Source: Cyanobacteria bacterium TGS_CYA1 (GTDB taxonomy: Bacteria > Cyanobacteriota > Vampirovibrionia > Obscuribacterales > Obscuribacteraceae). From it: a DNA stretch of 64,000 nt. The stretch is taken from contig JAHCIQ010000001.1 in assembly GCA_026129135.1 (NCBI GenBank), forward strand, positions 434,001 through 498,000. Direction: 5' to 3'. Each line of letters opens with the position of its first letter. The stretch's first letter is position 1. Shown here piece by piece: positions 1 to 64,000 of the stretch. The position numbers and the translations under genes were made by a program. The notes below the pieces were generated by a model. It did no database searches and was not told the origin of the DNA. It saw only the letters and a list, made by a program, of their open reading frames with translations.

Positions 1-1
1 C

Positions 2-1636
2 GGAAAGCCAGCACCCGACGACCTTTTGGTAAACGTCCCGCGCTTATTGACCAGTTATTATTGCGATAAGCCCGATGTCAATGTGCCGGCAGAGCAAGTG
101 GCTTTCGGTACTTCCGGACACCGTGGATCGGCATTCAAGCGAGCATTCAACGAGGATCATATTTTAGCTATTACGCAAGCAATATGCGTTTACAGAAAAG
201 AAAACGGCATCGATGGGCCACTTTATCTTGGCATCGATACCCATGCATTGTCTGAACCAGCTTTTGCAAGTGCAATGGAAGTGCTTGCAGCAAACGACGT
301 CAACGTTATGATCGACGCAGATATGGGCTATACGCCAACGCCTGCAATTTCACTGGCGATTCTGCAATATAACAAAGGTCGTAAAAGCGGCTTGGCAGAC
401 GGTATTGTCATAACCCCTTCACACAATCCTCCCCAGGATGGTGGTTTCAAATATAATCCTCCATCGGGTGGTCCAGCCGATACCAATATCACAGACTGGA
501 TGCAGAAAAAAGCAAACGAATATCTTGCAAACGGACTGATGGACGTTAAGCGCATGGACTTCAGACAGGCGCTCAAAGCATCGACTACACATCGTTTCAA
601 TTACGTGGACATGTATGTCAAAGAGCTGGAATCGGTAATCGACATTCAGGCAATTCAAAAATCTGGTATCAAAGCTGGTGTCGATCCGCTTGGTGGAGCT
701 GGTGTCGCATTTTGGGAGGCATTGATAGACCGTTATAAATTGCCTATCGAAATGGTGAGCAAAAAAATCGATCCGACCTTCTCTTTCATGCATGTAGATT
801 GGGATGGCAAAATTCGGATGGATTGCTCGTCACCATATGCGATGGCAAGCTTGATTGATTTGCGCAACAAGTACGATATCGCTTTTGGAAATGATACTGA
901 TCATGACCGTCATGGAATCGTTACACCAGGCGGACTCATGAACCCAAATCATTATCTTGCAGTCGCAATTGAGTATCTTTTTTCTCACCGTGAAGGCTGG
1001 AAAAAAGACGCTGCTATCGGTAAGACATGTGTGAGTACGAGTTTGATAGACAGAGTTGCAAACAGAATCGGTCGTAAATTAATCGAAGTTCCAGTCGGCT
1101 TTAAATGGTTTGTAGATGGACTATTAGATGGTTCGCTTGGTTTTGGCGGCGAAGAAAGTGCAGGAGCATCTTTCTTGCGTAAGGACGGAAGTGTCTGGAC
1201 TACAGACAAAGACGGAATTATTCTTGCCTTACTGTCTGCTGAGATAACAGCGGTAACTGGCAAAAACCCAGGCGAACATTACAAGCAACTGGTTAAAGAA
1301 CTGGGCGAGCCAGCATATGCTCGAATCGACGCTGTAGCGACTCCAGAGCAGAAAGCAAAGCTGAAAAAACTTGCAGCAAGTGACGTAAAAGCAAAAGACT
1401 TTGCTGGAGAGAAAATAACCAAAATCGAAACTGCAGCAGCCGGAAACAATTCGGCTATCGGTGGATTAAAAGTATCAACCGATAACGGTTGGTTCGCAGC
1501 AAGACCGTCTGGAACCGAAGACGTTTATAAAATATACGCCGAAAGCTTCCTTGGCGAGGACCACCTCAAAAAGATTCAAACCGAAGCTCAAGAGCTCGTT
1601 AATACAGTGCTGTCTCCAACCGCTACGAGAAGCTAA
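2..1636 (+). CDS. pgm: Phosphoglucomutase (alpha-D-glucose), 5' end cut by window
   Basis: Interconverts glucose-1-phosphate and glucose-6-phosphate in the cytoplasm, linking glycogen and sugar-nucleotide synthesis with glycolysis. Family marks seen: [10 protein letters not shown] near the start, the phosphoserine loop [11 protein letters not shown], the metal loop NDTDHDRHG, the sugar loop GGEESAGAS, and the C-terminal phosphate-binding [12 protein letters not shown]. The collinear match to the E. coli Pgm type is strong. The reading frame is open to the left edge: codons 2-25 give GKPAPDDL, which aligns with the E. coli N-terminal region (GQPAQQSDL). The TTG at 26 is therefore an internal codon and the true start lies outside the window. 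The next gene begins 3 nt after the stop, so the two are probably co-transcribed. Confidence 0.96.
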
Positions 1637-1639
1637 AAA

Positions 1640-2134
1640 ATGGAAGAATGGTTAGAACTTGAAATTCCGCAAATCGGTCACATTTTGGAATTTGCTTTTC
1701 CGCAAAATGACAGAATGTTGATCCGCACTCTCGATGGAATGTTTTCAGTTTTGCTCCAAGAAGACCCAGCTAAAGTCGAGAATGTAATGACTGTCGAAGA
1801 GGTTGAGGTTCTAGATAATGGCGATTCCTGGGGAACCGAGCAAAGCGATAAGCTTACTTTCGACCAAGAGGAATGGTTCTTTCATGGAGCTGAAGGCGGC
1901 GATGTAACGCTTTGCGATTTGAGCACCGGTGAGCGAATTGAAGTAGCTAACGATCGAAAGCACCTACTTTTGATAAATAGTGCAAATGAAAAGGTAGTTC
2001 AAAAAATTGACTTTGTAATATCCGATGATCCAGACGATTTCTCAATAGCCGGATTTTCTTTCGATGAAAAATATCTGGTATTGTGCACAAACGAGCAGTT
2101 GCGGGTCTTTGCCAAGGATGACGGCGGGTTTTAG
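1640..2134 (+). CDS. Hypothetical 164-aa protein downstream of pgm
   Basis: I do not recognise this protein. It has no signal peptide or membrane segment and is acidic, with many Asp and Glu. Short alternating hydrophobic stretches (for example DRMLIRTLDGMFSVLL, then KYLVLCTNEQLRVFA near the end) suggest beta strands, possibly of a small beta-propeller-like or WD-like fold; that reading is weak. The ATG lies 3 nt after the pgm stop, so translational coupling with pgm is likely and a role in the same carbohydrate context is possible but unproven. Codon use resembles the neighbours. Confidence 0.75.
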   Translation: MEEWLELEIPQIGHILEFAFPQNDRMLIRTLDGMFSVLLQEDPAKVENVMTVEEVEVLDNGDSWGTEQSDKLTFDQEEWFFHGAEGGDVTLCDLSTGERIEVANDRKHLLLINSANEKVVQKIDFVISDDPDDFSIAGFSFDEKYLVLCTNEQLRVFAKDDGGF

Positions 2135-2179
2135 GTTGTCATGATATAATCTGTTTGAAGCCCAAACAGGTTGTATTTG

Positions 2180-3214
2180 ATGAGCACCCAAATTACACGA
2201 CCCTGGTTGCGCCCTTTCATGGCTGGGCTATGCTTTATCGCTGTAATTTCAGGTTCCGTCAGTACCGGTACGTTTATCAAAAGTCAGTTTGCTTCATATG
2301 CTTTGCACGAGCAAGAGAGTAAATGGCGCGAAGAGATGGACCAGGGCATCGAAGCTTTTCGTGAAACCGCTTATTCGCTTGCCGATGCTCACTTTAGAGA
2401 GGCGTTAAAGGTATGTGCAGTTGACGGCGAGAATTACAGGAATTCGGCTAGATGGCTTGGAGTCACTCTCTATCACGAAGAGAAGGATCTGGAAGCTGTT
2501 CAAAAATTACAAAAGTCGCTTTATCTAACTCGCAAGGCATTTAAGAATGCTTCCTTCGAAACTGCCGACCTCACTTTGTGGAATGCGCGAGCTTTAGAAC
2601 GTGTTGGAAGTTATCCCCAAGCCGAGAAGCTTTATCTAGAAACATTGTCGATTTATAAAGAAATTACTGACCCGTTGTCGCCGAATTATATAGCCGCTTC
2701 GATTGATTTTGCGAATTTTTTGTGTGAGCAAAATCGTCTACAAGATGCTCTGCCTATCGCGCAAGAAGCTTATCTAGTCGATATTCAAGATTATGGTCTG
2801 CACAATTCAAGTACGCTGCAAGCTGGAAAGTGTCTTGCGAAGGTTTATAACCGGCTTGGTCGTCTTAGCGATGCCGAGCAGCTGCTCAATCAAAATCTGG
2901 AAATTTCTCGCCAGATCTATGGCGAAAAGACTTTGCAAACGGCTCAGTGTTATCTGGAGCTTGCAAATCACTGTCGTGCCACCAAAGATTTTGATCGAGC
3001 CGATTTATTGTATAAAGGCATTGTTGATATGCTCAAAGTGACGATCGGTCCAAGTCAAACGTTGCTGATTGAGACCGAGGCAAATTTTGCTCGCAGTCTT
3101 AGAGTGCAGGGGGAGAATGACTTAGCCAACCGGATGATTGAACAGTGTCAAAAGCATGTCGTTGCTCGCTACGGAGAGAGTCATCCGATAACTCTTTCTT
3201 TGAAAGTTCGTTGA
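2180..3214 (+). CDS. Membrane-anchored TPR protein
   Basis: A TPR protein with an N-terminal hydrophobic segment (around residues 12-30, GLCFIAVISGSVSTGTF) that acts as a signal anchor or uncleaved signal. The rest is helical repeats of the TPR_12/kinesin-light-chain type, in which pairs such as 'A..L..ALEI...YG..H' recur (QEAYLVDIQDYGLHNSST; NLEISRQIYGEKTLQTA; the last repeat has RYGESHPIT). TPR arrays usually hold protein partners; the partner here is unknown. A TTG lies three codons earlier at 2171, but the ATG at 2180 is preferred. The Shine-Dalgarno signal is weak. The protein is one of several exported TPR proteins in this window, which suggests a family expansion in this genome. Confidence 0.85.
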   Translation: MSTQITRPWLRPFMAGLCFIAVISGSVSTGTFIKSQFASYALHEQESKWREEMDQGIEAFRETAYSLADAHFREALKVCAVDGENYRNSARWLGVTLYHEEKDLEAVQKLQKSLYLTRKAFKNASFETADLTLWNARALERVGSYPQAEKLYLETLSIYKEITDPLSPNYIAASIDFANFLCEQNRLQDALPIAQEAYLVDIQDYGLHNSSTLQAGKCLAKVYNRLGRLSDAEQLLNQNLEISRQIYGEKTLQTAQCYLELANHCRATKDFDRADLLYKGIVDMLKVTIGPSQTLLIETEANFARSLRVQGENDLANRMIEQCQKHVVARYGESHPITLSLKVR

Positions 3215-3464
3215 TTATCTCGGCAGAAATTGTCATTGGGCTTTCGCAAGTAATTTTCCATCTACTGAAAATTTCACTTCAGCGACACAATTACTGTAAT
3301 CAGGTAAGGAAAAATAGTTTCTTCAAAAACTTTTTGCAACCGCATTTAAAAATTCATTCTTCGAATAATAGGATTGCTTATGAAGATAGCTATGTCTGTT
3401 TCGAAAGCTTGGACCAAAAGAACATTGCAAGCAACTGCAAAACTCGTTGAGAAGTTGCGAGTTC

Positions 3465-4127
3465 TCAATCGAGAACATCTGGTTTAGGCCACACTCTAAA
3501 AAATGCTTTTCCGATGACGCGGCTTTGATCTATTGGTCCATAAATATGGCTGTCCTCTGAATTGTTGCGATTATCTCCCAAGACAAATAGTTGACCTTTG
3601 GGTACCACGATTTGGTTGTTGCAAACTTCGAGCCCTGAGAAAGGCTGAATGAACTGTCGATAGGTGTTACTGCCGCATATATCACCAAGTACTTTTAGGT
3701 CGTATTCAGGCTTTTCGAGGATGTATTTTTCTTCGAGCAATTTGCCGTTAACAAAAACACCAATCTCGGATTTGATTTCTATGGTATCACCTGGTAAACC
3801 TATAACTCGTTTGATGAAAGCAACTTCGTTTGGAAAGATAGGAAGACCGGTTAATCTTCCCATCACTGCTGAAGGAGCATTACTTAGTTCGTGCCCACCC
3901 ATCTCAATAGGTGGGGGATAAAAAGTGATTATGTCGCCTCTTTTGAATTGCTTTTTCCACACTGTCACTTTTTCGGTCAATAATCTGTCATTTACTTTGA
4001 GCGTAGGCAGCATTGCTTCGCTTGGGATATATCGGGCTTCCAAAAAAAATCTCATCGTGATGAGTAGCGCAAAAGTTGTCACTATTCCTGCGATTGCGGT
4101 TCCTGTCACAGCAAGCAATGACTTCAT
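3465..4127 (-). CDS. lepB: Signal peptidase I homologue with Ala at the nucleophile position
   Basis: Type I signal peptidase (S26) homologue: one N-terminal membrane segment (residues 6-28) and a periplasmic domain. Box B reads IPSEAMLPTL (34-43). In E. coli LepB the box is PSGSM, with the second Ser (just before Met) as nucleophile; here that residue is Ala38 (codon GCA, complement of 4014-4016). The general-base Lys is kept (K106 in IKRVIGLPGD) and box E is kept (GDNRNNSEDS). As read, the catalytic dyad is incomplete while every other box is intact. It could be an inactive or chaperone-like paralogue, could use Ser36, or could belong to a subfamily with this change. It overlaps the upstream membrane-protein gene by 4 nt. 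The family is certain; activity is doubtful. Confidence 0.9.
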   Translation of the reverse strand: MKSLLAVTGTAIAGIVTTFALLITMRFFLEARYIPSEAMLPTLKVNDRLLTEKVTVWKKQFKRGDIITFYPPPIEMGGHELSNAPSAVMGRLTGLPIFPNEVAFIKRVIGLPGDTIEIKSEIGVFVNGKLLEEKYILEKPEYDLKVLGDICGSNTYRQFIQPFSGLEVCNNQIVVPKGQLFVLGDNRNNSEDSHIYGPIDQSRVIGKAFFRVWPKPDVLD

Positions 4128-4741
4128 CTTTCAGTAGCTCCGCTTCTAGCTGCATACAGGCGGCAAAAGAAAATGGTAATTACAAACTCGAGTATTAGAG
4201 CGAAAATCGCAGTTAAGTAATCGAGCAGACCCACGACCACGAAAATTAAAAGGATTGGAAGGAATAATCCAGCGGTCATTTTAAAACTGGTATTAATTGA
4301 TTCTATGGGTGACTTACCGTCGACCACGCATATCCAGCTTAAGGACAAGCGAACAGCAAGAATAATTCCTGGCACAATAAGAAGAACGAGCCCGGAAACA
4401 ACCGCAAGTGTGGCAAAAATTGTCGTGAGTAGTGAATAAAGACCCTTTTTAAAATCGATTCGAAGATCTTTCCAATTCTCTTTTCGTTTTAGAGAAATTG
4501 TCTTGAAGAACTTGAGATAAGGAACTAGAAGAAAAGAAGTTGTTGCCAAACTAGCTAAGACAAAGGCCAATAAGTTCCAGCCTTTAAAATCGATTAAGAG
4601 GGCAAAGGTTATACAAGCCACGACTAACGGTATCCAGCAGCGCAAAAAATAAACGACTGATAGTGAAAGCCAGTTGTCCCTGAAGACCTGCCAAGATTCT
4701 TTCAATTCATTTATTGGATTGAATTGACTGTCGTTTTGCAT
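4124..4741 (-). CDS. Multi-pass membrane protein (YciC/DUF975-like)
   Basis: 205-residue integral membrane protein with about five or six hydrophobic helices. The cytoplasmic N-terminus reads NPINELKESWQVFRDNWLSL, and the middle holds the segment VPGIILAVRLSLSWICVVDG followed by KSPIESINTSFKMT. This 'PGI..A.R....P.V.DG..P.EA...S' pattern is typical of YciC/DUF975/GDPD-membrane-domain proteins, whose biochemical role is not settled. Its stop overlaps the start of the signal peptidase homologue by 4 nt (ATGA arrangement), so the two form a coupled pair. Family assignment is by pattern only. Confidence 0.8.
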   Translation of the reverse strand: MQNDSQFNPINELKESWQVFRDNWLSLSVVYFLRCWIPLVVACITFALLIDFKGWNLLAFVLASLATTSFLLVPYLKFFKTISLKRKENWKDLRIDFKKGLYSLLTTIFATLAVVSGLVLLIVPGIILAVRLSLSWICVVDGKSPIESINTSFKMTAGLFLPILLIFVVVGLLDYLTAIFALILEFVITIFFCRLYAARSGATER

Positions 4742-4775
4742 CGCCCTATTTATTAACCCCTTTTAGACTAACACA

Positions 4776-6077
4776 ATGCGGAATGCTAAGCTGAAAGAAA
4801 TGAGAATCGAAATTGCAGCCGCTATTCTAATCTTTTTACTTTCGCCTTTGCCGGCGTTCAGTAAGCCGTCTCAAGCCGATCTCGATAAGGCGAACGCGCT
4901 TCTTTATACTTTGGACCCTGAGTTTTATCCGTTTGTTGGGGCAAAATTAAAAAGTGGCAAGGACATGGCTGTCTGGCATGAATTTTATGCGAGATCCGGC
5001 TTTGGACGCGGTGCTGTAAGTATCGATAAATTTCACTTTGAAAATGCCAGAGCGGCAGCAAGGCTGGAACCTGCTAACGGACATATTCTTACTACTTATG
5101 CGCTTATTCTTGCTTACAAGAAGAAAACGGCAGTGGCTCAGCAACTAATCGATCGTGTTCTTAAGTCTATGCCAAACGATGCAAGAGCTCATGCCGCTCA
5201 AGCCCTTATTGCCGTTGATAGAGGTGATCTCGATTTTGCCAACTCCGAGATGGAATTGGCAGTCCAGCTGAACAACAAAGATCCTGAGGTCAACAGCATT
5301 GCGTATCAATTTTATAGAAAAACGATCAATCCAAAAATGGCTTTAGCCACGCTCGATCGTTGGGTGAAAGTAAGACCTAAAGATATTTTTGCGTTGCGAA
5401 ATCGAGCAGACTTCTACAGAGTAGATGAGAAATATGCAAAGTCAATTGCAGACTGCAAGGCTGCCCTTGCAATAAATCCCCACTACGACGACGCTCGTGT
5501 TGTCTTGATTCATGCGCTAATTGAAATGAAGGATTATGCAGGGGTAATCAGGGAATCGAACAAGCTTTTAGGCAAAGACAAAATGTCTGTGCCGTTCGCT
5601 CATACATGGGAGCGAAGAGGCGATGCTTACTCGGCTTTGAAGGATTATCGCAAAGCGATTGGCGACTATTCTAACGTAATAAAGATTTTCAACTCTGACC
5701 ACGGTGATACCAAATACGATGCGTCGACTGTTCACCTTGATTCTTACCAGCAACAGATTTATTTGCGCTCCTGGCTTGCTCGCTGCAATATGTACGGAAA
5801 AATAGGCGATGTTGCTGCTGCATTGAAGTATATTGATTCTTTACTGGCCGTAAGACCAACAGAAGCGGGGGCCGTGTTTTTGCGTGCCAGAATAAATTCG
5901 GAAAACGGAAAGTACGACGCAGCGCTCAAAGATATCGATCGCTTAATTGCTTCCGACCCAGATGTTGCGGAGTGGTACAGGCTCAAGGCACAGATTTACC
6001 GCAAGATGAAAAAGGAAGCAGAAGCTTTGAAAACGGAAAAAACTTTGAAGAATTTAGAGCGATTTGGTGCGCGGTGA
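4776..6077 (+). CDS. Exported TPR-repeat protein
   Basis: 433-residue protein with an N-terminal signal sequence (hydrophobic core AAAILIFLLSPLPAFS, probable cleavage before KPSQ) followed by about eight TPR units. Examples are DFYRVDEKYAKSIADCKAAL, KDYRKAIGDYSNVI and NGKYDAALKDIDRLI, each with the usual small/large residue spacing. It probably sits in the periplasm and mediates protein contacts. An internal ATG at 4800 would give a more compact signal peptide (MRIEIAAAIL) and is an equally good start. It is transcribed away from the preceding membrane gene, so 4742-4775 must hold two divergent starts in very little space. Confidence 0.85.
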   Translation: MRNAKLKEMRIEIAAAILIFLLSPLPAFSKPSQADLDKANALLYTLDPEFYPFVGAKLKSGKDMAVWHEFYARSGFGRGAVSIDKFHFENARAAARLEPANGHILTTYALILAYKKKTAVAQQLIDRVLKSMPNDARAHAAQALIAVDRGDLDFANSEMELAVQLNNKDPEVNSIAYQFYRKTINPKMALATLDRWVKVRPKDIFALRNRADFYRVDEKYAKSIADCKAALAINPHYDDARVVLIHALIEMKDYAGVIRESNKLLGKDKMSVPFAHTWERRGDAYSALKDYRKAIGDYSNVIKIFNSDHGDTKYDASTVHLDSYQQQIYLRSWLARCNMYGKIGDVAAALKYIDSLLAVRPTEAGAVFLRARINSENGKYDAALKDIDRLIASDPDVAEWYRLKAQIYRKMKKEAEALKTEKTLKNLERFGAR

Positions 6078-6099
6078 TGGCCTACCCTGATAGTGGAAC

Positions 6100-8721
6100 T
6101 TATATTTTGAGCACCGTCACAGCGCATGGTGCGTTTCGTAGAACGAAATTGATAGTATGACCAAAGAAAAGGTTTTTGCCTAACTTGGGTTCGGCGCCAA
6201 GGACTATTAAGTCGATATTGTGCTGGTCTGCAGTCATAACTACAGCTTGGGCCGGAAGAGCTTTGGTTTGGACCATCAATGGGTCGAAATCGACGTCCAG
6301 AGCTTTGGATAAATCTTTGAGACTGGCTTCGATTTCTTTGTTTACGTGATTTTGAATTTTGATACCGCTTTGAGTGTATTCGCTATAAAGTTCGTCTACG
6401 TCAGATTCTACGATAGACAAACAGGTAACACTTGCATCGAGCGATTTTGCAAGTGAAATTGCGAATTCGGCTGCGGCTAAAGACAATTCACTTCCACTCA
6501 CTGGCACGAGCACCTTTTTAATTACTCTATTGCCGGTGGGATCTGGATCGTAAATAACCAGTGTATGATTTGTGGTATTGAGTATGACACTATCAACCAG
6601 TTCGCCAAAAACGTAATCGGCGTCTGCGGCAGGTTCGTCTGTCGCCATAATAATGAGGTCGTAGCCTCTATTTGCTTCTTCGGTGATTGCTTCAAGTTTG
6701 CTTTCCGAGGTTGCGGTTTTTTGCAGAAGGCTCACATATTTTTTATTCAAAATAGATGATATGAAAGAAAAAAGATGGTGTGGATCGGTGTCAGGTTCTT
6801 TAACCCAAAGTGCTGTAGTTTCGATCACTTGTGATTGCCCGATACTATTTAAGAGGTGTGATATGAAGGGATTTCTGCGTTTATCCGAAATCGGTAGCAG
6901 GACGCGTCTTATCGAACTCAAGATGGTTTGCGCTTTGCGCTCCTCTTGTTTTATGCGTTCTTTCTGCTCTTGTGTTACTTTCACTTTGCTCATGCACTTT
7001 TTCATCAATGGAGCAGTAACAGCCGTTGAGAAAAGGGAGACGAAAATCACTACTGCATACATATCGAGCGAAATGATATTGAGCGAATATCCTAACATGG
7101 CAAGAATTAGTCCCAATGAGCCTTTAGCATTTGCGCCAACGCCAACCGATAACGCTTCATGCGTACCGATACCAGTTAATCTCCCGGCAAGATAGCAAGT
7201 TGCCAGTTTGGACAAAATTGTTGCAAGCGAAATCAATATCGTTATGGTGCCAAGCATCGGGTCGAGAAGCGAACTCAAGTTGACGCTCAATCCAGATGAA
7301 GCAAAAAATATAGGGGCGAAAAAGCCCATGGTCACTGTTTCTAATGGTTTCACAACTTTGTGATTGATTACTGGAGCTTGCGAAAGAATAACACCAGCTG
7401 CAAATGCGCCAAGAACGATATGTACGCCAAGTGCTTGCGTGGTGGCGGCGCAAGATAAAAGCAAGACAACCATGGCTGTGATGAGTGCTTCTTTGCTCGA
7501 TACATGATCGTTGACCCATCTCAAAATAGTAAAGAAGACTGGTCTGCCAAAATACATGATGGCAAGAAAACATGCAGTGCCGATTATGGCAACCAATATT
7601 GGATTAGCGCCGCTGCCTTCTTGAGACCCAGACAAGACAACGATTACAGCAAGCAATAAACAACAAAGCAAATCGTGCACAAGAGATGTACCGATAACCA
7701 GTTGACCGGTATCGAGTTTGAGCATTTTCATGTCCATCAAAATTTTTGCCACCACCGGAACCGATGATGCGGCAAAAACTGTACCTATAAAAACAGCGAA
7801 GGCAAGCTTGTTTTGAGTGCTTCCCATCAAAACATCAGGCATCATCAAAGAGCCAAGCGCGCCAATAATAAGTGGACCTGCAAGACCGATAGTCCCAAAA
7901 TAAAGGAGAGGTTTGCCAAGTTTTTTGAGCATTGATGCATCGGTTTCCATTCCTGTCATCATGAGCAGGAATGAAACGCCAATCCAGGAAACGACTTCGA
8001 TTAGTCGCGACTGTGAGCCGTCGTTTGGAAAAAGCATATTTGAAAGGTCTGGCATGAAAGCGCCAAAAAAGGTCTGACCCAAAAGTAATCCAGCAAAAAT
8101 TTGACCAATGATTGCAGGCTGTCCCAGGCGGACCATAATTTCGCCGCAGACGAGAGAAGTGAAAAGCAGAATCGCAATCTCTATAAATAGAAGGAGAACT
8201 GCGTGCTCGCTCAGGTTGGAATTGGTCTTTTTCTCGCCCTGGGGGGCGGTTCCGGCTTTTTGAGCCTCTTTTTTCACATCCTTTATATGTGATCTGATTT
8301 TCTCCATCCAATCATTGGCTAAAGCGTCGGCAGATTTTTCGCTTACCTGGCAATCAAGGGGACGGACGCTGCAAATAATGCTCTCGTCCAGACGAATAAC
8401 GGGTATTCCGTCTATACCGGTTTTTATATTCAACTGATTGAGGTCGGCTCGCGGGTCGGCAACTATATCTTCCAGGCGCTCATTTATGCGTTCGCCACGC
8501 TCAAGTGCCGAAATGAACCTTGTATTAGTTACAGAAAAGATTTTTTCTTTGCCTACATATATGTCGCAAAACTCTGTGGGCTCATTGCCATACTGGTAAT
8601 TGGTTTGAGCACAAGACGGCAGAGGTGTTAAGGCTGTCCATAAGAGGACGAGCAAAACAAGCAGTCTAGTTTTTAGTGCTTTTGAGTCCGTGTTTTTCAA
8701 GCAATTTCTCCGAAAACTCAT
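6100..8721 (-). CDS. CPA2 cation/proton antiporter with two C-terminal USP domains
   Basis: A KefB/Na+/H+-exchanger-type antiporter with unusual ends. After a signal-like segment (TRLLVLLVLLWTALTPLPSCAQ) comes a periplasmic region of about 150 residues carrying a DPRADLNQLNIKTGIDGIP stretch. The antiporter core of about 12 helices follows (for example GQIFAGLLLGQTFFG, VHDLLCCLLL, GVGANAKGSLGLILAMLGY). The last 260 residues hold two universal-stress-protein-like units; the first is degenerate, and the second begins KKVLVPVSGSELSLAAAEFA and ends in the usual APCAVTVL strand. It probably exchanges K+ or Na+ for H+ under control of a nucleotide bound to the USP domains. The frame is open up to 8850. 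I chose the ATG at 8721, but a TTG at 8700 has a better-placed GGAG. Confidence 0.9.
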   Translation of the reverse strand: MSFRRNCLKNTDSKALKTRLLVLLVLLWTALTPLPSCAQTNYQYGNEPTEFCDIYVGKEKIFSVTNTRFISALERGERINERLEDIVADPRADLNQLNIKTGIDGIPVIRLDESIICSVRPLDCQVSEKSADALANDWMEKIRSHIKDVKKEAQKAGTAPQGEKKTNSNLSEHAVLLLFIEIAILLFTSLVCGEIMVRLGQPAIIGQIFAGLLLGQTFFGAFMPDLSNMLFPNDGSQSRLIEVVSWIGVSFLLMMTGMETDASMLKKLGKPLLYFGTIGLAGPLIIGALGSLMMPDVLMGSTQNKLAFAVFIGTVFAASSVPVVAKILMDMKMLKLDTGQLVIGTSLVHDLLCCLLLAVIVVLSGSQEGSGANPILVAIIGTACFLAIMYFGRPVFFTILRWVNDHVSSKEALITAMVVLLLSCAATTQALGVHIVLGAFAAGVILSQAPVINHKVVKPLETVTMGFFAPIFFASSGLSVNLSSLLDPMLGTITILISLATILSKLATCYLAGRLTGIGTHEALSVGVGANAKGSLGLILAMLGYSLNIISLDMYAVVIFVSLFSTAVTAPLMKKCMSKVKVTQEQKERIKQEERKAQTILSSIRRVLLPISDKRRNPFISHLLNSIGQSQVIETTALWVKEPDTDPHHLFSFISSILNKKYVSLLQKTATSESKLEAITEEANRGYDLIIMATDEPAADADYVFGELVDSVILNTTNHTLVIYDPDPTGNRVIKKVLVPVSGSELSLAAAEFAISLAKSLDASVTCLSIVESDVDELYSEYTQSGIKIQNHVNKEIEASLKDLSKALDVDFDPLMVQTKALPAQAVVMTADQHNIDLIVLGAEPKLGKNLFFGHTINFVLRNAPCAVTVLKI

Positions 8722-9069
8722 ACTAACATTTGCTGTTCCAGTTGCCTTGTGAGTACACGTAAAAAATGACGCTGCACTGTCCGGGCTACAGTATGGAATA
8801 CATTTCTTTTTTGTGGTCAAGGTGAAAAAATGTGTCCGGGAAGTCCGCAAAAGTCAGTAAAAATAGGATTGTATGGCGCTTTTGTTGTCAAAAAAATTTT
8901 TTCAGTTTTGTATTCTACAGGCTACAAAAGCTATTGATCTATCGGGTGGCGGGTAGTATATTGAATACAGTGACACCCTGAAGTTCACCAAAACAAATCA
9001 ATCAACCAGCAAATGAGCGCCAACTGAGAAACGGTTGGGCCCGACTTTTGCCATCCAAGGAGATTCACA
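8722..9069. other. Gene-free region between antiporter and sigma factor
   Basis: About 350 nt with no convincing gene. It holds the likely antiporter promoter on the minus strand, a run of A and T near 8890-8902, a good plus-strand promoter at 8934-8962, and then a leader of about 100 nt before the sigma gene. In the leader GCGCCAAC (9017-9024) can pair with GTTGGGC (9034-9040). A Shine-Dalgarno AAGGAGA lies just before the sigma ATG at 9070. Confidence 0.6.
8934..8962 (+). promoter_or_regulatory. Candidate sigma-70 promoter for the sigma factor gene
   Basis: TTGATC at 8934-8939 and TATATT at 8957-8962 are separated by 17 nt, close to the consensus layout. Transcription would start near 8969, giving a leader of about 100 nt. 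Assigned by eye only. Confidence 0.5.
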
Positions 9070-9891
9070 ATGAACGCTTTCAATAATGTCAGACCTCTTG
9101 CTAAAGCTGTCGCTCTTTCAGCTCAAGAAGAAGCTGTACTTGCCAGAAAAGCTAAAGCCGGTGATAAACAAGCAGTCAACGCACTCATAATGGCTAACAT
9201 GAAACTTGTAAACGCTATGGTCAGAAAGTATGACCAGGGGCTTCCTTCCCAGGACCTGACTCAGGAAGGTTGCATCGGTCTCATGAACGCAATCAGTCAC
9301 TTCGACCCTAACCGTGGTATCAGATTTTCTACTTATGCAGCTTGGTGGATTCGTGAAGCAATCAACCGCTCGATATCCAACAAATCGCGTGTTGTCAGAC
9401 TTCCCGTCCACTTGAACGAACTGATGACCAAGATTCGTCGAGTCAAATCCGAATTGACCCTCAAACTTGGTAAACAACCCACAGTTGAGCAAATCGCTGA
9501 AGAAATTGGCGTCAAACCAGACAAAGTTCGCGGTGCTCTCGAATACTCGAAACCCTGCTTGTCGCTTGATCAGCCAGCATCTAACGATGAGGAAGACAAG
9601 CTCACAATTGGCGACACCATTGTTGATGACTGTGCAGCTGAGCCAGTTTCCAATCTGGAATCTGACTATCTCAAAGAAAAACTTGCTTCGATTCTTTCGC
9701 AATTGAGCGAAAAAGAGCAACGCGTTATCAAAATGCGCTTCGGTATCGGTTCTAACGAAGAGCGCAGTTTGAATGAAATTTCGGGAGAGCTTGGCTTGAC
9801 CCGCGACCAGGTCGGCAAAATCTCATACCTTGCTATGAGAAAGTTGAAAACCATGGTTCCTAAAGAAGAATTTGGAGCATTTCTGGCTTAA
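9070..9891 (+). CDS. Sigma-70 family RNA polymerase sigma factor, short RpoD-like
   Basis: 273-residue sigma factor with regions 2, 3 and 4 but no region 1.1 and only a short region 1.2, so it is a group 2/3-type factor rather than the main RpoD. Region 2 is clear (DLTQEGCIGLMNAISHFDP, then FSTYAAWWIREAINRSI). Region 3 has LPVHLNEL, and region 4 has LSEKEQRVIKMRFGIG. Residues that read promoter bases differ from E. coli RpoD: in region 2.4, WWIRQAITRAI becomes WWIREAINRSI; in the region 4.2 recognition helix, TRERIRQIE becomes TRDQVGKIS. A changed promoter preference is therefore likely (inference). Start at ATG 9070 is supported by AAGGAGA 6 nt upstream. The CAGCTCT (9908) / AGAGCTG (9943) pair, followed by T-rich DNA, may end its transcript. 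Confidence 0.93.
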   Translation: MNAFNNVRPLAKAVALSAQEEAVLARKAKAGDKQAVNALIMANMKLVNAMVRKYDQGLPSQDLTQEGCIGLMNAISHFDPNRGIRFSTYAAWWIREAINRSISNKSRVVRLPVHLNELMTKIRRVKSELTLKLGKQPTVEQIAEEIGVKPDKVRGALEYSKPCLSLDQPASNDEEDKLTIGDTIVDDCAAEPVSNLESDYLKEKLASILSQLSEKEQRVIKMRFGIGSNEERSLNEISGELGLTRDQVGKISYLAMRKLKTMVPKEEFGAFLA

Positions 9892-10115
9892 CCAGCAATA
9901 AAGCCTACAGCTCTAAACCCAACTTGCGGCACTCGACTTACGAGAGCTGCATTTTGGCTTTTTCGCACTCTATATAATGTAGCGTCCAGGGTGCAGACTC
10001 AAGCGATATGCGATATTTTTGTAGCGCAACGTCTACAAACCCTGATTGGCACTGGGTTTTGAAACCATGCTATTGAATGAATATCAGGGACAGTCACTCA
10101 TTCGAGGATATTAAA

Positions 10116-10301
10116 ATGAACAATATCATTTCGCTCAATCTTCCTAAGAAATCGAAAGCACAGGAAGACCTCGAGTGGCTTACCGAATTCTTGCTTGCCA
10201 ACGGCAGAGATGAAATGGCAAAAGAATTGAATGATGACTTCGCCGCGTTTCAAGAATCATTGAAAACTGGCTCGGAATCTAAAGATATCGAAGCTGCCTA
10301 A
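10116..10301 (+). CDS. Small acidic protein, 61 aa, unknown
   Basis: Unrecognised small soluble protein (begins MNNIISLNLPKKSKAQ) with a helical, acidic second half (LEWLTEFLLANGRDEM, then KELNDDFAAF). The frame extends up to an ATG at 10077, but the ATG at 10116 is chosen because GAGG at 10104-10107 lies 8 nt upstream of it. A TATAAT at 9973-9978 may serve as its -10 box; no convincing -35 is seen. It follows the sigma factor gene in the same direction and might be linked to it, for example as a small regulator, but nothing in the sequence proves that. It ends flush against the next convergent gene. Confidence 0.6.
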   Translation: MNNIISLNLPKKSKAQEDLEWLTEFLLANGRDEMAKELNDDFAAFQESLKTGSESKDIEAA

Positions 10302-11177
10302 TTACTTGATTCTAAAAGTCGAAAGTATTTTTTGAACGTCTGGATAAATATCGTTTTCCAATTCGTTTGGATAAGCGCTTAGAACAAAGTAACACTTATT
10401 TCCGTTCATGAAAGTCCAGTTATGCCACTTGAGCTTTTTGTCGTCTTTTCCACTAATCTCGCATTCATAAAGATCGGCATCAAAAGTGCCGATTTTTCCT
10501 TTTTTCAAATCTGCTTTTGTGGGATTTTGTTTTATTCTTTTGCCCCATTCGAGCAATAAATCGCTTGGAATACTTTTCAATTTTATAGAATCGCCATCAG
10601 AGCTCGAATAAGTGCCCATCTCATAAATATCAAGACCAACTGGAAATTTGGGCGGCGAATATTTGACCCAGTGACCCATATCTTTTGACGTCCAACCAGA
10701 GGGCAGTTCTACGGTGAAGGATTTTTCGTTTGTGCTTGGGGTGAACTCGAAAATGTAAATATCAACTGGTTCGCTCGGCTTTGACTGCTTTTGTCCTTCC
10801 TTATCTTCGACCTTGATAAATTTGTCATCTGGATTGTATTTCCAGGTCGAACTAGTTTGCTGAGCCAGGCAGTCCAGCAATTCTTTAAATGTTGGTTTGT
10901 AACTCTGGGGAAAAGTAGACATCAATTGCTTGGCGCTTACTTCATTTGAAAGTGAGACCAAAACAGCATTGCAGCCAGTTTGAATCACGCTGCTGACTAA
11001 AAATTGATTGGCGAATCCGGCGAAGGTCGAGCCAATTCCGCCATTTAAGCGTTCTTTTAAAAGTTGATCAACTTCGCTCTGAGAATGTTTTTTTACCAAA
11101 ATGCCGCTTTTTACTTCTTCGGCGCTAACTGAATTGCAGCTTAGAAGAAGCAGTATAGACAGAAGCAGTTTTTTCAC
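10302..11177 (-). CDS. Exported protein of unknown function
   Basis: 291-residue protein with an N-terminal signal peptide (MKKLLLSILLLLSCNSVSA, cleavage likely before EEVK). The start is a GTG at 11177, chosen because GGAGG sits 5 nt upstream; the frame continues open to 11231, but that extension overlaps glmU and lacks a signal. The first part includes a pattern of conserved-looking Cys (GCNAVLVSL, LLDCLAQQT) and a WKYNPDDKFIKVED segment. The second part is mostly beta (ELPSGWTSKDMGHWVKYSPP; WHNWTFMNGNKCYFVLSAYP) and resembles secreted DUF-type domains that I cannot name. It lies 14 nt downstream of glmU on the same strand and is probably co-transcribed with it. Confidence 0.75.
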   Translation of the reverse strand: MKKLLLSILLLLSCNSVSAEEVKSGILVKKHSQSEVDQLLKERLNGGIGSTFAGFANQFLVSSVIQTGCNAVLVSLSNEVSAKQLMSTFPQSYKPTFKELLDCLAQQTSSTWKYNPDDKFIKVEDKEGQKQSKPSEPVDIYIFEFTPSTNEKSFTVELPSGWTSKDMGHWVKYSPPKFPVGLDIYEMGTYSSSDGDSIKLKSIPSDLLLEWGKRIKQNPTKADLKKGKIGTFDADLYECEISGKDDKKLKWHNWTFMNGNKCYFVLSAYPNELENDIYPDVQKILSTFRIK

Positions 11178-11191
11178 AAAAACCTCCGATT

Positions 11192-12619
11192 TTATTTTTT
11201 GAGCGAAGTAGTTTTCTTTTGTTCGACCCAACCATCTTTATTGACTTGCTTGCCGCGAGCGATTGCAAGCGACGATGCCGGAACGTTTTCGACTATTACA
11301 GAACCAGCTGCAACCACTACGTCATTTGCAATCGTGACCGGTGCCACGAGTACGCTGTTGCTTCCGATGGCAACGTCGTCTCCGATTATTGTTTTGGCTT
11401 TGCTTTTGGTCAGGTGGTCATAATTGGCGGTAATGGTGCCTGCGCCGACATTCGTTCTGGTACCAATCGTGGTGTCGCCGATATAACTCAAGTGTGCGCA
11501 GTTTGATTTTATTCCGATTGTAGAATTTTTCAATTCGACAAAATTGCCGATTTTGCAATTTTCACTCACTATGTTTCCATCGCGAAGATGGGCAAAGGGA
11601 CCGACTTTGCAATTGTCGCCAATTTTAGAATCTGAAATTTGCGATTGATTCACATGTACGTTGTTTCCGATTTCCACTTTACCTTTTAGAACAGTGTTTG
11701 GTCCAATCACGCATCCGCTGCCGATTCTTGCACCAGCAAGAATATGTGTGTTTGGAAGAATAGTGGAGTCTGGTCCGACTTTTACATCCGGGTCAATCCA
11801 TGAAGACGCAGGGTCGACTACAGTGACACCGTCTTCGATAGATAGTCTCTCGATGGTCATGTCAGATAGCAAGCGCGAGGCTTTGGCCAATTCAGGGCGC
11901 GAGTTTATTCCCATCACCGAGCGACAGTCATACGCTTTAAGCGCAGAGACGGGTAAACCGGCTTTCACCGCCCATTCGACCAGATCGGTCAGGTAATATT
12001 CTTTTTGCTGATTGTCTGCTTTGAGCGACTTCAAACCATCTTCGACTTGTGGCCACGACAGACAAAATATGCCGGTGTTTATTTCACTTATTTGTTTTTG
12101 AGATGGCGTTGCGTCTTTATCTTCGACTATGCCTTTCACTTTTCTTCTTTCGTCTCGCACAATACGACCATAACCCGTTGGGTTTTCGACATCGGTCGAA
12201 AGAACGGTGACGACTGACTTTTCATTTACATGCTTTTCTACCAGGGCTTGTAGAGTTGCCGACGAGATGAGCGGAGCGTCGCCTACGGTGACAATCAAAT
12301 TGCCTTTGAAATTGGCTTCGTTCAATCCAGCTGCAGCTTGCATGACTGCATGACCGGTGCCAAGCTGCGGGTCTTGAGTGTGGCAGGTGAGAGCAGTGCT
12401 TACATTTTTGTCGAGATATTCTTGAAGCTGGTCGCGAGCATGTCCGACGATTATATGTAAATGTTCAATTTTGGCGTTGGGCAAAGAGGTAAGTGCGTCG
12501 ACGACCCTTGAGATCATTGGGCGTCCAAGTACGTCGTGCAGAACTTTGGGACGTGACGACTTCATTCGCTTGCCTTGACCGGCTGCCAGAATGACTGCTC
12601 GACAAATAATCGAAGACAT
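11192..12619 (-). CDS. glmU: Bifunctional GlmU (uridylyltransferase / acetyltransferase)
   Basis: Makes UDP-N-acetylglucosamine in two steps: acetylation of glucosamine-1-phosphate, then uridylyl transfer. This feeds peptidoglycan and LPS. The N-terminal half has the nucleotidyltransferase signature AVILAAGQGKRMKS with PKVLH, followed by GTGHAV, GDAPLI and EINTGIF. The C-terminal half is a left-handed beta helix of hexapeptide repeats (for example IGSGCVIGPNTVLKG, KIGNFVELKNS), containing the acetyltransferase stretch HLSYIGDTTIG.TNVGAGTITANYD. The length of 475 residues is close to the usual 450-460. ATG at 12619 has GAGGAAAG upstream. The exported protein gene follows 14 nt downstream. Confidence 0.97.
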   Translation of the reverse strand: MSSIICRAVILAAGQGKRMKSSRPKVLHDVLGRPMISRVVDALTSLPNAKIEHLHIIVGHARDQLQEYLDKNVSTALTCHTQDPQLGTGHAVMQAAAGLNEANFKGNLIVTVGDAPLISSATLQALVEKHVNEKSVVTVLSTDVENPTGYGRIVRDERRKVKGIVEDKDATPSQKQISEINTGIFCLSWPQVEDGLKSLKADNQQKEYYLTDLVEWAVKAGLPVSALKAYDCRSVMGINSRPELAKASRLLSDMTIERLSIEDGVTVVDPASSWIDPDVKVGPDSTILPNTHILAGARIGSGCVIGPNTVLKGKVEIGNNVHVNQSQISDSKIGDNCKVGPFAHLRDGNIVSENCKIGNFVELKNSTIGIKSNCAHLSYIGDTTIGTRTNVGAGTITANYDHLTKSKAKTIIGDDVAIGSNSVLVAPVTIANDVVVAAGSVIVENVPASSLAIARGKQVNKDGWVEQKKTTSLKK

Positions 12620-12660
12620 GGGCTTTCCTCAAAAACAGAAAGTCCAATTTTATCGTAAAA

Positions 12661-12692
12661 AAAGAACTCCTCGGTTACCCGAGGAGTTCTTT
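12661..12692 (-). terminator. Perfect 14-bp hairpin terminator upstream of glmU
   Basis: AAAGAACTCCTCGG and its exact complement flank a 4-nt loop (TTAC). On the minus strand the stem is followed by a run of seven T. It lies upstream of glmU, so it must end a transcript coming from the right on the minus strand, such as the candidate microgene at 12706-12831. It could also stop read-through in the other direction. Confidence 0.85.
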
Positions 12693-12705
12693 AATCGTCC
12701 ATCTT

Positions 12706-12831
12706 CTAGAAATTGTCCGCAGCGTTGGTGCCGCCCCAACGGGATTCATCCCTGATTCCCCACCACTGGTGTTGCTGCGATGTAGTGCTAAGCACAATGT
12801 ATTTGTAACCTGTATTTTGGCAAAATGCCAT
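12706..12831 (-). CDS. Candidate 41-aa protein with own promoter and terminator
   Basis: A short open frame (MAFCQNTGYKYIVLSTTS, then HQWWGIRDESRWGG near the end) that stops 13 nt before a perfect intrinsic terminator and starts about 22 nt after a good -10 box. The composition (three Trp, Tyr/Lys, Gly-Gly, a likely beta strand YIVLSTTS) looks more like protein than chance. There is no Shine-Dalgarno in front of the ATG, and the same stretch can fold: CGTTGG/CCAACG around GGCGGCA, and GGGAT/ATCCC. A small RNA of about 170 nt is an equally good reading. No family recognised. Confidence 0.4.
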   Translation of the reverse strand: MAFCQNTGYKYIVLSTTSQQHQWWGIRDESRWGGTNAADNF

Positions 12832-12853
12832 CGGGCTTAACTTTTCGTTCAGA

Positions 12854-12883
12854 ATTATCGCAATATTTGCAACAAACTTGCAA
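12854..12883 (-). promoter_or_regulatory. Candidate promoter for the 41-aa ORF or small RNA
   Basis: On the minus strand TTGCAA (12878-12883) and GATAAT (12854-12859) are separated by 18 nt. A second TTGCAA sits between them at 12867-12872. The predicted transcript would begin near 12847 and reach the hairpin at 12661-12692. Confidence 0.5.
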
Positions 12884-13043
12884 CAATGTCGCTTGTTTAG
12901 TGCCTTCTCACGATTTCTGTTGTTTCTGACGTTCGAATATATAGCATGTTCCCGATGTATAGGCGGAACTTGCAGATCGGGTATCATCTAGTTATCTGCA
13001 ATTGTCTGTTTGGATAACGCCTTCTCAAGACTGGGAGAGAGAA

Positions 13044-14135
13044 ATGAGAGCACTTAAAGGTTATCAAGATGCGCTATTCAAGGCGGTTCTAGGGCTGATA
13101 ATTCTTGTGGGTTCTCAGGCACCTGCAGCCCAAGCCCAGTTCAAGAGCTATTCGACATCTACAAATACGGGCAAGACCGCTACAGGCAGTTCGTACCAGC
13201 AAGGCGCTTCGTATCAACAAAGAGGAGCAGGTGCGGGCGGTTTTGGCTCTTACCAGCGCTCAGGGGCCAGCCAGAGTTCTGCTGCGGGTGGTTTTGGAAC
13301 TTACCAAAGACCTGGAGGAGGCGGTGGTAATTTTGGCAGTCAGGGCGTAAATCCCAATTTTGCCGGGACCAGAATCAATCCTCAAGGCTTTGGACACGGT
13401 CAAGCGAAAGGTGCTGGACATGCGGTTTCACCTGGTGGAGTGTATCCAGAATTCAAAAGTTCGCATGGTGTCATACGCTGGTTGTCGGGTCAAATGCCTC
13501 TTCATGTCTGGGTTTCCAAAGGTCAGGCGATCGACTACATAATGGATCCAAAACTAGGAGCACCAGTTGCAAACGTCGACAACGTTGGCGGGTGGCCGGA
13601 TCTTGTTGCTCAACTCGTTTCCAATCCCGCACAATTAGCTAAGTTACCTGTTGCAAAAGGCTATGACCCGGCTCATAGAGATGCTGTTATCAAAGGAATC
13701 GGATCCTGGAAACGATTTGCGTCAGAAGGCTTGTTCAATTTCGATTTTGTGGAAGACCCGACAAAAGCAGATATTCATGTGTTTTTCGTCAATCACTTCG
13801 TCAACAATTTAGCCATGGGACTTTTTGCCGGAGATATTCGTGGTTATACTTCCAAGCGAAGCTTCCCATATCAGGCTGTTATAGCTAAAAAGAAAATTCC
13901 TTTCAGGCCGGTTGTGATTGTTCTGCGTTGTGCGGATAAAGCTGGAAACCCAATGGTTCTGCCCAAGATGCAGGCTGCTGCGGCACACGAAATGGGGCAC
14001 GCGCTCGGGATTGAAGGTCATAGCTCGAATTCAGGCGACCTCATGAGTATTTATTACGGCAACGGCACAATTTCTGCCGGCGACGCTGCTACTATTAGAT
14101 ATTTGTACAGCCTGACACCAGATCTGGTGCCATGA
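13044..14135 (+). CDS. Exported metzincin-type zinc metalloprotease
   Basis: 363-residue protein with a signal peptide (hydrophobic AVLGLIILVGSQAPAAQAQ), a Gly/Ser/Gln-rich low-complexity linker of about 90 residues (repeats of the type GGFGSYQR), and a C-terminal protease domain. The zinc site is the full metzincin motif HEMGHALGIEGH (three His ligands and the Glu base), followed 8 residues later by the Met-turn (GDLMSIYYG), as in matrix-metalloprotease-like enzymes. It probably acts on proteins outside the cytoplasm. Start at ATG 13044 is chosen for GGGAGAGAG just upstream; a TTG frame extends to 13002. Its stop overlaps the start of the next gene by 4 nt. Confidence 0.87.
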   Translation: MRALKGYQDALFKAVLGLIILVGSQAPAAQAQFKSYSTSTNTGKTATGSSYQQGASYQQRGAGAGGFGSYQRSGASQSSAAGGFGTYQRPGGGGGNFGSQGVNPNFAGTRINPQGFGHGQAKGAGHAVSPGGVYPEFKSSHGVIRWLSGQMPLHVWVSKGQAIDYIMDPKLGAPVANVDNVGGWPDLVAQLVSNPAQLAKLPVAKGYDPAHRDAVIKGIGSWKRFASEGLFNFDFVEDPTKADIHVFFVNHFVNNLAMGLFAGDIRGYTSKRSFPYQAVIAKKKIPFRPVVIVLRCADKAGNPMVLPKMQAAAAHEMGHALGIEGHSSNSGDLMSIYYGNGTISAGDAATIRYLYSLTPDLVP

Positions 14136-15151
14136 CGTATAACAAAGAGAAACTGCTTTTAGCTTGCGCAGGACCTTATGCCGTAAATACGGTATCGCAG
14201 GTCTTGCACGATAAAAAACGAAATAAAGAGCTTGAAATAGCTATTTCTTATCCGGACTCAAAGGAAAAAAATCTGCCCTGGATTTTATTTTCGCATGGTG
14301 CTTACGGCTCTAAAGAGGGATACAGACCGCTTGTTAAACACTGGGTGTCGCATGGTTTTGTTTGCATACAGCCGACTCACGAAGACAGTCTGCGTTATTT
14401 TATCAAGGAACGAAGACTAGCATTGAGCGGTGGTGCCAACGAGTCAAACAGCCAGTTTGGCAAAAGTCTCGACAAACTCGAAGATGATTATGCGCGATGG
14501 CAAGACATCTCTTTCAAGAAGTGGCGCGTTCGCCCGCTCGATATGAAATTTGTTCTCGATTCAATTGATCAAATTCTCGCCGACGCACCCGAAGTTTCAA
14601 TAGATAAGCCGAATTTGGGAATTGGAGGACACAGTTTTGGTGCGCACACCGCCCAGTTGCTTGGCGGATCTATCGTTGGGGACGTAAATATCGGCTATAC
14701 ACGCGAGTTTCGAGACAATAGAGCAAAAGCTTTTCTGTTAATGTCTCCGCAAGGTCGGGGCGCCCGTTTTGAAGACGTGGCAATTTTCGATGACGAAGCC
14801 TGGAGTGAGTTCGAGCGGCCAATGATGTGTCTTACAGGAACAAACGACGTTGTTTCGGACACGCAAGACTGGGTCTGGCGTAAAGACGCTTTCAATCTGA
14901 GCAAATCAACCGAGTCGAAGTCGAAATATCTTGCCATCATAAATGGTGGCTATCACGGATTTGGCGGAATTGTAGGCAAGCGTTTTACCGGCGCTGGTCC
15001 AGACAATGAGGTACATGCCGATTACACAAAGGCATTGAGTCTTGCATTCTGGAATGCATTTTTGAAAAACGACATCGAGAGCAAAGTTTATCTCGACCAG
15101 TGCGAAATCGAGCAAGATACGCATGGCGAAGTGGAATTTTCGGCTAAATAG
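14132..15151 (+). CDS. Alpha/beta hydrolase (PAF-acetylhydrolase/dienelactone-hydrolase-like)
   Basis: 339-residue cytoplasmic hydrolase with no signal peptide. Marks of the fold: an oxyanion strand WILFSHGAYGSKEGY, the nucleophile elbow GGHSFGAHTAQ (GHSFG), an acid-bearing strand (MCLTGTNDVVSDTQ), and a late His (GGYHGFGG). The arrangement suits the chlorophyllase/PAF-acetylhydrolase branch, so an ester or lipid substrate is likely, but it cannot be named. Translation is coupled to the metalloprotease gene by a 4-nt overlap (ATGA). It ends at a convergent junction that holds two strong inverted repeats. Confidence 0.85.
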   Translation: MTYNKEKLLLACAGPYAVNTVSQVLHDKKRNKELEIAISYPDSKEKNLPWILFSHGAYGSKEGYRPLVKHWVSHGFVCIQPTHEDSLRYFIKERRLALSGGANESNSQFGKSLDKLEDDYARWQDISFKKWRVRPLDMKFVLDSIDQILADAPEVSIDKPNLGIGGHSFGAHTAQLLGGSIVGDVNIGYTREFRDNRAKAFLLMSPQGRGARFEDVAIFDDEAWSEFERPMMCLTGTNDVVSDTQDWVWRKDAFNLSKSTESKSKYLAIINGGYHGFGGIVGKRFTGAGPDNEVHADYTKALSLAFWNAFLKNDIESKVYLDQCEIEQDTHGEVEFSAK

Positions 15152-15159
15152 TAGTTTTT

Positions 15160-15199
15160 AGTCAAAAATCTCACCGTCTTTTGTGGTGCGTTTTTGACT
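15160..15199. terminator. Nested stem-loop after the hydrolase gene
   Basis: AGTCAAAAA (15160-15168) pairs with TTTTTGACT (15191-15199), and an inner CACC/GGTG pair lies at 15172-15175 and 15185-15188. T-rich DNA follows. Probably part of the terminator for the plus-strand hydrolase gene. Confidence 0.5.
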
Positions 15200-15244
15200 T
15201 TTCGTCTGTAGTCCAGGCCCCGGGGCCTGGACTACAGACGAAAA
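15199..15244. terminator. Long perfect palindrome between convergent genes (copy 1)
   Basis: Two 23-nt arms, perfectly complementary with no spacer, flanked by T on the left and A on the right. It can therefore stop transcription in both directions, for the hydrolase (+) and the phosphoesterase (-). The arm contains CGTCTGTAGTCCAGG; a related palindrome with CGTCTGAAGTCCAGG lies at 24348-24384, also between convergent genes. Confidence 0.8.
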
Positions 15245-15298
15245 AAAGAAACCTTATCGAAAAAGGTGCCGAGCATCGAAAAGGATGTCGAACATTGT

Positions 15299-16207
15299 TT
15301 ATGAAATCGAAAGCTCGATTACGTAAGCAGTAGGTGGGCAGTTCAATCTGAAATTGGTGCGAGGATCTGCGCCAAGTCCGCGCGATATATGAAAAATGGT
15401 GTCGCCTTGATTGACCAGACCGCAGGCATTTTTGCGGGGCAAGTCGGAGTCTGTGATTACTGCACCGATGCCGGGCAGACGAACTTGACCGCCATGTGTA
15501 TGACCGCCAAAAGCCATGTGCACTCCAGCATCTGAGAACGATTGCAACTCTTTGGGAATATGAAAGAGCGCCAGTTTCAAATGTTCTTTGTCTGTTGATT
15601 CGGTAATTTTGAGCAGTTCGTGTTTGGGCACGCCTGGAAATTCGATCCCGAAAATAGAAATTTTGTGGTCTTTCAGATGCACGCCTTCGTTGCGCAAGAC
15701 TTTGTAACCGCAACCTTCAAGACTGTTTACCAAGTTGTCTAGGTCGCGTACTTTTTTATCGTCTGGGTGGCGCCAGTTTTTGAAAATGCGACCCAAAATT
15801 CGACGGCTCATCGAATACTCATAATAGTCGTGATTGCCCAAAATGGCATAAGCACCAAGTCTTGGTTTGCGCGACAACAAGTAGGGTGAATATAAAACCG
15901 ATTCATCATGTTCGAAAATATCGCCTGTCAGAAAAACCAGGTCGTATTCGTCGTCTGTGATTTCTTGCAAAAATGACAGTTTTCGTGATGATTCGTTGCG
16001 CGCAACGTGCAAATCTGAAAGGTGCAAAATGCGAAGTGTTTTACCTTTAATGCCACCACCGGTGCCATTTGTTTTGATATGGACTGGCACCATTTCTTTT
16101 TTGAACTGGAACGCTTCTCTGCGTGCTTTGACATAACTGCCGACACCGATTGCAGCGGTGCCCAGAAGCGATAAACCAAGAATTTTTTTGATTGAAGGCG
16201 AAATCAT
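15299..16207 (-). CDS. Membrane-anchored metallophosphoesterase (YkuE/YaeI-like)
   Basis: 302-residue calcineurin-type phosphoesterase with an N-terminal hydrophobic segment (ILGLSLLGTAAIGVGSYV) that anchors or exports it. The metal motifs appear in order: HLSDLH, GDIFEHD, ILGNHDYYEY, then FHIP and GGHTHGGQ. This set is typical of the YkuE/YaeI branch, whose members act on phosphoesters, in some cases of lipids or sugar nucleotides. The exact substrate is not evident. The gene converges on the hydrolase, with the palindrome at 15199-15244 between them, and is divergent from the lipoprotein gene. Confidence 0.9.
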   Translation of the reverse strand: MISPSIKKILGLSLLGTAAIGVGSYVKARREAFQFKKEMVPVHIKTNGTGGGIKGKTLRILHLSDLHVARNESSRKLSFLQEITDDEYDLVFLTGDIFEHDESVLYSPYLLSRKPRLGAYAILGNHDYYEYSMSRRILGRIFKNWRHPDDKKVRDLDNLVNSLEGCGYKVLRNEGVHLKDHKISIFGIEFPGVPKHELLKITESTDKEHLKLALFHIPKELQSFSDAGVHMAFGGHTHGGQVRLPGIGAVITDSDLPRKNACGLVNQGDTIFHISRGLGADPRTNFRLNCPPTAYVIELSIS

Positions 16208-16243
16208 GATTGGTATACTACACCAGTAATTTTGGGAGCTTGT

Positions 16244-16735
16244 ATGTTTATGTATAAATCGCTAGCAATTTTTACAGGCTGCCTAATTGCAGTTAACCTG
16301 ACAGCTTGCTCGGGTCAAAATCACAGTGAAAATGCGGACATGACACAGTCGAGCTCGAATGGCTCTGGTCCTGCCAAGTTAGCCTGGCCGCACGCGCGAC
16401 CTCTTTCAGCGAAAGAAGAGGAAGACTTCAACACCGATTACACGACTCTGGAAGGTACTTTGAAAGAGTTTTACGATGGTCCGGATGAGTCGCGAATTCT
16501 GATTAATGAAAATGAAGTGAGCTTTAGAGTTACGGGCAAAAATTTTAAACGCTTCGATAAGAGCGCTTTTGTATCAAAAATAGAAGCAAAATCTGATTCA
16601 CCAATAAAATTTTTGATTGAACATTTGGAAGCTGAACAGCCGCACACAGACCCAAAAACTGGAAAGCTGTTTATGAGTGTTCACGGCGTCATTGTTGGAA
16701 ACGACAATGTCGACTTGATTAAGTCTCGGGATTGA
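16244..16735 (+). CDS. Lipoprotein of unknown function
   Basis: 163-residue protein with a type II signal peptide: LAIFTGCLIAVNLTAC ends in a lipobox (LTAC), with SGQNHSE after the Cys. The mature part starts with a Ser/Asn-rich linker and then a small domain (LEGTLKEFYDGPDESRILIN, then VTGKNFKRFDK) that may be an OB-like or beta-rich fold. I do not recognise it. ATG at 16244 has GGGAG about 6 nt upstream; another ATG at 16250 is possible. The last 17 nt overlap the convergent EamA permease gene. Confidence 0.8.
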   Translation: MFMYKSLAIFTGCLIAVNLTACSGQNHSENADMTQSSSNGSGPAKLAWPHARPLSAKEEEDFNTDYTTLEGTLKEFYDGPDESRILINENEVSFRVTGKNFKRFDKSAFVSKIEAKSDSPIKFLIEHLEAEQPHTDPKTGKLFMSVHGVIVGNDNVDLIKSRD

Positions 16736-17705
16736 CTTTAGACCTATTGATCGACTTCACCTGGGGCAGAAAAATATTCAGTCCTACACCCATCAAAACG
16801 CAGGCAAGACCTGCATATGTGTTCAAATTCATAATCGCTTGTTTCTCCCAAAAAGCATCGACCACAAGTGCGAGAACAGGAGTTACAAAGCCTAGAGTCA
16901 TTGCTTTGGATAAGCTTGTGTTTTTTAACAGATAAAAGAAAAGCGTAAAGGCGATTAGTGTTCCTGGAATAGTCAGATGTAAAAGCGCGATTGTAGGGGC
17001 AAGAGCAGCTCCTTCAAATGGCTCCTTTGGAATTGTGCAGGGACCTACTGTAAAAGCCATGCCCCAGACAAGAATTGCTGCCGACAAAAAGAAAAAGAAA
17101 TTGCGTGCGTAAGCGTCAGATTTACTGATGTGTTTTTTCATCAATACATTCGATGTAGCGTTCATAAACGAATTGGCGACGAGCAAACCGACAGCACCAG
17201 CGTGTTCGGGCGAGACAGACATGCGATCGTGAAAAACGAGAATAATGCCAATGAGCGAAATCACCGAGCCTGCAAGTGTTTTGACCGATAGATTTTCCAC
17301 TCTCGAGCCTGATGCCAGAAATACAGCAATAATTGGAGCGGTAGATGATACCACTGCAGCAAGTCCGCCTGGTATCACTTTTTCGGCGGTATATAAAAGT
17401 CCTACGCCAAAACCTGCGATGGCGCCGGTTAAGAGTATCCAGGGCGTCTCTTTATTTACTAGCATCGCTATACTGGTTTTTTTACGCAGAAATAGCCAGC
17501 CTATGCAAAAGGCAAGGATTATTTCTGAAAGAGTGTAGCGAAGCGCGATGGCAGGATAAATGCTGTAGCCGCCATCTTGGATACAGACACGAATTGCATA
17601 CCAGGTCGTGCCCCAGATGAGTGCGCAAGAAAGATAAGCCAACACGATTTTGAGTTTGCTTTCAATCTTTGCTGGTTCTAATTCGTGCTGGCTCCGGGAT
17701 TCCAT
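16719..17705 (-). CDS. EamA/DMT-family transporter
   Basis: 328-residue permease with ten predicted helices arranged as two EamA repeats. Typical marks are ALIWGTTWYAIRV in the first helix, VIPGGLAAVVSSTAPIIAVFLA at the end of the first repeat, and the matching LHLTIPGTLIAFTLFFYLL in the second. The family exports amino acids, nucleosides or other metabolites at the cytoplasmic membrane; the substrate cannot be told here. The C-terminus overlaps the lipoprotein gene by 17 nt on the opposite strand. It is divergent from the BioY-like gene. Confidence 0.92.
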   Translation of the reverse strand: MESRSQHELEPAKIESKLKIVLAYLSCALIWGTTWYAIRVCIQDGGYSIYPAIALRYTLSEIILAFCIGWLFLRKKTSIAMLVNKETPWILLTGAIAGFGVGLLYTAEKVIPGGLAAVVSSTAPIIAVFLASGSRVENLSVKTLAGSVISLIGIILVFHDRMSVSPEHAGAVGLLVANSFMNATSNVLMKKHISKSDAYARNFFFFLSAAILVWGMAFTVGPCTIPKEPFEGAALAPTIALLHLTIPGTLIAFTLFFYLLKNTSLSKAMTLGFVTPVLALVVDAFWEKQAIMNLNTYAGLACVLMGVGLNIFLPQVKSINRSKVNPET

Positions 17706-17769
17706 ATATCTTGTGCGTATCGTTAGTAGATGAAAAATCTATCAGAAAAATTATTTAGAAGTAATTCTT

Positions 17770-17811
17770 TTGACAAGCTATTCTCCTGATTATAAAAAAG
17801 AAGCATAATCA
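17770..17811 (+). promoter_or_regulatory. Candidate promoter with overlapping dyad upstream of bioY-like gene
   Basis: TTGACA (17770-17775) is followed after 15 nt by TATAAA (17791-17796). A dyad, TGATTAT (17787-17793) and ATAATCA (17805-17811) with 11 nt between, covers the -10 box and the likely start. This is the place expected for a repressor. It does not look like the E. coli BirA operator. Confidence 0.45.
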
Positions 17812-17851
17812 TAAGAGATCTAAGCCTTCTGGCGGTTGAAGAAGTTAGCGC

Positions 17852-18793
17852 GTGACAGAAAACATTTTCAAAAACAAGAAGAGAAAGTCCCTGCTGGGGC
17901 AGGCTGTGCTCATTCTAACCGGGATACAGCTCTTGTTTCTTGCTGCATTTGTAACGGTAGAACTTCCGACAGCTACCCAGGACAATATTGCCAATTATTT
18001 ACAGTCGCTTTCGTGTCAGGTCTTTTCCATGTTGCCAGAAAACTGGGCGCACGAGGTTAAGAACGTCTGGGCTGGAGTCGACCGCGAACCAGGGATGGTG
18101 CGCTACTCGTCCTATTCGTTTCTGGCTCCCACTGCCGTTTTCATTGGCTATGTGTGCGGACCTGTTATTGCTTTCGTAGCTTCTGTCTCGTTTTTAGTAC
18201 TGGGCTTTCTGGGACCCTATCTAGGTATCTTTCCACTTTCTGCAGGCGGCGGACTTGGTTATTACAAAGAGCCAGGATTTGGTTATCTCATGGGCTTCGT
18301 GCTTGCCGCGTGGCTTTCTGGAATGATCACATCAAACAGAAGAACCTCACTGTCACAGGTTCTGGCTATAGTGTCTTCGCTTTTTGTGATGCATCTGGTT
18401 GGTATCGGCTATTTATTTGGCGCTTATCTAGCCATTTATCTGGTCGAAGGCTCTAAAGAATTACTTCCCTGGCAGCCATGGATTTTCGAATATATTCGCA
18501 ATTTTTCCTGGTACAGTCTGCCTTATGACCTTGTTTTCTCGATTCTATTCGTGGGCATCGGATTTCCTTTCCGCTGGCTCAATACCACTCTTTTGACCAC
18601 CGAAGTGAATTCGCGCAAAGGTGGCGTACGCGAGTCTATTCGCGAATTAGACGACATGCCGGTTATAGACGGACCAAGACCCAATCTGACTTCACGCTCA
18701 AGACCAGTATCAATCACTTCGATGACTGTAACGCCTATTACAAGTGCTGCGTCTAGGCAGGTTCAAGACCCAGTTCAGCCACACGGGCGTTAA
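17852..18793 (+). CDS. BioY-like substrate-binding membrane protein (ECF transporter S component)
   Basis: 313-residue membrane protein with about six helices. The central stretch LSAGGGLGYYKEPGFGYLMGFVLAAWLSG matches the BioY pattern (FAGG.GGL....GPTGGYLLGF..AA..G), and LPYDLVFSILF near the end resembles the BioY 'PGDL.K' helix. BioY binds biotin and works with an ECF energising module; no such module is in this window. An extracytoplasmic loop of about 60 residues after the first helix and a C-terminal tail of about 65 polar residues make it longer than the usual 190-200, so specificity may differ. The start is GTG at 17852 with a weak ribosome site. Its last 41 nt overlap rimI on the other strand. 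Confidence 0.75.
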   Translation: MTENIFKNKKRKSLLGQAVLILTGIQLLFLAAFVTVELPTATQDNIANYLQSLSCQVFSMLPENWAHEVKNVWAGVDREPGMVRYSSYSFLAPTAVFIGYVCGPVIAFVASVSFLVLGFLGPYLGIFPLSAGGGLGYYKEPGFGYLMGFVLAAWLSGMITSNRRTSLSQVLAIVSSLFVMHLVGIGYLFGAYLAIYLVEGSKELLPWQPWIFEYIRNFSWYSLPYDLVFSILFVGIGFPFRWLNTTLLTTEVNSRKGGVRESIRELDDMPVIDGPRPNLTSRSRPVSITSMTVTPITSAASRQVQDPVQPHGR

Positions 18794-19283
18794 AAATAGT
18801 ACTGAAGGCTTCTTCGGTGATTTTGTCTGTCCATAAGACCAGGGCGCTTTCGCCGTTGTCCTGGTAATAGCGCTTGCGCAATCCCAGTGCGGAAAAACCG
18901 TATTTGAAATACAGACCTTTGGCCGCTTCGTTAGATTCTCTCACTTCAAGCGTGATCCACTCAGCGCCGAGTTCACGCGCTTTAATAACCGTATTTATGA
19001 GCAAGCGTTCGCCAATTCTTTTGCGTCTGTGATCTGGATGCACGGCAAGCGTGGTGATATGCGCTTCACCTGTAATCAGCCAGAAGCCTGTATATCCAAG
19101 CAGCGTGTCTGTTTTTGCATCGAACGCACCATAATAGAAACTTATGTCGTTTGTAAGCTCGTTTACGAAGGTCTGTTTTGACCAGTGATGATCGCCATAG
19201 ATCGACGGCTCGATTTGCATGATTGCAAAAGCATCATTTTCATTTAGCTCGCGAATAAAGATGGAGTCAGGGTTTTCTTGCAT
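18753..19283 (-). CDS. rimI: Ribosomal-protein-alanine N-acetyltransferase RimI-like (GNAT)
   Basis: 176-residue GNAT acetyltransferase. The acetyl-CoA loop reads VHPDHRRKRIGERLL (R/QxxGxG/A type), followed by the typical RimI stretch LEVRESNEAAKGLYFKYGF and then RKRYYQDNGESALVL. RimI acetylates the N-terminus of ribosomal protein S18 in E. coli. The gene lies directly after tsaB with a 17-nt overlap, the usual tsaB-rimI pairing, which supports the name. It overlaps the end of the BioY-like gene by 41 nt on the opposite strand. Confidence 0.92.
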   Translation of the reverse strand: MQENPDSIFIRELNENDAFAIMQIEPSIYGDHHWSKQTFVNELTNDISFYYGAFDAKTDTLLGYTGFWLITGEAHITTLAVHPDHRRKRIGERLLINTVIKARELGAEWITLEVRESNEAAKGLYFKYGFSALGLRKRYYQDNGESALVLWTDKITEEAFSTIFNARVAELGLEPA

Positions 19284-19947
19284 GGGCAGGATTTTTCTTT
19301 AAAGTGACTGAAGCTTCTCGCAAATAAAGCGGTTTTATATTTTTATATGGAAAGGAGTTTTTCAACTCTGCGCGCGATTTGTTTTTGATGTCCATATTTT
19401 TGAATGCGATGGAAGCAAGACTGGCTGCCATGTTTTTCGATTCGGGCAATGGTTTTAGATTCTGGTCGGCTTTTATGTTTTCAGGTTTGAAATGGTGCCA
19501 AGTCAAATTTTGGTTCGACATTATTTCGTTCAGCTGATTTTCGCTCATGACACAGGGTTCTCTGTCTGGCGCGGATACGAAATAATGCCCGCGACCACCA
19601 TCCAGCACGAAGCCCGACGGCTCTTCGACCAGACTCTCAAGACAATCGAATGTACTTAAGCTCAAAACGCCTATTTCTAGGGCCTGAGCCATGCTTCTTG
19701 CCGTAACTACTCCGATTCTAAGCCCGGTGAAACTGCCAGGACCAATGCCAACCACGATAAAATCGAGGTCTTCCGGTTTCCAGTCTAACGACTTTGTCAG
19801 CTCTTCGATGCCCGGCACGAGAAGCGTAATCGATTCCTGTCTGTTCTTTGCATCAGGTGCTATGAGCTTTTGAGCTTTAATAACGCCGTCCTGGCAAAGC
19901 GCCAGAGAAACTGTCGCACTGCTTGTATCAAATGCGAGTAGCTTCAT
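19267..19947 (-). CDS. tsaB: tRNA threonylcarbamoyladenosine biosynthesis protein TsaB
   Basis: 226-residue ASKHA-fold protein needed with TsaD and TsaE to transfer the threonylcarbamoyl group to A37 of ANN-decoding tRNAs. Marks: start LLAFDTSSATVSLAL, the nucleotide-fold segment VVGIGPGSFTGLRIGV, and ARSMAQALEIGVLSLSTFD. These match TsaB (YeaZ) throughout the N-terminal half; the C-terminal half is less conserved, as usual. It overlaps secA upstream by 20 nt and rimI downstream by 17 nt, so the three are one translationally coupled run. Confidence 0.95.
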   Translation of the reverse strand: MKLLAFDTSSATVSLALCQDGVIKAQKLIAPDAKNRQESITLLVPGIEELTKSLDWKPEDLDFIVVGIGPGSFTGLRIGVVTARSMAQALEIGVLSLSTFDCLESLVEEPSGFVLDGGRGHYFVSAPDREPCVMSENQLNEIMSNQNLTWHHFKPENIKADQNLKPLPESKNMAASLASIAFKNMDIKNKSRAELKNSFPYKNIKPLYLREASVTLKKNPAHARKP

Positions 19948-22900
19948 CTTTGCTTAGGATTGCAGTGTGCTGCTCAATTTTTTTTTTAGCGTCATCAGAA
20001 GAATCTTCTGACTCGTCCGATTCATCATTGTCTGAATCGTCTGAGTCATCTTCGTCATCATCAGAATCATCAGATTGATCGTGATCTTCAAGAGTGATTC
20101 CGTGGATGGCTAGCGCGTCGCGAAGCTCTGGTGGCAGGTGTTCGGTCAGGCTTTGAAGATCAAGACCTTCCATTCCTTCCATGTCTTCGATATTCATGCC
20201 TGGTGGCACCACTACTGGTTGCGCACGGAAAATGAGCTGAATTGCTTCGTGCTGAATATGACGCAAAAGCATGGTGAACATGTCGAATGCTTCGCGTTTG
20301 TATTCTTGCAGTGGGTCTTTTTGACCGTAACTACGGAGGTTTACGCCGTCACGCAAGAGGTCTATGTTATGCAGATAATCGACCCATTTGGTATCAATTG
20401 TGCGCAGTAGAATCTGACGCTCCATATTGCGCAAGACTTCGGCGCCAAGTTCTCTTTCGCGGACTTCGTATGCTTCATGCGCAATTTCAATGAATTTGTG
20501 TCTCAAATCATCGTAAGAGTTACCTGCCAGACCTTCTGCTGTGAGCTTGACTGGACGCTCGTTTATTTGAGGAATGTCTGCTTCAAGCACGCTAATCATT
20601 TCGGGCAAGCCCTCTTCCAGCCAGACATCAGATGGTGCATCCGGCTCGATATAAGCTTCAAGTACGAGTTCGACGTGCTCTGAAATCATGTCTTTGATGT
20701 TTTTCTTGAGGTCTTCGTGTTCGAGTACGCGACGACGCTCACGATAAATAACTTCGCGCTGTGTATTCAACACATCGTCGTATTGCAAAACGTGTTTTCT
20801 AATGTCGAAGTTGTGGGCTTCCACTTTCTTCTGAGCGTTTTGAATAGAACGAGTGACCATCTTGTGTTCGATAGGCATTTCTTCGTCAGCGCCCATCATG
20901 TCCATCAAGGCTGCAATTTTCTCTCCGCCAAAGATGCGCATGAGCTGGTCTTCGAGCGAAAGGAAGAAACGTGCCGAACCCGGGTCGCCCTGTCGTCCTG
21001 CACGACCTCTGAGCTGGTTGTCGATACGGCGTGATTCATGACGCTCAGTGCCAAGAATGTGAAGACCGCCCATTTGCACGACTTCATCGTGCTCTTTGTC
21101 GGTGGTTTCTTTGTATTTCTTGGTCAATTCTTTCAGTTTGGCGTGTGCTTCTGGCTCTTCGAAATCCACAGCTGGAGCGTCTTTGCCATTGGCTTTCTCG
21201 TGCTCTTTCTTTATTTCTTCTTTGGCAAGAAACTCGGCGTTTCCGCCAAGCAAAATGTCTGTACCGCGACCAGCCATGTTGGTGGCAACAGTCACTGCAC
21301 CTTTTCGTCCAGCCTGAGCAACGATTGAAGCTTCTCTTTCGTGGTGCTTGGCGTTCAATACATTGTGAGGAATGCCTTTGCGAATAGCGGAAATGGCTCG
21401 TGCGGTGTTGTTGATCGAAAACAAACGCTCGATTAATTCAGGATGTTTTTTGCCATGCTCGCGATCTATATGACGAACGACTTCGTCGAGTTTCTCGGCT
21501 TCGATCGCACCTGGGCGTTCCATGATTTTTTTGAGGTCTTTTATCGGCTGGCTGTCGAGATTGTGTTTTTTGACATATTCAGCCATTTTGTTTATTTTGC
21601 GCAGCAGATATTCGTTCATTCTCTGCGGCTTGCTCAATAGTTCGCTCAATAACTCAGAGCGCTCGATGCTGACTGTACCTACAAGTACAGGACGGCCTGA
21701 CAAATGCATGTCTATGATTTCTTCGACCACCGAATAATATTTTTGCATCTCTGTTTTGTAGATGATGTCGGCGTGGTCTATACGCTGAGCCTGGCGGTTG
21801 GTGGGAATCGCCACAACTTCGAGGTTATAGATTTTTTGAAACTCCGGAGCCTCTGTCATCGCCGTACCGGTCATACCGGCAAGTTTGGGATAGAGACGGA
21901 AAAGGTTTTGATAAGTAATCGAGGCAAAAGTCATAGTCTCTTCTTGAATCGGCACGTTTTCTTTGGCTTCAACAGCCTGGTGCAGACCTTCCGACCAGCG
22001 ACGACCGACCATCATACGACCGGTGAATTCGTCTACAATAGTGATTTCGGGCACGCCATCTTCATTTGGACGAATGACATACTCGGAGTCCAGTTTGAAA
22101 AGTTCTTTTGCTTTGAGCGCCTGAACCAAATGGTGGTGCAGGTTGAAGTGCATGTCGAACAAGTCTTTGACGCCAAGCAATTTTTCGGCGTTGATGACGC
22201 CGCGCTCGGTGATAAGGACTGATTTTTGTTTTTCATCTACCCAATAATCTGCGTCTTCAGATTCTTTGTCTGCGGCACGCTCGAGCAAAGGCGCGATTTG
22301 AGCCATCTTCTTATAGACTTCGGTGAAAGATTCAGCCGGTGCGCCCGAGATAATGAGTGGAGTTCTTGCTTCGTCAATCAGGATGTTATCGACTTCGTCG
22401 ACGATGCCAAAGAAGTAAGGACGCTGCACGAGATCGTTTATGTCTGTGCGCATGTTGTCGCGCAGATAATCGAAACCGTATTCGTGGTTGGTACCATATG
22501 TGATGTCGCATCTGTAGGCTTCTGACTTTTCCCAATCGGGCTGGTGAGAATATACAAGACCAACGGTCATTCCCAGAAATTTGTATAGTTGACCCATCCA
22601 CTCGGCGTCACGTCTTGCCAGGTAATCGTTGACTGTGACTACGTGGGCTCCGCGACCAGCAAGAGCGTTCAAATATACAGGCAATGTAGCAACGAGAGTT
22701 TTACCTTCACCTGTGCGCATCTCGGCAATTTTGTTGAAGTGCAGTGCAGCTCCACCAAGGATTTGAACGTCGAAGTGACGCATATTCAATACACGTTTGC
22801 CGGCTTCGCGAACAGTGGCGAATGCTTCTGGCAAGATCTCTTCGAGTACTTCACCAAGCACTTTGTCTTTTTGAGTGCGAAGCTGGCCGGGCATTTTGGG

Positions 22901-23131
22901 AACGTCGTCTGGAATCAGTCTGACGTCTGGAACGTTTTTTAAAGCGTCTTCGATTCTTTTGCGAAATTCTGCTGTTTTGCCGCGAAGCTCATCGTCTGAC
23001 AGTTTGGACAGTTTGTCCTCAAAACTGTTTGTTTTGGTGACATAACTTTGCAACCTTTGAACCTTGCGCTCATTGGTATCGCCAAAGACTCCTTTGACAA
23101 AGTTGCGAAAATTCTCATCCCAGTCAGACAT
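19928..23131 (-). CDS. secA: Preprotein translocase ATPase SecA with NBD2 insertion and acidic tail
   Basis: Motor ATPase of the Sec pathway. Walker A (MRTGEGKTL, about 138-146), DEVDNILIDEARTPLIISG (245-263), the preprotein-binding region, TNMAGRGTDILLGGNAEF and QLRGRAGRQGDPGSA are all present. At 1067 residues it is longer than E. coli SecA (901). Two parts explain this. About 80 extra residues, charged and helical, sit at about 501-583 between SELLSELL and KGIPHNVLNAK, which are nearly adjacent in most SecAs. The end is a tail of about 35 residues that are almost all Asp, Ser and Glu (about 1012-1047), then a short basic/polar end. The usual C-terminal zinc/SecB-binding motif is missing. 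ATG at 23131 has AAGGGG upstream. Confidence 0.97.
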   Translation of the reverse strand: MSDWDENFRNFVKGVFGDTNERKVQRLQSYVTKTNSFEDKLSKLSDDELRGKTAEFRKRIEDALKNVPDVRLIPDDVPKMPGQLRTQKDKVLGEVLEEILPEAFATVREAGKRVLNMRHFDVQILGGAALHFNKIAEMRTGEGKTLVATLPVYLNALAGRGAHVVTVNDYLARRDAEWMGQLYKFLGMTVGLVYSHQPDWEKSEAYRCDITYGTNHEYGFDYLRDNMRTDINDLVQRPYFFGIVDEVDNILIDEARTPLIISGAPAESFTEVYKKMAQIAPLLERAADKESEDADYWVDEKQKSVLITERGVINAEKLLGVKDLFDMHFNLHHHLVQALKAKELFKLDSEYVIRPNEDGVPEITIVDEFTGRMMVGRRWSEGLHQAVEAKENVPIQEETMTFASITYQNLFRLYPKLAGMTGTAMTEAPEFQKIYNLEVVAIPTNRQAQRIDHADIIYKTEMQKYYSVVEEIIDMHLSGRPVLVGTVSIERSELLSELLSKPQRMNEYLLRKINKMAEYVKKHNLDSQPIKDLKKIMERPGAIEAEKLDEVVRHIDREHGKKHPELIERLFSINNTARAISAIRKGIPHNVLNAKHHEREASIVAQAGRKGAVTVATNMAGRGTDILLGGNAEFLAKEEIKKEHEKANGKDAPAVDFEEPEAHAKLKELTKKYKETTDKEHDEVVQMGGLHILGTERHESRRIDNQLRGRAGRQGDPGSARFFLSLEDQLMRIFGGEKIAALMDMMGADEEMPIEHKMVTRSIQNAQKKVEAHNFDIRKHVLQYDDVLNTQREVIYRERRRVLEHEDLKKNIKDMISEHVELVLEAYIEPDAPSDVWLEEGLPEMISVLEADIPQINERPVKLTAEGLAGNSYDDLRHKFIEIAHEAYEVRERELGAEVLRNMERQILLRTIDTKWVDYLHNIDLLRDGVNLRSYGQKDPLQEYKREAFDMFTMLLRHIQHEAIQLIFRAQPVVVPPGMNIEDMEGMEGLDLQSLTEHLPPELRDALAIHGITLEDHDQSDDSDDDEDDSDDSDNDESDESEDSSDDAKKKIEQHTAILSKDEATRI

Positions 23132-23158
23132 CTAAAAACCCCTTAAAAGGTAATATTT

Positions 23159-23178
23159 GCGGAATTATATAATACCGC
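23159..23178. promoter_or_regulatory. 20-bp dyad in the secA-rlmN divergent promoter region
   Basis: GCGG and CCGC flank ATTATATAAT, itself a perfect palindrome, with one A-A mismatch on each side. The AT core can supply -10 elements for both directions. It looks like either two face-to-face promoters or a repressor site. Confidence 0.5.
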
Positions 23179-23233
23179 TAAATCGATAATGACATGATAC
23201 CTGGTAATCTGGTAGGAAACGCAGGTCTTTGCA

Positions 23234-24307
23234 ATGGAAGGCAACAAAATTTCTCAATCGACCGAGTCTCAAAAGCAAGCACTGTCGGGACTTTCCCTGG
23301 CAGAGATAGAATCGTTCGTCAAAGAGCTGGGTCTGCCCAAATTCAGAGCCAAACAGCTGCATACCTGGATTTATTCCAAATGGGCTGGGTCTTTTGAGCA
23401 AATGACCGATCTTGGAGCTGATTTACGTTTAAAGTTAGCCGAGCGTGCCAATATTGCCCTCCTGGAGCAAAAACATATAGAAGTCAGTCGCGACGGCACG
23501 CGTAAATACCTTTTCGCTCTGCCCGACAAGCAACTGGTCGAATCTGTTCTTATGACTTTTCAAGACCGCGATTCGTTGTCGGCTTGCGTATCGAGTCAGG
23601 TTGGCTGTGCTGTTGGTTGTTCTTTCTGCGCCACAGGATATCTTGGATTCAAGCGTAATTTATCGAGCGAAGAGATTGTCGATCAAGTGATGTCTATCCA
23701 GAGGGAATCTGGCAAGCGCGTGGCAAACGTTGTCTATATGGGGCAGGGTGAGCCCCTTTTGAATACCGAAAATGTTATTGAATCAATTCACAAATTAATC
23801 GAGCAAGTTGGAATAGGCGGGCGCCACATCACTGTTTCGACATCTGGTGTGATTCCTGGAATTCGCAGACTGGCTAAAGAAAAAATTCCTGTCACTCTTG
23901 CTTTGTCGCTCCATGCGCCAGATACTCAGACGCGCGAAGAGGTTGTGCCTATCACCAAGCAGTATCCGATTCACGAATTGATGGATGCTCTTCGTGAATA
24001 TCAAGGCACTAATAATCGACGCATCACAATTGAATATGTTCTTTTGTCTGGTGTCACCGACAGTGCCGAGCAAGCCCGTGAGTTAGCAGAGCTCGTGCGT
24101 GATATCAACTGCAACATAAATCTGATTCCATATAATCCCACTTACGACGACTCAGGCGAAGCCTATTACGATAGACCCACGCTGGATGCGCAAAGACGTT
24201 TCGCAAGCCTTGCAGGGCGCACCGGCAAAACAGTCACCATTCGCCTTGAGCGCGGCACCGACATCAATGCCGCCTGTGGTCAATTGCATAATGCCTACCA
24301 AAAATAA
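23234..24307 (+). CDS. rlmN: Dual-specificity 23S rRNA/tRNA adenine C2-methyltransferase RlmN
   Basis: Radical SAM enzyme that methylates C2 of A2503 in 23S rRNA and A37 of some tRNAs. The cluster motif is CAVGCSFCATG. Nearby are SSQVGCAVGC and the SAM-binding VVYMGQGEPLLN; most homologues have MGMGEP here. The methyl-carrying Cys is in the late DINAACGQLHNA. The length of 357 residues is normal. ATG at 23234 was chosen; the ribosome site is weak (GCAGG further upstream). It is divergent from secA across the dyad at 23159-23178 and ends at an intrinsic terminator. Confidence 0.96.
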   Translation: MEGNKISQSTESQKQALSGLSLAEIESFVKELGLPKFRAKQLHTWIYSKWAGSFEQMTDLGADLRLKLAERANIALLEQKHIEVSRDGTRKYLFALPDKQLVESVLMTFQDRDSLSACVSSQVGCAVGCSFCATGYLGFKRNLSSEEIVDQVMSIQRESGKRVANVVYMGQGEPLLNTENVIESIHKLIEQVGIGGRHITVSTSGVIPGIRRLAKEKIPVTLALSLHAPDTQTREEVVPITKQYPIHELMDALREYQGTNNRRITIEYVLLSGVTDSAEQARELAELVRDINCNINLIPYNPTYDDSGEAYYDRPTLDAQRRFASLAGRTGKTVTIRLERGTDINAACGQLHNAYQK

Positions 24308-24327
24308 TTAGATTGAAAAGACCGACC

Positions 24328-24350
24328 CAGGACCAGTCCTGATTTTTTTT
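24328..24350 (+). terminator. Intrinsic terminator of rlmN
   Basis: CAGGAC and GTCCTG form a 6-bp stem around a 2-nt loop (CA), followed by A and eight T. Placed 20 nt after the rlmN stop. Its T-run merges with the next palindrome. Confidence 0.75.
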
Positions 24351-24384
24351 CGTCTGAAGTCCAGGCCCTGGACTTCAGACGAAA
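24348..24384. terminator. Long palindrome between convergent genes (copy 2)
   Basis: Two perfect 18-nt arms around a single C, flanked by T on both sides. The arm (TTTCGTCTGAAGTCCAGG) matches copy 1 at 15199-15244 except for one T/A swap, which is compensated in the other arm. It lies between rlmN (+) and lpdA (-) and probably ends both transcripts. Confidence 0.8.
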
Positions 24385-24429
24385 TTTTTAAAAGACACCT
24401 ATGACTGGTTGTGAGGTTTTGGTCCGAAA

Positions 24430-25881
24430 TTAGACTTTGACTGCTTGACGCTCGATGCGAGCAAGGGCTGTCAGAGCGGCTTCGTTAATGGTCTCTGAAA
24501 GAGTCGGGTGTGCGTGGATTGTAGCTCCAAGGTCTTCCAGGCAAGCTCCCATTTCCATTGCAAGAACCGCTTCGGCGATTAAGTCACCAGCGCGAGGTCC
24601 CACAATGCCTACCCCAAGAACGCGATGCGATTCAGGATCGTAAATTACTTTGGTGCTGCCATTGGTATCAGCAATAGTCATCGCACGTCCAGAAGCCGAC
24701 CATGGAAAGCGTGCTGCAGTAACCTTGATGCCTTTTTCTTTGGCTTCGGTTTCTGTGATTCCGCACCATGCAATTTCTGGCTCGGTGAAGACAACGGCTG
24801 GAATAGCGCGATTATCGAATTGGGATTGTTTGCCAGCTAAGACTTCAGCAGCGATGAAAGCCTGTCTCATAGCTCGGTGAGCAAGCATTGGTTGACCAGA
24901 GACATCGCCTATGGCAAGAATGCGTTTGTCGGCAGTACGGCATAGCTCGTCGATTACTACAAATCCTTGTTTGTCGATTTCGACTTCGGTATTTTCTAGA
25001 CCGACGCCTTCTGAATTAGGTCTGCGACCTACTGAAATCAACACTTTGTCGAAGTCCATCGAGGTGGGAATATCTTTGTTGCCATCAGGAGGACCAAATT
25101 GTGCGTGTACCGATTTGCCTTTTACTTCGAGACTCTTCACTTTGGTATCAAGGAAAATATTCTTGAAAGTAGTGGTCAATTTGTTCTGGAGCGGACGGAC
25201 CAAATCGCGGTCGCAGCCGGGCAAAAGACCATCGGTCATTTCTACAACGGTAACTTCCGAACCAAGAGCTGCATAAACAGATCCAAGTTCAAGTCCTATG
25301 TAACCGCCACCAACGACGAGTAATTTTTTGGGAACGCCATCTACTTTTAGAGCAGAAGTCGAGTCCATGATCAAATCACTATTCATGTCGTCTTTGTTCG
25401 CAAAGAGCATTGGCAGCTTGGTTGGGCTTGAACCAGTGGCAAGAATTGCGTGCTTGAATTTGACTCGCACAGCTGATTCGCCTTCACGTTCAACGCGAAG
25501 CGAGCGTGAATCTGCAAAATTAGCGCGACCAATCAATCGCTCCACTTTTGCGGATTTGCACATGCCCACAATGCCTTGCGAAAGTTTTTCTAGCACATCG
25601 TCTTTCCAGGCAACGAGCTCTTTGACATTGATTTTAGGTTCGGCGAAATCGAGACCAATTTTTTTCGCGTGACGTGCAAGCTCTATGACTTCAGCTGCGT
25701 GGAGCAAAGCTTTTGATGGGATACAACCCATATTCAGACATACACCGCCCGGTCTTGGCTGTTCGTCTACCATGATGGTTTTGATACCAAGCTCGGCTGC
25801 GCGCAAGGCTGCTGTGTAGCCGCCGGGTCCGCCACCGACTACAACCAGGTCGACCTGCTCGACCATTTCTCCTACTACCAT
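24430..25881 (-). CDS. lpdA: Dihydrolipoyl dehydrogenase (E3)
   Basis: FAD-dependent E3 that reoxidises the lipoyl arm of the pyruvate dehydrogenase complex and makes NADH. Seen: FAD motif VVVGGGPGGYTAA at the N-terminus, the redox disulphide GGVCLNMGCIPSK, the NAD motif LVVGGGYIGLELG, the second FAD stretch RILAIGDVSGQ, and the catalytic HAHPTLSE near the end. The length of 483 residues is typical. The first ATG (25881) has GGAG 9 nt upstream; a second ATG at 25866 is possible. Last gene of pdhA-pdhB-pdhC-lpdA, 3 nt after pdhC. Confidence 0.97.
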   Translation of the reverse strand: MVVGEMVEQVDLVVVGGGPGGYTAALRAAELGIKTIMVDEQPRPGGVCLNMGCIPSKALLHAAEVIELARHAKKIGLDFAEPKINVKELVAWKDDVLEKLSQGIVGMCKSAKVERLIGRANFADSRSLRVEREGESAVRVKFKHAILATGSSPTKLPMLFANKDDMNSDLIMDSTSALKVDGVPKKLLVVGGGYIGLELGSVYAALGSEVTVVEMTDGLLPGCDRDLVRPLQNKLTTTFKNIFLDTKVKSLEVKGKSVHAQFGPPDGNKDIPTSMDFDKVLISVGRRPNSEGVGLENTEVEIDKQGFVVIDELCRTADKRILAIGDVSGQPMLAHRAMRQAFIAAEVLAGKQSQFDNRAIPAVVFTEPEIAWCGITETEAKEKGIKVTAARFPWSASGRAMTIADTNGSTKVIYDPESHRVLGVGIVGPRAGDLIAEAVLAMEMGACLEDLGATIHAHPTLSETINEAALTALARIERQAVKV

Positions 25882-25884
25882 TTT

Positions 25885-27318
25885 TTAGTTCTCCAGAATG
25901 AAGTTGAGCGGGTGCTCTAGGTGATTGATGATATGACGAACGAAATATGCAGCTTCGGCACCATCGGCCAGTCTGTGGTCGAAAGATAGAGCTAGAGGCA
26001 AGATTGTTCCAATCTCGATATTGCCGTTGCGAACGACTGGTTTGTCGGCGCCACGAGCCATACCTAAGATGGCGCATTCGGGATGATTAATCATGGGAGA
26101 CATGTTTGTTCCACCGATGGCACCAATATTGGTGATAGTGAAGGTGCCGCCTTGCAATTTTTCGAGCTCGACTTTGCCGGCGCGAGTTTTGTTGGCGATG
26201 TCTTGTAATTCGATTGCTACTTGAGTGAGCGACTTTTGATCTGCGTTGTGGATAACAGGCACAATCAAGCCTTTCTCGGTCGCGACCGCAATACCTATGT
26301 TGTAGTATTTCTTGAAGACGATTTCTGATTTTTCGTCATCGAGACTAGAGTTGAATTGCGGATATTTTTGCAGGGCGCTCACCACTGCTTTGATAACAAT
26401 GGCAGTGAGAGTAAGGCGCGAGCCTGTTTTTTCGGCAAAGCTCTTCTCGATTGATTTTAGAGTCTGATTCAAACTCGTGATATCGGCTTCGTCGAAAGTG
26501 GTGACATGAGGAATAGTCGTCCAGGACTTCATCATGCTTTGAGCAATTTTCTTTCTGATTGAACGAAGCGCAACGCGCTCGACCTGACCTTGTTTGGAGA
26601 AATCGGGCAGTTCGCCTGGAATGTGAGGCATCGACTGAGTTGTAAAACCAGACGAGCCACCAGATTTTTCTGATTTTTCGTCGCCACCATATTTGTCGTG
26701 CAAGCTGATAGCTTGCTGAGCCTGGCGCGAACCTGTCGTTGTCGTCGCGACTGCTGAGCCCACCTTGCTTTCCAGTGCGCCTGCAGCATAGGCTCTGACG
26801 TCTTCTTTCAGCACGCGACCGTGAGGACCGGACGGACGCACGTCGTAGAGATCTACTTTCAATTCACGAGCCAGTGCACGTACAGCTGGAGCCGCTGGAA
26901 CTGGAACATCGCGATTTACATGATGTGCTTGACCCGAGCGGGCTTGTGTTTGTGCTGGAGCCGAAGCTTGAGCTGCTTTACCATTGCCGTTTGCATTAGC
27001 TGTGCCAACTGGAGAGAGAATTTGAGTTTTGGTCTCGTCTGCTTTAGCTGGAGACTTAGCAGAATCTTTGCTTGTTGCTGCGCCACCACCAATAGTGATC
27101 ATGTTGCAGCCTGTTTTTGCTACTTCGCCTTCTTTTACGTGAATAGCTTCAACGGTTCCGGTGAAGGGAGAAGGAACTTCGACAACAGCTTTGTCGGTTT
27201 CTACTTCAAAAAGAATATCGTCTTCTTTTACGCTCTGGCCGACTTTCACCTTGATGGCGATAATTTCGGCTTCGTGAATGCCTTCGCCAAGGTCGGGTAG
27301 AAGGAAGTCTTGACTCAT
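25885..27318 (-). CDS. pdhC: Pyruvate dehydrogenase E2 (dihydrolipoamide acetyltransferase)
   Basis: Core of the pyruvate dehydrogenase complex; transfers the acetyl group from lipoate to CoA. Domains in order: one lipoyl domain (lipoyl Lys in EVETDKAVVEVP, about residue 43), an Ala/Pro/Gln-rich flexible linker, a peripheral-subunit-binding domain (PAVRALARELKVDLYDV with SGPHGRVLKEDV, about 140-180), another linker, and the catalytic domain ending in SFDHRLADGAEA, which carries the catalytic His and Asp. It has a single lipoyl domain, unlike the three of E. coli AceF. AGGAG sits upstream of the ATG. The acyltransferase could also serve a branched-chain complex, but the neighbouring E1 genes look like PDH. 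Confidence 0.95.
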   Translation of the reverse strand: MSQDFLLPDLGEGIHEAEIIAIKVKVGQSVKEDDILFEVETDKAVVEVPSPFTGTVEAIHVKEGEVAKTGCNMITIGGGAATSKDSAKSPAKADETKTQILSPVGTANANGNGKAAQASAPAQTQARSGQAHHVNRDVPVPAAPAVRALARELKVDLYDVRPSGPHGRVLKEDVRAYAAGALESKVGSAVATTTTGSRQAQQAISLHDKYGGDEKSEKSGGSSGFTTQSMPHIPGELPDFSKQGQVERVALRSIRKKIAQSMMKSWTTIPHVTTFDEADITSLNQTLKSIEKSFAEKTGSRLTLTAIVIKAVVSALQKYPQFNSSLDDEKSEIVFKKYYNIGIAVATEKGLIVPVIHNADQKSLTQVAIELQDIANKTRAGKVELEKLQGGTFTITNIGAIGGTNMSPMINHPECAILGMARGADKPVVRNGNIEIGTILPLALSFDHRLADGAEAAYFVRHIINHLEHPLNFILEN

Positions 27319-27327
27319 TTTTTACTC

Positions 27328-28317
27328 CTAGAATTTGATTGTTTCCATGCAGGCGAGTGCAACTTTGTCTGCGTCGGGAAGGAAGAATTGTTCTTTCGAG
27401 AAATAGGGCATCGGAACGTCGTATCCGGTAACACGCTTGACTGGCGCTTCCAGTGAAAGAAACGCATTTTCGTTTACACGAGCGATGATTTCAGCAGCGA
27501 TACCAAGATTGCGAGGACCTTCGTGCACAACTACCAGACGACCGGTTTTTTCGACCGATTTGCAAATGGTGGCATGATCCATTGGTGAGATTGAAAGCAA
27601 GTCGATTAACTCGATGCTAACATCTTGATCTTCTTCCAGTGTTTCGACAGCATCTAAAGCTACTCGGAAGCTTGCACCAAACGAAACTACGGTGAGGTCT
27701 TTTCCTTCTTTGACTACTTGAGCTTTACCGATTGGGAAAGTTTCTATTTCGTCAGGTACTTCTTCTTTGAATAAACGATAGAGCGATTTTGGTTCGTAGA
27801 AAACCACTGCATCGTCGTCTTGAATGGCGCTATGAAGCAATGCACGAGCGCTTCTTGGTCCGGAAGGCATTACTACTTTCAGACCAGGCACGTGTGCCCA
27901 GGTCGCTTCGCGCGATTCTGAGTGGTGCTCGAGTGCACGAATCCCGCCGCCCGATGGCATACGCATTACAAGCGGGGTTTTAATCTGTCCGCGAGTTCTG
28001 TTGCGAAAACGTGCAGCGTGCGATTCCATCTGGTTGAAAGCATAGTTGGCGAAATCTGAAAACTGGATTTCGCAAACCGGACGCAATCCATAAATGGACA
28101 TGCCGATGGCGGTGCCCATGATGCCTGCTTCTGCAAGAGGAGTATCGATTACTCTTTTCTCGCCATACTTTTGAACCAGACCTTCGGTAATACGAAATAC
28201 GCCTTCGTCGTAACCTACGTCTTCGCCCATCACCACTACGTTCTCATCGCGCTCGAGAGCCTCGTGGAGGGCTAGATTGATGGCTTTCGCCATATTCATT
28301 TCTTTTGTGCCTGCCAT
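27328..28317 (-). CDS. pdhB: Pyruvate dehydrogenase E1 beta subunit
   Basis: Transketolase-fold beta chain that pairs with PdhA to bind thiamine diphosphate and decarboxylate pyruvate. Marks: start with EALERDENVVVMGEDVGYDEGVF, DTPLAEAGIMGTAIGMSIYG, QFSDFANYAFNQM, and in the C-terminal domain VHEGPRNLGIAAEI. 329 residues is the normal size for a separate beta chain. A strong AGGAG stands 8 nt before the ATG. It lies 11 nt after pdhA and 9 nt before pdhC. Confidence 0.96.
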   Translation of the reverse strand: MAGTKEMNMAKAINLALHEALERDENVVVMGEDVGYDEGVFRITEGLVQKYGEKRVIDTPLAEAGIMGTAIGMSIYGLRPVCEIQFSDFANYAFNQMESHAARFRNRTRGQIKTPLVMRMPSGGGIRALEHHSESREATWAHVPGLKVVMPSGPRSARALLHSAIQDDDAVVFYEPKSLYRLFKEEVPDEIETFPIGKAQVVKEGKDLTVVSFGASFRVALDAVETLEEDQDVSIELIDLLSISPMDHATICKSVEKTGRLVVVHEGPRNLGIAAEIIARVNENAFLSLEAPVKRVTGYDVPMPYFSKEQFFLPDADKVALACMETIKF

Positions 28318-28328
28318 TTCTGTAACTC

Positions 28329-29474
28329 CTATTTCGCGCTACCGGCAGCATGTGCCGTGTGATTCTGCTGTTTTTTACCTTTTTTCTTGTGCTCGAGATA
28401 TTGCTTGAGCTCTTCTTTCTGAGCCTTGAGGTGCTCGGTTTCTTCGCCGTAGAGATAGTCGAACATCGCCAGCGGATTCATCAATTCTTCCGACTTGGAC
28501 AATGTTTCGGAGCGCTCGATACCGGCTCTGATTTCGGCGTCGACTTCAGCTTCCATTTCTTCTAATTCTTTAGCTGTGACGACACCTTTGTTTTGAAGGT
28601 ATTTAGCAAAACGTGTGAGTGGTTCTTTGCCGAACCATTCTTTCGATTCGTCTTCACTGCGATAACGTTTTGGATCGTCAGCAGTAGTGTGAGGTGTGAA
28701 TCTGTAAGTCAGACCTTCTACGAGAGTAGGACCACCACCAGCTTTGGCGCGGTCTACAGCTTCTTTGGTGGCAACATACATAGCTAGAACGTCGTTGCCA
28801 TCGACTTTGATTCCGGGCATGCCATAAGCAACCGCACGTTGAGCGAGCGTTTTGCAATTCATTTGTTTCGAGAGCGGAACCGAAATTGCATATTGATTGT
28901 TCTGGCAAACAAAGACTACAGGGGCTTTGAATACCGAAGCGAAATTGAGAGCTTCGTGGAAATCGCCTTCTGATGATGAGCCGTCACCAAAATATGTAAG
29001 AGCGACTTTTTTGTCACCTTTGATATTCATCGCCATGCCAACGCCAGCTGCGTGCAGAAGTTGACTAGCGACAGGAACGCAGTAAGGAAGGTCGTTGACG
29101 CCTTCTGGCGGAACGGCGCCTTCTTCGTAACCATTCCAATATAAGATGATTTTTTCAAGCGACCAACCGCGATAGAGCATGCCGGCGAGTTCTCTGTAAG
29201 CCGGGATATGCCAGTCGGTTTTTTCTATTGCCGAAACCGAGCCGATGCTAACCGCTTCGTGACCAGAAGCTTGTGGGAATGTGCCGAGTCTTCCTGTGCG
29301 TTGCATCTTGAGCATACGCTCGTCTGTGCGACGACCCAAAAGCATGAAGCGGTACATTTTTTTGAGTGTGGCGTTGTCCAGCTTGGGCTCAAGCTTGGCA
29401 TCGACATTGGCATTCTCGTCCAGGATGGAGAGATACTCGATTTTTTCGGTAATTTCTATTGGTTTTCTTGGCAT
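28329..29474 (-). CDS. pdhA: Pyruvate dehydrogenase E1 alpha subunit
   Basis: Alpha chain of the E1 heterotetramer. The thiamine diphosphate motif is GDGSSSEGDFHEALNFAS, ending near QNNQYAIS; RYRSEDESKEW is a phosphorylation-loop-like segment common to this family. The C-terminal 45 residues are very rich in Lys, Glu and Gln (EHLKAQKEELKQYLEHKKK, then GKKQQN), an unusual charged tail beyond the domain. 381 residues in all. First gene of the operon; divergent from lipA with about 150 nt between. Confidence 0.96.
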   Translation of the reverse strand: MPRKPIEITEKIEYLSILDENANVDAKLEPKLDNATLKKMYRFMLLGRRTDERMLKMQRTGRLGTFPQASGHEAVSIGSVSAIEKTDWHIPAYRELAGMLYRGWSLEKIILYWNGYEEGAVPPEGVNDLPYCVPVASQLLHAAGVGMAMNIKGDKKVALTYFGDGSSSEGDFHEALNFASVFKAPVVFVCQNNQYAISVPLSKQMNCKTLAQRAVAYGMPGIKVDGNDVLAMYVATKEAVDRAKAGGGPTLVEGLTYRFTPHTTADDPKRYRSEDESKEWFGKEPLTRFAKYLQNKGVVTAKELEEMEAEVDAEIRAGIERSETLSKSEELMNPLAMFDYLYGEETEHLKAQKEELKQYLEHKKKGKKQQNHTAHAAGSAK

Positions 29475-29626
29475 GGCTCTTTATTGTCCTGTTTCGTTGC
29501 AAGTTGCTTAAGACAAACTTGACGACTGGAATTTGACCATGAAAGTATGTCATATTTAGGGGAGTCGAATCTTTATAATTTGGCTAAGATCGAGGCTCAC
29601 GGCACATCCAACTTGCGCGAATATAA

Positions 29627-30526
29627 ATGAATAATAAAACTTTGGCAGAATTTGAATTAAAAGACGACGAACCGAAAGGTCGTACCAAACCAGATTGGTT
29701 GAAAGTGCGGCTGCCAAGTTCGCCAGCTTACGCGAAAGTGAAAAAGCTGATTACAGACAACGATTTGCACACTGTATGCGAATCGGCAGCGTGTCCAAAC
29801 CGTGGCGAGTGCTGGTCGCATTCCACTGCCACATTCATGATTCTGGGCAATATTTGTACACGTAGTTGCGGCTTTTGCAATGTAATAACAGGCAAGCCTA
29901 CAGAGCTCGATCTCGATGAGCCACGCCGTGTGGCTGATGCTATCGCCAAGCTCGATCTCGAATACGCCGTTATCACTTCAGTCAATCGCGACGAATTGAA
30001 AGACGGTGGAGCTGGTGTCTGGGCCGAGACAATCAGACAGACTCGTTTAGCCTGTCCTAAAACAAAAATCGAAGTGTTGATTCCAGACTTCGTTGGCAAC
30101 TGGGATGCGCTCAATGTAGTACTCGACGCAAAGCCCGATGTTTTGAATCACAATATCGAAACAGTGCCAAGACTCTATTTGAGAGTCCGTCCTCAAGGCA
30201 AATTCGTTCGCAGTCTCGAGCTTTTGCGTATCGCCAAAGACAAAGGTTTTGTCACCAAATCCGGTATCATGCTCGGACTGGGTGAAACCAAAGACGAGGT
30301 GATTGACACTATGAAAGCCTGGCGCAAGTCCGGAGTCGACTTAATCACTCTTGGTCAATACATGCAGCCGACTTTGAATCACTTGCCGGTCGATAGATTT
30401 GTAGCGCCTGAAGAATTCGACGAATTCAAGGAAATCGGTCTTGAAATGGGATTCAAGAACGTTTTCTCCGGACCATTGGTCCGCAGTAGCTATCACGCTT
30501 TCGAGCAAGCTGCCGAAGTAGTCTAG
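29627..30526 (+). CDS. lipA: Lipoyl synthase
   Basis: Radical SAM enzyme that inserts two sulphurs into octanoyl groups on E2 and GcvH to make lipoate. Both iron-sulphur clusters are seen: the auxiliary cluster motif CESAACPNRGEC and the radical SAM motif CTRSCGFC; the final RSSYHAFEQ provides the conserved Arg-Ser-Ser. The length is 299 residues. It stands head to head with the pdh operon, whose E2 needs lipoate, so joint control is plausible. Ribosome site weak; the ATG is the only likely start. Confidence 0.96.
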   Translation: MNNKTLAEFELKDDEPKGRTKPDWLKVRLPSSPAYAKVKKLITDNDLHTVCESAACPNRGECWSHSTATFMILGNICTRSCGFCNVITGKPTELDLDEPRRVADAIAKLDLEYAVITSVNRDELKDGGAGVWAETIRQTRLACPKTKIEVLIPDFVGNWDALNVVLDAKPDVLNHNIETVPRLYLRVRPQGKFVRSLELLRIAKDKGFVTKSGIMLGLGETKDEVIDTMKAWRKSGVDLITLGQYMQPTLNHLPVDRFVAPEEFDEFKEIGLEMGFKNVFSGPLVRSSYHAFEQAAEVV

Positions 30527-30535
30527 ATTTAAGCG

Positions 30536-30559
30536 GCTAATTCGCTAATTCGCTAAAAC
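30536..30559. repeat. Three 8-bp tandem repeats GCTAATTC
   Basis: GCTAATTC at 30536 and 30544, then GCTAAAAC at 30552. They sit between the convergent lipA and glycosyltransferase genes and include the latter's last codons. The same GCTAATT core recurs at 57189-57218 with a 10-bp period. Confidence 0.6.
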
Positions 30560-31821
30560 TGAGGCATCGAAGGCATAGAAGGCATCGAGCCGGTTTGCCC
30601 TGGATTGACTATGGTCGAATTCTGATTTTGATTCGGATTTGCAATCTGGCCGCCGACTGCGTTTACGCCAGTTTCCATCAAAATCGCTTCGGCAATATCG
30701 TGAACTGCTCTGGTTTTGTCAAGTTGATAACGAGAGGGAAGTTGCAGATTGCCTATTTCTTTGCGCGTGCGCATGGTAAGTGCAATCGGGATGATGTCTT
30801 CAGGCGCTTTGATGGCGTGTGCAAGACCTTCCTGGCAAAGTAGGTTGGCAGTGCCCATTTCTTGCGGCATGGGCTGGGTGATCATATCGATAGCCAGAGG
30901 CAGTTTGCGTGCCACGGCTTCGAATGTAGTAAGTCCGCCAGCTTTGGTCACCATCAAATCGCAGGCAGTCATGAGGTCAGACATGCGATCGTGGAAAGGA
31001 AGAACAGCGGTCGGGTGTTTTGAATTAGCAGCCAACTCGTTTGCTCTGGTGTAAAGCTCTTGATTTTGACCGCACAAGAAAATGACTTGCATCCGACGAT
31101 CGACGTAGTTGAGCGCTTCGTAGACAGAAAGAATATTGCCGCCGCCAGCCCAGCCTGAGTTCAAGCAAAGAGTTGGAAGGTCGGGCGAAAGTCCCATACG
31201 GGTGCGAAATTCTTCCGGAGTAAAGTTTACCGGCTTGCTGAAATCGGGATGCACTGGCATTCCAAGCACTTTGATTTTATGTTGATCGATACCGTGTTTG
31301 ACCAGGGTTGCTTTGCCAAGGTCGTTTGGAACGATAGTGAGATCTGCGTCGTGGCATGCCCAGCCGCTCCAGAAGTCGCCGTTGGGGTCGGTGACAACAG
31401 TGATGAGTTTGGTCTTGCCTGCCCGACCGGTGTCTTGAATGGCTCGTGCAAGATAATGATTGCTCATTGGGTGTACCGAAACGATTACGTCTGCGTTGAT
31501 TTCGTTCAGCAATGAAATCAAATAAGGTTTTGCCAGGCGATAACCAAGTTCTGAATTATTGGGCTTGGTATTTTCGATGAACCAGTAGTAGTACTTCATA
31601 CCTGCTTGATTGTGTCTGAGCAGATAGTTGTAGAACTCGACGAAATAACGATTTACAGGATGCGATTTTTCAACGATATTCTCGACCAGAAGTTCTGGTT
31701 TGCCCAAAGGGGAACTGATTGAATTCATCGATTCGCGCAAGGCCGCCTCGATGGCTTCGCAGGCGCTTCGGTGTCCGCCGCCTGTGTCAGAGAAAAACAA
31801 ACAGATTCTTGACTTCTTCAT
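30553..31821 (-). CDS. MGDG-synthase/MurG-type glycosyltransferase (GT28)
   Basis: 422-residue enzyme of the monogalactosyldiacylglycerol synthase/processive diacylglycerol glucosyltransferase group. N-terminal domain: ICLFFSDTGGGHRSACEAIEAAL, the hallmark GGGH loop; then VSVHPMSNHYLARAI and VVTDPNGDFWSGWACHDADL. C-terminal UDP-sugar site: LPFHDRMSDLMTACDLMVTKAGGLTTFEAVA and PQEMGTANLLCQEG. It probably transfers a hexose from a UDP-sugar to diacylglycerol at the inner membrane surface, making glycolipid. The final 35 residues are Asn/Gln/Pro-rich with repeated MPSMP. Sugar type cannot be told. It converges on lipA. Confidence 0.88.
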   Translation of the reverse strand: MKKSRICLFFSDTGGGHRSACEAIEAALRESMNSISSPLGKPELLVENIVEKSHPVNRYFVEFYNYLLRHNQAGMKYYYWFIENTKPNNSELGYRLAKPYLISLLNEINADVIVSVHPMSNHYLARAIQDTGRAGKTKLITVVTDPNGDFWSGWACHDADLTIVPNDLGKATLVKHGIDQHKIKVLGMPVHPDFSKPVNFTPEEFRTRMGLSPDLPTLCLNSGWAGGGNILSVYEALNYVDRRMQVIFLCGQNQELYTRANELAANSKHPTAVLPFHDRMSDLMTACDLMVTKAGGLTTFEAVARKLPLAIDMITQPMPQEMGTANLLCQEGLAHAIKAPEDIIPIALTMRTRKEIGNLQLPSRYQLDKTRAVHDIAEAILMETGVNAVGGQIANPNQNQNSTIVNPGQTGSMPSMPSMPQF

Positions 31822-31964
31822 AAGTTATTTGCTAGTAAATCCTTTAAAGTTTGTTTACAGAAATGATGCAGAATTTGTTAGATTAAGTAAACAGAGAAGA
31901 AGCTTTTCTACAATTTATATGACATTTCTTCCGCAAATTATAATTCACGAAATCAAAAGGCGTC

Positions 31965-33464
31965 ATGAAAAATAGCACCCTCTCCAAAAATACAAGACAG
32001 ATTGTGAATGCTCTTGCGGCAAGCACTTTGCTGTCTCTCTGTGCCTTTATGCCCGTGGTTGCCGAAGATTCGCGCTTGACATCGGAAGATCCGGAATTAA
32101 ATGTCATTGCCGAGGCTTCTAAAAATGGTTCTAAATCAAGCAAAGTCGAGACTCCTGCATCCGTCGGATATAAACTCCCTCCACTCAATCCTAAATTCTT
32201 GAAGAAGGAAGCCAAGGGGGTTGAGATTTATCAATACGATGAAAGTCCGCTTGGAGATCGCAAGCCTTTATTGATGGTTCACGGTCTGCGCGGCGAATTT
32301 CTTCCGTATTTTCGCTGGCACCAGGTCCTGGGACATATCACCAAAGATAGTGGCATTAATAGCACATACAAAGTTTTTCTTGCCCGCTACCCCACGCTCA
32401 CTCGTGTAAACACGACTGTTCCTGCCTTCAGAGATCAGTTGACTAAACTCTATGACTATTGTGGTCAAAAACCAATCACCATGGTAGCTCTAAGTATGGG
32501 CGGCAATGTTGCTTACGAAGCGATGGTAGTGCCCGAAATTTCAGACAAGGTGAAAGTGTTGCTTGCCATGGGAACGATGTTTCATGGCTCACCACTCTTT
32601 TCTTCTGACTGGATGCAATACAGCATCTATAAAAGATTGTCCTGGCCCTGGACACGAATCGACCATAGCTTGGCTTTGAAACTTTATTTCGACCGCAACG
32701 AAAATCTTTTGCAAGACTTCGCCTGGGACGACATCGATGGTGCAGTTCCAATCTGGGCAGGCAAATTCAAATCCAGATTATTGCTTGGACCTAAAGGCGA
32801 ATTGTCGAGCGCTAATTCGATCAATACTCGTTTAAAGGAATTGAACGAGTCGAGCAAGCACGTAAAAAACAAAGTCATCGCATATGGTGGCTATCTGCTC
32901 AATCCTTATTTAGAGCCAACTGCCCTTCGATATATAGAAAACACTGCTCTGTATCCATTTACATTCTTCACCACCAAAATGCCTGCTCATCTTGCTCGCG
33001 AGCATCCGGCGCTGGGACTGCTCAATCGTGATATCGCGGCGGTTCAAATTAATCCCGACTTGAAACACAGCGCCAAAACCCCGTTCTTTTACGCATTGAA
33101 CGATGGTATTACGCCAATTTCAAGTGCTTTGTTCTTGCCTGAGTCGACTATGCGATCGATATACATTGTCGATGAAAAGAATGTTGCTGCTCTCATTGGT
33201 AAAACCGATGTGAAAAGAGCTAGGGCTTTCAGAAATATTGACCACCTCACATTCATTGACGCCAAACGTCCTCTGGGTCTCACTCCCAAGCTGAAAGACG
33301 AGTTGAATCCAGACTCGGCAGAAAAACATATCTTCGACTGGATTCGCATGGACTTATTGCACGAAGGTACTGGAAGCCCCGAAGGTTCGCAGATTGTGCA
33401 AAAGCTCGAAGACTCTCAAGACAAGGCCGCAAGCCCTCAAGAAGAAACCAATCTGATAAAATAA
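31965..33464 (+). CDS. Exported alpha/beta hydrolase (lipase/esterase-like)
   Basis: 499 residues with a signal peptide ([20 protein letters not shown]) and an alpha/beta-hydrolase domain. The oxyanion strand is [17 protein letters not shown]; the nucleophile elbow is [13 protein letters not shown] (SMGG in place of the more common GHSMGG); a late NIDHLTF may hold the His. The arrangement resembles lipases and PGAP1-like hydrolases, probably acting on lipid or wall components in the periplasm. The C-terminal 30 residues are Gln/Glu/Ser-rich. It ends only 8 nt before the tRNA gene. Confidence 0.82.
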
Positions 33465-33472
33465 GCGGGTAC

Positions 33473-33546
<74 letters not shown>

Positions 33547-33575
33547 TTTTCTTCGCGCCCAAGTAAAAACAACAG

Positions 33576-36500
33576 TTGTCCAAAGCTGAAATCTTAATTG
33601 GACCTTATCGCTCAGGCAAAACAAAATGTCTGGTGAGCGAACTCATGCAGCAAACCAAACCCGCACTGCAGGCTGGTTCGGAAGTCTGGCTCGTGGTTCC
33701 TTCCAAGCGCTATGAAAAATTCGTAAAAGGTCTGATTGTCCAGAATATGAAAGAATCCGGCACCAAAGTGGTGGCTGGTCTTCGCATTTTTGCGTTTTAC
33801 GATATGTGCGCCCAGATACTTCGCCGCTCTTCGGTCTCTTTCAAACTTATTCCCGAATCGCTTCGAGCCACAGTCGTTGGGCGTGCCATGAGTAATTTGC
33901 AAAAACGGGGCGAATTACAAAATTTAGAACCGGTAGCAGAATTCAAAGGAACTTATGCCGCTCTTTTAGAGCTTATTGACGAATTTCAAAGAGCTGGACT
34001 GAGTCCGCTTGAAGTCATGACCAAAGTGACTGATACCGCATTCAATGAATCGCGTTATGTCGAACTTGCTCGCATATATGGCGAATACTGGAACGAACTC
34101 GATGATCTGGGTTATATAGACAGCCGCAGGCTCGCATTCAAATGCAGAGAAGTGCTTGCCCAACAAGATAACAATCTCAAAATAGATACTATTGCATTCG
34201 ATGGATTCGACCGATTCAACAAATTGCAGATGGGTGTTTTCAATGAGTTAGCACCACATGCTGACCAACTAAAAATAGTCTTCGACTATGACGAATCAGA
34301 TCCCGAAAATGTCCAATATGTCTGGAAAGGTCCTAATTACAAAGACCTGATGGAGAGTTTCGCTTCGGCGGAGAAACGAATTTTCAACAAAGCCATGGTG
34401 GCACAAGCACCAATCCAATGTTTCCGAACGGTCGATCGCGCCTTTGAAATGGAACATGTGGTGCGTCTTTGCAAAGATGCAATGGTGAATGAAGGAGTTT
34501 CAGGCTCTGACATTCTTGTGCTCGTGCCATCTATGCGCAAGTACAGAGCAAGCCTGGAAACTGCTTTTGTCGATGCCAGTTTGCCTTATTTCATAGACGA
34601 CACTGTTGATTTGAAAAGTCAACCAGTGTTGCAATTCGTGCTTAAGCTCTTGCGTCTTCACAAAGATGACTACAAAAGAGCTGATTTGCTGAGTATCTTG
34701 CGCAACGTCTATTTCAAGGCGCATGCATATGATTTGTCAAAAGAAGAAATCGAAAAATTTATTGATTTGTCTTATACAAAAAAAATAGTTGAAGGTCCAA
34801 ACGCCTGGGTGAATCTTGCTTACGAGCTAAATATCAAACCAAAGTTCAAAAAGCTTTTTGAAGATTTGACCCCACCGCAAGGACACAAAACACTTACTGA
34901 AATGGTGGCATTTTGCGAAGATGTGCTCGAACGTGCATTTGATCTGGAGCAAATGAAAACTCTGGCCGAAGATAATCCCCAAGCTGCCTGGGTCGTAGAT
35001 AGATCTTTATTCGAGCTTAGAAATTGTCTTTCCTCTTTTGTGCTTGAAGATTCTATTTTGCACGACGATACCAAAACAGATCATATTTCCAAATATGATT
35101 TTGGCGCTTTCGAAGAAAAATTGTTGCACGCCATAGAGCGAGCCAATTTCAGACGAGTAGAAACATCTCTCAAACCAGTGACAATCTGTTCGTTCGATTT
35201 TGCTCCAAACAGACTCTATAAGAAAGTCTTTATCGCAGGTCTGGTCGAAGGCGATTTTCCTCGGCCAAAACGCAACAAAGGGTTCGTTACCCAGGAAGAA
35301 GAAAAAAACTGGGAGCGTTTTGGTGTCAAAATCGAAAGCTTACGCTCGCATCCATCTTTCGAAATGGGTCTTTTCCAGTCGCTTTTGGACCGTGCTACAC
35401 AACAAACACTGGTAAGTCATCCCATGTGGGATCAGGATGGAGAAGAAAAACTGCCTTCGTTTATTCTTGCAAGCGAGCCGAACAAGTTTCAGATCGAAGA
35501 ACTGCCACCACTTATCGACGGTCTTGAAAAGCCGATTTCGGTTCGGAGCCGGATTGCATCACTCTTCAATTCTGGTGTACGCGAGCAAATAAATCATCCC
35601 AGTTTGTTTGATACCACTCAAGAATTGCAAGATTCCATTTCGATGCTTTTAGCAAGACAAGAAGGCCAAAAAACGAGTCGGTATAACGGCTTTTTAGAAG
35701 ATCTCGTGAACGCTGGTGCAATGAATGTAAGCTTGCCCGAATTCTTCAGCGCTTCGCGTTTGAACGATTATGGAAAATGTCCATTCAGGTATTGGGTCAA
35801 TCATATGCTTTCGATCAATCCAATTGAAGAGCCGGAGCTCAAACTCGATACCAGAGACCTTGGGCAGGCATATCACAAAGTGCTCGAAGTCTTTTATCAA
35901 GGTATCATCGAAAACAATATTTGTCTCAACTGTGCAGATCCTGCTCAGTTAGAAGAGCGCCTTGGTCAGGCTGTCGAAATCGGCATGAAGTGGCTCGAAG
36001 AAAATACCAATGCTCTGGGTCAAGACTTCTGGCCATTTCAAAAGCGCGAAATGACCTTTCGCATAGAGCGTTTCGTCTCTAAAGAACTCGAGCGCATGCG
36101 CAAAGACAAAGACGGATTTACCCCTCTCAAGTGCGAAGCAAGTTTTGGTATGGACGGAGCTTTGCCACTGGTTTTGACCGATGGTAAAACAAGTGTCAAA
36201 CTTCGAGGCAAAATCGACCGCATAGACGCGGTCGGCACTAATTGTCCAAATCATTTGCCCGCAGATCAACTAATGCGCGGACCTCTAAAAGTGGTCGATT
36301 ACAAATCCAGTTCTGCAGCCATAAGCGAGAAAGAAGCTCAATACGGACGCAACATACAATTGCCAGTTTATGCTCTTGCTTGCTCGCAAGTATTGTTTCC
36401 GGGCGAAACAGTCAACACCGGAAATTATTTGAGTATTACATCTGGCAAATCAATCGGCAAACTAGAATTCACCAAAGAGAAAAAAGATCCAGATGCACCA

Positions 36501-36677
36501 AAACTGCTCGATGTCACTAAAGAAAAAATTCTATCTTTCAAGAAAGGCATGAGCAAAGGCAACTTTTCAGTTCGACCTAACGGAAGCGATGTTTGCAAAT
36601 CGTGCGACCACGCAAATATTTGCCGCATAAAAGAATTGTCTGCTGCGGTTTCTTCAATTTCTGAGGACAGCGACTGA
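33576..36677 (+). CDS. addB: ATP-dependent helicase/nuclease subunit AddB
   Basis: Partner of AddA in double-strand-end resection for RecA-dependent repair. N-terminal Walker-like site ([12 protein letters not shown]). The C-terminal nuclease domain has the AddB iron-sulphur layout: first Cys in [14 protein letters not shown] and the cluster [10 protein letters not shown] near the end, with VVDYKSSS as the PD-(D/E)XK core and GQAYHKVLE upstream. 1033 residues, close to the family norm of about 1150. The only early start is TTG at 33576, with no clear Shine-Dalgarno, 29 nt after the tRNA. The stop overlaps the addA start by 1 nt (TGATG). Confidence 0.92.
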
Positions 36678-39600
36678 TGTCTAATATCAACGCCGCCACC
36701 CAGAACACCGGACTTACTGAGCAACAAGCTCACGCAGCCTACAGCATCGATAAAAACATGCTCGTATCGGCTGGTGCTGGCTCGGGAAAAACGCATGTCC
36801 TGGTCGAGCGTTATGTCGAAATCTTGAAGCAGAATTCAGATCTTGGATTGAATAATCTCATTGCTGTGACTTTTACTCGCAAAGCTGCAGCCGAAATGAA
36901 ATCACGTCTCAAGCTCAAATTCAAAAAACTTGCTGAAACCGAAAAAGAGAACGGCGATCTGGAAAAGGCTTTGCGCTGGAGCAAATTCCTTGGTGAAATA
37001 GATTCGGCCCGCATCGGGACTATTCACTCTTTGTGCGAATCTATTTTGAAAACTTTTGCTAGCGATGCAAAACTAGATCCACAATTCGAGATTTTCGACG
37101 ACGTCGAGCGCGCAGATCTGATTCTTGAATCAATTGACAGAGCCTTTCAAATCGCAAGCGACAAGCAATTGCCAGAGGCGCAATTACTTGTGGATCTAAA
37201 CTTCGAAGAAGTACGCTCCCTCTTGCAAAAGGCGATGCTCTCTGGTGCTGAATTCAGACAAGCTCTCGAAAAAATGCAGCATAAAGATCGAAGTTCTCTG
37301 CTTCAACATCTCAATGGCTGGCGACACTATATGCAGTGCCAGATTATGCGCGAGGTTGTGGCTCACATAAATTGGACACGTGCCCATTTGGATTTGAGTC
37401 AATTGCAAGCGAGCGTTGCCACTCTGGAAGAGCAACGACTGAATTATTTGGAAACAATCGACTCTATTCATCAAGGTCTTCAAAGTGACGATTTACACCA
37501 CGACCACAAAAAGTCAGCTGAAATATGGAGCTTGTTTAGATTATTCAACGACGTCAATTTGAAAATCGGCGGAAATAAAGACGACGCCAAAGCCGTTAAA
37601 GAATGTCTGCGCACCATGCGCGAGCTTGTTAAATTGCGCATTGGCGATTTGCCTGCCGAAATCACAGAAGATTCTATGCCCGGCTTAGAATCGATTCAAT
37701 GGTTCGTCAACTTGTACAGTCAGGCTCGTGCGCACTACGAGAAAGAAAAAGACCATCTGGTCAAGCTCGACTATGACGATCTGATTGGCAAGACTTTGAG
37801 TTTGCTCCAGAGCGAAAATTCGCCTGCCAAAGAATATTTTGCAAGCACCACCCATGCAATTCTAGTCGACGAGTTTCAGGATACAAACAAAATACAATCG
37901 CAATTCGTCGGGTTTCTAGCCGGTCCCAACACTCGCATGTTTGTGATTGGCGACGAGAAACAATCGATATATAAATTCCAGGGCTCTGACGTTTCTACTT
38001 TTAATGAGTGGAAATCGTTCTATTCCGACCCCGCCAAAGAAGCGCATGAACTGACAAGATTATCTATGTCTTTTCGCAGCCATCCAAATCTGGTCGGTTT
38101 CGTCAATTACGTTTTCGAAAGGCTTCTAGTCAGCCAATCTGACAAAGACAAAGCGTCTTATCTTGCTCGATTCGATGCGCTCGATCCGTTTCGTAAGCCA
38201 GCTCTTGAAGAAGAACTGTCGAACATCAATCTTGTGATTGTCGACACTAATTGCGATTATCAAGACTCACCGTTTCCAGATAAAAAATATCTTGAAGCCG
38301 CAGCGGTCGCTCGTTGGATTCAAGAAAAAGTCAATTCTAAAGCGTCATTGCTCAATGCTGCGGGCGAGGTGACAAGAACGCTTCGTTATGGCGACTTTGC
38401 CGTATTGCTTTCGCGCAACAGCGATTTCACCGCCATTGAATGGGGCCTTGCACGTTATGGAATTCCTTTCAGTACATACGCTGGCACAGGTTTTTTCAAG
38501 CGTCAGGAAATTCTTGATCTCGAGAATTTGCTTCGATTTTTAGGCAATCAAAAAGACAGTCATTCACTTTTAGGAATACTGCGCTCGCCATTGTTTGGTA
38601 TCGCAGACGATATTATTCACGAGATAGCTCAAAAACCAAATTGCACACAAGACTTGTGGCCGGCGATTGAGTTAGCCTGCCAGAGCGAAGACAGACAAAA
38701 ATACGAGCGCCTGCCTAGAGCCGTGCGCATGCTGCGTCGTATGATTCAAGACTCACGCCACATGCCTATCGGTGACTTGCTTGCTTCGGTCATAAGACAA
38801 ACCGGCTATGATTTGATTTTGCTTGCAAGCTCTAAAAATTCAAACGGACTGCAGAAGTCTCGCAATTTGTGGAAACTGGTTTCGCTTGCCAAAGAGCAGG
38901 AAGAATTGTCGTGTCTCGAATTTGCTGAGCGTCTGGCTTTGATGCGCGAATTCTCCCAGCGCGAATCCGACACTCCAATTGGCACCACAGATTCAGTTAA
39001 AATCATGACTATTCACGCATCGAAAGGCCTCGAGTTTCCAGCTATCTGTCTGCCCAATTTCTCCACTTCGGTCGGTAAGCCCAAAGACAGATTCTTATTC
39101 GGCTCGCACTATGGTTTTGCTTTAAACACAGTGCGTGATGATGACGAAGACAAATGCCCCTGGTGGCGTTACGCCCAGACCATCGAAGGCGAAATGGATG
39201 CAGCCGAGCGCAGACGTTTGTTGTATGTGGCGATGACCAGAGCGCGCGATTATCTAGGTATTTTTCTCGAACAGTCCAATACCACTAAAGTATCCTTTCG
39301 TGTCTGGATGGCAGAAGCGCTCGGGCTCGACTTTACCGCAGTGCCTTTGAATGGTACCAGCGTTCCTGAGATAAGGACGCTCAATGTGTTGAACGACAGT
39401 CAAATCAATTATCAAATTTCTGGCGTCAATATCGAAGACTTGCTCGTGTTTGAGCCGCAAAAACAATCTGTTGAAGAAGAATTTGAAAAACAAAATTGCG
39501 ATTTGAGTTTGATGGAAGAAATTCCGATTTCGCTCAAAGAATTCAATACACAGTTTAGAGGCGAGATGCGCATTACGCCAGCTCAAGAAGAGCTCGTTCC

Positions 39601-40090
39601 CGATGTCATAACGTCTGGTGTCTTCTTCCATTTGTTGATGGAACATTTGCCTGGTGACCCCAAAGATTTTGCTGAGAATACTTTTGCAGAGCTTGCTTCT
39701 AATCATCAATTGGGCTTGTCTGTCATTCACCCGACCAAACGTGATCGTGTAATCAAAGAGTCGAGCGAGCTTTTAAAAATATTTCTGGAAAGCGAATTGT
39801 ACGAGCATTTTAAAAATGCGAAAAAACGATTCGCCGAGTTTCCCTACATGGTAAGCGAGTCTGATTCGATTAAGAATAAACGAGCGGACTGTGTCTTTCT
39901 TGGCGCCGACGACAAATGGTATGTAGTCGACTTCAAGACAGACAGGTTTGATCTTGCTGATTTAGAAAAGCATCGCAAGCAGCACGAAGAGCAGATTAGA
40001 GCTTACGCTAACGATTTGGGCTATGTAATTGGACTGCCGGTTACCCCAATTCTTTATTTTGCAAGGTTGGGCAAGACGGAGATGCTATGA
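36677..40090 (+). CDS. addA: ATP-dependent helicase/nuclease subunit AddA
   Basis: UvrD-type helicase with a C-terminal nuclease domain. Helicase motifs in order: LTEQQAHAAYS (Q motif), SAGAGSGKTH (I), VAVTFTRKAA-type motif Ia, VDEFQDTNKIQ (II), GDEKQSIYKFQGSD (III), LSMSFRSHPNLV (IV), IMTIHASKGLEFP (V) and LLYVAMTRARD (VI). The nuclease core is FPYMVSE, followed by the metal site VVDFKTD and QIRAYA. 1137 residues. Coupled to addB by a 1-nt overlap and to the next gene by 4 nt. recA lies about 5 kb downstream on the same strand. AddAB in place of RecBCD fits many non-enteric bacteria. Confidence 0.95.
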   Translation: MSNINAATQNTGLTEQQAHAAYSIDKNMLVSAGAGSGKTHVLVERYVEILKQNSDLGLNNLIAVTFTRKAAAEMKSRLKLKFKKLAETEKENGDLEKALRWSKFLGEIDSARIGTIHSLCESILKTFASDAKLDPQFEIFDDVERADLILESIDRAFQIASDKQLPEAQLLVDLNFEEVRSLLQKAMLSGAEFRQALEKMQHKDRSSLLQHLNGWRHYMQCQIMREVVAHINWTRAHLDLSQLQASVATLEEQRLNYLETIDSIHQGLQSDDLHHDHKKSAEIWSLFRLFNDVNLKIGGNKDDAKAVKECLRTMRELVKLRIGDLPAEITEDSMPGLESIQWFVNLYSQARAHYEKEKDHLVKLDYDDLIGKTLSLLQSENSPAKEYFASTTHAILVDEFQDTNKIQSQFVGFLAGPNTRMFVIGDEKQSIYKFQGSDVSTFNEWKSFYSDPAKEAHELTRLSMSFRSHPNLVGFVNYVFERLLVSQSDKDKASYLARFDALDPFRKPALEEELSNINLVIVDTNCDYQDSPFPDKKYLEAAAVARWIQEKVNSKASLLNAAGEVTRTLRYGDFAVLLSRNSDFTAIEWGLARYGIPFSTYAGTGFFKRQEILDLENLLRFLGNQKDSHSLLGILRSPLFGIADDIIHEIAQKPNCTQDLWPAIELACQSEDRQKYERLPRAVRMLRRMIQDSRHMPIGDLLASVIRQTGYDLILLASSKNSNGLQKSRNLWKLVSLAKEQEELSCLEFAERLALMREFSQRESDTPIGTTDSVKIMTIHASKGLEFPAICLPNFSTSVGKPKDRFLFGSHYGFALNTVRDDDEDKCPWWRYAQTIEGEMDAAERRRLLYVAMTRARDYLGIFLEQSNTTKVSFRVWMAEALGLDFTAVPLNGTSVPEIRTLNVLNDSQINYQISGVNIEDLLVFEPQKQSVEEEFEKQNCDLSLMEEIPISLKEFNTQFRGEMRITPAQEELVPDVITSGVFFHLLMEHLPGDPKDFAENTFAELASNHQLGLSVIHPTKRDRVIKESSELLKIFLESELYEHFKNAKKRFAEFPYMVSESDSIKNKRADCVFLGADDKWYVVDFKTDRFDLADLEKHRKQHEEQIRAYANDLGYVIGLPVTPILYFARLGKTEML

Positions 40091-40797
40091 AACGTTCAGA
40101 AATCGATTCTGCTATAGAACGTGCAATCACCAATGCAAAGAAGTATGGTGTTGCGCTCCCCAAATGGGCTGATTGGCATCCCAAACAGTTCGACAAAAAT
40201 GCCGATGGTCTTCGTCATCAGAAATTAGGTTGGAAGGCTGTTGATTTTGGAGTGGGCGATTTCGAGCATTGCGGTCTTGTTATTCTTGTTCTTTGTTCGC
40301 CACTTGTCGATGAGTCTGGAGAGCCGCTTTCCAAGCCCTCTCGCGTAGGCGATCACGAATATCCGGTAACCAGTTTTTCTCGCAAGTATCTTTTCGTCCA
40401 GGCAGGCCAAACCGAACCGCATCATTTCCACAGACAAAAAGCGCGCAAAGAAGTTTCTGTGCTTGCTGGTGCTCCAGTGAGATTCGAGTTGGCTTGGGCA
40501 GAGAATGACACCACTCTTTCGGACAAGCCTGTAAACGTGGCTGTTGATGGCGTTTGGCATCACTTGTCCGCGAATGGATCTGTGATGGTCAAACCAGGTG
40601 AAACTATAACTTTGCCTGGCAATCTCTCGCACATAATCTCGGTCGCCGAGGGTGGACCTGATTCGATCATGATGGAAACATCGACTGCCAACAACGATCG
40701 TAGCGATAACATTTTTCCTTTTATGACACCAACTTCAAAGCAGGTAATGAACGATGTCGAGGCTCGCTATCAGCTTTTAGATGAGCACAAAGTATAA
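40087..40797 (+). CDS. D-lyxose/D-mannose isomerase-like cupin
   Basis: 236-residue cupin close to D-lyxose ketol-isomerase. The start MKRSEIDSAIERAITNAKK followed by LPKWADWHP resembles the family's MKRSEIN...LPPFA.W opening. The metal site is TEPHHFHRQKARKEVSV, with the His-x-His-x5-Glu pattern, and the fourth ligand is probably the His of PGNLSHII. The family interconverts D-lyxose with D-xylulose and D-mannose with D-fructose; the exact sugar here is unproven. It overlaps addA by 4 nt (ATGA), an odd partner for a repair operon. Confidence 0.82.
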   Translation: MKRSEIDSAIERAITNAKKYGVALPKWADWHPKQFDKNADGLRHQKLGWKAVDFGVGDFEHCGLVILVLCSPLVDESGEPLSKPSRVGDHEYPVTSFSRKYLFVQAGQTEPHHFHRQKARKEVSVLAGAPVRFELAWAENDTTLSDKPVNVAVDGVWHHLSANGSVMVKPGETITLPGNLSHIISVAEGGPDSIMMETSTANNDRSDNIFPFMTPTSKQVMNDVEARYQLLDEHKV

Positions 40798-41074
40798 TCA
40801 AATTATGCATATGCGAGACTTCAAAGAAAAACGAAATTTCGTATGTTTGCAAGCTTTAGCGGTAGCAGCAATTTATTTAGTGATTTTTGCAGTCACTCCT
40901 GGCTACATAATTCCATTTCTAAACAATCCCATAGCCAGGATCTGTGTATTGTTGGTGATTGCTTGGCAGATACTTGGAAGCACAGGTTTCGAGAATCAGA
41001 TCGTGAGATGTGGTTGCCTATTTGGTGCACCTCTTCAAGCGTCTGCAATAATCATAAATTGGCGCACTGAGTAA
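40781..41074 (+). CDS. Small membrane protein, unknown
   Basis: 97-residue frame with two hydrophobic helices (ALAVAAIYLVIFAVTPGYIIPF and ARICVLLVIAWQILG). Not recognised. The frame opens at ATG 40781 inside the isomerase gene; ATGs at 40805 and 40811 are alternatives that would avoid the overlap. The end overlaps the opposite-strand gene by 40 nt. The hydrophobic pattern favours a real gene, but small size and two overlaps keep this uncertain. Confidence 0.5.
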   Translation: MSTKYNQIMHMRDFKEKRNFVCLQALAVAAIYLVIFAVTPGYIIPFLNNPIARICVLLVIAWQILGSTGFENQIVRCGCLFGAPLQASAIIINWRTE

Positions 41075-41679
41075 AAGTTCTTGCGAGAAGGCCAGCTAAA
41101 TTTTTGTATTTCCTGTTTTACTGTTTCGCAGGAATTATTATCCAACAGCGCATCACACGCAATAAATTTTTCATCTTGTTGTGTATAACATAGGCTGGCC
41201 CAATGCAATCCATCTCGGATTTTCAAAGTTCGTATCAATTGATACCACTTTTCCTGCCATCTAGCATCTTCAGAAGCATCCAGATCTCCTCTGCCGCTGG
41301 GAGATCCAATTAAGACACGCCTTTCAATTCCGTTAATTTGCCAAAAATATTCATTTGTATATTCATTGCTTTTTCCAAAAAACGCCGATAACCAAACATG
41401 AAAGACACAGCTTACAAAATTGCGCTGAGCATCCATAATTGCTTGCTCCTGCGTTTCACCTACTCCTGCTAAACGCTCCTTCATAAGCTGTCCAGGACCG
41501 AATTCGCAAACTGCTTCTAGCAAGACTATTTTTTCATTGCTTTTGTAGACCTGCAAAGCAAATCGATATGCAGGATGGTCAGGTAGAGTAATAAAGCCTT
41601 CCTTGTGATTCACCGCAATGATTCCGTGAGGCTTAAATAGGTTTACTAGAAGTTCAGAACAAAAACCGATTAGTTGCAT
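41035..41679 (-). CDS. DUF6348-like protein
   Basis: 214-residue soluble protein. It opens with ELLVNLFKPHGIIAV, then VCEFGPGQLMKERLAGVGETQEQAIMDAQRNFV, and a middle stretch SCVFHVWLSAFFG. The pattern 'E.FAG.GET.EEA..DA...F....FHV.L.AF' recalls the DUF6348 family, which often sits near toxin-immunity or unknown loci; function unknown. No signal or membrane segment. Converges with the small membrane protein and lies 50 nt from the TPR/TonB gene on the same strand. Confidence 0.65.
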   Translation of the reverse strand: MQLIGFCSELLVNLFKPHGIIAVNHKEGFITLPDHPAYRFALQVYKSNEKIVLLEAVCEFGPGQLMKERLAGVGETQEQAIMDAQRNFVSCVFHVWLSAFFGKSNEYTNEYFWQINGIERRVLIGSPSGRGDLDASEDARWQEKWYQLIRTLKIRDGLHWASLCYTQQDEKFIACDALLDNNSCETVKQEIQKFSWPSRKNFYSVRQFMIIADA

Positions 41680-41730
41680 GCGGACTCTTTATAAGGCTTT
41701 CAAACGCCTGAAGAATTGTAATGATTCCAT

Positions 41731-43008
41731 TTACTTGTCGTGTTCTGAGATCCAGCGATTGGCACCAGCTGCAATTTGCTTGTCTGCATTTGAGGGCTCG
41801 CTTGCAACTTTGGAATAGAACTTCCTCACTGTTTCAACTGGAGTAGTGTTGCCGCTCTTCGTGAGGGCAATATCTATTTTTTCTTTCAGCAACCAGTAAT
41901 CGGGTTCGAGAGTATATGCACGCATGTAGCATTTTAAAACGTCATCGAGAGGCGCCTCACCAGCGTCTTTCGACATTAACTTGTCGCCTTGATTGATAAG
42001 CGAATCTACGAGCTTTCCTACTATAAATGCTTTTGATTTAGGGGTCGCAACCTCGATTGCTTCTTCGAATTTTTTCGCGGCTTCGTCAAAATCTTTGCGT
42101 TTCGAGGCTCGCTTTGCTTCTTCGATTATTTTGATACCGTCGAGAGTCTTTTTGACGAGCTTATTTCTTTCGCCTTCGGCAACGTTGGCATGCTGGTTGT
42201 AATCGAAATTGAATTCTATAGCAACTTGCTCTGGCCAACCTTTTTCGAATGGTCTGAATGGCTCTGCAAGCCTAACTGCATCCATAGCTGCTTTGTCTGT
42301 AGTAGGGTTATCGCTTTGTATGACTTTGAGATTTTTCAGTTCGCCATTACGTTTGATATCAAAGCGCACTTCTACGCGAGAGCTCTTGCCAGCGCTTGGT
42401 GGTGCCCAGGCTCCGCGAAGCCAGGTGGAAATTGTGTTCATATAATGACTGTAGTCTATTTTGTCGCGTTGCCAATTTTTCGGCCACGCTTTCAAATCCA
42501 GTTTTTTTAAAGCCGCTTGCAGTATGTCTTTTGCATCGGCTTCTGTAGCGCCTTGCGAATAAATCAACTCGGTAGCAAGAATAATTGCTACTTCAGGCTT
42601 ATTGTCTTCAAGCGCTTTCTTAGCGGCTTGCAATTGTTTGTCCCAATCGACACCGAACAAACGCGAGATTGCTTTGCCTTTGAGCAAAATAATATGGCGC
42701 GCGTCGTTGTCGTAGAAGGTCGCAATGCAAACATCGTCGAGCATGTCTTCTGGGGAATTTTCATGCGTTTTAGCCCGGGCGAAATAAGCCTCAGCCAGAT
42801 CTTTGGCTAAAAGTTCATCCTGCCCGGATTGAAAATACGCTTTCTTGCAGGCGTCGATAGACTCGGTGTACTTGCCTGCCTGCAAAGCTTCTTTGCCTTC
42901 CAGACGTAGTTTGCTCACTTCTTCTGATAGTGCAAAAGCTGGTGAGTTGAGGCAAAGTGACAGAGCTAAAAGTGCGCCAAGAAAGAAACTATTTTTTTGT
43001 TTCGCCAT
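41731..43008 (-). CDS. Exported TPR protein with TonB-like C-terminal-type domain
   Basis: 425 residues beginning with a signal peptide (FFLGALLALSLCLNSPAFA). Domains in order: TPR-like helices (RLEGKEALQAGKYTESIDACKKA), a TonB-C-like segment in the middle (VEVRFDIKRNGELKNLKVIQSD, then TDKAAMDAVRLAEPFRPF, with the typical 'V..SSG...D.AA..A' spacing), then a second TPR set (AKRASKRKDFDEAAKKFEEAI). Putting the TonB-like domain between TPRs is unusual. Start at ATG 43008 is preferred because it gives a proper signal; the frame is open to 43077. The start overlaps the VOC gene end by 20 nt. Confidence 0.82.
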   Translation of the reverse strand: MAKQKNSFFLGALLALSLCLNSPAFALSEEVSKLRLEGKEALQAGKYTESIDACKKAYFQSGQDELLAKDLAEAYFARAKTHENSPEDMLDDVCIATFYDNDARHIILLKGKAISRLFGVDWDKQLQAAKKALEDNKPEVAIILATELIYSQGATEADAKDILQAALKKLDLKAWPKNWQRDKIDYSHYMNTISTWLRGAWAPPSAGKSSRVEVRFDIKRNGELKNLKVIQSDNPTTDKAAMDAVRLAEPFRPFEKGWPEQVAIEFNFDYNQHANVAEGERNKLVKKTLDGIKIIEEAKRASKRKDFDEAAKKFEEAIEVATPKSKAFIVGKLVDSLINQGDKLMSKDAGEAPLDDVLKCYMRAYTLEPDYWLLKEKIDIALTKSGNTTPVETVRKFYSKVASEPSNADKQIAAGANRWISEHDK

Positions 43009-43390
43009 AAATTGAAAGTTTATTCCCAAAAGGATCGGTGAAGTCGGCAGAGAATCCAACATGATCTGTGGTGGCACAAACTTCTTGGGGTGCTTCTTGC
43101 GAGAACTGGATACCTTTGTTTTTCAATGCTTCAAAAGCTTCTTTGATATTTTCGACTTTGAAAACTAATACTGGCGCAAGAGTCTTTTCGCAGGCCAGTT
43201 TCATGCCTGGTTCAGATTCGTGCAAAGCAATAGTGGTGGGACCAGATTCCAATTCCACCCAGCCCTGTTCTTCCATTTTTACTTTGAAGCCTAGTTTTTC
43301 TGTATAGAAAGTGGTGGCTTCTTTGGTGTCGGGGACGTAGAGAATTACATAAGAAAGTGTTTTCAGTTTGATGTCTGTGCCTGCAGTCAT
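42989..43390 (-). CDS. VOC/glyoxalase-family protein
   Basis: 133-residue vicinal-oxygen-chelate protein made of two beta-alpha-beta-beta-beta units. Marks: YVILYVPDTKEATTFYTEKLGFKV in the first and FKVENIKEAFEALKNKGIQF plus FTDPFGNKLSIYG in the second. Such proteins bind metal and act as glyoxalases, dioxygenases or resistance proteins; the substrate cannot be told. GAGG stands before the ATG. Its end overlaps the start of the TPR/TonB gene by 20 nt, so the two are translationally linked. Confidence 0.87.
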   Translation of the reverse strand: MTAGTDIKLKTLSYVILYVPDTKEATTFYTEKLGFKVKMEEQGWVELESGPTTIALHESEPGMKLACEKTLAPVLVFKVENIKEAFEALKNKGIQFSQEAPQEVCATTDHVGFSADFTDPFGNKLSIYGETKK

Positions 43391-43515
43391 ATCTAAAACC
43401 TCTAGGGAAGGGCAGAAAGTATTGGAAAAGTATATCTGAACCTAAAAGAGCTTGCCTTAAATAGCAAGCTCTTTCGAGGGATGAATAGGTCAATTGAGGG
43501 CGGATATAAAACTTT

Positions 43516-43785
43516 CTATGTTTGTTTAACAAGCTGATGAACAGCCATTTCGCTCCATTTTTCGCTAATGAGGTCGCGCAGCATTTCGACGCTTTGCAAT
43601 AGCTTTTGCTTGCTCGACACTATCTCTCCATCGATACGGAGCTGAGGTGCGTCTTTGTTTTCGGCATTGTCCTCAACCAGTTCGACTGGTAAGGGAAGCC
43701 GTTCTTCGGCAATCACAATTTCAAGCGCGTTCAGAGCTTGTTTGTAAGTTGAGCATCCAGGTGCATACAGTAGTTCTAGGCGCAT
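43516..43785 (-). CDS. Small thioredoxin-fold protein with a single active-site Cys
   Basis: 89-residue protein opening MRLELLYAPGCSTYKQALNAL, with the beta-alpha start of thioredoxin-like DsbA/glutaredoxin proteins. The usual CxxC becomes CSTY, so only one Cys remains at the active site. Then VELVEDNAENKDAPQLRIDGEIVSS fits the strand/cis-Pro part (APQLRIDG). It may be a monothiol oxidoreductase or a thiol-metal-binding protein. Start at ATG 43785 with a G-run (GGGGG) about 10 nt upstream; the frame is open to 43806. Confidence 0.72.
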   Translation of the reverse strand: MRLELLYAPGCSTYKQALNALEIVIAEERLPLPVELVEDNAENKDAPQLRIDGEIVSSKQKLLQSVEMLRDLISEKWSEMAVHQLVKQT

Positions 43786-44095
43786 GGCGAAATAACCCCC
43801 TTGCAAAAGCGGAAGGATGATAGCTGAACAGGCTCATTCGAGTGAGTCTGGCAGGAAATATAAATGAAATATGAATGCCGTGATGAAAGTATACACTTCA
43901 TAGCCATGTTGCCAACATTATTTCTATCCGATTGATCTTAATTGCCTTTCATAAAGTTCGAACGCCTTGCTGCGACTCAATTAAGCATGCCTACCCGTTT
44001 TTTCGCGAAACTTCCTCCAGTCGTTGAATTGACTTACGCAATGTCTGTGTTTTCTCTACTTTCACTAGATATGGTGCCACTTCGTTTGGACTGAT
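43786..44095. other. Gene-free region upstream of the thioredoxin-like gene
   Basis: About 310 nt without a convincing gene. A near-symmetric TGAAAGTATACACTTCA lies at about 43884-43900 (one base off symmetry) and a short CTCAT/GTGAG hairpin near 43830. No strong promoter was recognised. Confidence 0.4.
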
Positions 44096-44788
44096 TTATG
44101 CGTGCCGAACCATTTCTTCCAATGCATCTACATTGTGGATAGTCACCTTTTTCGATTCTATTTCTATCCAGCGACTGGATCTGAATCGGTTCAATATTTG
44201 AGTGACTGTGACTCTAGACGAGCCTACAAGGTCTGCAATTTCTTGATGAGTCAGAGGAAATTCAACTCTGATTCCAGACGGTGTAACTTTGCCGTGGTTT
44301 TCTGCCATGGTTAAAAGTAATCGGGCAACCCTGCTTGGGACTTGTCTGAAAACTAAATCTTCGATGCGAGCCTGGGCTTGTTTCAGGCGACCCCCTGTTA
44401 TTTGTAGAAGGCGCAAGCCAAATTCTGGATTTTCGCGGATGAAATTGCGAAAAACCTCTTTATCTATTTGATATATTCGACTTTCTTCCAAAGTCTCGGC
44501 ATAACTGTCGTGTTCGCCAAGCTCCCAGGCCGCTTCTCCAATCAGGTCGCCGGGACCAAGCAATGCCAGAATGACCGTTTTGCCTTCTGGAGACAAACGG
44601 GTAACTCGCACGCGACCTTTCTCTATAAAGAAGATGGCGTTCGAGGGACTGCCAGGATTAAAAAGTAAATGGTGTTTGGGAAGCTCGAGCTCTTCCAGAA
44701 TGCCCAAAAGACGTCCAAGTTCAACCGGGTTGAATGAGTCGAAAATTTCGCTTTGCTTCAAAGCAACCAGTTTTTGGGCGGCCTTCAT
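44096..44788 (-). CDS. Crp/Fnr-family regulator, NtcA-like recognition helix
   Basis: 230-residue CRP-family transcription factor: cyclic-nucleotide-type sensor barrel, dimer helix (about 110-145), and C-terminal winged helix-turn-helix. The recognition part (LTHQEIADLVGSSRVTVTQIL) resembles cyanobacterial NtcA, which has S/TRVTVTRLL, rather than CRP's SRETVGRIL; the following KKVTIHN also fits NtcA. In the sensor, the phosphate-binding Arg-Ser of CRP is replaced (GEHDSYAETLEES), so cAMP binding is unlikely, and there is no Fnr-type Cys cluster. ATG 44788 has GGTGGG upstream. Divergent from recA. Confidence 0.88.
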   Translation of the reverse strand: MKAAQKLVALKQSEIFDSFNPVELGRLLGILEELELPKHHLLFNPGSPSNAIFFIEKGRVRVTRLSPEGKTVILALLGPGDLIGEAAWELGEHDSYAETLEESRIYQIDKEVFRNFIRENPEFGLRLLQITGGRLKQAQARIEDLVFRQVPSRVARLLLTMAENHGKVTPSGIRVEFPLTHQEIADLVGSSRVTVTQILNRFRSSRWIEIESKKVTIHNVDALEEMVRHA

Positions 44789-44882
44789 CAGTCCCACCTT
44801 TTCCACGTTAAATCAGAGGGAAAAATTGAACTTATTGCTCGAAGATGTCGTCTTTATATATGCAGGGACGAAAAACCCGAGT

Positions 44883-44902
44883 AATTAAGCCTTGGCTTAA
44901 TT
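44883..44902. promoter_or_regulatory. Perfect dyad AATTAAGCC-TT-GGCTTAATT
   Basis: Two 9-nt arms with a 2-nt centre, followed by TTG. It lies about 95 nt upstream of the crp-like gene. Either an operator or a weak terminator; the position suits autoregulation of the divergent regulator. Confidence 0.45.
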
Positions 44903-45022
44903 TTGTTAGATACCAACATTCTTATACCCGTACCCCCGCTTTTATAACGATATCTCTGGCCAGCCAGCCATCAGATAGTTATTTGCGAGTGTCCGTATAT
45001 CCTTTTTTTGAAAGAAATAGTT

Positions 45023-45059
45023 TTGCAGCAGGTTTCAATACGGCTATAATAAAAGCCGT
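45023..45059 (+). promoter_or_regulatory. recA promoter with overlapping operator-like dyad
   Basis: TTGCAG (45023-45028) and TATAAT (45045-45050) are 16 nt apart. ACGGCT (45040-45045) and AGCCGT (45054-45059) form a dyad with 8 nt between, centred on the -10 region. A repressor bound here would block recA. Confidence 0.55.
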
Positions 45060-45240
45060 TGAAAAACGAACAAAACTAAGAGCCGATGCGCTATTCATCA
45101 GATATATCCGGTCAAACCGCTGTCGGGGCGGCGAGAAAAAACGGAAGGGTGCTGCGAAAAGGCCATATTAAGAAAAAGGGATAGGGTGTCTGTGTTGTGC
45201 ACGAGACTACTGCCTGAGGTTACTATTGAGGAGAGAGATT

Positions 45241-46329
45241 ATGGCTACAGCAACCAAAGAGAAATCCGCTGCTAAAAAAGAAGATAAGGCAAGCGAAATG
45301 GCTAAAGAACAAAATTCCGACAACAAAGGTCTTTCACCAGAGCGCAACAAAGCGCTTGGACTGGCGCTCGACGCTATTAAAAAAACATATGGCGATGGCT
45401 CGATCATGAGACTTGGCGAATCCAAGAATCAACAGATCGAAGTGATACCAACCGGAGCACTATCATTAGATGTGGCTCTTGGTGTTGGTGGTCTGCCACG
45501 CGGAAGAATTATCGAAATATATGGTCCTGAATCATCTGGTAAAACCACTCTGGCTCAACACGTTGCAGCCGAAGTGCAGAAAATGGGTGGCATCGCAGCA
45601 ATTGTCGATGCAGAGCACGCAATGGATCCCGAGTACGCTAAAAGACTTGGTGTCAATGTAGACGAACTTTTGATTTCGCAGCCTGACACAGGTGAGCAAG
45701 CGCTCGAAATTACAGAACAACTGGTTCGCTCAGGTGCCGTCGATCTCGTAATTGTAGACTCGGTCGCAGCCCTAGTGCCAAAAGCTGAAATCGAAGGCGA
45801 AATGGGAGACAGCTTGCCTGGTTTGCAAGCCCGTCTTATGAGTCAAGCTCTGCGTAAACTCACTGGTATCGTTTCCAAAACTCGCACAACTGTCATTTTC
45901 ATCAACCAGTTGCGTCAAAAAATCGGTGTCATGTACGGTAACCCTGAGACAACAACCGGCGGAAACGCGCTCAAGTTCTACGCATCAATCAGACTAGACA
46001 TCAGAAGAATCGAAACACTCAAGCACGACGGAAAAGAAGTCGGCAACAGAGTAAAAGTAAAAGTTGCTAAGAACAAAGTGGCACCTCCTTTCCGCATTGC
46101 CGAATTCGACATCATCTATGGTGAAGGCATCAACTCGACTGGTTGCATCCTCGATGTCGCCACCGAATTGCAGCTGGTCAAGCGCTCTGGCGCATGGTAC
46201 AGCTATATGGAAGAGCGTATCGGTCAAGGCCGCGAAGCTGCTAAAAACTTCCTGGAAGGCAATCCTAAATTGCTTGCAGAAATTACTGAGAAAGTAAAAG
46301 CCTCATTGAAGGAAAAGAACGCTCATTAA
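45241..46329 (+). CDS. recA: Recombinase RecA
   Basis: Forms the nucleoprotein filament for strand exchange and SOS co-protease activity. Walker A is [11 protein letters not shown]; then [17 protein letters not shown], the DNA-binding loop region [16 protein letters not shown], and [21 protein letters not shown]. 362 residues. The first 30 are an unusual charged extension ([19 protein letters not shown]) before the normal [12 protein letters not shown] start. ATG 45241 is set by GAGGAGAG just upstream; a TTG extends the frame to 45226. AddAB in the same window would load this RecA on resected ends. Confidence 0.98.
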
Positions 46330-46401
46330 TAAGACAATCGAAAAGAAGAAAGCTAGTTCTAAAAGCAAAGCTGAATCCGTTAAAGACGGTGCAGGAAATA
46401 A

Positions 46402-46441
46402 GATTGCTGTCGGTTTCAAACCGGCAGCAATCGCTGTTTTT
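46402..46441 (+). terminator. Strong stem-loop plus T-run between recA and lnt
   Basis: Arms GATTGCTGTCGGTTT and AAACCGGCAGCAATC (46402-46416 and 46418-46432) pair along 15 bp with one T-G, with one base at the tip. GCTG and five T follow. An alternative short stem, CAGC(46425)/GCTG(46433), would sit directly before the T-run. It looks like a recA terminator or attenuator, yet it lies within what appears to be lnt coding sequence. Confidence 0.65.
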
Positions 46442-46459
46442 GCCGGTGCCGTTCTTGGA

Positions 46460-47959
46460 ATGTGCTCACCAGGTCCTGCACCATTTCACGACCAGTGGTA
46501 TTTAGCCTGGTTTGCTCTGGCACCATTCTTTTTGCTTTTGTCTTTGAGTCGCAGCTTTATAGAAGCAGGTGCATTTGGACTTGCTTTTGGACTGGGTTAT
46601 AACCTTGTCTATTTGAGCTGGTATCTGGGTCTGCAACCGCTCGACTGGCTCAATTACAATGCCGTGCAGGGTTGGGGAATGGCAGGATTCGCCTGGGTAT
46701 TCGCCGCCACCCATCAGGCTTTGATTGTGATGTTGTACGCCATGAGTGTTCGCTTATTACCACTTGCAGGAACTTATCTTCCAGTCAAAGTATCGGGACA
46801 GTGGAAACTGCCTGCTTTGGTTTTACTGCCTTTGCTCTGGGTATTGTTCATGAATAAATTGGGCAATGCCTCAGACTTGATGGGCGTCCCCTGGCCTATG
46901 ATCGAATACAGTCAGTATAAACAATCGTGGTTTTTGCAAGGCGCTTCCATAATTGGTGGCGTCGGACTAGCATTTTTGCTCGTACTGGTGAATTTGAATT
47001 TAGCTAGTCTTTATGCCACTTTTAAGGGCAAAGCGCAATTGAAGTTGCTTGCTGCGCCAAATAAATCGTCGGCATTGTCTCACTTGTTCGTCTCCCTTTT
47101 AATCGTCGCACTCGTAGTCGTGCTTGGTGAGCTTGATGGTGCTAAATGCTGGAAGAAGATCTCAAATGATGTTGGGATAATTCAGGGAAATATCAATATC
47201 TCGATGCAAAAAACAAAGCATCGTTATTCGCTTAATGAGCTGGAAACACTCTTTTTCGATTTGACTAAAGAAGCCAAACCGGGACTTTTAATCTGGACTG
47301 AAAGCTCATTGCCAGTTGTTCTGAACAATCACAAAGAGTTGATTTCAAAACTCAGCAACCTCGCGCGCGAACGAAATGTCGACATGGTCGTGGGTGCTAT
47401 AGACAGTTTTGACAGTACTAAAGACGACGATAAATTCAATGCCGCTTTTGGATTCAGGTCAAACGGTGAAATGGCTCAGGAAGCCTATCGCAAAAGATAT
47501 CTCGTTCCATTTGGTGAATATGCTCCACCGATTTTGAATATATTTCCTTTTGCTCGCTCGCTCACTAACACGCCTGCAGGTAAAGGTCTGGCTGCCGGTC
47601 GCAAGCCAGTTATTTTTAAAATGGCATCGGGCGATGTTGCGCCACTAATTTGCTTTGAATGTATTTCGCCCGAACTCACCGCCGCTAGTGTCAAAGCTGG
47701 CGGACAGATACTTGTGAATATTTCTGATCTTGCCTGGTTTCATCAATCAAACGTGGGTGATCAGATGATTGCATTTTCGGTCATGCGTGCTGTAGAAAAC
47801 AGACGCTATCTCATTTTTGCTGCTAACACTGGACCAAGCGTGATTGTCGATCCTCTGGGCAAAGTGCATGGCAATATGAAACTGGACGAGCGAAAACTCG
47901 TCCTGGGTAAAGCTGGTTTCAGTAATTATTTGAGCCCGTTTACAAAGTGGTTTCGCTAA
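46460..47959 (+). CDS. lnt: Apolipoprotein N-acyltransferase; true start probably upstream
   Basis: Adds the third acyl chain to lipoproteins at the inner membrane. N-terminal helices are followed by a nitrilase-type domain with the catalytic set: Glu in LLIWTESSLPV, Lys in KRYLVPFGEYAP, Cys in LICFECISPEL. The first ATG is 46460, but the frame upstream codes for the missing half of the first helix (AAIAVFAGAVLG) and a Lys-rich N-terminus, back to a TGA at about 46303. No ATG, GTG or TTG occurs in that part. An ATT at 46403 has AGGA 6 nt upstream, and an ATT at 46325 overlaps the recA stop. A non-AUG start is therefore likely. The coordinates given use the conventional ATG. Presence of Lnt implies triacylated lipoproteins. 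Confidence 0.92.
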   Translation: MCSPGPAPFHDQWYLAWFALAPFFLLLSLSRSFIEAGAFGLAFGLGYNLVYLSWYLGLQPLDWLNYNAVQGWGMAGFAWVFAATHQALIVMLYAMSVRLLPLAGTYLPVKVSGQWKLPALVLLPLLWVLFMNKLGNASDLMGVPWPMIEYSQYKQSWFLQGASIIGGVGLAFLLVLVNLNLASLYATFKGKAQLKLLAAPNKSSALSHLFVSLLIVALVVVLGELDGAKCWKKISNDVGIIQGNINISMQKTKHRYSLNELETLFFDLTKEAKPGLLIWTESSLPVVLNNHKELISKLSNLARERNVDMVVGAIDSFDSTKDDDKFNAAFGFRSNGEMAQEAYRKRYLVPFGEYAPPILNIFPFARSLTNTPAGKGLAAGRKPVIFKMASGDVAPLICFECISPELTAASVKAGGQILVNISDLAWFHQSNVGDQMIAFSVMRAVENRRYLIFAANTGPSVIVDPLGKVHGNMKLDERKLVLGKAGFSNYLSPFTKWFR

Positions 47960-47967
47960 ACATTTAT

Positions 47968-50001
47968 CTAATCTAGAATTTGTAGGTCTTTTTGAAAAGA
48001 CATTTTGAATTTGCGCTTTATTTCTGAAATAGTCTGATCGCTCACTTTGCACCCTGAAAGAGATAAAGTGTTTAAAGAGCCCATCGATTCTAGAAGTAGC
48101 GCTTTTTCATCGTCTAGATCTGAATCTTTAAAATTAAGAGAAAAAACTTGTGTTTTGCAGATATCTTTCAATTGTTGATAGGTAATAGAGTTCATGCTCA
48201 AAAAATTCAAAATTTTCAGATTCTTGAAATTCTTTGCGTTTTCCAAGGCATTTTCTGCGAGCGTACAATTATTGAACTGAATAGAATATAGTGATGGACA
48301 GCTTAGAACGGCATCAATGATATTTTTATCTATTGTCATTTCTTCAAACAGAATTGAATTGATTTTCGATTTTTCTATTCCTTTTAAATTTTTGGAGTTG
48401 AAATTCTGGGGTTGTTTGAAAGATAAAATTTGAAGCTTGTCTAATTTGGCAAGATTGTCTCCCAAGCTTGATCGGCAGTTTGTTTTTTCAAGTTTCAAAA
48501 TGTTCAGGTGCAATGCATTCTTTAAATAAGAAAGTCCATCTGAGCTGATCTTTTCAGAATGAATGGTCAGGACTTGCAAATTTTTCATTTTAGAAAGAAG
48601 AAGGAAAGTCTTGTCAGTTAAAAGTTCAGAATACAAATAGACAACTTTCAAAGAATCGCATTGCGTTAAGGATTCGATTGATTTGTCCGAAAGATGCGGA
48701 GACTCTAAATGTAGAATCTCCAGTGATTTGAATTTAGGAAAAAGGTAGCTGTTTTCATCTGTATAAAGACTCTTTTGCAGCTTTATTTCTTTCATGTCTT
48801 TGTCAGAGATGAGTGCAAGACCACTGCCTGATAGATTTGTGTTTGTAGTCTCTAACCTGTCAAAATCCCAGCTTTGAATTTCTTTTAAATCGGCATCTTT
48901 TAGAGGTGCGGCTGAAAAAACTGTTTTATCTTTGAGCCTGAATTTTTGTTCTGGCTCAAACAGTTTAGAATCGGATATTTGTTGTTCAGGCTTTTCTATC
49001 TCTGGTTTAATAACAGGTTTGTCGTGTTTAGTATTAAAGAATGAAAGCGCGATGCCTGAGCAGACGATAAGCCCACTAACCACTGAAATAATAATGGCCA
49101 TATTTCTTGGAGACTTTTTGTCTCTTTCCTTAGCAATTTCTACACTGGCAATAGGTTCTGATTTAAGAGGATTCCACAATTGGTCTAACTCTTCGCTTAT
49201 TTCCAAGGCCGATTTTGGGCGTTGAGTTGGATCTTTTCTCAAACAACGATCAACCAATTCTATTAATCTCATGGGAAAGTCATTTAAAGGCATAACTTCA
49301 GAAATCAGTGGAGGAGCTGTGTTGCGATGCATAGAAAGAGTTTCTAAAGCGGTGGCACCTTTTAGTGGTGGCTTACCGGTCAATGCTTCAAACATGAGAC
49401 AGCCAAGACTATAAATGTCTGTTCCTGGTTTGTCTGCTTCTCCCTGAGCTTGCTCAGGGCTCATATAAAGTGGACTTCCTAAAAGAACATCGGTCGCTGT
49501 TAGCCTTTGATTTTCACTTGCGACTTTAGCAACGCCAAAATCAAGAATCTTTACCGTAGGTTCAGCCTGGTCGTGGTTTATAACAATTATGTTGGAAGGC
49601 TTTAAGTCTCGATGGACAATTCCTTGGCTGTGAGCGTATTGCAAACCCTGGCAGATTTGTTTGAAAATATGAATGTTGGTTATGAGGTTAAGTTTTTCCT
49701 TTTGTTTAATTACTTTGTCGAGTGATTGACCCTCCAAAAATTCCATCACCATATATGGTGAGCCATCATTAGTATTGGCAAAGTCAATTACACTCGCGAT
49801 GTTTTGGTGCTTTAGTTTTGCCAGGGCGATGGCTTCTCGTTGCAGCCTGGCAGCGCCGAGTTCCGCAAGTGAGGAAGGTAAAATCTTAATGGCAACGTCA
49901 ATAGCGAGAAGCGAATCATGCGCTTTATAAACCTCTCCCATACCGCCTTTGCCGATAAGTTCCAAAACTTTGTATCGCTTGTCTATGTAGGGAAATTGCA
50001 T
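47968..50001 (-). CDS. Receptor-type Ser/Thr protein kinase with LRR-like tail (copy 1)
   Basis: 677 residues: an N-terminal Hanks-type kinase, one membrane helix (about 302-322, IIISVVSGLIVCSGIALSFF), and an extracytoplasmic leucine-rich-repeat-like region. Kinase marks: GKGGMGEVY glycine loop (18-26), VAIK with Lys39, catalytic IVHRDLKPSN (HRD 130-132), KILDFGVAK, and GSPLYMSPEQA. The tail repeats pairs such as LKVVYLYSELLTDKTFLLL and LQVLTIHSEKISSDGLSYL, an LRR pattern suited to ligand binding. It is a tandem copy of the next gene (11 nt away): kinase domains are close and tails diverge. ATG at 50001 lacks a clear ribosome site. Confidence 0.92.
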   Translation of the reverse strand: MQFPYIDKRYKVLELIGKGGMGEVYKAHDSLLAIDVAIKILPSSLAELGAARLQREAIALAKLKHQNIASVIDFANTNDGSPYMVMEFLEGQSLDKVIKQKEKLNLITNIHIFKQICQGLQYAHSQGIVHRDLKPSNIIVINHDQAEPTVKILDFGVAKVASENQRLTATDVLLGSPLYMSPEQAQGEADKPGTDIYSLGCLMFEALTGKPPLKGATALETLSMHRNTAPPLISEVMPLNDFPMRLIELVDRCLRKDPTQRPKSALEISEELDQLWNPLKSEPIASVEIAKERDKKSPRNMAIIISVVSGLIVCSGIALSFFNTKHDKPVIKPEIEKPEQQISDSKLFEPEQKFRLKDKTVFSAAPLKDADLKEIQSWDFDRLETTNTNLSGSGLALISDKDMKEIKLQKSLYTDENSYLFPKFKSLEILHLESPHLSDKSIESLTQCDSLKVVYLYSELLTDKTFLLLSKMKNLQVLTIHSEKISSDGLSYLKNALHLNILKLEKTNCRSSLGDNLAKLDKLQILSFKQPQNFNSKNLKGIEKSKINSILFEEMTIDKNIIDAVLSCPSLYSIQFNNCTLAENALENAKNFKNLKILNFLSMNSITYQQLKDICKTQVFSLNFKDSDLDDEKALLLESMGSLNTLSLSGCKVSDQTISEIKRKFKMSFQKDLQILD

Positions 50002-50012
50002 ATATGCTGGCT

Positions 50013-52091
50013 TTACTTGATCTCTACTTTCAGTCTGCGTTTATGCAATTGATTGAAGCGGGTTTCTAGCTCCTGCTTCAACTCTGGTTCAACATCTGTA
50101 TTATTCAAAATAAGAGTTTTAAGGGTGCTTATTGATACCAAGCGCAAGCAATCAGCATCTTTGATTGGAACATTTTTCAAATTCAAGATTTCCAATTTGG
50201 AATTTTGCAAATCTTCGAAATTTTCACTATGTATGATTTCACTGTTGAAAATTCTCAGATTGCGCAAAGTTTCGTTTTTAGCAATTGGCTCAAGGGCGTC
50301 CTTTGTGAAAGTGCAGTAATTTATCTCAAGCACTCTGAGGCTTTTAGAGTTTAAGATGTGCTCGAAAAGAGTCTTGTCCAGACTCAAGTTTTCTAGAACG
50401 ATCGAAGAAATTTTGGTATCAGCAAAAAATCTCCAGCTGTTTGAGTCAGGAACTTTGGCGTGATTCAGGGTAAACTCTTCTAGATTTTTTAGCCTGGAAA
50501 CCTTTTCAGCAAATTCATCGTTAAATATTATGTCTTTGAGAAATAGCATTTTGAGCTGTGTGAGCCCAAGTAAATAGTCGATTGAGGCGGGTGTAATTGA
50601 AGTGGACGACAATGTAAGTGATTCTAGATTTTTGAGCGAACCAATATACGACACTCCACGGTCCGTGACCTTGTCTGACATAATATGCAGCGCTTTGAAA
50701 TGCTTGTGTTTTGTGATTGTTTCAACTCCCTTGTCTGTGAGTTTTGGAGACTGAATTTTCAAATAGCCAAGCAATGGAAATTTGGTGAAAGCATCGCAGT
50801 ACTGATCTTCAATCTGTCCATACTGAATGCTGATTGTGGTCAGTTTTAATTTGGATAGATCGTAGAAACCACGTCCTGTAGAATCGTTAGATACAAGGAA
50901 GATTTCATTACCTCTTTTGAGCGCTTTAAAATCGTCATCCGATGCCGTTGGCGGTAATTTGACTTCGATACTGCCGTTTTCTTTGGTTCTGTAATACACT
51001 TCATGTTCCTCGAAAGGAGATCGAGTGCCGTATTTCTTCTCGATTTCTTTCTTTTCCTGTTGCACTTCTGAGATTGCCTTTTTTACAACCTTTTCGTCTG
51101 TTTTCGGTAAGTTTACAACCCAGTAAATCCCGACACCAAGCATGCCCGCTACTAGCACTGAGACTGCAAATAACGATACTTGAGATTGACTGATTTTGAA
51201 AATAGGCTTTTTTGGCGTTTGCTGAAAACTAGCATTCTTATTCTGACCAGTTTCGAGATACTGTTTAATTTCAATAAGTCGTCCTTCAACTTCTTTAGCT
51301 GTTTGCGGTCTTGTCTGTGGTGTCTTTCGCAAACATTCGTCCACAAGATTCACTAAATCTTTTGGATAGCTCGATTCCGGTCTGACGTCTGTTAACAGTG
51401 GTGGTGCCTGGGTTCGGTGAAAGGAAATGGTCTCCAGGGCGTTCGCCCCTTTAAGTGGTGGCACTCCTGTCAAACATTCGAACATCAAGCAACCAAGACT
51501 GTAGATATCTGAAGGGGGCAGGTCTGCAATTCCTTCGGCGTGCTCAGGGCTCATGTAAAGCGGACTTCCAATGAGTGAACCAGTTGATGTAAGCCTTTGA
51601 TTCTCGGTCGTAACTTTGGCGATCCCAAAGTCGAGTATTTTTATTTGTAAGGGATTTTCCTCAGAAGTAATGAGCATAATGTTGGAAGGCTTTAAATCAC
51701 GGTGAATGACGCCCATCGAGTGCGCAAATTCCAGTCCTCGGCAAATTTGAGCAAAGATTGTAAGAGCGCTTTTCAGATCAAGAACTTTTTGCTTTTTGAC
51801 TATTTGATCAAGGCTTTCTCCATTCAAATATTCCATCACCATATATGGTGAATTGTCTTTTGTCTGTGAAAAGTCGAGCACGCGCGCGATGTTAGGATGA
51901 TTTAGTTTTGCAAGTGCAATCGCTTCGCGCTGCAATCTTGCGGCGCCTAGCTCGGCAAGCGATGAAGGAAGCACTTTTACTGCAACATCAATATTTAAGA
52001 CCATATCGTGAGCGAGATAAACCTCGCCCATTCCGCCTTTGCCAAGAAGATCGATGATTTGATAGCGCTCGGCAAAAGTAGTGTTTTGCAA
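50013..52091 (-). CDS. Receptor-type Ser/Thr protein kinase with LRR-like tail (copy 2)
   Basis: 692 residues with the same plan as copy 1: kinase (GKGGMGEVY 18-26, VAVK Lys39, VIHRDLKPSN with HRD 130-132, KILDFGIAK, GSPLYMSPEHA), a membrane helix (about 303-328, VSLFAVSVLVAGMLGVGIYWVV), a charged helical linker, and LRR-like repeats (LESLTLSSTSITPASIDYL; LKMLFLKDIIFNDEFAEKV). The start is TTG at 52091; an in-frame stop lies just upstream and the next Met is inside the glycine loop, so TTG must be used. The stop precedes copy 1 by 11 nt, so both are one transcript. Confidence 0.92.
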   Translation of the reverse strand: MQNTTFAERYQIIDLLGKGGMGEVYLAHDMVLNIDVAVKVLPSSLAELGAARLQREAIALAKLNHPNIARVLDFSQTKDNSPYMVMEYLNGESLDQIVKKQKVLDLKSALTIFAQICRGLEFAHSMGVIHRDLKPSNIMLITSEENPLQIKILDFGIAKVTTENQRLTSTGSLIGSPLYMSPEHAEGIADLPPSDIYSLGCLMFECLTGVPPLKGANALETISFHRTQAPPLLTDVRPESSYPKDLVNLVDECLRKTPQTRPQTAKEVEGRLIEIKQYLETGQNKNASFQQTPKKPIFKISQSQVSLFAVSVLVAGMLGVGIYWVVNLPKTDEKVVKKAISEVQQEKKEIEKKYGTRSPFEEHEVYYRTKENGSIEVKLPPTASDDDFKALKRGNEIFLVSNDSTGRGFYDLSKLKLTTISIQYGQIEDQYCDAFTKFPLLGYLKIQSPKLTDKGVETITKHKHFKALHIMSDKVTDRGVSYIGSLKNLESLTLSSTSITPASIDYLLGLTQLKMLFLKDIIFNDEFAEKVSRLKNLEEFTLNHAKVPDSNSWRFFADTKISSIVLENLSLDKTLFEHILNSKSLRVLEINYCTFTKDALEPIAKNETLRNLRIFNSEIIHSENFEDLQNSKLEILNLKNVPIKDADCLRLVSISTLKTLILNNTDVEPELKQELETRFNQLHKRRLKVEIK

Positions 52092-52106
52092 ATTGTCTAA
52101 AGCTTA

Positions 52107-52448
52107 CTAGCGACGTTTGTCTACTTTGATAGCAAATGGAATCTCAATTTCTACAATAGAATTCGAGCCGTCGCGAATGATGTCTTTGAGACGTCCGAAA
52201 GCCACTTCACCCTTCACATCTGATTGCGGGGTCATGCCTTCGCCTGCTTGCGCAATCTTGATGGTCTGGTCTTTGGTGTTTTGTTTGGTCGGATTTCCCG
52301 GGACTTCCACTCGAACGAGTGTTACACCATCAACAGGTTTGGGGTTATTAATTACTTTGCCTTCACCCATCGGCGTCCAGACCTGGTTTGTCGTGTTGGT
52401 GCCTTCGCCCCACTCGAGAATCTGAACTGGTTTGCTTAACCTGAGCAT
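52107..52448 (-). CDS. Hypothetical 113-aa protein upstream of the kinase pair
   Basis: Unrecognised. No signal peptide; mostly beta-strand pattern with Gly and Pro (VQILEWGEGTNTTNQVWTPM, then DGVTLVRVEVPGN) and a Lys-rich end (PFAIKVDKRR). The ATG has GGGGA about 9 nt upstream. It precedes the two receptor kinases by 15 nt and may share their transcript, which makes a substrate or adaptor role conceivable but unproven. Confidence 0.68.
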   Translation of the reverse strand: MLRLSKPVQILEWGEGTNTTNQVWTPMGEGKVINNPKPVDGVTLVRVEVPGNPTKQNTKDQTIKIAQAGEGMTPQSDVKGEVAFGRLKDIIRDGSNSIVEIEIPFAIKVDKRR

Positions 52449-52497
52449 GCTTTAGTCCCCTGGAACTGTAAATGCGCTTCAAAACCAGGGGATTCTA

Positions 52498-53454
52498 TCA
52501 CTTTGTGATTGGTTTTTGCCTTAGTGAATCGATTATCTTCTCGAAATACTGCTCTACCGTGGCGTTTCTGACTTCAAAGTTTTTCAACATGGCATCTTGG
52601 GAACCGCAAGAGTTTTCGGCTGCCAGCTTGATAATGTCGTTATTGAGGAAGTTTTTAGGTAGTGCTTGAGAAGCCAATTTTATGGCGTTTGACGCTAGCT
52701 TGTTTTCTAGAAAATTGGACGGGATGTTCATTGGGTCGCCAGGAATTTGTAGCGCTTTGCGCACGCTCAGAAGTAAATCGAGAATGGGATATTCTTTTGG
52801 ACCGGTCAAATCGTAAGTTTGACTTACAGAGTCGCGCATATAAATACTTTGAGTCACGCAACTTGCAACGTCATTTACAAAAATTGGTTGGATGCGATTC
52901 ACTCCCGAGCCCACAAATGGCAAAAACATTTTGCAAGTAATAAGTGGCTTGAGTTCTTCCACAAGAGGAAAGCGCTCGCCAAATAAAAACGATGGTCTGA
53001 ATATGGTCCAGTAAAATTTGCTTTGCCGAATAATGTCTTCGCCTGCCCATTTCGTTTCATAACAAGTGCTTTGAGAATCTATGTGCGCGCCAAGACAGCT
53101 TACATGCACATAGCGTTCGATACCTGCCGCCTGAGCCATTTGCACGAGCTGCTGAATTGCCTCTACATGCAAGAATTCGAACGACACTCCCTTGGATTCG
53201 CGCAATACTCCAGCCAGATTGATTATGGCCGCAGCGTTATCGACGGCGCGCTCCATAATTCTTGGAGTGGCGAGGTCGCCAATGATTACATCTATTCCGA
53301 GCTTGCGATATTTGGAAGCTGCGTTGTCCTGCCAGTCGCCTTCTCCGCGAGTAACTATTCTTACTGAATATTTCTCGGCTAAGAGTTTCTTGATTACGAT
53401 GCTACCCAGAAACCCGGTAGCACCAAGAACCAAAAGAAGTTTTTTGGTCGACAC
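52498..53454 (-). CDS. NAD(P)-binding epimerase/NDUFA9-like protein
   Basis: 318-residue atypical short-chain dehydrogenase of the NmrA/NDUFA9/'complex I 39-kDa' group. The cofactor loop is LVLGATGFLGSIVIKKLL, followed by VRIVTR; then AAIINLAGVLRESKG and the typical YVHVSCLGAH and YETKWAGEDIIRQS. It lacks a clear membrane segment. Homologues act on quinones or assist electron-transfer complexes, or bind NAD(P) only. GTG start at 53454 abuts the stop of the upstream gene with no gap, so translation is coupled. Confidence 0.87.
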   Translation of the reverse strand: MSTKKLLLVLGATGFLGSIVIKKLLAEKYSVRIVTRGEGDWQDNAASKYRKLGIDVIIGDLATPRIMERAVDNAAAIINLAGVLRESKGVSFEFLHVEAIQQLVQMAQAAGIERYVHVSCLGAHIDSQSTCYETKWAGEDIIRQSKFYWTIFRPSFLFGERFPLVEELKPLITCKMFLPFVGSGVNRIQPIFVNDVASCVTQSIYMRDSVSQTYDLTGPKEYPILDLLLSVRKALQIPGDPMNIPSNFLENKLASNAIKLASQALPKNFLNNDIIKLAAENSCGSQDAMLKNFEVRNATVEQYFEKIIDSLRQKPITK

Positions 53455-55335
53455 TTAGGGCCAACGGCCTCCCATGTTGATGCCACCAAATCCGGTTCCG
53501 AAGCGAATTCCAGTACCGCCGATGCCGTACATTGGATTGGCGTAAGGCATTGTCGAGTAGCCAGTGCCGTAGGGGCTAGTGGCATAGGGGCTTGCACCAT
53601 AAGTGGTGCCATAACCTGTCGCATACGGATTGGCGAGAGTATTTTGAGGAATGCCGTAGCTATTAGGTCCGACCGCTGCTCCAGGGCTGCTATAAGGAGA
53701 CGTCACGTAGGGAGAAGTGGTGGGATAGCCAGTAGTGTAGGGAACGAAACCGCTGTTGAGAGGGCGATAGCCATAGGTTGGAATTGCATTTGGCACCGCC
53801 ACTGGAATGCCTGTAGTCTTGCGACCTACTACCGCGCCGGATGCTGGGTCTATTAAATTGCCGGTAGCCTGATCAAAGAGGTAACCTGTTGAAGGGTCAG
53901 TCACCATCGAGCTTCCAGAGACAGTGTACGAACCCATTCCAAAGCCACCAACCATGTTGCCCAGGGAGTTGAGTACTTTGCCCAATCCGCCACGGCGTGG
54001 TGGTGCATTCGGAATGCCATTGCCGTCGTCATCGAGGTCATCGTCCATTTTGTTGGCGATGCGTTGTTGCGGTTGCGCTTGAGGCTGTTGTTGTGCAGCG
54101 GGCACTACCGACAATAAGCGGCTTACACGCTCAGGAAGGCTAACCTGGCTGAGATTTGCTTGCTGAGGAAAAACTGTTTTCTCCAGTCTGTCCAGACGAG
54201 CTGGCATACCATCTTTTGAATATGTTTTTCCAAGAATTTGTTTCTCCAGCGCATCAAGTTGTTGGTTCAACCCGCCCCGCTGAGGTGCGGTGGCTGGCAC
54301 TGAAGACATGCCTTGACTTGGCTGGGACATCGAGCTTGGTGCACCAGATGGTGGCATCGTTCGCGGTGAGTACGCAAGTTGATTCAGATTGCCGCCACGG
54401 TCAGAAGAAGAAGTGGATGGAATGCTCGAGCCACCCATGCCATAACTTCCAGACGAAGATGTCGATGAGGAAGATCTGCCAGACATTCCATAATTGCCTG
54501 ATGCCGCTGGGGCACTGCCCGCGGTGTTGCGACCAAAGGCGCGATTCATATCTTGTCTCAAGTCGCGTCCGCTGAAGCTGCGTCCATCTTCACCATAGCG
54601 AGGAACATAAGGACTGCTGGTCGGTGTGTTGAGCGAACGATATTGAGGCTGTTGCGAACTAGGACTTGGATAATCGATATCTTCGTCGTCGTCAGCCCAT
54701 TCACTTCCTGGAGGTGCAGCTGCAGTGATATCGACTCCAGAAGCTTGTTTGAGTTTGTCCATTCTTTCGCTCAAATCGTTTGAAGTCGAGGCTTTGCCCA
54801 GAATCTTAGTTTCAAGTCTGCTCAAGCGATTGGCGATTGGCTCTTTTGCGAAACTCTTTTTGAAGACCTTTTCTTCGATAGCATTGATAGCTGGATAATT
54901 ACCAATCGATCCATCATCGTCCGATGATGCTACATTCGGTGCTTCCTGTCTAGAAGGAGCATGGGTGTTATCTTGCTGAGATTGAGCTGTAGATTGCGAT
55001 TGACTCTGCTGGCTTGGTTGACTTTGAGCCTGACTTTGCGGCGGCGCTGAGTCCACTACCGGCACGGCCTCCAGCAATTTGGCTAAACGAGGCTCGTGCG
55101 GACCTTCTTTGCCTTCGCCAAAAACCATTTGCTCTAGGCGATCGAGTCGTTCTTCCATTCCATCTTTAGGATAGGTGTGCGAAAAGAATTTAGTCTCGAG
55201 GCTTTCGAGTTGTGAATTGCTCGCTGCAAAGGTCGGGACTTGCAATTGCATGCTCATACTCAATACAAGAGTTGCAGCAATCATCAAAGATGACCATTTT
55301 CTCTTTTTGGAGATGCGATGAGATAGCTTTTTCAT
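53455..55335 (-). CDS. Exported low-complexity protein with RLxRLE repeats
   Basis: 626 residues with a signal peptide (LMIAATLVLSMSMQLQVPTFAAS). At least three copies of one helical motif can be seen: LESLETKFFSHTYPKDGMEE.RLDRLEQMVFG (about 42-74), IEEKVFKKSFAKEPIANRLSRLETKILG (about 150-178) and LEKQILGKTYSKDGMPARLDRLEKTVF (about 360-388). Between them are long Ser/Gln/Gly/Pro-rich linkers, and the C-terminus is Gly/Tyr/Pro-rich with repeats of the type YATGYGTTYG. I cannot name it. The motif, with Leu, acidic and Arg spacing, suggests a binding or wall-associated module. Next gene abuts its stop. Confidence 0.8.
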   Translation of the reverse strand: MKKLSHRISKKRKWSSLMIAATLVLSMSMQLQVPTFAASNSQLESLETKFFSHTYPKDGMEERLDRLEQMVFGEGKEGPHEPRLAKLLEAVPVVDSAPPQSQAQSQPSQQSQSQSTAQSQQDNTHAPSRQEAPNVASSDDDGSIGNYPAINAIEEKVFKKSFAKEPIANRLSRLETKILGKASTSNDLSERMDKLKQASGVDITAAAPPGSEWADDDEDIDYPSPSSQQPQYRSLNTPTSSPYVPRYGEDGRSFSGRDLRQDMNRAFGRNTAGSAPAASGNYGMSGRSSSSTSSSGSYGMGGSSIPSTSSSDRGGNLNQLAYSPRTMPPSGAPSSMSQPSQGMSSVPATAPQRGGLNQQLDALEKQILGKTYSKDGMPARLDRLEKTVFPQQANLSQVSLPERVSRLLSVVPAAQQQPQAQPQQRIANKMDDDLDDDGNGIPNAPPRRGGLGKVLNSLGNMVGGFGMGSYTVSGSSMVTDPSTGYLFDQATGNLIDPASGAVVGRKTTGIPVAVPNAIPTYGYRPLNSGFVPYTTGYPTTSPYVTSPYSSPGAAVGPNSYGIPQNTLANPYATGYGTTYGASPYATSPYGTGYSTMPYANPMYGIGGTGIRFGTGFGGINMGGRWP

Positions 55336-55384
55336 TCAGCTCACTCTTTACCTGTTAGACCCTGAAGCTCGAAACCCTATTAAG

Positions 55385-55399
55385 TAGTCTATTAGACTA
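55385..55399. promoter_or_regulatory. 15-bp dyad TAGTCT-ATT-AGACTA
   Basis: Perfect 6-bp arms with a 3-nt centre in the space between the RLxRLE protein gene (-) and hutH (+). On the minus strand it overlaps TATAGT, a possible -10 box. Candidate repressor site. Confidence 0.4.
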
Positions 55400-55575
55400 T
55401 AAGAGAATCTTACCATGGTTTTTACCGCAGAAAAGGCTCAGGATAAAGCCTAGTATGCATGGATAAGACTTGATTCTGGCGAAAATGTTCCGGTTGTCAG
55501 GTTGACTTTTCCATGTAATTTTATACACCCTTGCCCCCTCCTTTTTTAGGGCATTTTCAGGTAGAATCCCACCCT

Positions 55576-57174
55576 ATGACAGCTAAAACTATGCAAAACC
55601 TCAGCCTGGATGGCTATAACCTTACTTTGAGCGAAGTCTGTGCGGTCGCAAGGCACAACAAGAAAGTCGAACTTTCAGCCGAATCTCGCGATGCCATGCA
55701 GAAAAGCCGCTCGGTCGTGGACAAAATGCTTGCTGAAAATCAGGTCGTTTACGGTGTTACGACTGGTTTTGGCAAATTTAAAGACGTCAGGATAAATCCA
55801 AAAGATATCCTTACTATGCAAGAGAATTTCTTACGCAGCCATGCCGCTGGAGTAGGCCCAACTTTTGACGAAGCGACTGTACGCGCCATTAGCTTGCTTC
55901 GCATAAACGCCCTGGCAAAAGGCTATTCTGGAATTCGTACCGAAGTGGTGGACCTGCTTCTGGATCTATTAAATAAGCAGGTTCATCCAGTCGTGCCTGA
56001 ACAAGGCTCGGTTGGTGCAAGCGGCGATCTGGCGCCACTTGCTCACCTTTCATTAACCCTTATTGGTGAAGGCAAAGCTCGTTACAAGGGCGAAACCCTG
56101 GATAGTGCCGAGGCGCTAAAAATGGCCGGGTTGAAGCCTGTCGTACTCGAAGCTAAAGAGGGGCTTGCGCTTACAAACGGAACTCAAGTCATGTCTGCAG
56201 TTGGCGCTCTGGCTGTCGATGAAGGAATTTATCTTTGCAAAATTGCCGATATCATAGGTGCAATGACGCTTGAAGCTTTGCTTGGCTCGCGTAAACCGAT
56301 GATGCCTAAGGTACACGAATTGCGACCGCACAAAGGTCAAATTGCCAGTGCTTCAAATCTGACTCGGCTCCTGGCTGACAGCGAAATAATGGACAGCCAT
56401 ATGCATTGCAATGCAGTGCAAGACGCCTACTCGCTTCGCTGCATGCCGCAAGTGCACGGAGCCAGCCGTCAGGCGGTTTATCACACACAAGAAGTGCTTG
56501 AAATCGAATTCAATGCTGTCACGGACAATCCGCTTGTAATAGATGGCAATATGGTTTCGCAAGGAAACTTCCACGGGCAGCCGATTGCGCTTGTTATGGA
56601 TTATTTTGCCATTGCCATGTCCGAGCTTGCCAATATTTCGGAGCGTCGGCTCGAAAGGCTTGTTAACCCAACTCTGTCACGTGGTTTGCCACCATTCTTG
56701 ACCATCGCTGGCGGTTTGAACTCGGGATATATGATCGCTCAATATACGGCTGCAGCGCTCGTTTCAGAAAATAAAACTCTTTGTCATCCGGCCTCTGTCG
56801 ATTCGATTCCGACCTCTGCAAATCAGGAAGACCACGTATCGATGGGCACTATAGGTAGTCGTAAGGCTCGAGACATTCTAAATAACACTAAAAAAGTTCT
56901 TGCCATCGAGCTATTGTGTGCCTTACAGGCACTGGATTTACGCCTGGGAATCGACACCAAGAGTGGTGAAGTTGCGTATTCGCAAGCCGACATTGAAAGT
57001 CGCGGGAAGCGCCCGGGTGCTGGGGTTGAAGCGGCGTATAAATGCGCTCGTCAAATCATTCCATTCATGGAAGAAGACCGCCCCGTCTGGCAGGATATCG
57101 AAAAAGCAATTGCTCTGCTCGATTCGCGAGACATGCTTGCTGCTGTGGAGAAAACAGTCGGCGACTTAGATTGA
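55576..57174 (+). CDS. hutH: Histidine ammonia-lyase
   Basis: Removes ammonia from histidine to give urocanate. The MIO cofactor tripeptide lies in SVGASGDLAPLAHLSL (ASG), with VYGVTTGFGKF upstream, and NPLVIDG and PTSANQEDHVSMG downstream, which fits HAL rather than PAL/TAL by eye. About 532 residues, a little longer than the usual 510. The frame extends up to 55531, but ATG 55576 gives a normal N-terminus. No other hut gene lies in the window, so it is an orphan here; it could feed nitrogen metabolism or serve a different amino acid. Confidence 0.92.
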   Translation: MTAKTMQNLSLDGYNLTLSEVCAVARHNKKVELSAESRDAMQKSRSVVDKMLAENQVVYGVTTGFGKFKDVRINPKDILTMQENFLRSHAAGVGPTFDEATVRAISLLRINALAKGYSGIRTEVVDLLLDLLNKQVHPVVPEQGSVGASGDLAPLAHLSLTLIGEGKARYKGETLDSAEALKMAGLKPVVLEAKEGLALTNGTQVMSAVGALAVDEGIYLCKIADIIGAMTLEALLGSRKPMMPKVHELRPHKGQIASASNLTRLLADSEIMDSHMHCNAVQDAYSLRCMPQVHGASRQAVYHTQEVLEIEFNAVTDNPLVIDGNMVSQGNFHGQPIALVMDYFAIAMSELANISERRLERLVNPTLSRGLPPFLTIAGGLNSGYMIAQYTAAALVSENKTLCHPASVDSIPTSANQEDHVSMGTIGSRKARDILNNTKKVLAIELLCALQALDLRLGIDTKSGEVAYSQADIESRGKRPGAGVEAAYKCARQIIPFMEEDRPVWQDIEKAIALLDSRDMLAAVEKTVGDLD

Positions 57175-57188
57175 TAAACAAAATTTTG

Positions 57189-57218
57189 GCTAATTTGAGC
57201 TAATTTCGGCTAATTTCC
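57189..57218. repeat. Three 10-bp tandem repeats GCTAATTT
   Basis: GCTAATTTGA, GCTAATTTCG and GCTAATTTCC follow one another exactly, one DNA turn apart, starting 15 nt after hutH. They lie about 80 nt upstream of the large TPR gene. In-phase spacing suggests a cooperative protein-binding site. Confidence 0.65.
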
Positions 57219-57298
57219 TCTGTACTGAGCGCAAAATATCGCCATAATCGTCTTGCACTGTGAGAAAATTCTTTCAAACTGTTTGTAAGTGCGAATGT

Positions 57299-59791
57299 AT
57301 GGAGAAGGCCTGGGTGAAGCAAAGACTTATTTACGCGGCACTTTCGATATTTGTCGGTAGCTCGATGATACTGCCGGCATTTGCAGATGAAGCTCTAATC
57401 AGCGGTCCGATGATGGACAAATATTATGAGGGCGTCTCTTATTTCAAGGCAGGCGACCTTGACAAGGCTTTGAGAGCTTTCCGTCAGGTGGCTCTGAGCT
57501 ATCCCAGAGATCCACTTACACACCTGAGTTTGGCGGCTGCACTTCATCAACATGGTGATATCGAAGACGCCGTGGCCGAATATAAGCGTGCAATCGCCCT
57601 GCGTCCACACGATGCTTTTGCTCGTGAGAGTCTTGGTTCGCTGTTGCAAAGCCAGGGCGAGCTTCAAGCAGCTATAGGTCAATATGATCAAGCCGTCCGC
57701 TTGAGACCCGACGTGCCTTTACTTCGTTTGAATATGGGAATTGCGCTGCGTAGCGCCGGCCAACTCGACGAAGCGATAAGTCAATTGCAACAAGTTCTGG
57801 CTGCCTATCCCGAGCATTTGAAAGCGCGCTCTCATCTTGCCGCCTCCTATCAGGATAAAGGTGATTACAAAAATGCAGTGGTTCAGTATCAAAAAATTCT
57901 GCAATCTCAAAGCGATAATTTTTCGATGCAGTACAACCTGGCTAACTGTCTTTTGCATCTGGGCGACTTGAACAATGCGGGCAAAGCTTTTCAACGCGCA
58001 ATTGCTTTAGATGATTCGGTTGCAGAGCCGCACGCCGCTGTTGCCGGCATTTACAGCTCGCAAGGTAATTTTCCTGCCGCTGCCGCTGAATTGAAAAAAG
58101 CAATTTCAATCAAAGAAGACAAAGCCGAATGGCACGATCAATTAGGTGACGCTCTCACCAAAATGAAAGATTACAAAGGCGCTATAGATGAGTATTCGCG
58201 CGCGTCTACGCTAGATCCCCAGCGTGTCGACAGCAATTACAGTCTTGGTTACATTTTTCAGTTGACAGGCGATCTCGACAAAGCGACTAATCAATTCGAG
58301 CATGTCTTGCGTCTTGATAATAAGAATGCGAACGCATACTACAACCTCGGTATCATCAAGCAAAAACAGCGCGATTTAAATTCGTCTACCAAACAATTCG
58401 AAGAAGCGCTCAAAATCAATCCTCAGGATGGACAGGCTTATATTAACCTAGGGCGGAACTACTTATTGAGTGGCAACCTAGACGAAGCTGCTGCTAACTA
58501 CAGACGTGGTATCACAATAGAACCATCAGACGCTTCCGCGTATCAAGAACTGGGCGAAACGCTTTTAAAACTCAAAGATCTGGTTGGTGCTCGCTCGTCG
58601 CTTGAATCGGCACTAAATCTGGCTCCAAACGATCGCCGCGTTCTGCTTGCTATGGCAACTCTAAATGAAGCCGAAGGTCATCCCGAGAAAGCTGAAACTT
58701 TATTGACCAGGCTGTTGGCTGCAAATCCAGATAATGTCGATCTGCTTGAAAAGCTCGCTGACAATCTTGATTTGCAATGCAAGTACGATCAGTCCACACT
58801 AATTTTCCAGAAGCTGGTTCAAATAAATCCCAATTCGCACGAAGCCTTCAACGATCTGGGATTGGCTCTGCAACGTCGTAAAGACTACTCGGGAGCAATG
58901 TCGCAATTTAGAAAAGCGATTGATTTGAAACCGGATTATGCTCAAGCTCACATTAACCTGGGCAATATTCATTTGATGATGGAAAACTATCAAGATGCTG
59001 CTCAAGAGTACAAAAAAGCGATGGAGCTTTCTCCAAAAGATCCGTCTCCTCGATACAATCTTGGTCTGGTCATGACCAAACTGAATGACGCGAGCGGCGC
59101 AATGGAAGCCTATCATCAGGCACTGCAAGTAGATCCCAAGTACTCGAATGCATATTATGCTTTGGGACTGATTTACCAGGCACAAAACCAATTGCAAGAC
59201 GCCGTACATTCTTTCGAGAAATACTTAGAAGTGGATCCGCAGGGTCCGTATAATAATCAAGCTCGCGAAAGCCTCGCCCGTATTCAGCAACCTACTGCTC
59301 CTGAATACACAGGCGACAATGCCGCTCAGCCTCATGTCCAGGCACCACCTGTGGTGCATACGCAAACGCATTCTCAAGCACAAAAGCCAATTACTCCAGT
59401 GCATGTCATTCAAACGCAGACACAAACACAGACACAAACCCAATCTCAATCGGCACCAAAAGCCGCTCCTCCTATAGTTAAGCGTCAGTCTGAATCGCCA
59501 CAATCGATTTTGAGTTCACCAGATTACGGTATCGCTCCAAGCGCATCGATCGACGAAATTCCTCCTCGAACTGGCAGCGCTTTGCCATTACCTGGAGAGG
59601 ATCCCAATATTTTGATAAAACCGGTGCTTCCGCTCCAAACTGGTCAGGCACTTCCAGGAGCACCTCAAAATCAGGTAGCACCGCAAGGACAGTCACCGGA
59701 TCAACCGCAATCGGATGTTACTCAATGGCCATCGGCACAAGAGTTGAGACCGAGCATTCAAGAGACCAAGCCTTCAGCCGGAGAAATCTAA
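57299..59791 (+). CDS. Large exported TPR protein with Gln/Pro-rich tail
   Basis: About 830 residues. Signal peptide (LIYAALSIFVGSSMILPAFA) then roughly seventeen TPR units covering about 45-660, such as GDLDKALRAFRQVALSYPRD, GDYKNAVVQYQKILQSQSD and MENYQDAAQEYKKAMELSPKD. The rest is low-complexity, rich in Gln, Pro, Thr and Ser, with a Gln-Thr run near 720-730. It resembles PilW/BamD-like or O-GlcNAc-type TPR scaffolds, but no catalytic domain is seen. The ATG at 57299 is used; a GTG at 57260 would add 13 residues. Three in-phase repeats lie upstream. Two further surface-type protein genes follow. Confidence 0.87.
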   Translation: MEKAWVKQRLIYAALSIFVGSSMILPAFADEALISGPMMDKYYEGVSYFKAGDLDKALRAFRQVALSYPRDPLTHLSLAAALHQHGDIEDAVAEYKRAIALRPHDAFARESLGSLLQSQGELQAAIGQYDQAVRLRPDVPLLRLNMGIALRSAGQLDEAISQLQQVLAAYPEHLKARSHLAASYQDKGDYKNAVVQYQKILQSQSDNFSMQYNLANCLLHLGDLNNAGKAFQRAIALDDSVAEPHAAVAGIYSSQGNFPAAAAELKKAISIKEDKAEWHDQLGDALTKMKDYKGAIDEYSRASTLDPQRVDSNYSLGYIFQLTGDLDKATNQFEHVLRLDNKNANAYYNLGIIKQKQRDLNSSTKQFEEALKINPQDGQAYINLGRNYLLSGNLDEAAANYRRGITIEPSDASAYQELGETLLKLKDLVGARSSLESALNLAPNDRRVLLAMATLNEAEGHPEKAETLLTRLLAANPDNVDLLEKLADNLDLQCKYDQSTLIFQKLVQINPNSHEAFNDLGLALQRRKDYSGAMSQFRKAIDLKPDYAQAHINLGNIHLMMENYQDAAQEYKKAMELSPKDPSPRYNLGLVMTKLNDASGAMEAYHQALQVDPKYSNAYYALGLIYQAQNQLQDAVHSFEKYLEVDPQGPYNNQARESLARIQQPTAPEYTGDNAAQPHVQAPPVVHTQTHSQAQKPITPVHVIQTQTQTQTQTQSQSAPKAAPPIVKRQSESPQSILSSPDYGIAPSASIDEIPPRTGSALPLPGEDPNILIKPVLPLQTGQALPGAPQNQVAPQGQSPDQPQSDVTQWPSAQELRPSIQETKPSAGEI
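59411..59440 (+). repeat. Short tandem repeat coding for a Gln-Thr run
   Basis: Repeated CAGACACAAA-type units inside the TPR gene encode alternating Gln and Thr. Such simple repeats may change length by slippage; here the unit is not a pure triplet tract and stays in frame. Confidence 0.6.
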
Positions 59792-59800
59792 GCGATAAGC

Positions 59801-62158
59801 TTAGTGTCTGTTTCTGGCTACCTTCAGTCGGTAGGCGATAATGTCTTTTTTGTTAGGCAAAAGTATCATCACGCCTGCTGGAATGATTGAAGCTGGTTCC
59901 TGCTTTTCGTGGTCGAAAAATTGATCGAGCAGAATAGCATTTACTTCTCTGATTAGTGGTGCCAAAGCGGCTTCCTGCAGTTCTGCAACTGCGATATATT
60001 CGATTGTCTCTCCTTGCTTCACCACGTAAGATTTGCGTGGCTCTTCGGCCATGGACGCGGCGATTTTGGGAATTGGCTGGTTCTCTGGATTGTTAGGATC
60101 TCCACCTGGAAATTGGTCTTCTTCTCTAAAAAAGCTTGCCACTTCAGATGGTGCACTCATTTTGTCTTCGGACACGGTAGGCAATTTTTGCGAAGTCTGA
60201 TTTGAAATGATTTTGTAAGTCCCTGATTCGGTAATTTCGGGTCTGAGCTTTTTGCGTGGAAGCTGAATGTCGAACTTCGCATAAATGTCGCGAATTCTAG
60301 TTGCATGCTCCCCTTCTCTAGATTCAGGGACTGTGCCAGTTTCTTTGATTGGAAGTTTTTCGTTTGGCTTTAGCTTGGTGAAATCTTTGGTCGTCGGCTG
60401 ACTTTTCGTGTACGACATTTTTATTTCTGGCAGACGTCCTTGATAAGCGTCTTTTGCGCCAGTCTTAGACTCGGGGCGGGTTTCTTTGCCCTCTTGTTTT
60501 TTCGCTTCTTCCTGTTGTTTTGTCTTTTGGGCTTTGGTGATTTGCGCCGCCAACGGCTCGGGTTCTGGCGTTCCTGGCTTAAGCTCTTTTATGACCATAG
60601 TGCCGGTATGTTGAGGACTGACGACTGTTTGCGGAAAAATAGGTTTAGTTGTGCGAACTGTCTTTTCCTGCTCTTCCTGCTGCGCCTGCGCGTGCTCGGT
60701 TATGCGACTTTGCTTACCTTCTAGCCTTGCCTTGACTTTAGCAATAAAATCTTTTAAGTCTGGAAAATGCACTTTGCCAGCTGATTTTTGGCCTTTAACG
60801 AATTTGAAATTGCCATCAGGCAGAAAGATTTTAGTGATACCAGGAATGGTGGCGTCTTGTTTTGCTTGTTCGCCGCTTCGCTTGACCGGGAATAGAAATC
60901 CTTTATGCTTTCCGTCTAAAAGCATCACCATCCGACGTTCTCCATCATCGTCTGAGATCAGTTGTTTGATTTTATCGGTAGACTCTCGTGGATCTTCTTC
61001 CATCATTGCTTCAACAGCGTCGATGATTTCGCCAGCTCTAATTGGAATCCCACTTGCATGCTGCAAGGCATCATGCAAAATTCGTTCATTGCCAGTAGAT
61101 GGAAGATGACTCAGAATGCGCGATTCGGGAATGTCCAAAGCTAATGCATCAGGATGCTTGACCGGGTCAGCCTTTTCTATTGACTTAACGCGATAATCAC
61201 CCTGGGGCGGATTGAACAAAGAGTTTTCTTTGGCCAGTTGATAGTTGAGTGCATAATAGGGATCAATGCGCTCGATTTTTGGTTTGCGCAAGGGACTTGC
61301 CTGTTCGATGACATGTTCATTCTTTTCGTGAACAGTTGGCAAGTCTGCCGGCATTTTTTGAAAACGCTCATCGGCTGTTTGAAACGCTTTCTTATGAGCT
61401 TTATAAAAATCGAGGCTTTCTTGATGGATTTGATATTCGGGCGCACTAAAAGAGCGACTGGTTTTCGATTCTCTCGGCGTTGCACTTTCGGATGTCTTTT
61501 GCGAAACCGAAGCTGCTTCACCCACGTTTTTAGACCCCGACTTCGTCGGTGTTCCTTCCGCTTTTTCGGAATGCTTAGCCGGAGCAGTGAAAGATTCAAA
61601 TTTCGAAGTCTGATACTTAATTTCAGCACCTTGAGACTTATCTAAGTTTTTCAAATCGAGGTTCTGTGCGATATGAATGGTAGACGCGGTAGAAGGCTGA
61701 ACTTCCTGCATAGCTTTATTTGTCTTCGAGGGTCCCTCGTTTGCCCGAGCTTGTGCCTGCGCCATAAACGCTTTTAGCTGCTCAGGTAAGCATTTTGATG
61801 ATCCGACTTCATGCTTAGTCGCAGAGCAATAGCTACCTGCGGGGTGGACTTCTTTGGCGGCTGAATCTTTGTATCTACTGCTATCTCTGGATTTCTGACT
61901 AACTCGACTTACCGAATCAACTGCTTGCTTAGAGCCTTGTTTAGCATCGCCTGAAGAGCGGGAATCTGACGTCGATTTGGATTTTTTCGAAGGGGCAACT
62001 GGTGTAGAGTCTAAATCTGAGAGAAGGTCTGTTTTCTTGCTGTTAACCTTATTGCCTGATTCAGAAAAATCAGATTTACGGGAAGCGGAGTCCGAAGAGG
62101 GCGAATTCTTCTTCAATGGACTACTATTAGAATCGCCGGAATTCCCGCGCTTTGTCAT
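59801..62158 (-). CDS. Large disordered protein with LysM-like C-terminus
   Basis: 785 residues with no signal peptide. The first 230 residues are Ser/Lys/Asp-rich and predicted disordered (for example KRGNSGDSNSSPLKK). The middle has charged helical parts (ILHDALQHASGIPIRAGEIID; MLLDGKHKGFLFPV) and Glu/Lys/Gln-rich linkers. The end (YVVKQGETIEYIAVAELQEA, then IPAGVMILLP) has the LysM pattern of 'Y.V..GDT...IA...' and 'L..G..I..P', though longer than a standard LysM. It may bind peptidoglycan or be a scaffold; how it would reach the wall is unclear. ATG 62158 was chosen over an upstream TTG. Not recognised otherwise. Confidence 0.75.
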   Translation of the reverse strand: MTKRGNSGDSNSSPLKKNSPSSDSASRKSDFSESGNKVNSKKTDLLSDLDSTPVAPSKKSKSTSDSRSSGDAKQGSKQAVDSVSRVSQKSRDSSRYKDSAAKEVHPAGSYCSATKHEVGSSKCLPEQLKAFMAQAQARANEGPSKTNKAMQEVQPSTASTIHIAQNLDLKNLDKSQGAEIKYQTSKFESFTAPAKHSEKAEGTPTKSGSKNVGEAASVSQKTSESATPRESKTSRSFSAPEYQIHQESLDFYKAHKKAFQTADERFQKMPADLPTVHEKNEHVIEQASPLRKPKIERIDPYYALNYQLAKENSLFNPPQGDYRVKSIEKADPVKHPDALALDIPESRILSHLPSTGNERILHDALQHASGIPIRAGEIIDAVEAMMEEDPRESTDKIKQLISDDDGERRMVMLLDGKHKGFLFPVKRSGEQAKQDATIPGITKIFLPDGNFKFVKGQKSAGKVHFPDLKDFIAKVKARLEGKQSRITEHAQAQQEEQEKTVRTTKPIFPQTVVSPQHTGTMVIKELKPGTPEPEPLAAQITKAQKTKQQEEAKKQEGKETRPESKTGAKDAYQGRLPEIKMSYTKSQPTTKDFTKLKPNEKLPIKETGTVPESREGEHATRIRDIYAKFDIQLPRKKLRPEITESGTYKIISNQTSQKLPTVSEDKMSAPSEVASFFREEDQFPGGDPNNPENQPIPKIAASMAEEPRKSYVVKQGETIEYIAVAELQEAALAPLIREVNAILLDQFFDHEKQEPASIIPAGVMILLPNKKDIIAYRLKVARNRH

Positions 62159-62218
62159 AACTACCAACCAGCCACTTAGCAATCTTAAATAGTTTCATGC
62201 CCATAGACAAAGATTAAT

Positions 62219-62929
62219 TCACCTTTTGACTTTCAACTTAAGCTCGCTTGCTTTTTCTCGGTCGGCGATCGCATTTTTCTTATTACCTAACCCATCCCAC
62301 GTAATCGCTCTTTCGGTATACGGACCGGATAGTTCTTGAGCTAATTTAATTGCTTGCGTTAAGTCTGGAAGAGCATTTTTAAAGTCCTTGCGATAATTTC
62401 TTACTCGTCCTCTGGCATACCAGGCTGGATAACACGATTTATCCATTTCAATGGCTGCATTTGCGTTCACTAAAGCCTTTTTGAAATCATGAACTTCGGT
62501 TTGCGCTAGCGCCAGTATGCCTAAGTATTCGGGGTCTGTATAACCTAACGACTTACCTTTCTCGATGTTCGTGATTGTTTTGTCCGCATCTCCTTTTGAG
62601 GAATAAAGTAGACCTTTATATGCATAATATTTGCCATCGGTAGGTTTAAGTTCAATAGCTTTGTCGATGGCTAAAAGTGCCTCCGAATTCAAGTTCAAAA
62701 ATGCCAAAACGTTAGCCTTCGCGCCATAGAGCTTAGCCGAAGGCGTCTCACTAATTCGTCTGTCAATCTCGGCTAGCTTAGCCTTAAGCTTCGCTGGATC
62801 AGAGTTGGCGGAGAGTTGTTCTTCCGCAAAAGCTGAACCGATATCGGTTGAATTTTTGGATAAGGGTGTGACAGGCGCGGTAAGTAACCCCGCTACTAAA
62901 ATTCCAACAATTAATCGGTTGTACTTCAT
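62219..62929 (-). CDS. Small exported TPR protein
   Basis: 236 residues with a signal peptide (LIVGILVAGLLTAPVTPLS) and about four TPR units (LNLNSEALLAIDKAIELKPTD; HDFKKALVNANAAIEMDKSC; KDFKNALPDLTQAIKL). A periplasmic adaptor role is likely but the partner is unknown. AGGGTG precedes the ATG by 6 nt. Divergent from the glycosidase gene to its right. Confidence 0.85.
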   Translation of the reverse strand: MKYNRLIVGILVAGLLTAPVTPLSKNSTDIGSAFAEEQLSANSDPAKLKAKLAEIDRRISETPSAKLYGAKANVLAFLNLNSEALLAIDKAIELKPTDGKYYAYKGLLYSSKGDADKTITNIEKGKSLGYTDPEYLGILALAQTEVHDFKKALVNANAAIEMDKSCYPAWYARGRVRNYRKDFKNALPDLTQAIKLAQELSGPYTERAITWDGLGNKKNAIADREKASELKLKVKR

Positions 62930-63029
62930 TTGTCACCCTTTGGTTTTCTCTCAGTTTACTCGGGCGGCTCAAGTTTCGCAAAAAGGCAAGGCCGCCAAAA
63001 AGCTACCCAGGTTTGAGTTCGAATTGATT

Positions 63030-63058
63030 TCTAAGAAAAACTTGCTGTTTTTCTTAGA
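63030..63058. promoter_or_regulatory. 11-bp inverted repeat upstream of the glycosidase gene
   Basis: TCTAAGAAAAA and TTTTTCTTAGA around a 7-nt loop (CTTGCTG) in the 213-nt space between two divergent genes. Being AT-rich and far from any gene end, it fits an operator better than a terminator. Confidence 0.4.
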
Positions 63059-63142
63059 TTTTCTCTGGGACTAAAATCGACCTATCGGTCCAATTTAATC
63101 TAAACGATTCCTTTGCGATATCATGAAAGGTGCGTCAAAAAA

Positions 63143-64000
63143 GTGAGATTCAGTTTGTCAAATCCTAAGTTACTCTTTTCTGTTTTAATGATTAATTTGC
63201 TTGTCCAACCACTAAGTTGTCTGGCAGGAGAAATGCAGCAAGACCTTGTTCAATCGACCAATTTGTCCACAATCAAAGAAACCAAAATCAAGCCCGGTCT
63301 TTCCTATTCCAAATTACAATGGAACGGGTCGACAGTTCATTGCCTTAACGTAGACACTAAAAATAAATCGCTCAAAATTACCCCGTTTATAACTGAAAAG
63401 GTTAAGGAACCGAGTCTTTCTATTTTCGACTCAGACGCCATGTTCGTAGTTAACGGCGGATTCTTCAATCTAAGTGATGGTGAAAGCACAAGCTATGTCA
63501 CCATAGACGGAAAGTCAATGTGCGAGGCAAAGCAGAATAAAGCGTTGGTCGAGAATCCAAAACTCAAGCCATTCTTGCCACAAATTTTCGATCGGTCCGA
63601 AATCAGATTTCTAAAAAATCAAAAAAACGAGTCGGTTATAGAAATCGTAAATCATTCCAAGCCGGTTCAAAAAGGAATGAAACTGGAAGCCGCATTACAG
63701 GGTGGTCCTCAAATTTTGCCTAAAATGACATCCGAGTCAGAAGCTTTCATCCGTAAAGACGATAAAGGCAAAATGCAAGATTCCATCGGGACCAAAAGGA
63801 AAGCTGCGCGCACAGCTGTTGGTATCACTGGTGATGGCAAGCTGGTAATTCTATGTGCTGAGGGCGGAAAGAAAAAGGATTTTGCAGAAGGAGTCAGTCT
63901 AGATGACTTATCGCAGATGTTCGAGTATTTCAAATGCCAATCGGCTCTCAACTTCGACGGTGGAACTTCTACGGCTATGGTCGTTAATCCTCAAAAGCTA
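63143..64000 (+). CDS. Phosphodiester glycosidase-family (NAGPA-like) exported protein, 3' end cut
   Basis: Open from GTG 63143 to the window end, 286 codons so far. Signal peptide (LLFSVLMINLLVQPLSCLAG). The family marks are FVVNGGFFNL and, near the end, ALNFDGGTSTAMVV, both typical of phosphodiester glycosidase/NAGPA-like domains, which cleave sugar-phosphodiester links such as GlcNAc-1-P; many bacterial members act on exopolysaccharide or wall polymers. Between them lie ALQGGPQILPKM and TAVGITGDGKLVILCAEGG, also typical. AAAGG stands about 12 nt upstream. The stop lies outside the window. Confidence 0.85.
   Translation, partial: MRFSLSNPKLLFSVLMINLLVQPLSCLAGEMQQDLVQSTNLSTIKETKIKPGLSYSKLQWNGSTVHCLNVDTKNKSLKITPFITEKVKEPSLSIFDSDAMFVVNGGFFNLSDGESTSYVTIDGKSMCEAKQNKALVENPKLKPFLPQIFDRSEIRFLKNQKNESVIEIVNHSKPVQKGMKLEAALQGGPQILPKMTSESEAFIRKDDKGKMQDSIGTKRKAARTAVGITGDGKLVILCAEGGKKKDFAEGVSLDDLSQMFEYFKCQSALNFDGGTSTAMVVNPQKL

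What the first reader, a model, noticed from the sequence alone, without database searches (positions are those of the whole stretch)
3465..4127. Signal peptidase I homologue with Ala in place of the catalytic Ser
Box B reads IPSEAMLPTL. In E. coli LepB the Ser just before Met is the nucleophile; here the codon is GCA (Ala38). The partner Lys106 and all other boxes are intact, so it is not decaying at random. It may be a dead paralogue with a binding or regulatory role, or use Ser36, or belong to a known variant subfamily.
Basis: partly seen in the sequence, partly recalled or inferred. Interest (0 to 1): 0.6.

Follow-up and report, generated by a model that had tools for sequence, protein, structure and literature searches.

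The report
Signal peptidase look-alike without its nucleophile
This gene encodes a protein built like the enzyme that trims signal peptides off exported proteins, but its key catalytic serine is alanine; relatives lost the same residue several separate times and often keep the gene beside a membrane-protein gene, which suggests the protein now binds rather than cuts.

Summary
In detail: window 3465-4127 (-) encodes a 220-aa type I signal peptidase homologue with Ala38 (GCA, 4016-4014) at the nucleophile position. Lys106 and the other boxes are intact. The genome (order Obscuribacterales, non-photosynthetic Cyanobacteriota) has a normal LepB elsewhere (PSASM plus Lys) and a third homologue lacking both Ser and Lys.

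The gene belongs to a well-supported clade of short paralogues (16 sequences, branch support 100/99). In this clade the nucleophile is Ala (3), Thr (2), Asn (3), Asp (1) or Ser (7), and one Ser member has lost the Lys. All 65 canonical homologues keep Ser. A single loss of Ser is rejected (p-AU 0.001). The protein keeps 51 of 56 canonical-invariant residues, and Thr and Asn relatives show dN/dS of 0.06-0.18, so free decay is unlikely. In six genomes the paralogue follows a YciC/UPF0259-like membrane-protein gene; here the two genes overlap by 4 nt.

Best reading: a membrane-anchored pseudo-peptidase that may bind signal-peptide-like segments or membrane partners, functionally comparable to Streptococcus SipA but not a SipA. 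Catalytic death is strongly inferred; the binding role is a hypothesis. A parallel Ser-to-Ala change exists in a photosynthetic cyanobacterial family. New variant of a known kind.

The parts
3465..4127 (-). Divergent short type I signal peptidase (S26A) paralogue, 220 aa, with the nucleophile Ser replaced by Ala
4014..4016 (-). Ala38 codon GCA at the catalytic Ser position (PSEAM)
   Evidence: Ser in 65/65 canonical homologues
4020..4022 (-). Ser36 codon AGC (PSxxM serine, not the nucleophile in active SPases; present in normal LepBs too)
3810..3812 (-). Lys106 codon AAA, catalytic general-base position, retained
3546..3578 (-). Box E GDNRNNSEDSH, retained
4044..4124 (-). N-terminal membrane-anchor helix (residues 2-28 in the model)
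4124..4741 (-). Upstream co-directional gene, 205-aa multi-helix membrane protein, weakly YciC/UPF0259-like; its stop overlaps the S26 start by 4 nt; the pairing is seen beside divergent S26 paralogues in five other genomes

Best explanation
The gene encodes a pseudo-signal-peptidase: a membrane-anchored type I signal peptidase fold whose nucleophile is gone while the remaining box residues and the fold are kept. Shown by sequence: the Ser-to-Ala change, retention of Lys and of boxes C-E, a normal LepB in the same genome, repeated loss of the dyad in the paralogue clade, and linkage to a membrane-protein gene. Inferred from published SPase biochemistry: without the Ser it cannot cleave pre-proteins. 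Hypothesis: made together with its membrane-protein partner, it holds signal-peptide-like or membrane-proximal segments in the retained cleft and helps place, retain or assemble an envelope protein, while LepB does the cutting.
For: Normal LepB on contig C9. 16-row paralogue clade split from canonical LepB with 100/99 support; nucleophile A3/T2/N3/D1/S7, with Lys lost in one Ser member; a single origin of non-Ser rejected, p-AU 0.001. 51 of 56 canonical-invariant residues kept; the only changes are E10T, S38A, V68T, W196Y, F198P. Purifying selection on Thr and Asn relatives, dN/dS 0.175 and 0.06. Confident SPase fold, pLDDT 93.7; best fold matches are SpsB, including the S36A mutant, then SipA with TM-score 0.82 on the SipA length. 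The membrane-protein pair recurs in six genomes, and five of the nine other best order-wide matches to the partner lie next to a divergent S26. Precedents: SipA lacks Ser and Lys, keeps the cleft and is essential for pilus polymerisation (PMC4049620); SpsA is inactive (PMC12445088).
Against: No activity, binding or interaction data. The client is unknown and the neighbourhood beyond the partner gene is not conserved. Six of the 16 clade members keep both Ser and Lys, so the clade as a whole may still contain active peptidases. The gene's closest homologues are only about 55-60% identical and synonymous sites are saturated, so selection on this very gene could not be measured.
Confidence: 0.62

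Rival explanations
1. A paralogue freed from selection and on its way out: the nucleophile went first because the gene no longer matters, and the open frame survives by chance.
For: Many different letters at the nucleophile (A, T, N, D); long branches; patchy presence across the order; one fused relative elsewhere is broken by in-frame stops (L215).
Against: 51 of 56 conserved residues kept, with the Ser column one of only five lost; dN/dS 0.06-0.18 in relatives that already lack Ser, Asn kept in three genomes of one genus at near-saturated synonymous divergence; the gene pair is retained over large divergence.
Confidence: 0.17
2. A non-cutting subunit that works on the cell's own LepB: it pairs with the active copy, or competes for substrates, and so tunes signal-peptide processing.
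For: The genomes with dead copies that I examined also hold a normal LepB; in a photosynthetic family the Ala copy lies directly downstream of a PSGSM copy in three genomes.
Against: In the order of this genome the paralogue is not next to lepB but next to a different membrane protein; no evidence for SPase I heterodimers here.
Confidence: 0.1
3. Still a peptidase, using Ser36 or another residue with Lys106, or (in the Thr relatives) Thr as nucleophile.
For: Lys106 and box E are conserved even where Ser is gone; Thr could in principle replace Ser.
Against: Ser36 also exists in normal LepBs and aligns with Gly in SpsB, so it is not a replacement; Ala, Asn and Asp occur at the site; the Ala form of SpsB was made as a catalytic mutant (PMC4704075).
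Confidence: 0.06
4. A single-base error in this assembly; the true codon is a Ser codon.
For: One base change would be enough; reads were not available.
Against: Sister paralogues from other assemblies carry Ala (L169, L123), Thr, Asn or Asp at the same column.
Confidence: 0.03

Closest known systems
Streptococcus pyogenes SipA (pilus-linked SPase-like protein, PDB 4n31)
   Same: SPase I fold without working catalytic residues, membrane-anchored; fold match TM-score 0.82 on the SipA length
   Different: SipA has Asp/Gly at the dyad and sits in a sortase pilus cluster (PMC4049620); here only Ser is changed, Lys is kept, and the neighbour is a YciC-like membrane protein
Staphylococcus aureus SpsA
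   Same: Inactive SPase I paralogue in a genome with an active SPase (PMC12445088)
   Different: SpsA lacks two catalytic residues; this protein lacks one and keeps the Lys
Bacterial type I signal peptidase LepB/SpsB (S26A)
   Same: Fold, N-terminal anchor, boxes B-E, Lys
   Different: No nucleophile
Multi-TM-fused and tandem PSGAM S26 homologues in a photosynthetic cyanobacterial family (f19, this work)
   Same: Ser-to-Ala with Lys kept, coupled to a multi-helix membrane region or to a Ser copy
   Different: Fused in one chain or in tandem with LepB, and the membrane region was not shown to be related

Membership tests
Peptidase S26 / SPase I fold family (PF10502, TIGR02227) | Score above the curated cut-off | tested here: met
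   144 vs 22.9 bits; 130.7 vs 47 bits
Peptidase S26 / SPase I fold family (PF10502, TIGR02227) | N-terminal membrane anchor followed by the SPase beta fold | tested here: met
   AF2 model, helix 2-28, pLDDT 93.7; Foldseek hits at E<=0.001 are all SPases or SipA
Active bacterial type I signal peptidase | Catalytic Ser before Met in box B | tested here: not met
   Ala38
Active bacterial type I signal peptidase | Catalytic Lys in box D | tested here: met
   Lys106
Active bacterial type I signal peptidase | Box E GDN...S.DS | tested here: met
   GDNRNNSEDSH, residues 184-194
Active bacterial type I signal peptidase | Cleaves pre-proteins | not testable with these tools
   needs an assay
SipA-type pilus assembly protein | Both Ser and Lys of the dyad replaced | tested here: not met
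   Lys106 retained
SipA-type pilus assembly protein | Located in a sortase/pilin gene cluster | tested here: not met
   neighbours are a YciC-like membrane protein, TPR proteins, a phosphoglucomutase and a Na/H exchanger-Usp protein
YciC/UPF0259 family (partner gene) | Score above the curated cut-off | tested here: not met
   27.3 vs 31.4 bits in Pfam; 34 vs 227 in NCBIfam; a resemblance only

The most novel reading that the evidence does not exclude
Cyanobacteriota repeatedly turn signal peptidase I into a non-cutting, membrane-protein-coupled peptide-binding module (a two-gene pair in Obscuribacterales, a single fused chain in a photosynthetic family) that handles a class of envelope or membrane proteins, a bacterial counterpart of pseudo-proteases such as iRhoms.
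Probability: 0.25. Interest if true: 0.75.

Novelty: new variant of a known kind. Interest (0 to 1): 0.5.

Why it matters
The inactive signal peptidase homologues I know of, and those in the papers found here, come from Gram-positive bacteria. Here a whole paralogue clade in a diderm phylum lost the nucleophile several times, mostly keeping the catalytic Lys and the fold, with a recurrent membrane-protein neighbour. Database models (TIGR02227 'signal peptidase I') call the members I scanned active enzymes, so annotation overstates signal peptidase counts. The set gives a natural test of what an SPase fold can do without cutting.

Tried and rejected
Ala conserved across the clade: rejected, the site is A, T, N, D or S. 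One common loss of Ser: rejected, p-AU 0.001. The TPR gene family first seen near several paralogues (cluster C2): rejected as a specific partner because it is ordinary TPR sequence similarity. dN/dS for the window gene itself: not measurable, synonymous sites saturated. Promoter and terminator scan: no more sites than in shuffles. Papers on Obscuribacter signal peptidases: none in the library. Literature on a Ser-to-Thr SPase I: nothing relevant found. S. sanguinis SPase paper: no information on catalytic residues.

Full report
Observation. The minus-strand ORF 3465-4127 is an intact 220-aa protein starting with ATG. Box B reads IPSEAMLPTL; residue 38, the residue before Met, is Ala (GCA, 4016-4014). 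Lys106 (in FIKRVIGLPGD) and box E (GDNRNNSEDSH) are intact. The protein passes the curated cut-offs for Pfam Peptidase_S26 and NCBIfam signal peptidase I. In a phmmer alignment to solved structures, Ala38 falls on the engineered Ala of the S36A mutant of S. aureus SpsB, PDB 4wvg (the mutant is described as a catalytic mutant in PMC4704075).

Genome context. The window lies in a 4.26-Mb genome of 16 contigs, 91% complete. The nearest named homologues come from Candidatus Obscuribacter, Obscuribacterales and Melainabacteria records, so I place the organism in Obscuribacterales. The genome holds three S26 homologues: a canonical one on contig C9 with PSASM and Lys, this one, and one on C11 with SSSAM, Lys to Arg and box E lost, carrying a TPR tail. 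The cell therefore has a normal LepB.

Survey of relatives. I searched 60 relatives and then the 53 held genomes of the order, took out the paralogous loci and aligned 94 distinct S26 domains. All 65 canonical copies have Ser at the nucleophile column. A tree made without the two catalytic columns separates 16 short divergent paralogues from the canonical set with support 100/99. In the 16, the nucleophile is Ala in three (this gene, L169, L123), Thr in two, Asn in three, Asp in one and Ser in seven; one of the seven has Lys replaced by Thr (L121), so ten of 16 lack an intact dyad. Holding all non-Ser rows as one clade is rejected (p-AU 0.001), so Ser was lost more than once; holding this gene with the two Thr rows is not rejected, and neither is holding together all members with the membrane-protein neighbour (p-AU 0.33). 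Branching order inside the clade is mostly unresolved.

Constraint. Of 56 columns that are at least 95% conserved in canonical LepB, the window protein keeps 51; the five changes are E10T, S38A, V68T, W196Y and F198P. For relatives that already lack Ser, dN/dS is 0.175 (Thr pair) and 0.06 (an Asn pair, near saturation), against 0.016-0.03 for close canonical pairs. These genes are under purifying selection, weaker than LepB. For the window gene itself, synonymous sites are saturated and no ratio can be given.

Partner gene. Directly upstream, and overlapping the start by 4 nt (ATGA), lies a gene for a 205-aa membrane protein (4124-4741). It resembles YciC/UPF0259 only below the curated cut-offs. 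Homologues sit directly upstream of divergent S26 paralogues in five other genomes: G066, G013, G003, G070 and G062. When the partner is searched across the order, the three strongest matches (self included) and five of the nine listed best non-self matches lie at those places. The pairing is therefore recurrent. The S26 members in these pairs are A/K, T/K, T/K, S/T, S/K and S/K at the dyad, so the dyad was broken there in three different ways.

Structure. AlphaFold2 with 38 family sequences gives mean pLDDT 93.7 and pTM 0.88: an anchor helix (2-28) followed by the SPase beta fold. Foldseek finds SpsB first (4wvi, 4wvg), then SipA (4n31, TM-score 0.82 on the SipA length), then E. coli LepB. 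The coordinates could not be inspected here, so the state of the peptide cleft is inferred from sequence conservation, not measured.

Mechanism. Shown: loss of Ser, retention of the remainder, a normal LepB alongside, recurrent loss in the clade, recurrent neighbour. Inferred from established SPase I chemistry (Ser nucleophile, Lys base; PMC4049620, PMC12445088): no peptidase activity. Hypothesis: a binding or assembly role with the membrane partner. The best precedent is SipA, which lacks both dyad residues, keeps the peptide cleft and is essential for pilus polymerisation; mutating its Asp and nearby Lys had no visible effect. Ser36 as a substitute nucleophile is unlikely, because it is present in the normal LepBs and is Gly in SpsB.

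Wider pattern. A PSxAM DNA pattern over 386 Cyanobacteriota genomes returned 15 places, of which five belong to S26 proteins: this gene and four in one photosynthetic family, f19. In f19, 10 of 145 genomes carry the Ala motif. Two architectures occur: a short copy directly downstream of a PSGSM copy, and a chain with about 170-190 residues of multi-helix membrane sequence before the S26 domain. The fused form was found in eight of 60 genomes; six have Ala, one has Ser and Lys, and one has Lys to Ser and in-frame stops. Change of the nucleophile to Ala with Lys kept has thus arisen separately, again coupled to membrane sequence.

Verdict. The finding is real and coherent: a pseudo-signal-peptidase in a clade with recurrent loss of the nucleophile. 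It is a new variant of a known kind (SipA, SpsA), with a new lineage and a new neighbour. The binding function is unproven. Decay is the main rival; sequencing error and residual catalysis are unlikely.

Noticed in passing
L003:1459-2565 and L143 (own genome contig C11); L131, L133, L134, L171, L137 in relatives: A third S26 group with the S26 domain followed by a C-terminal tail, with TPRs in the four members scanned (L003, L131, L133, L171); most have Ala at the nucleophile, Lys to Arg or Gln, and box E lost; up to 843 aa.
   Followed up: partly
L176, L177, L194-L196 (G403, G343, G551): In a photosynthetic cyanobacterial family a PSGAM S26 copy lies directly downstream of a PSGSM copy; in G551 the PSGSM copy is frame-broken (203 + 137 aa) while the Ala copy is intact.
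   Followed up: partly
L178, L179, L189-L193, L197, L198, L209-L216: S26 domain behind about 170-190 residues of multi-helix membrane sequence with no Pfam match; nucleophile Ala in most.
   Followed up: partly
L128, L129, L165: S26 paralogue with Asn at the nucleophile and Lys kept, with conserved gene order in three genomes of one genus; neighbours look EutA/EutB-like and DsbA-like by eye only; dN/dS about 0.06 for one pair.
   Followed up: partly
window 6100-8850 (-): A Na/H exchanger domain fused to a C-terminal universal stress protein domain (916 aa).
   Followed up: no
L103, L139-L141, L098, L099, L172: Several Obscuribacterales genomes carry two normal Ser-Lys LepB copies in tandem.
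   Followed up: no
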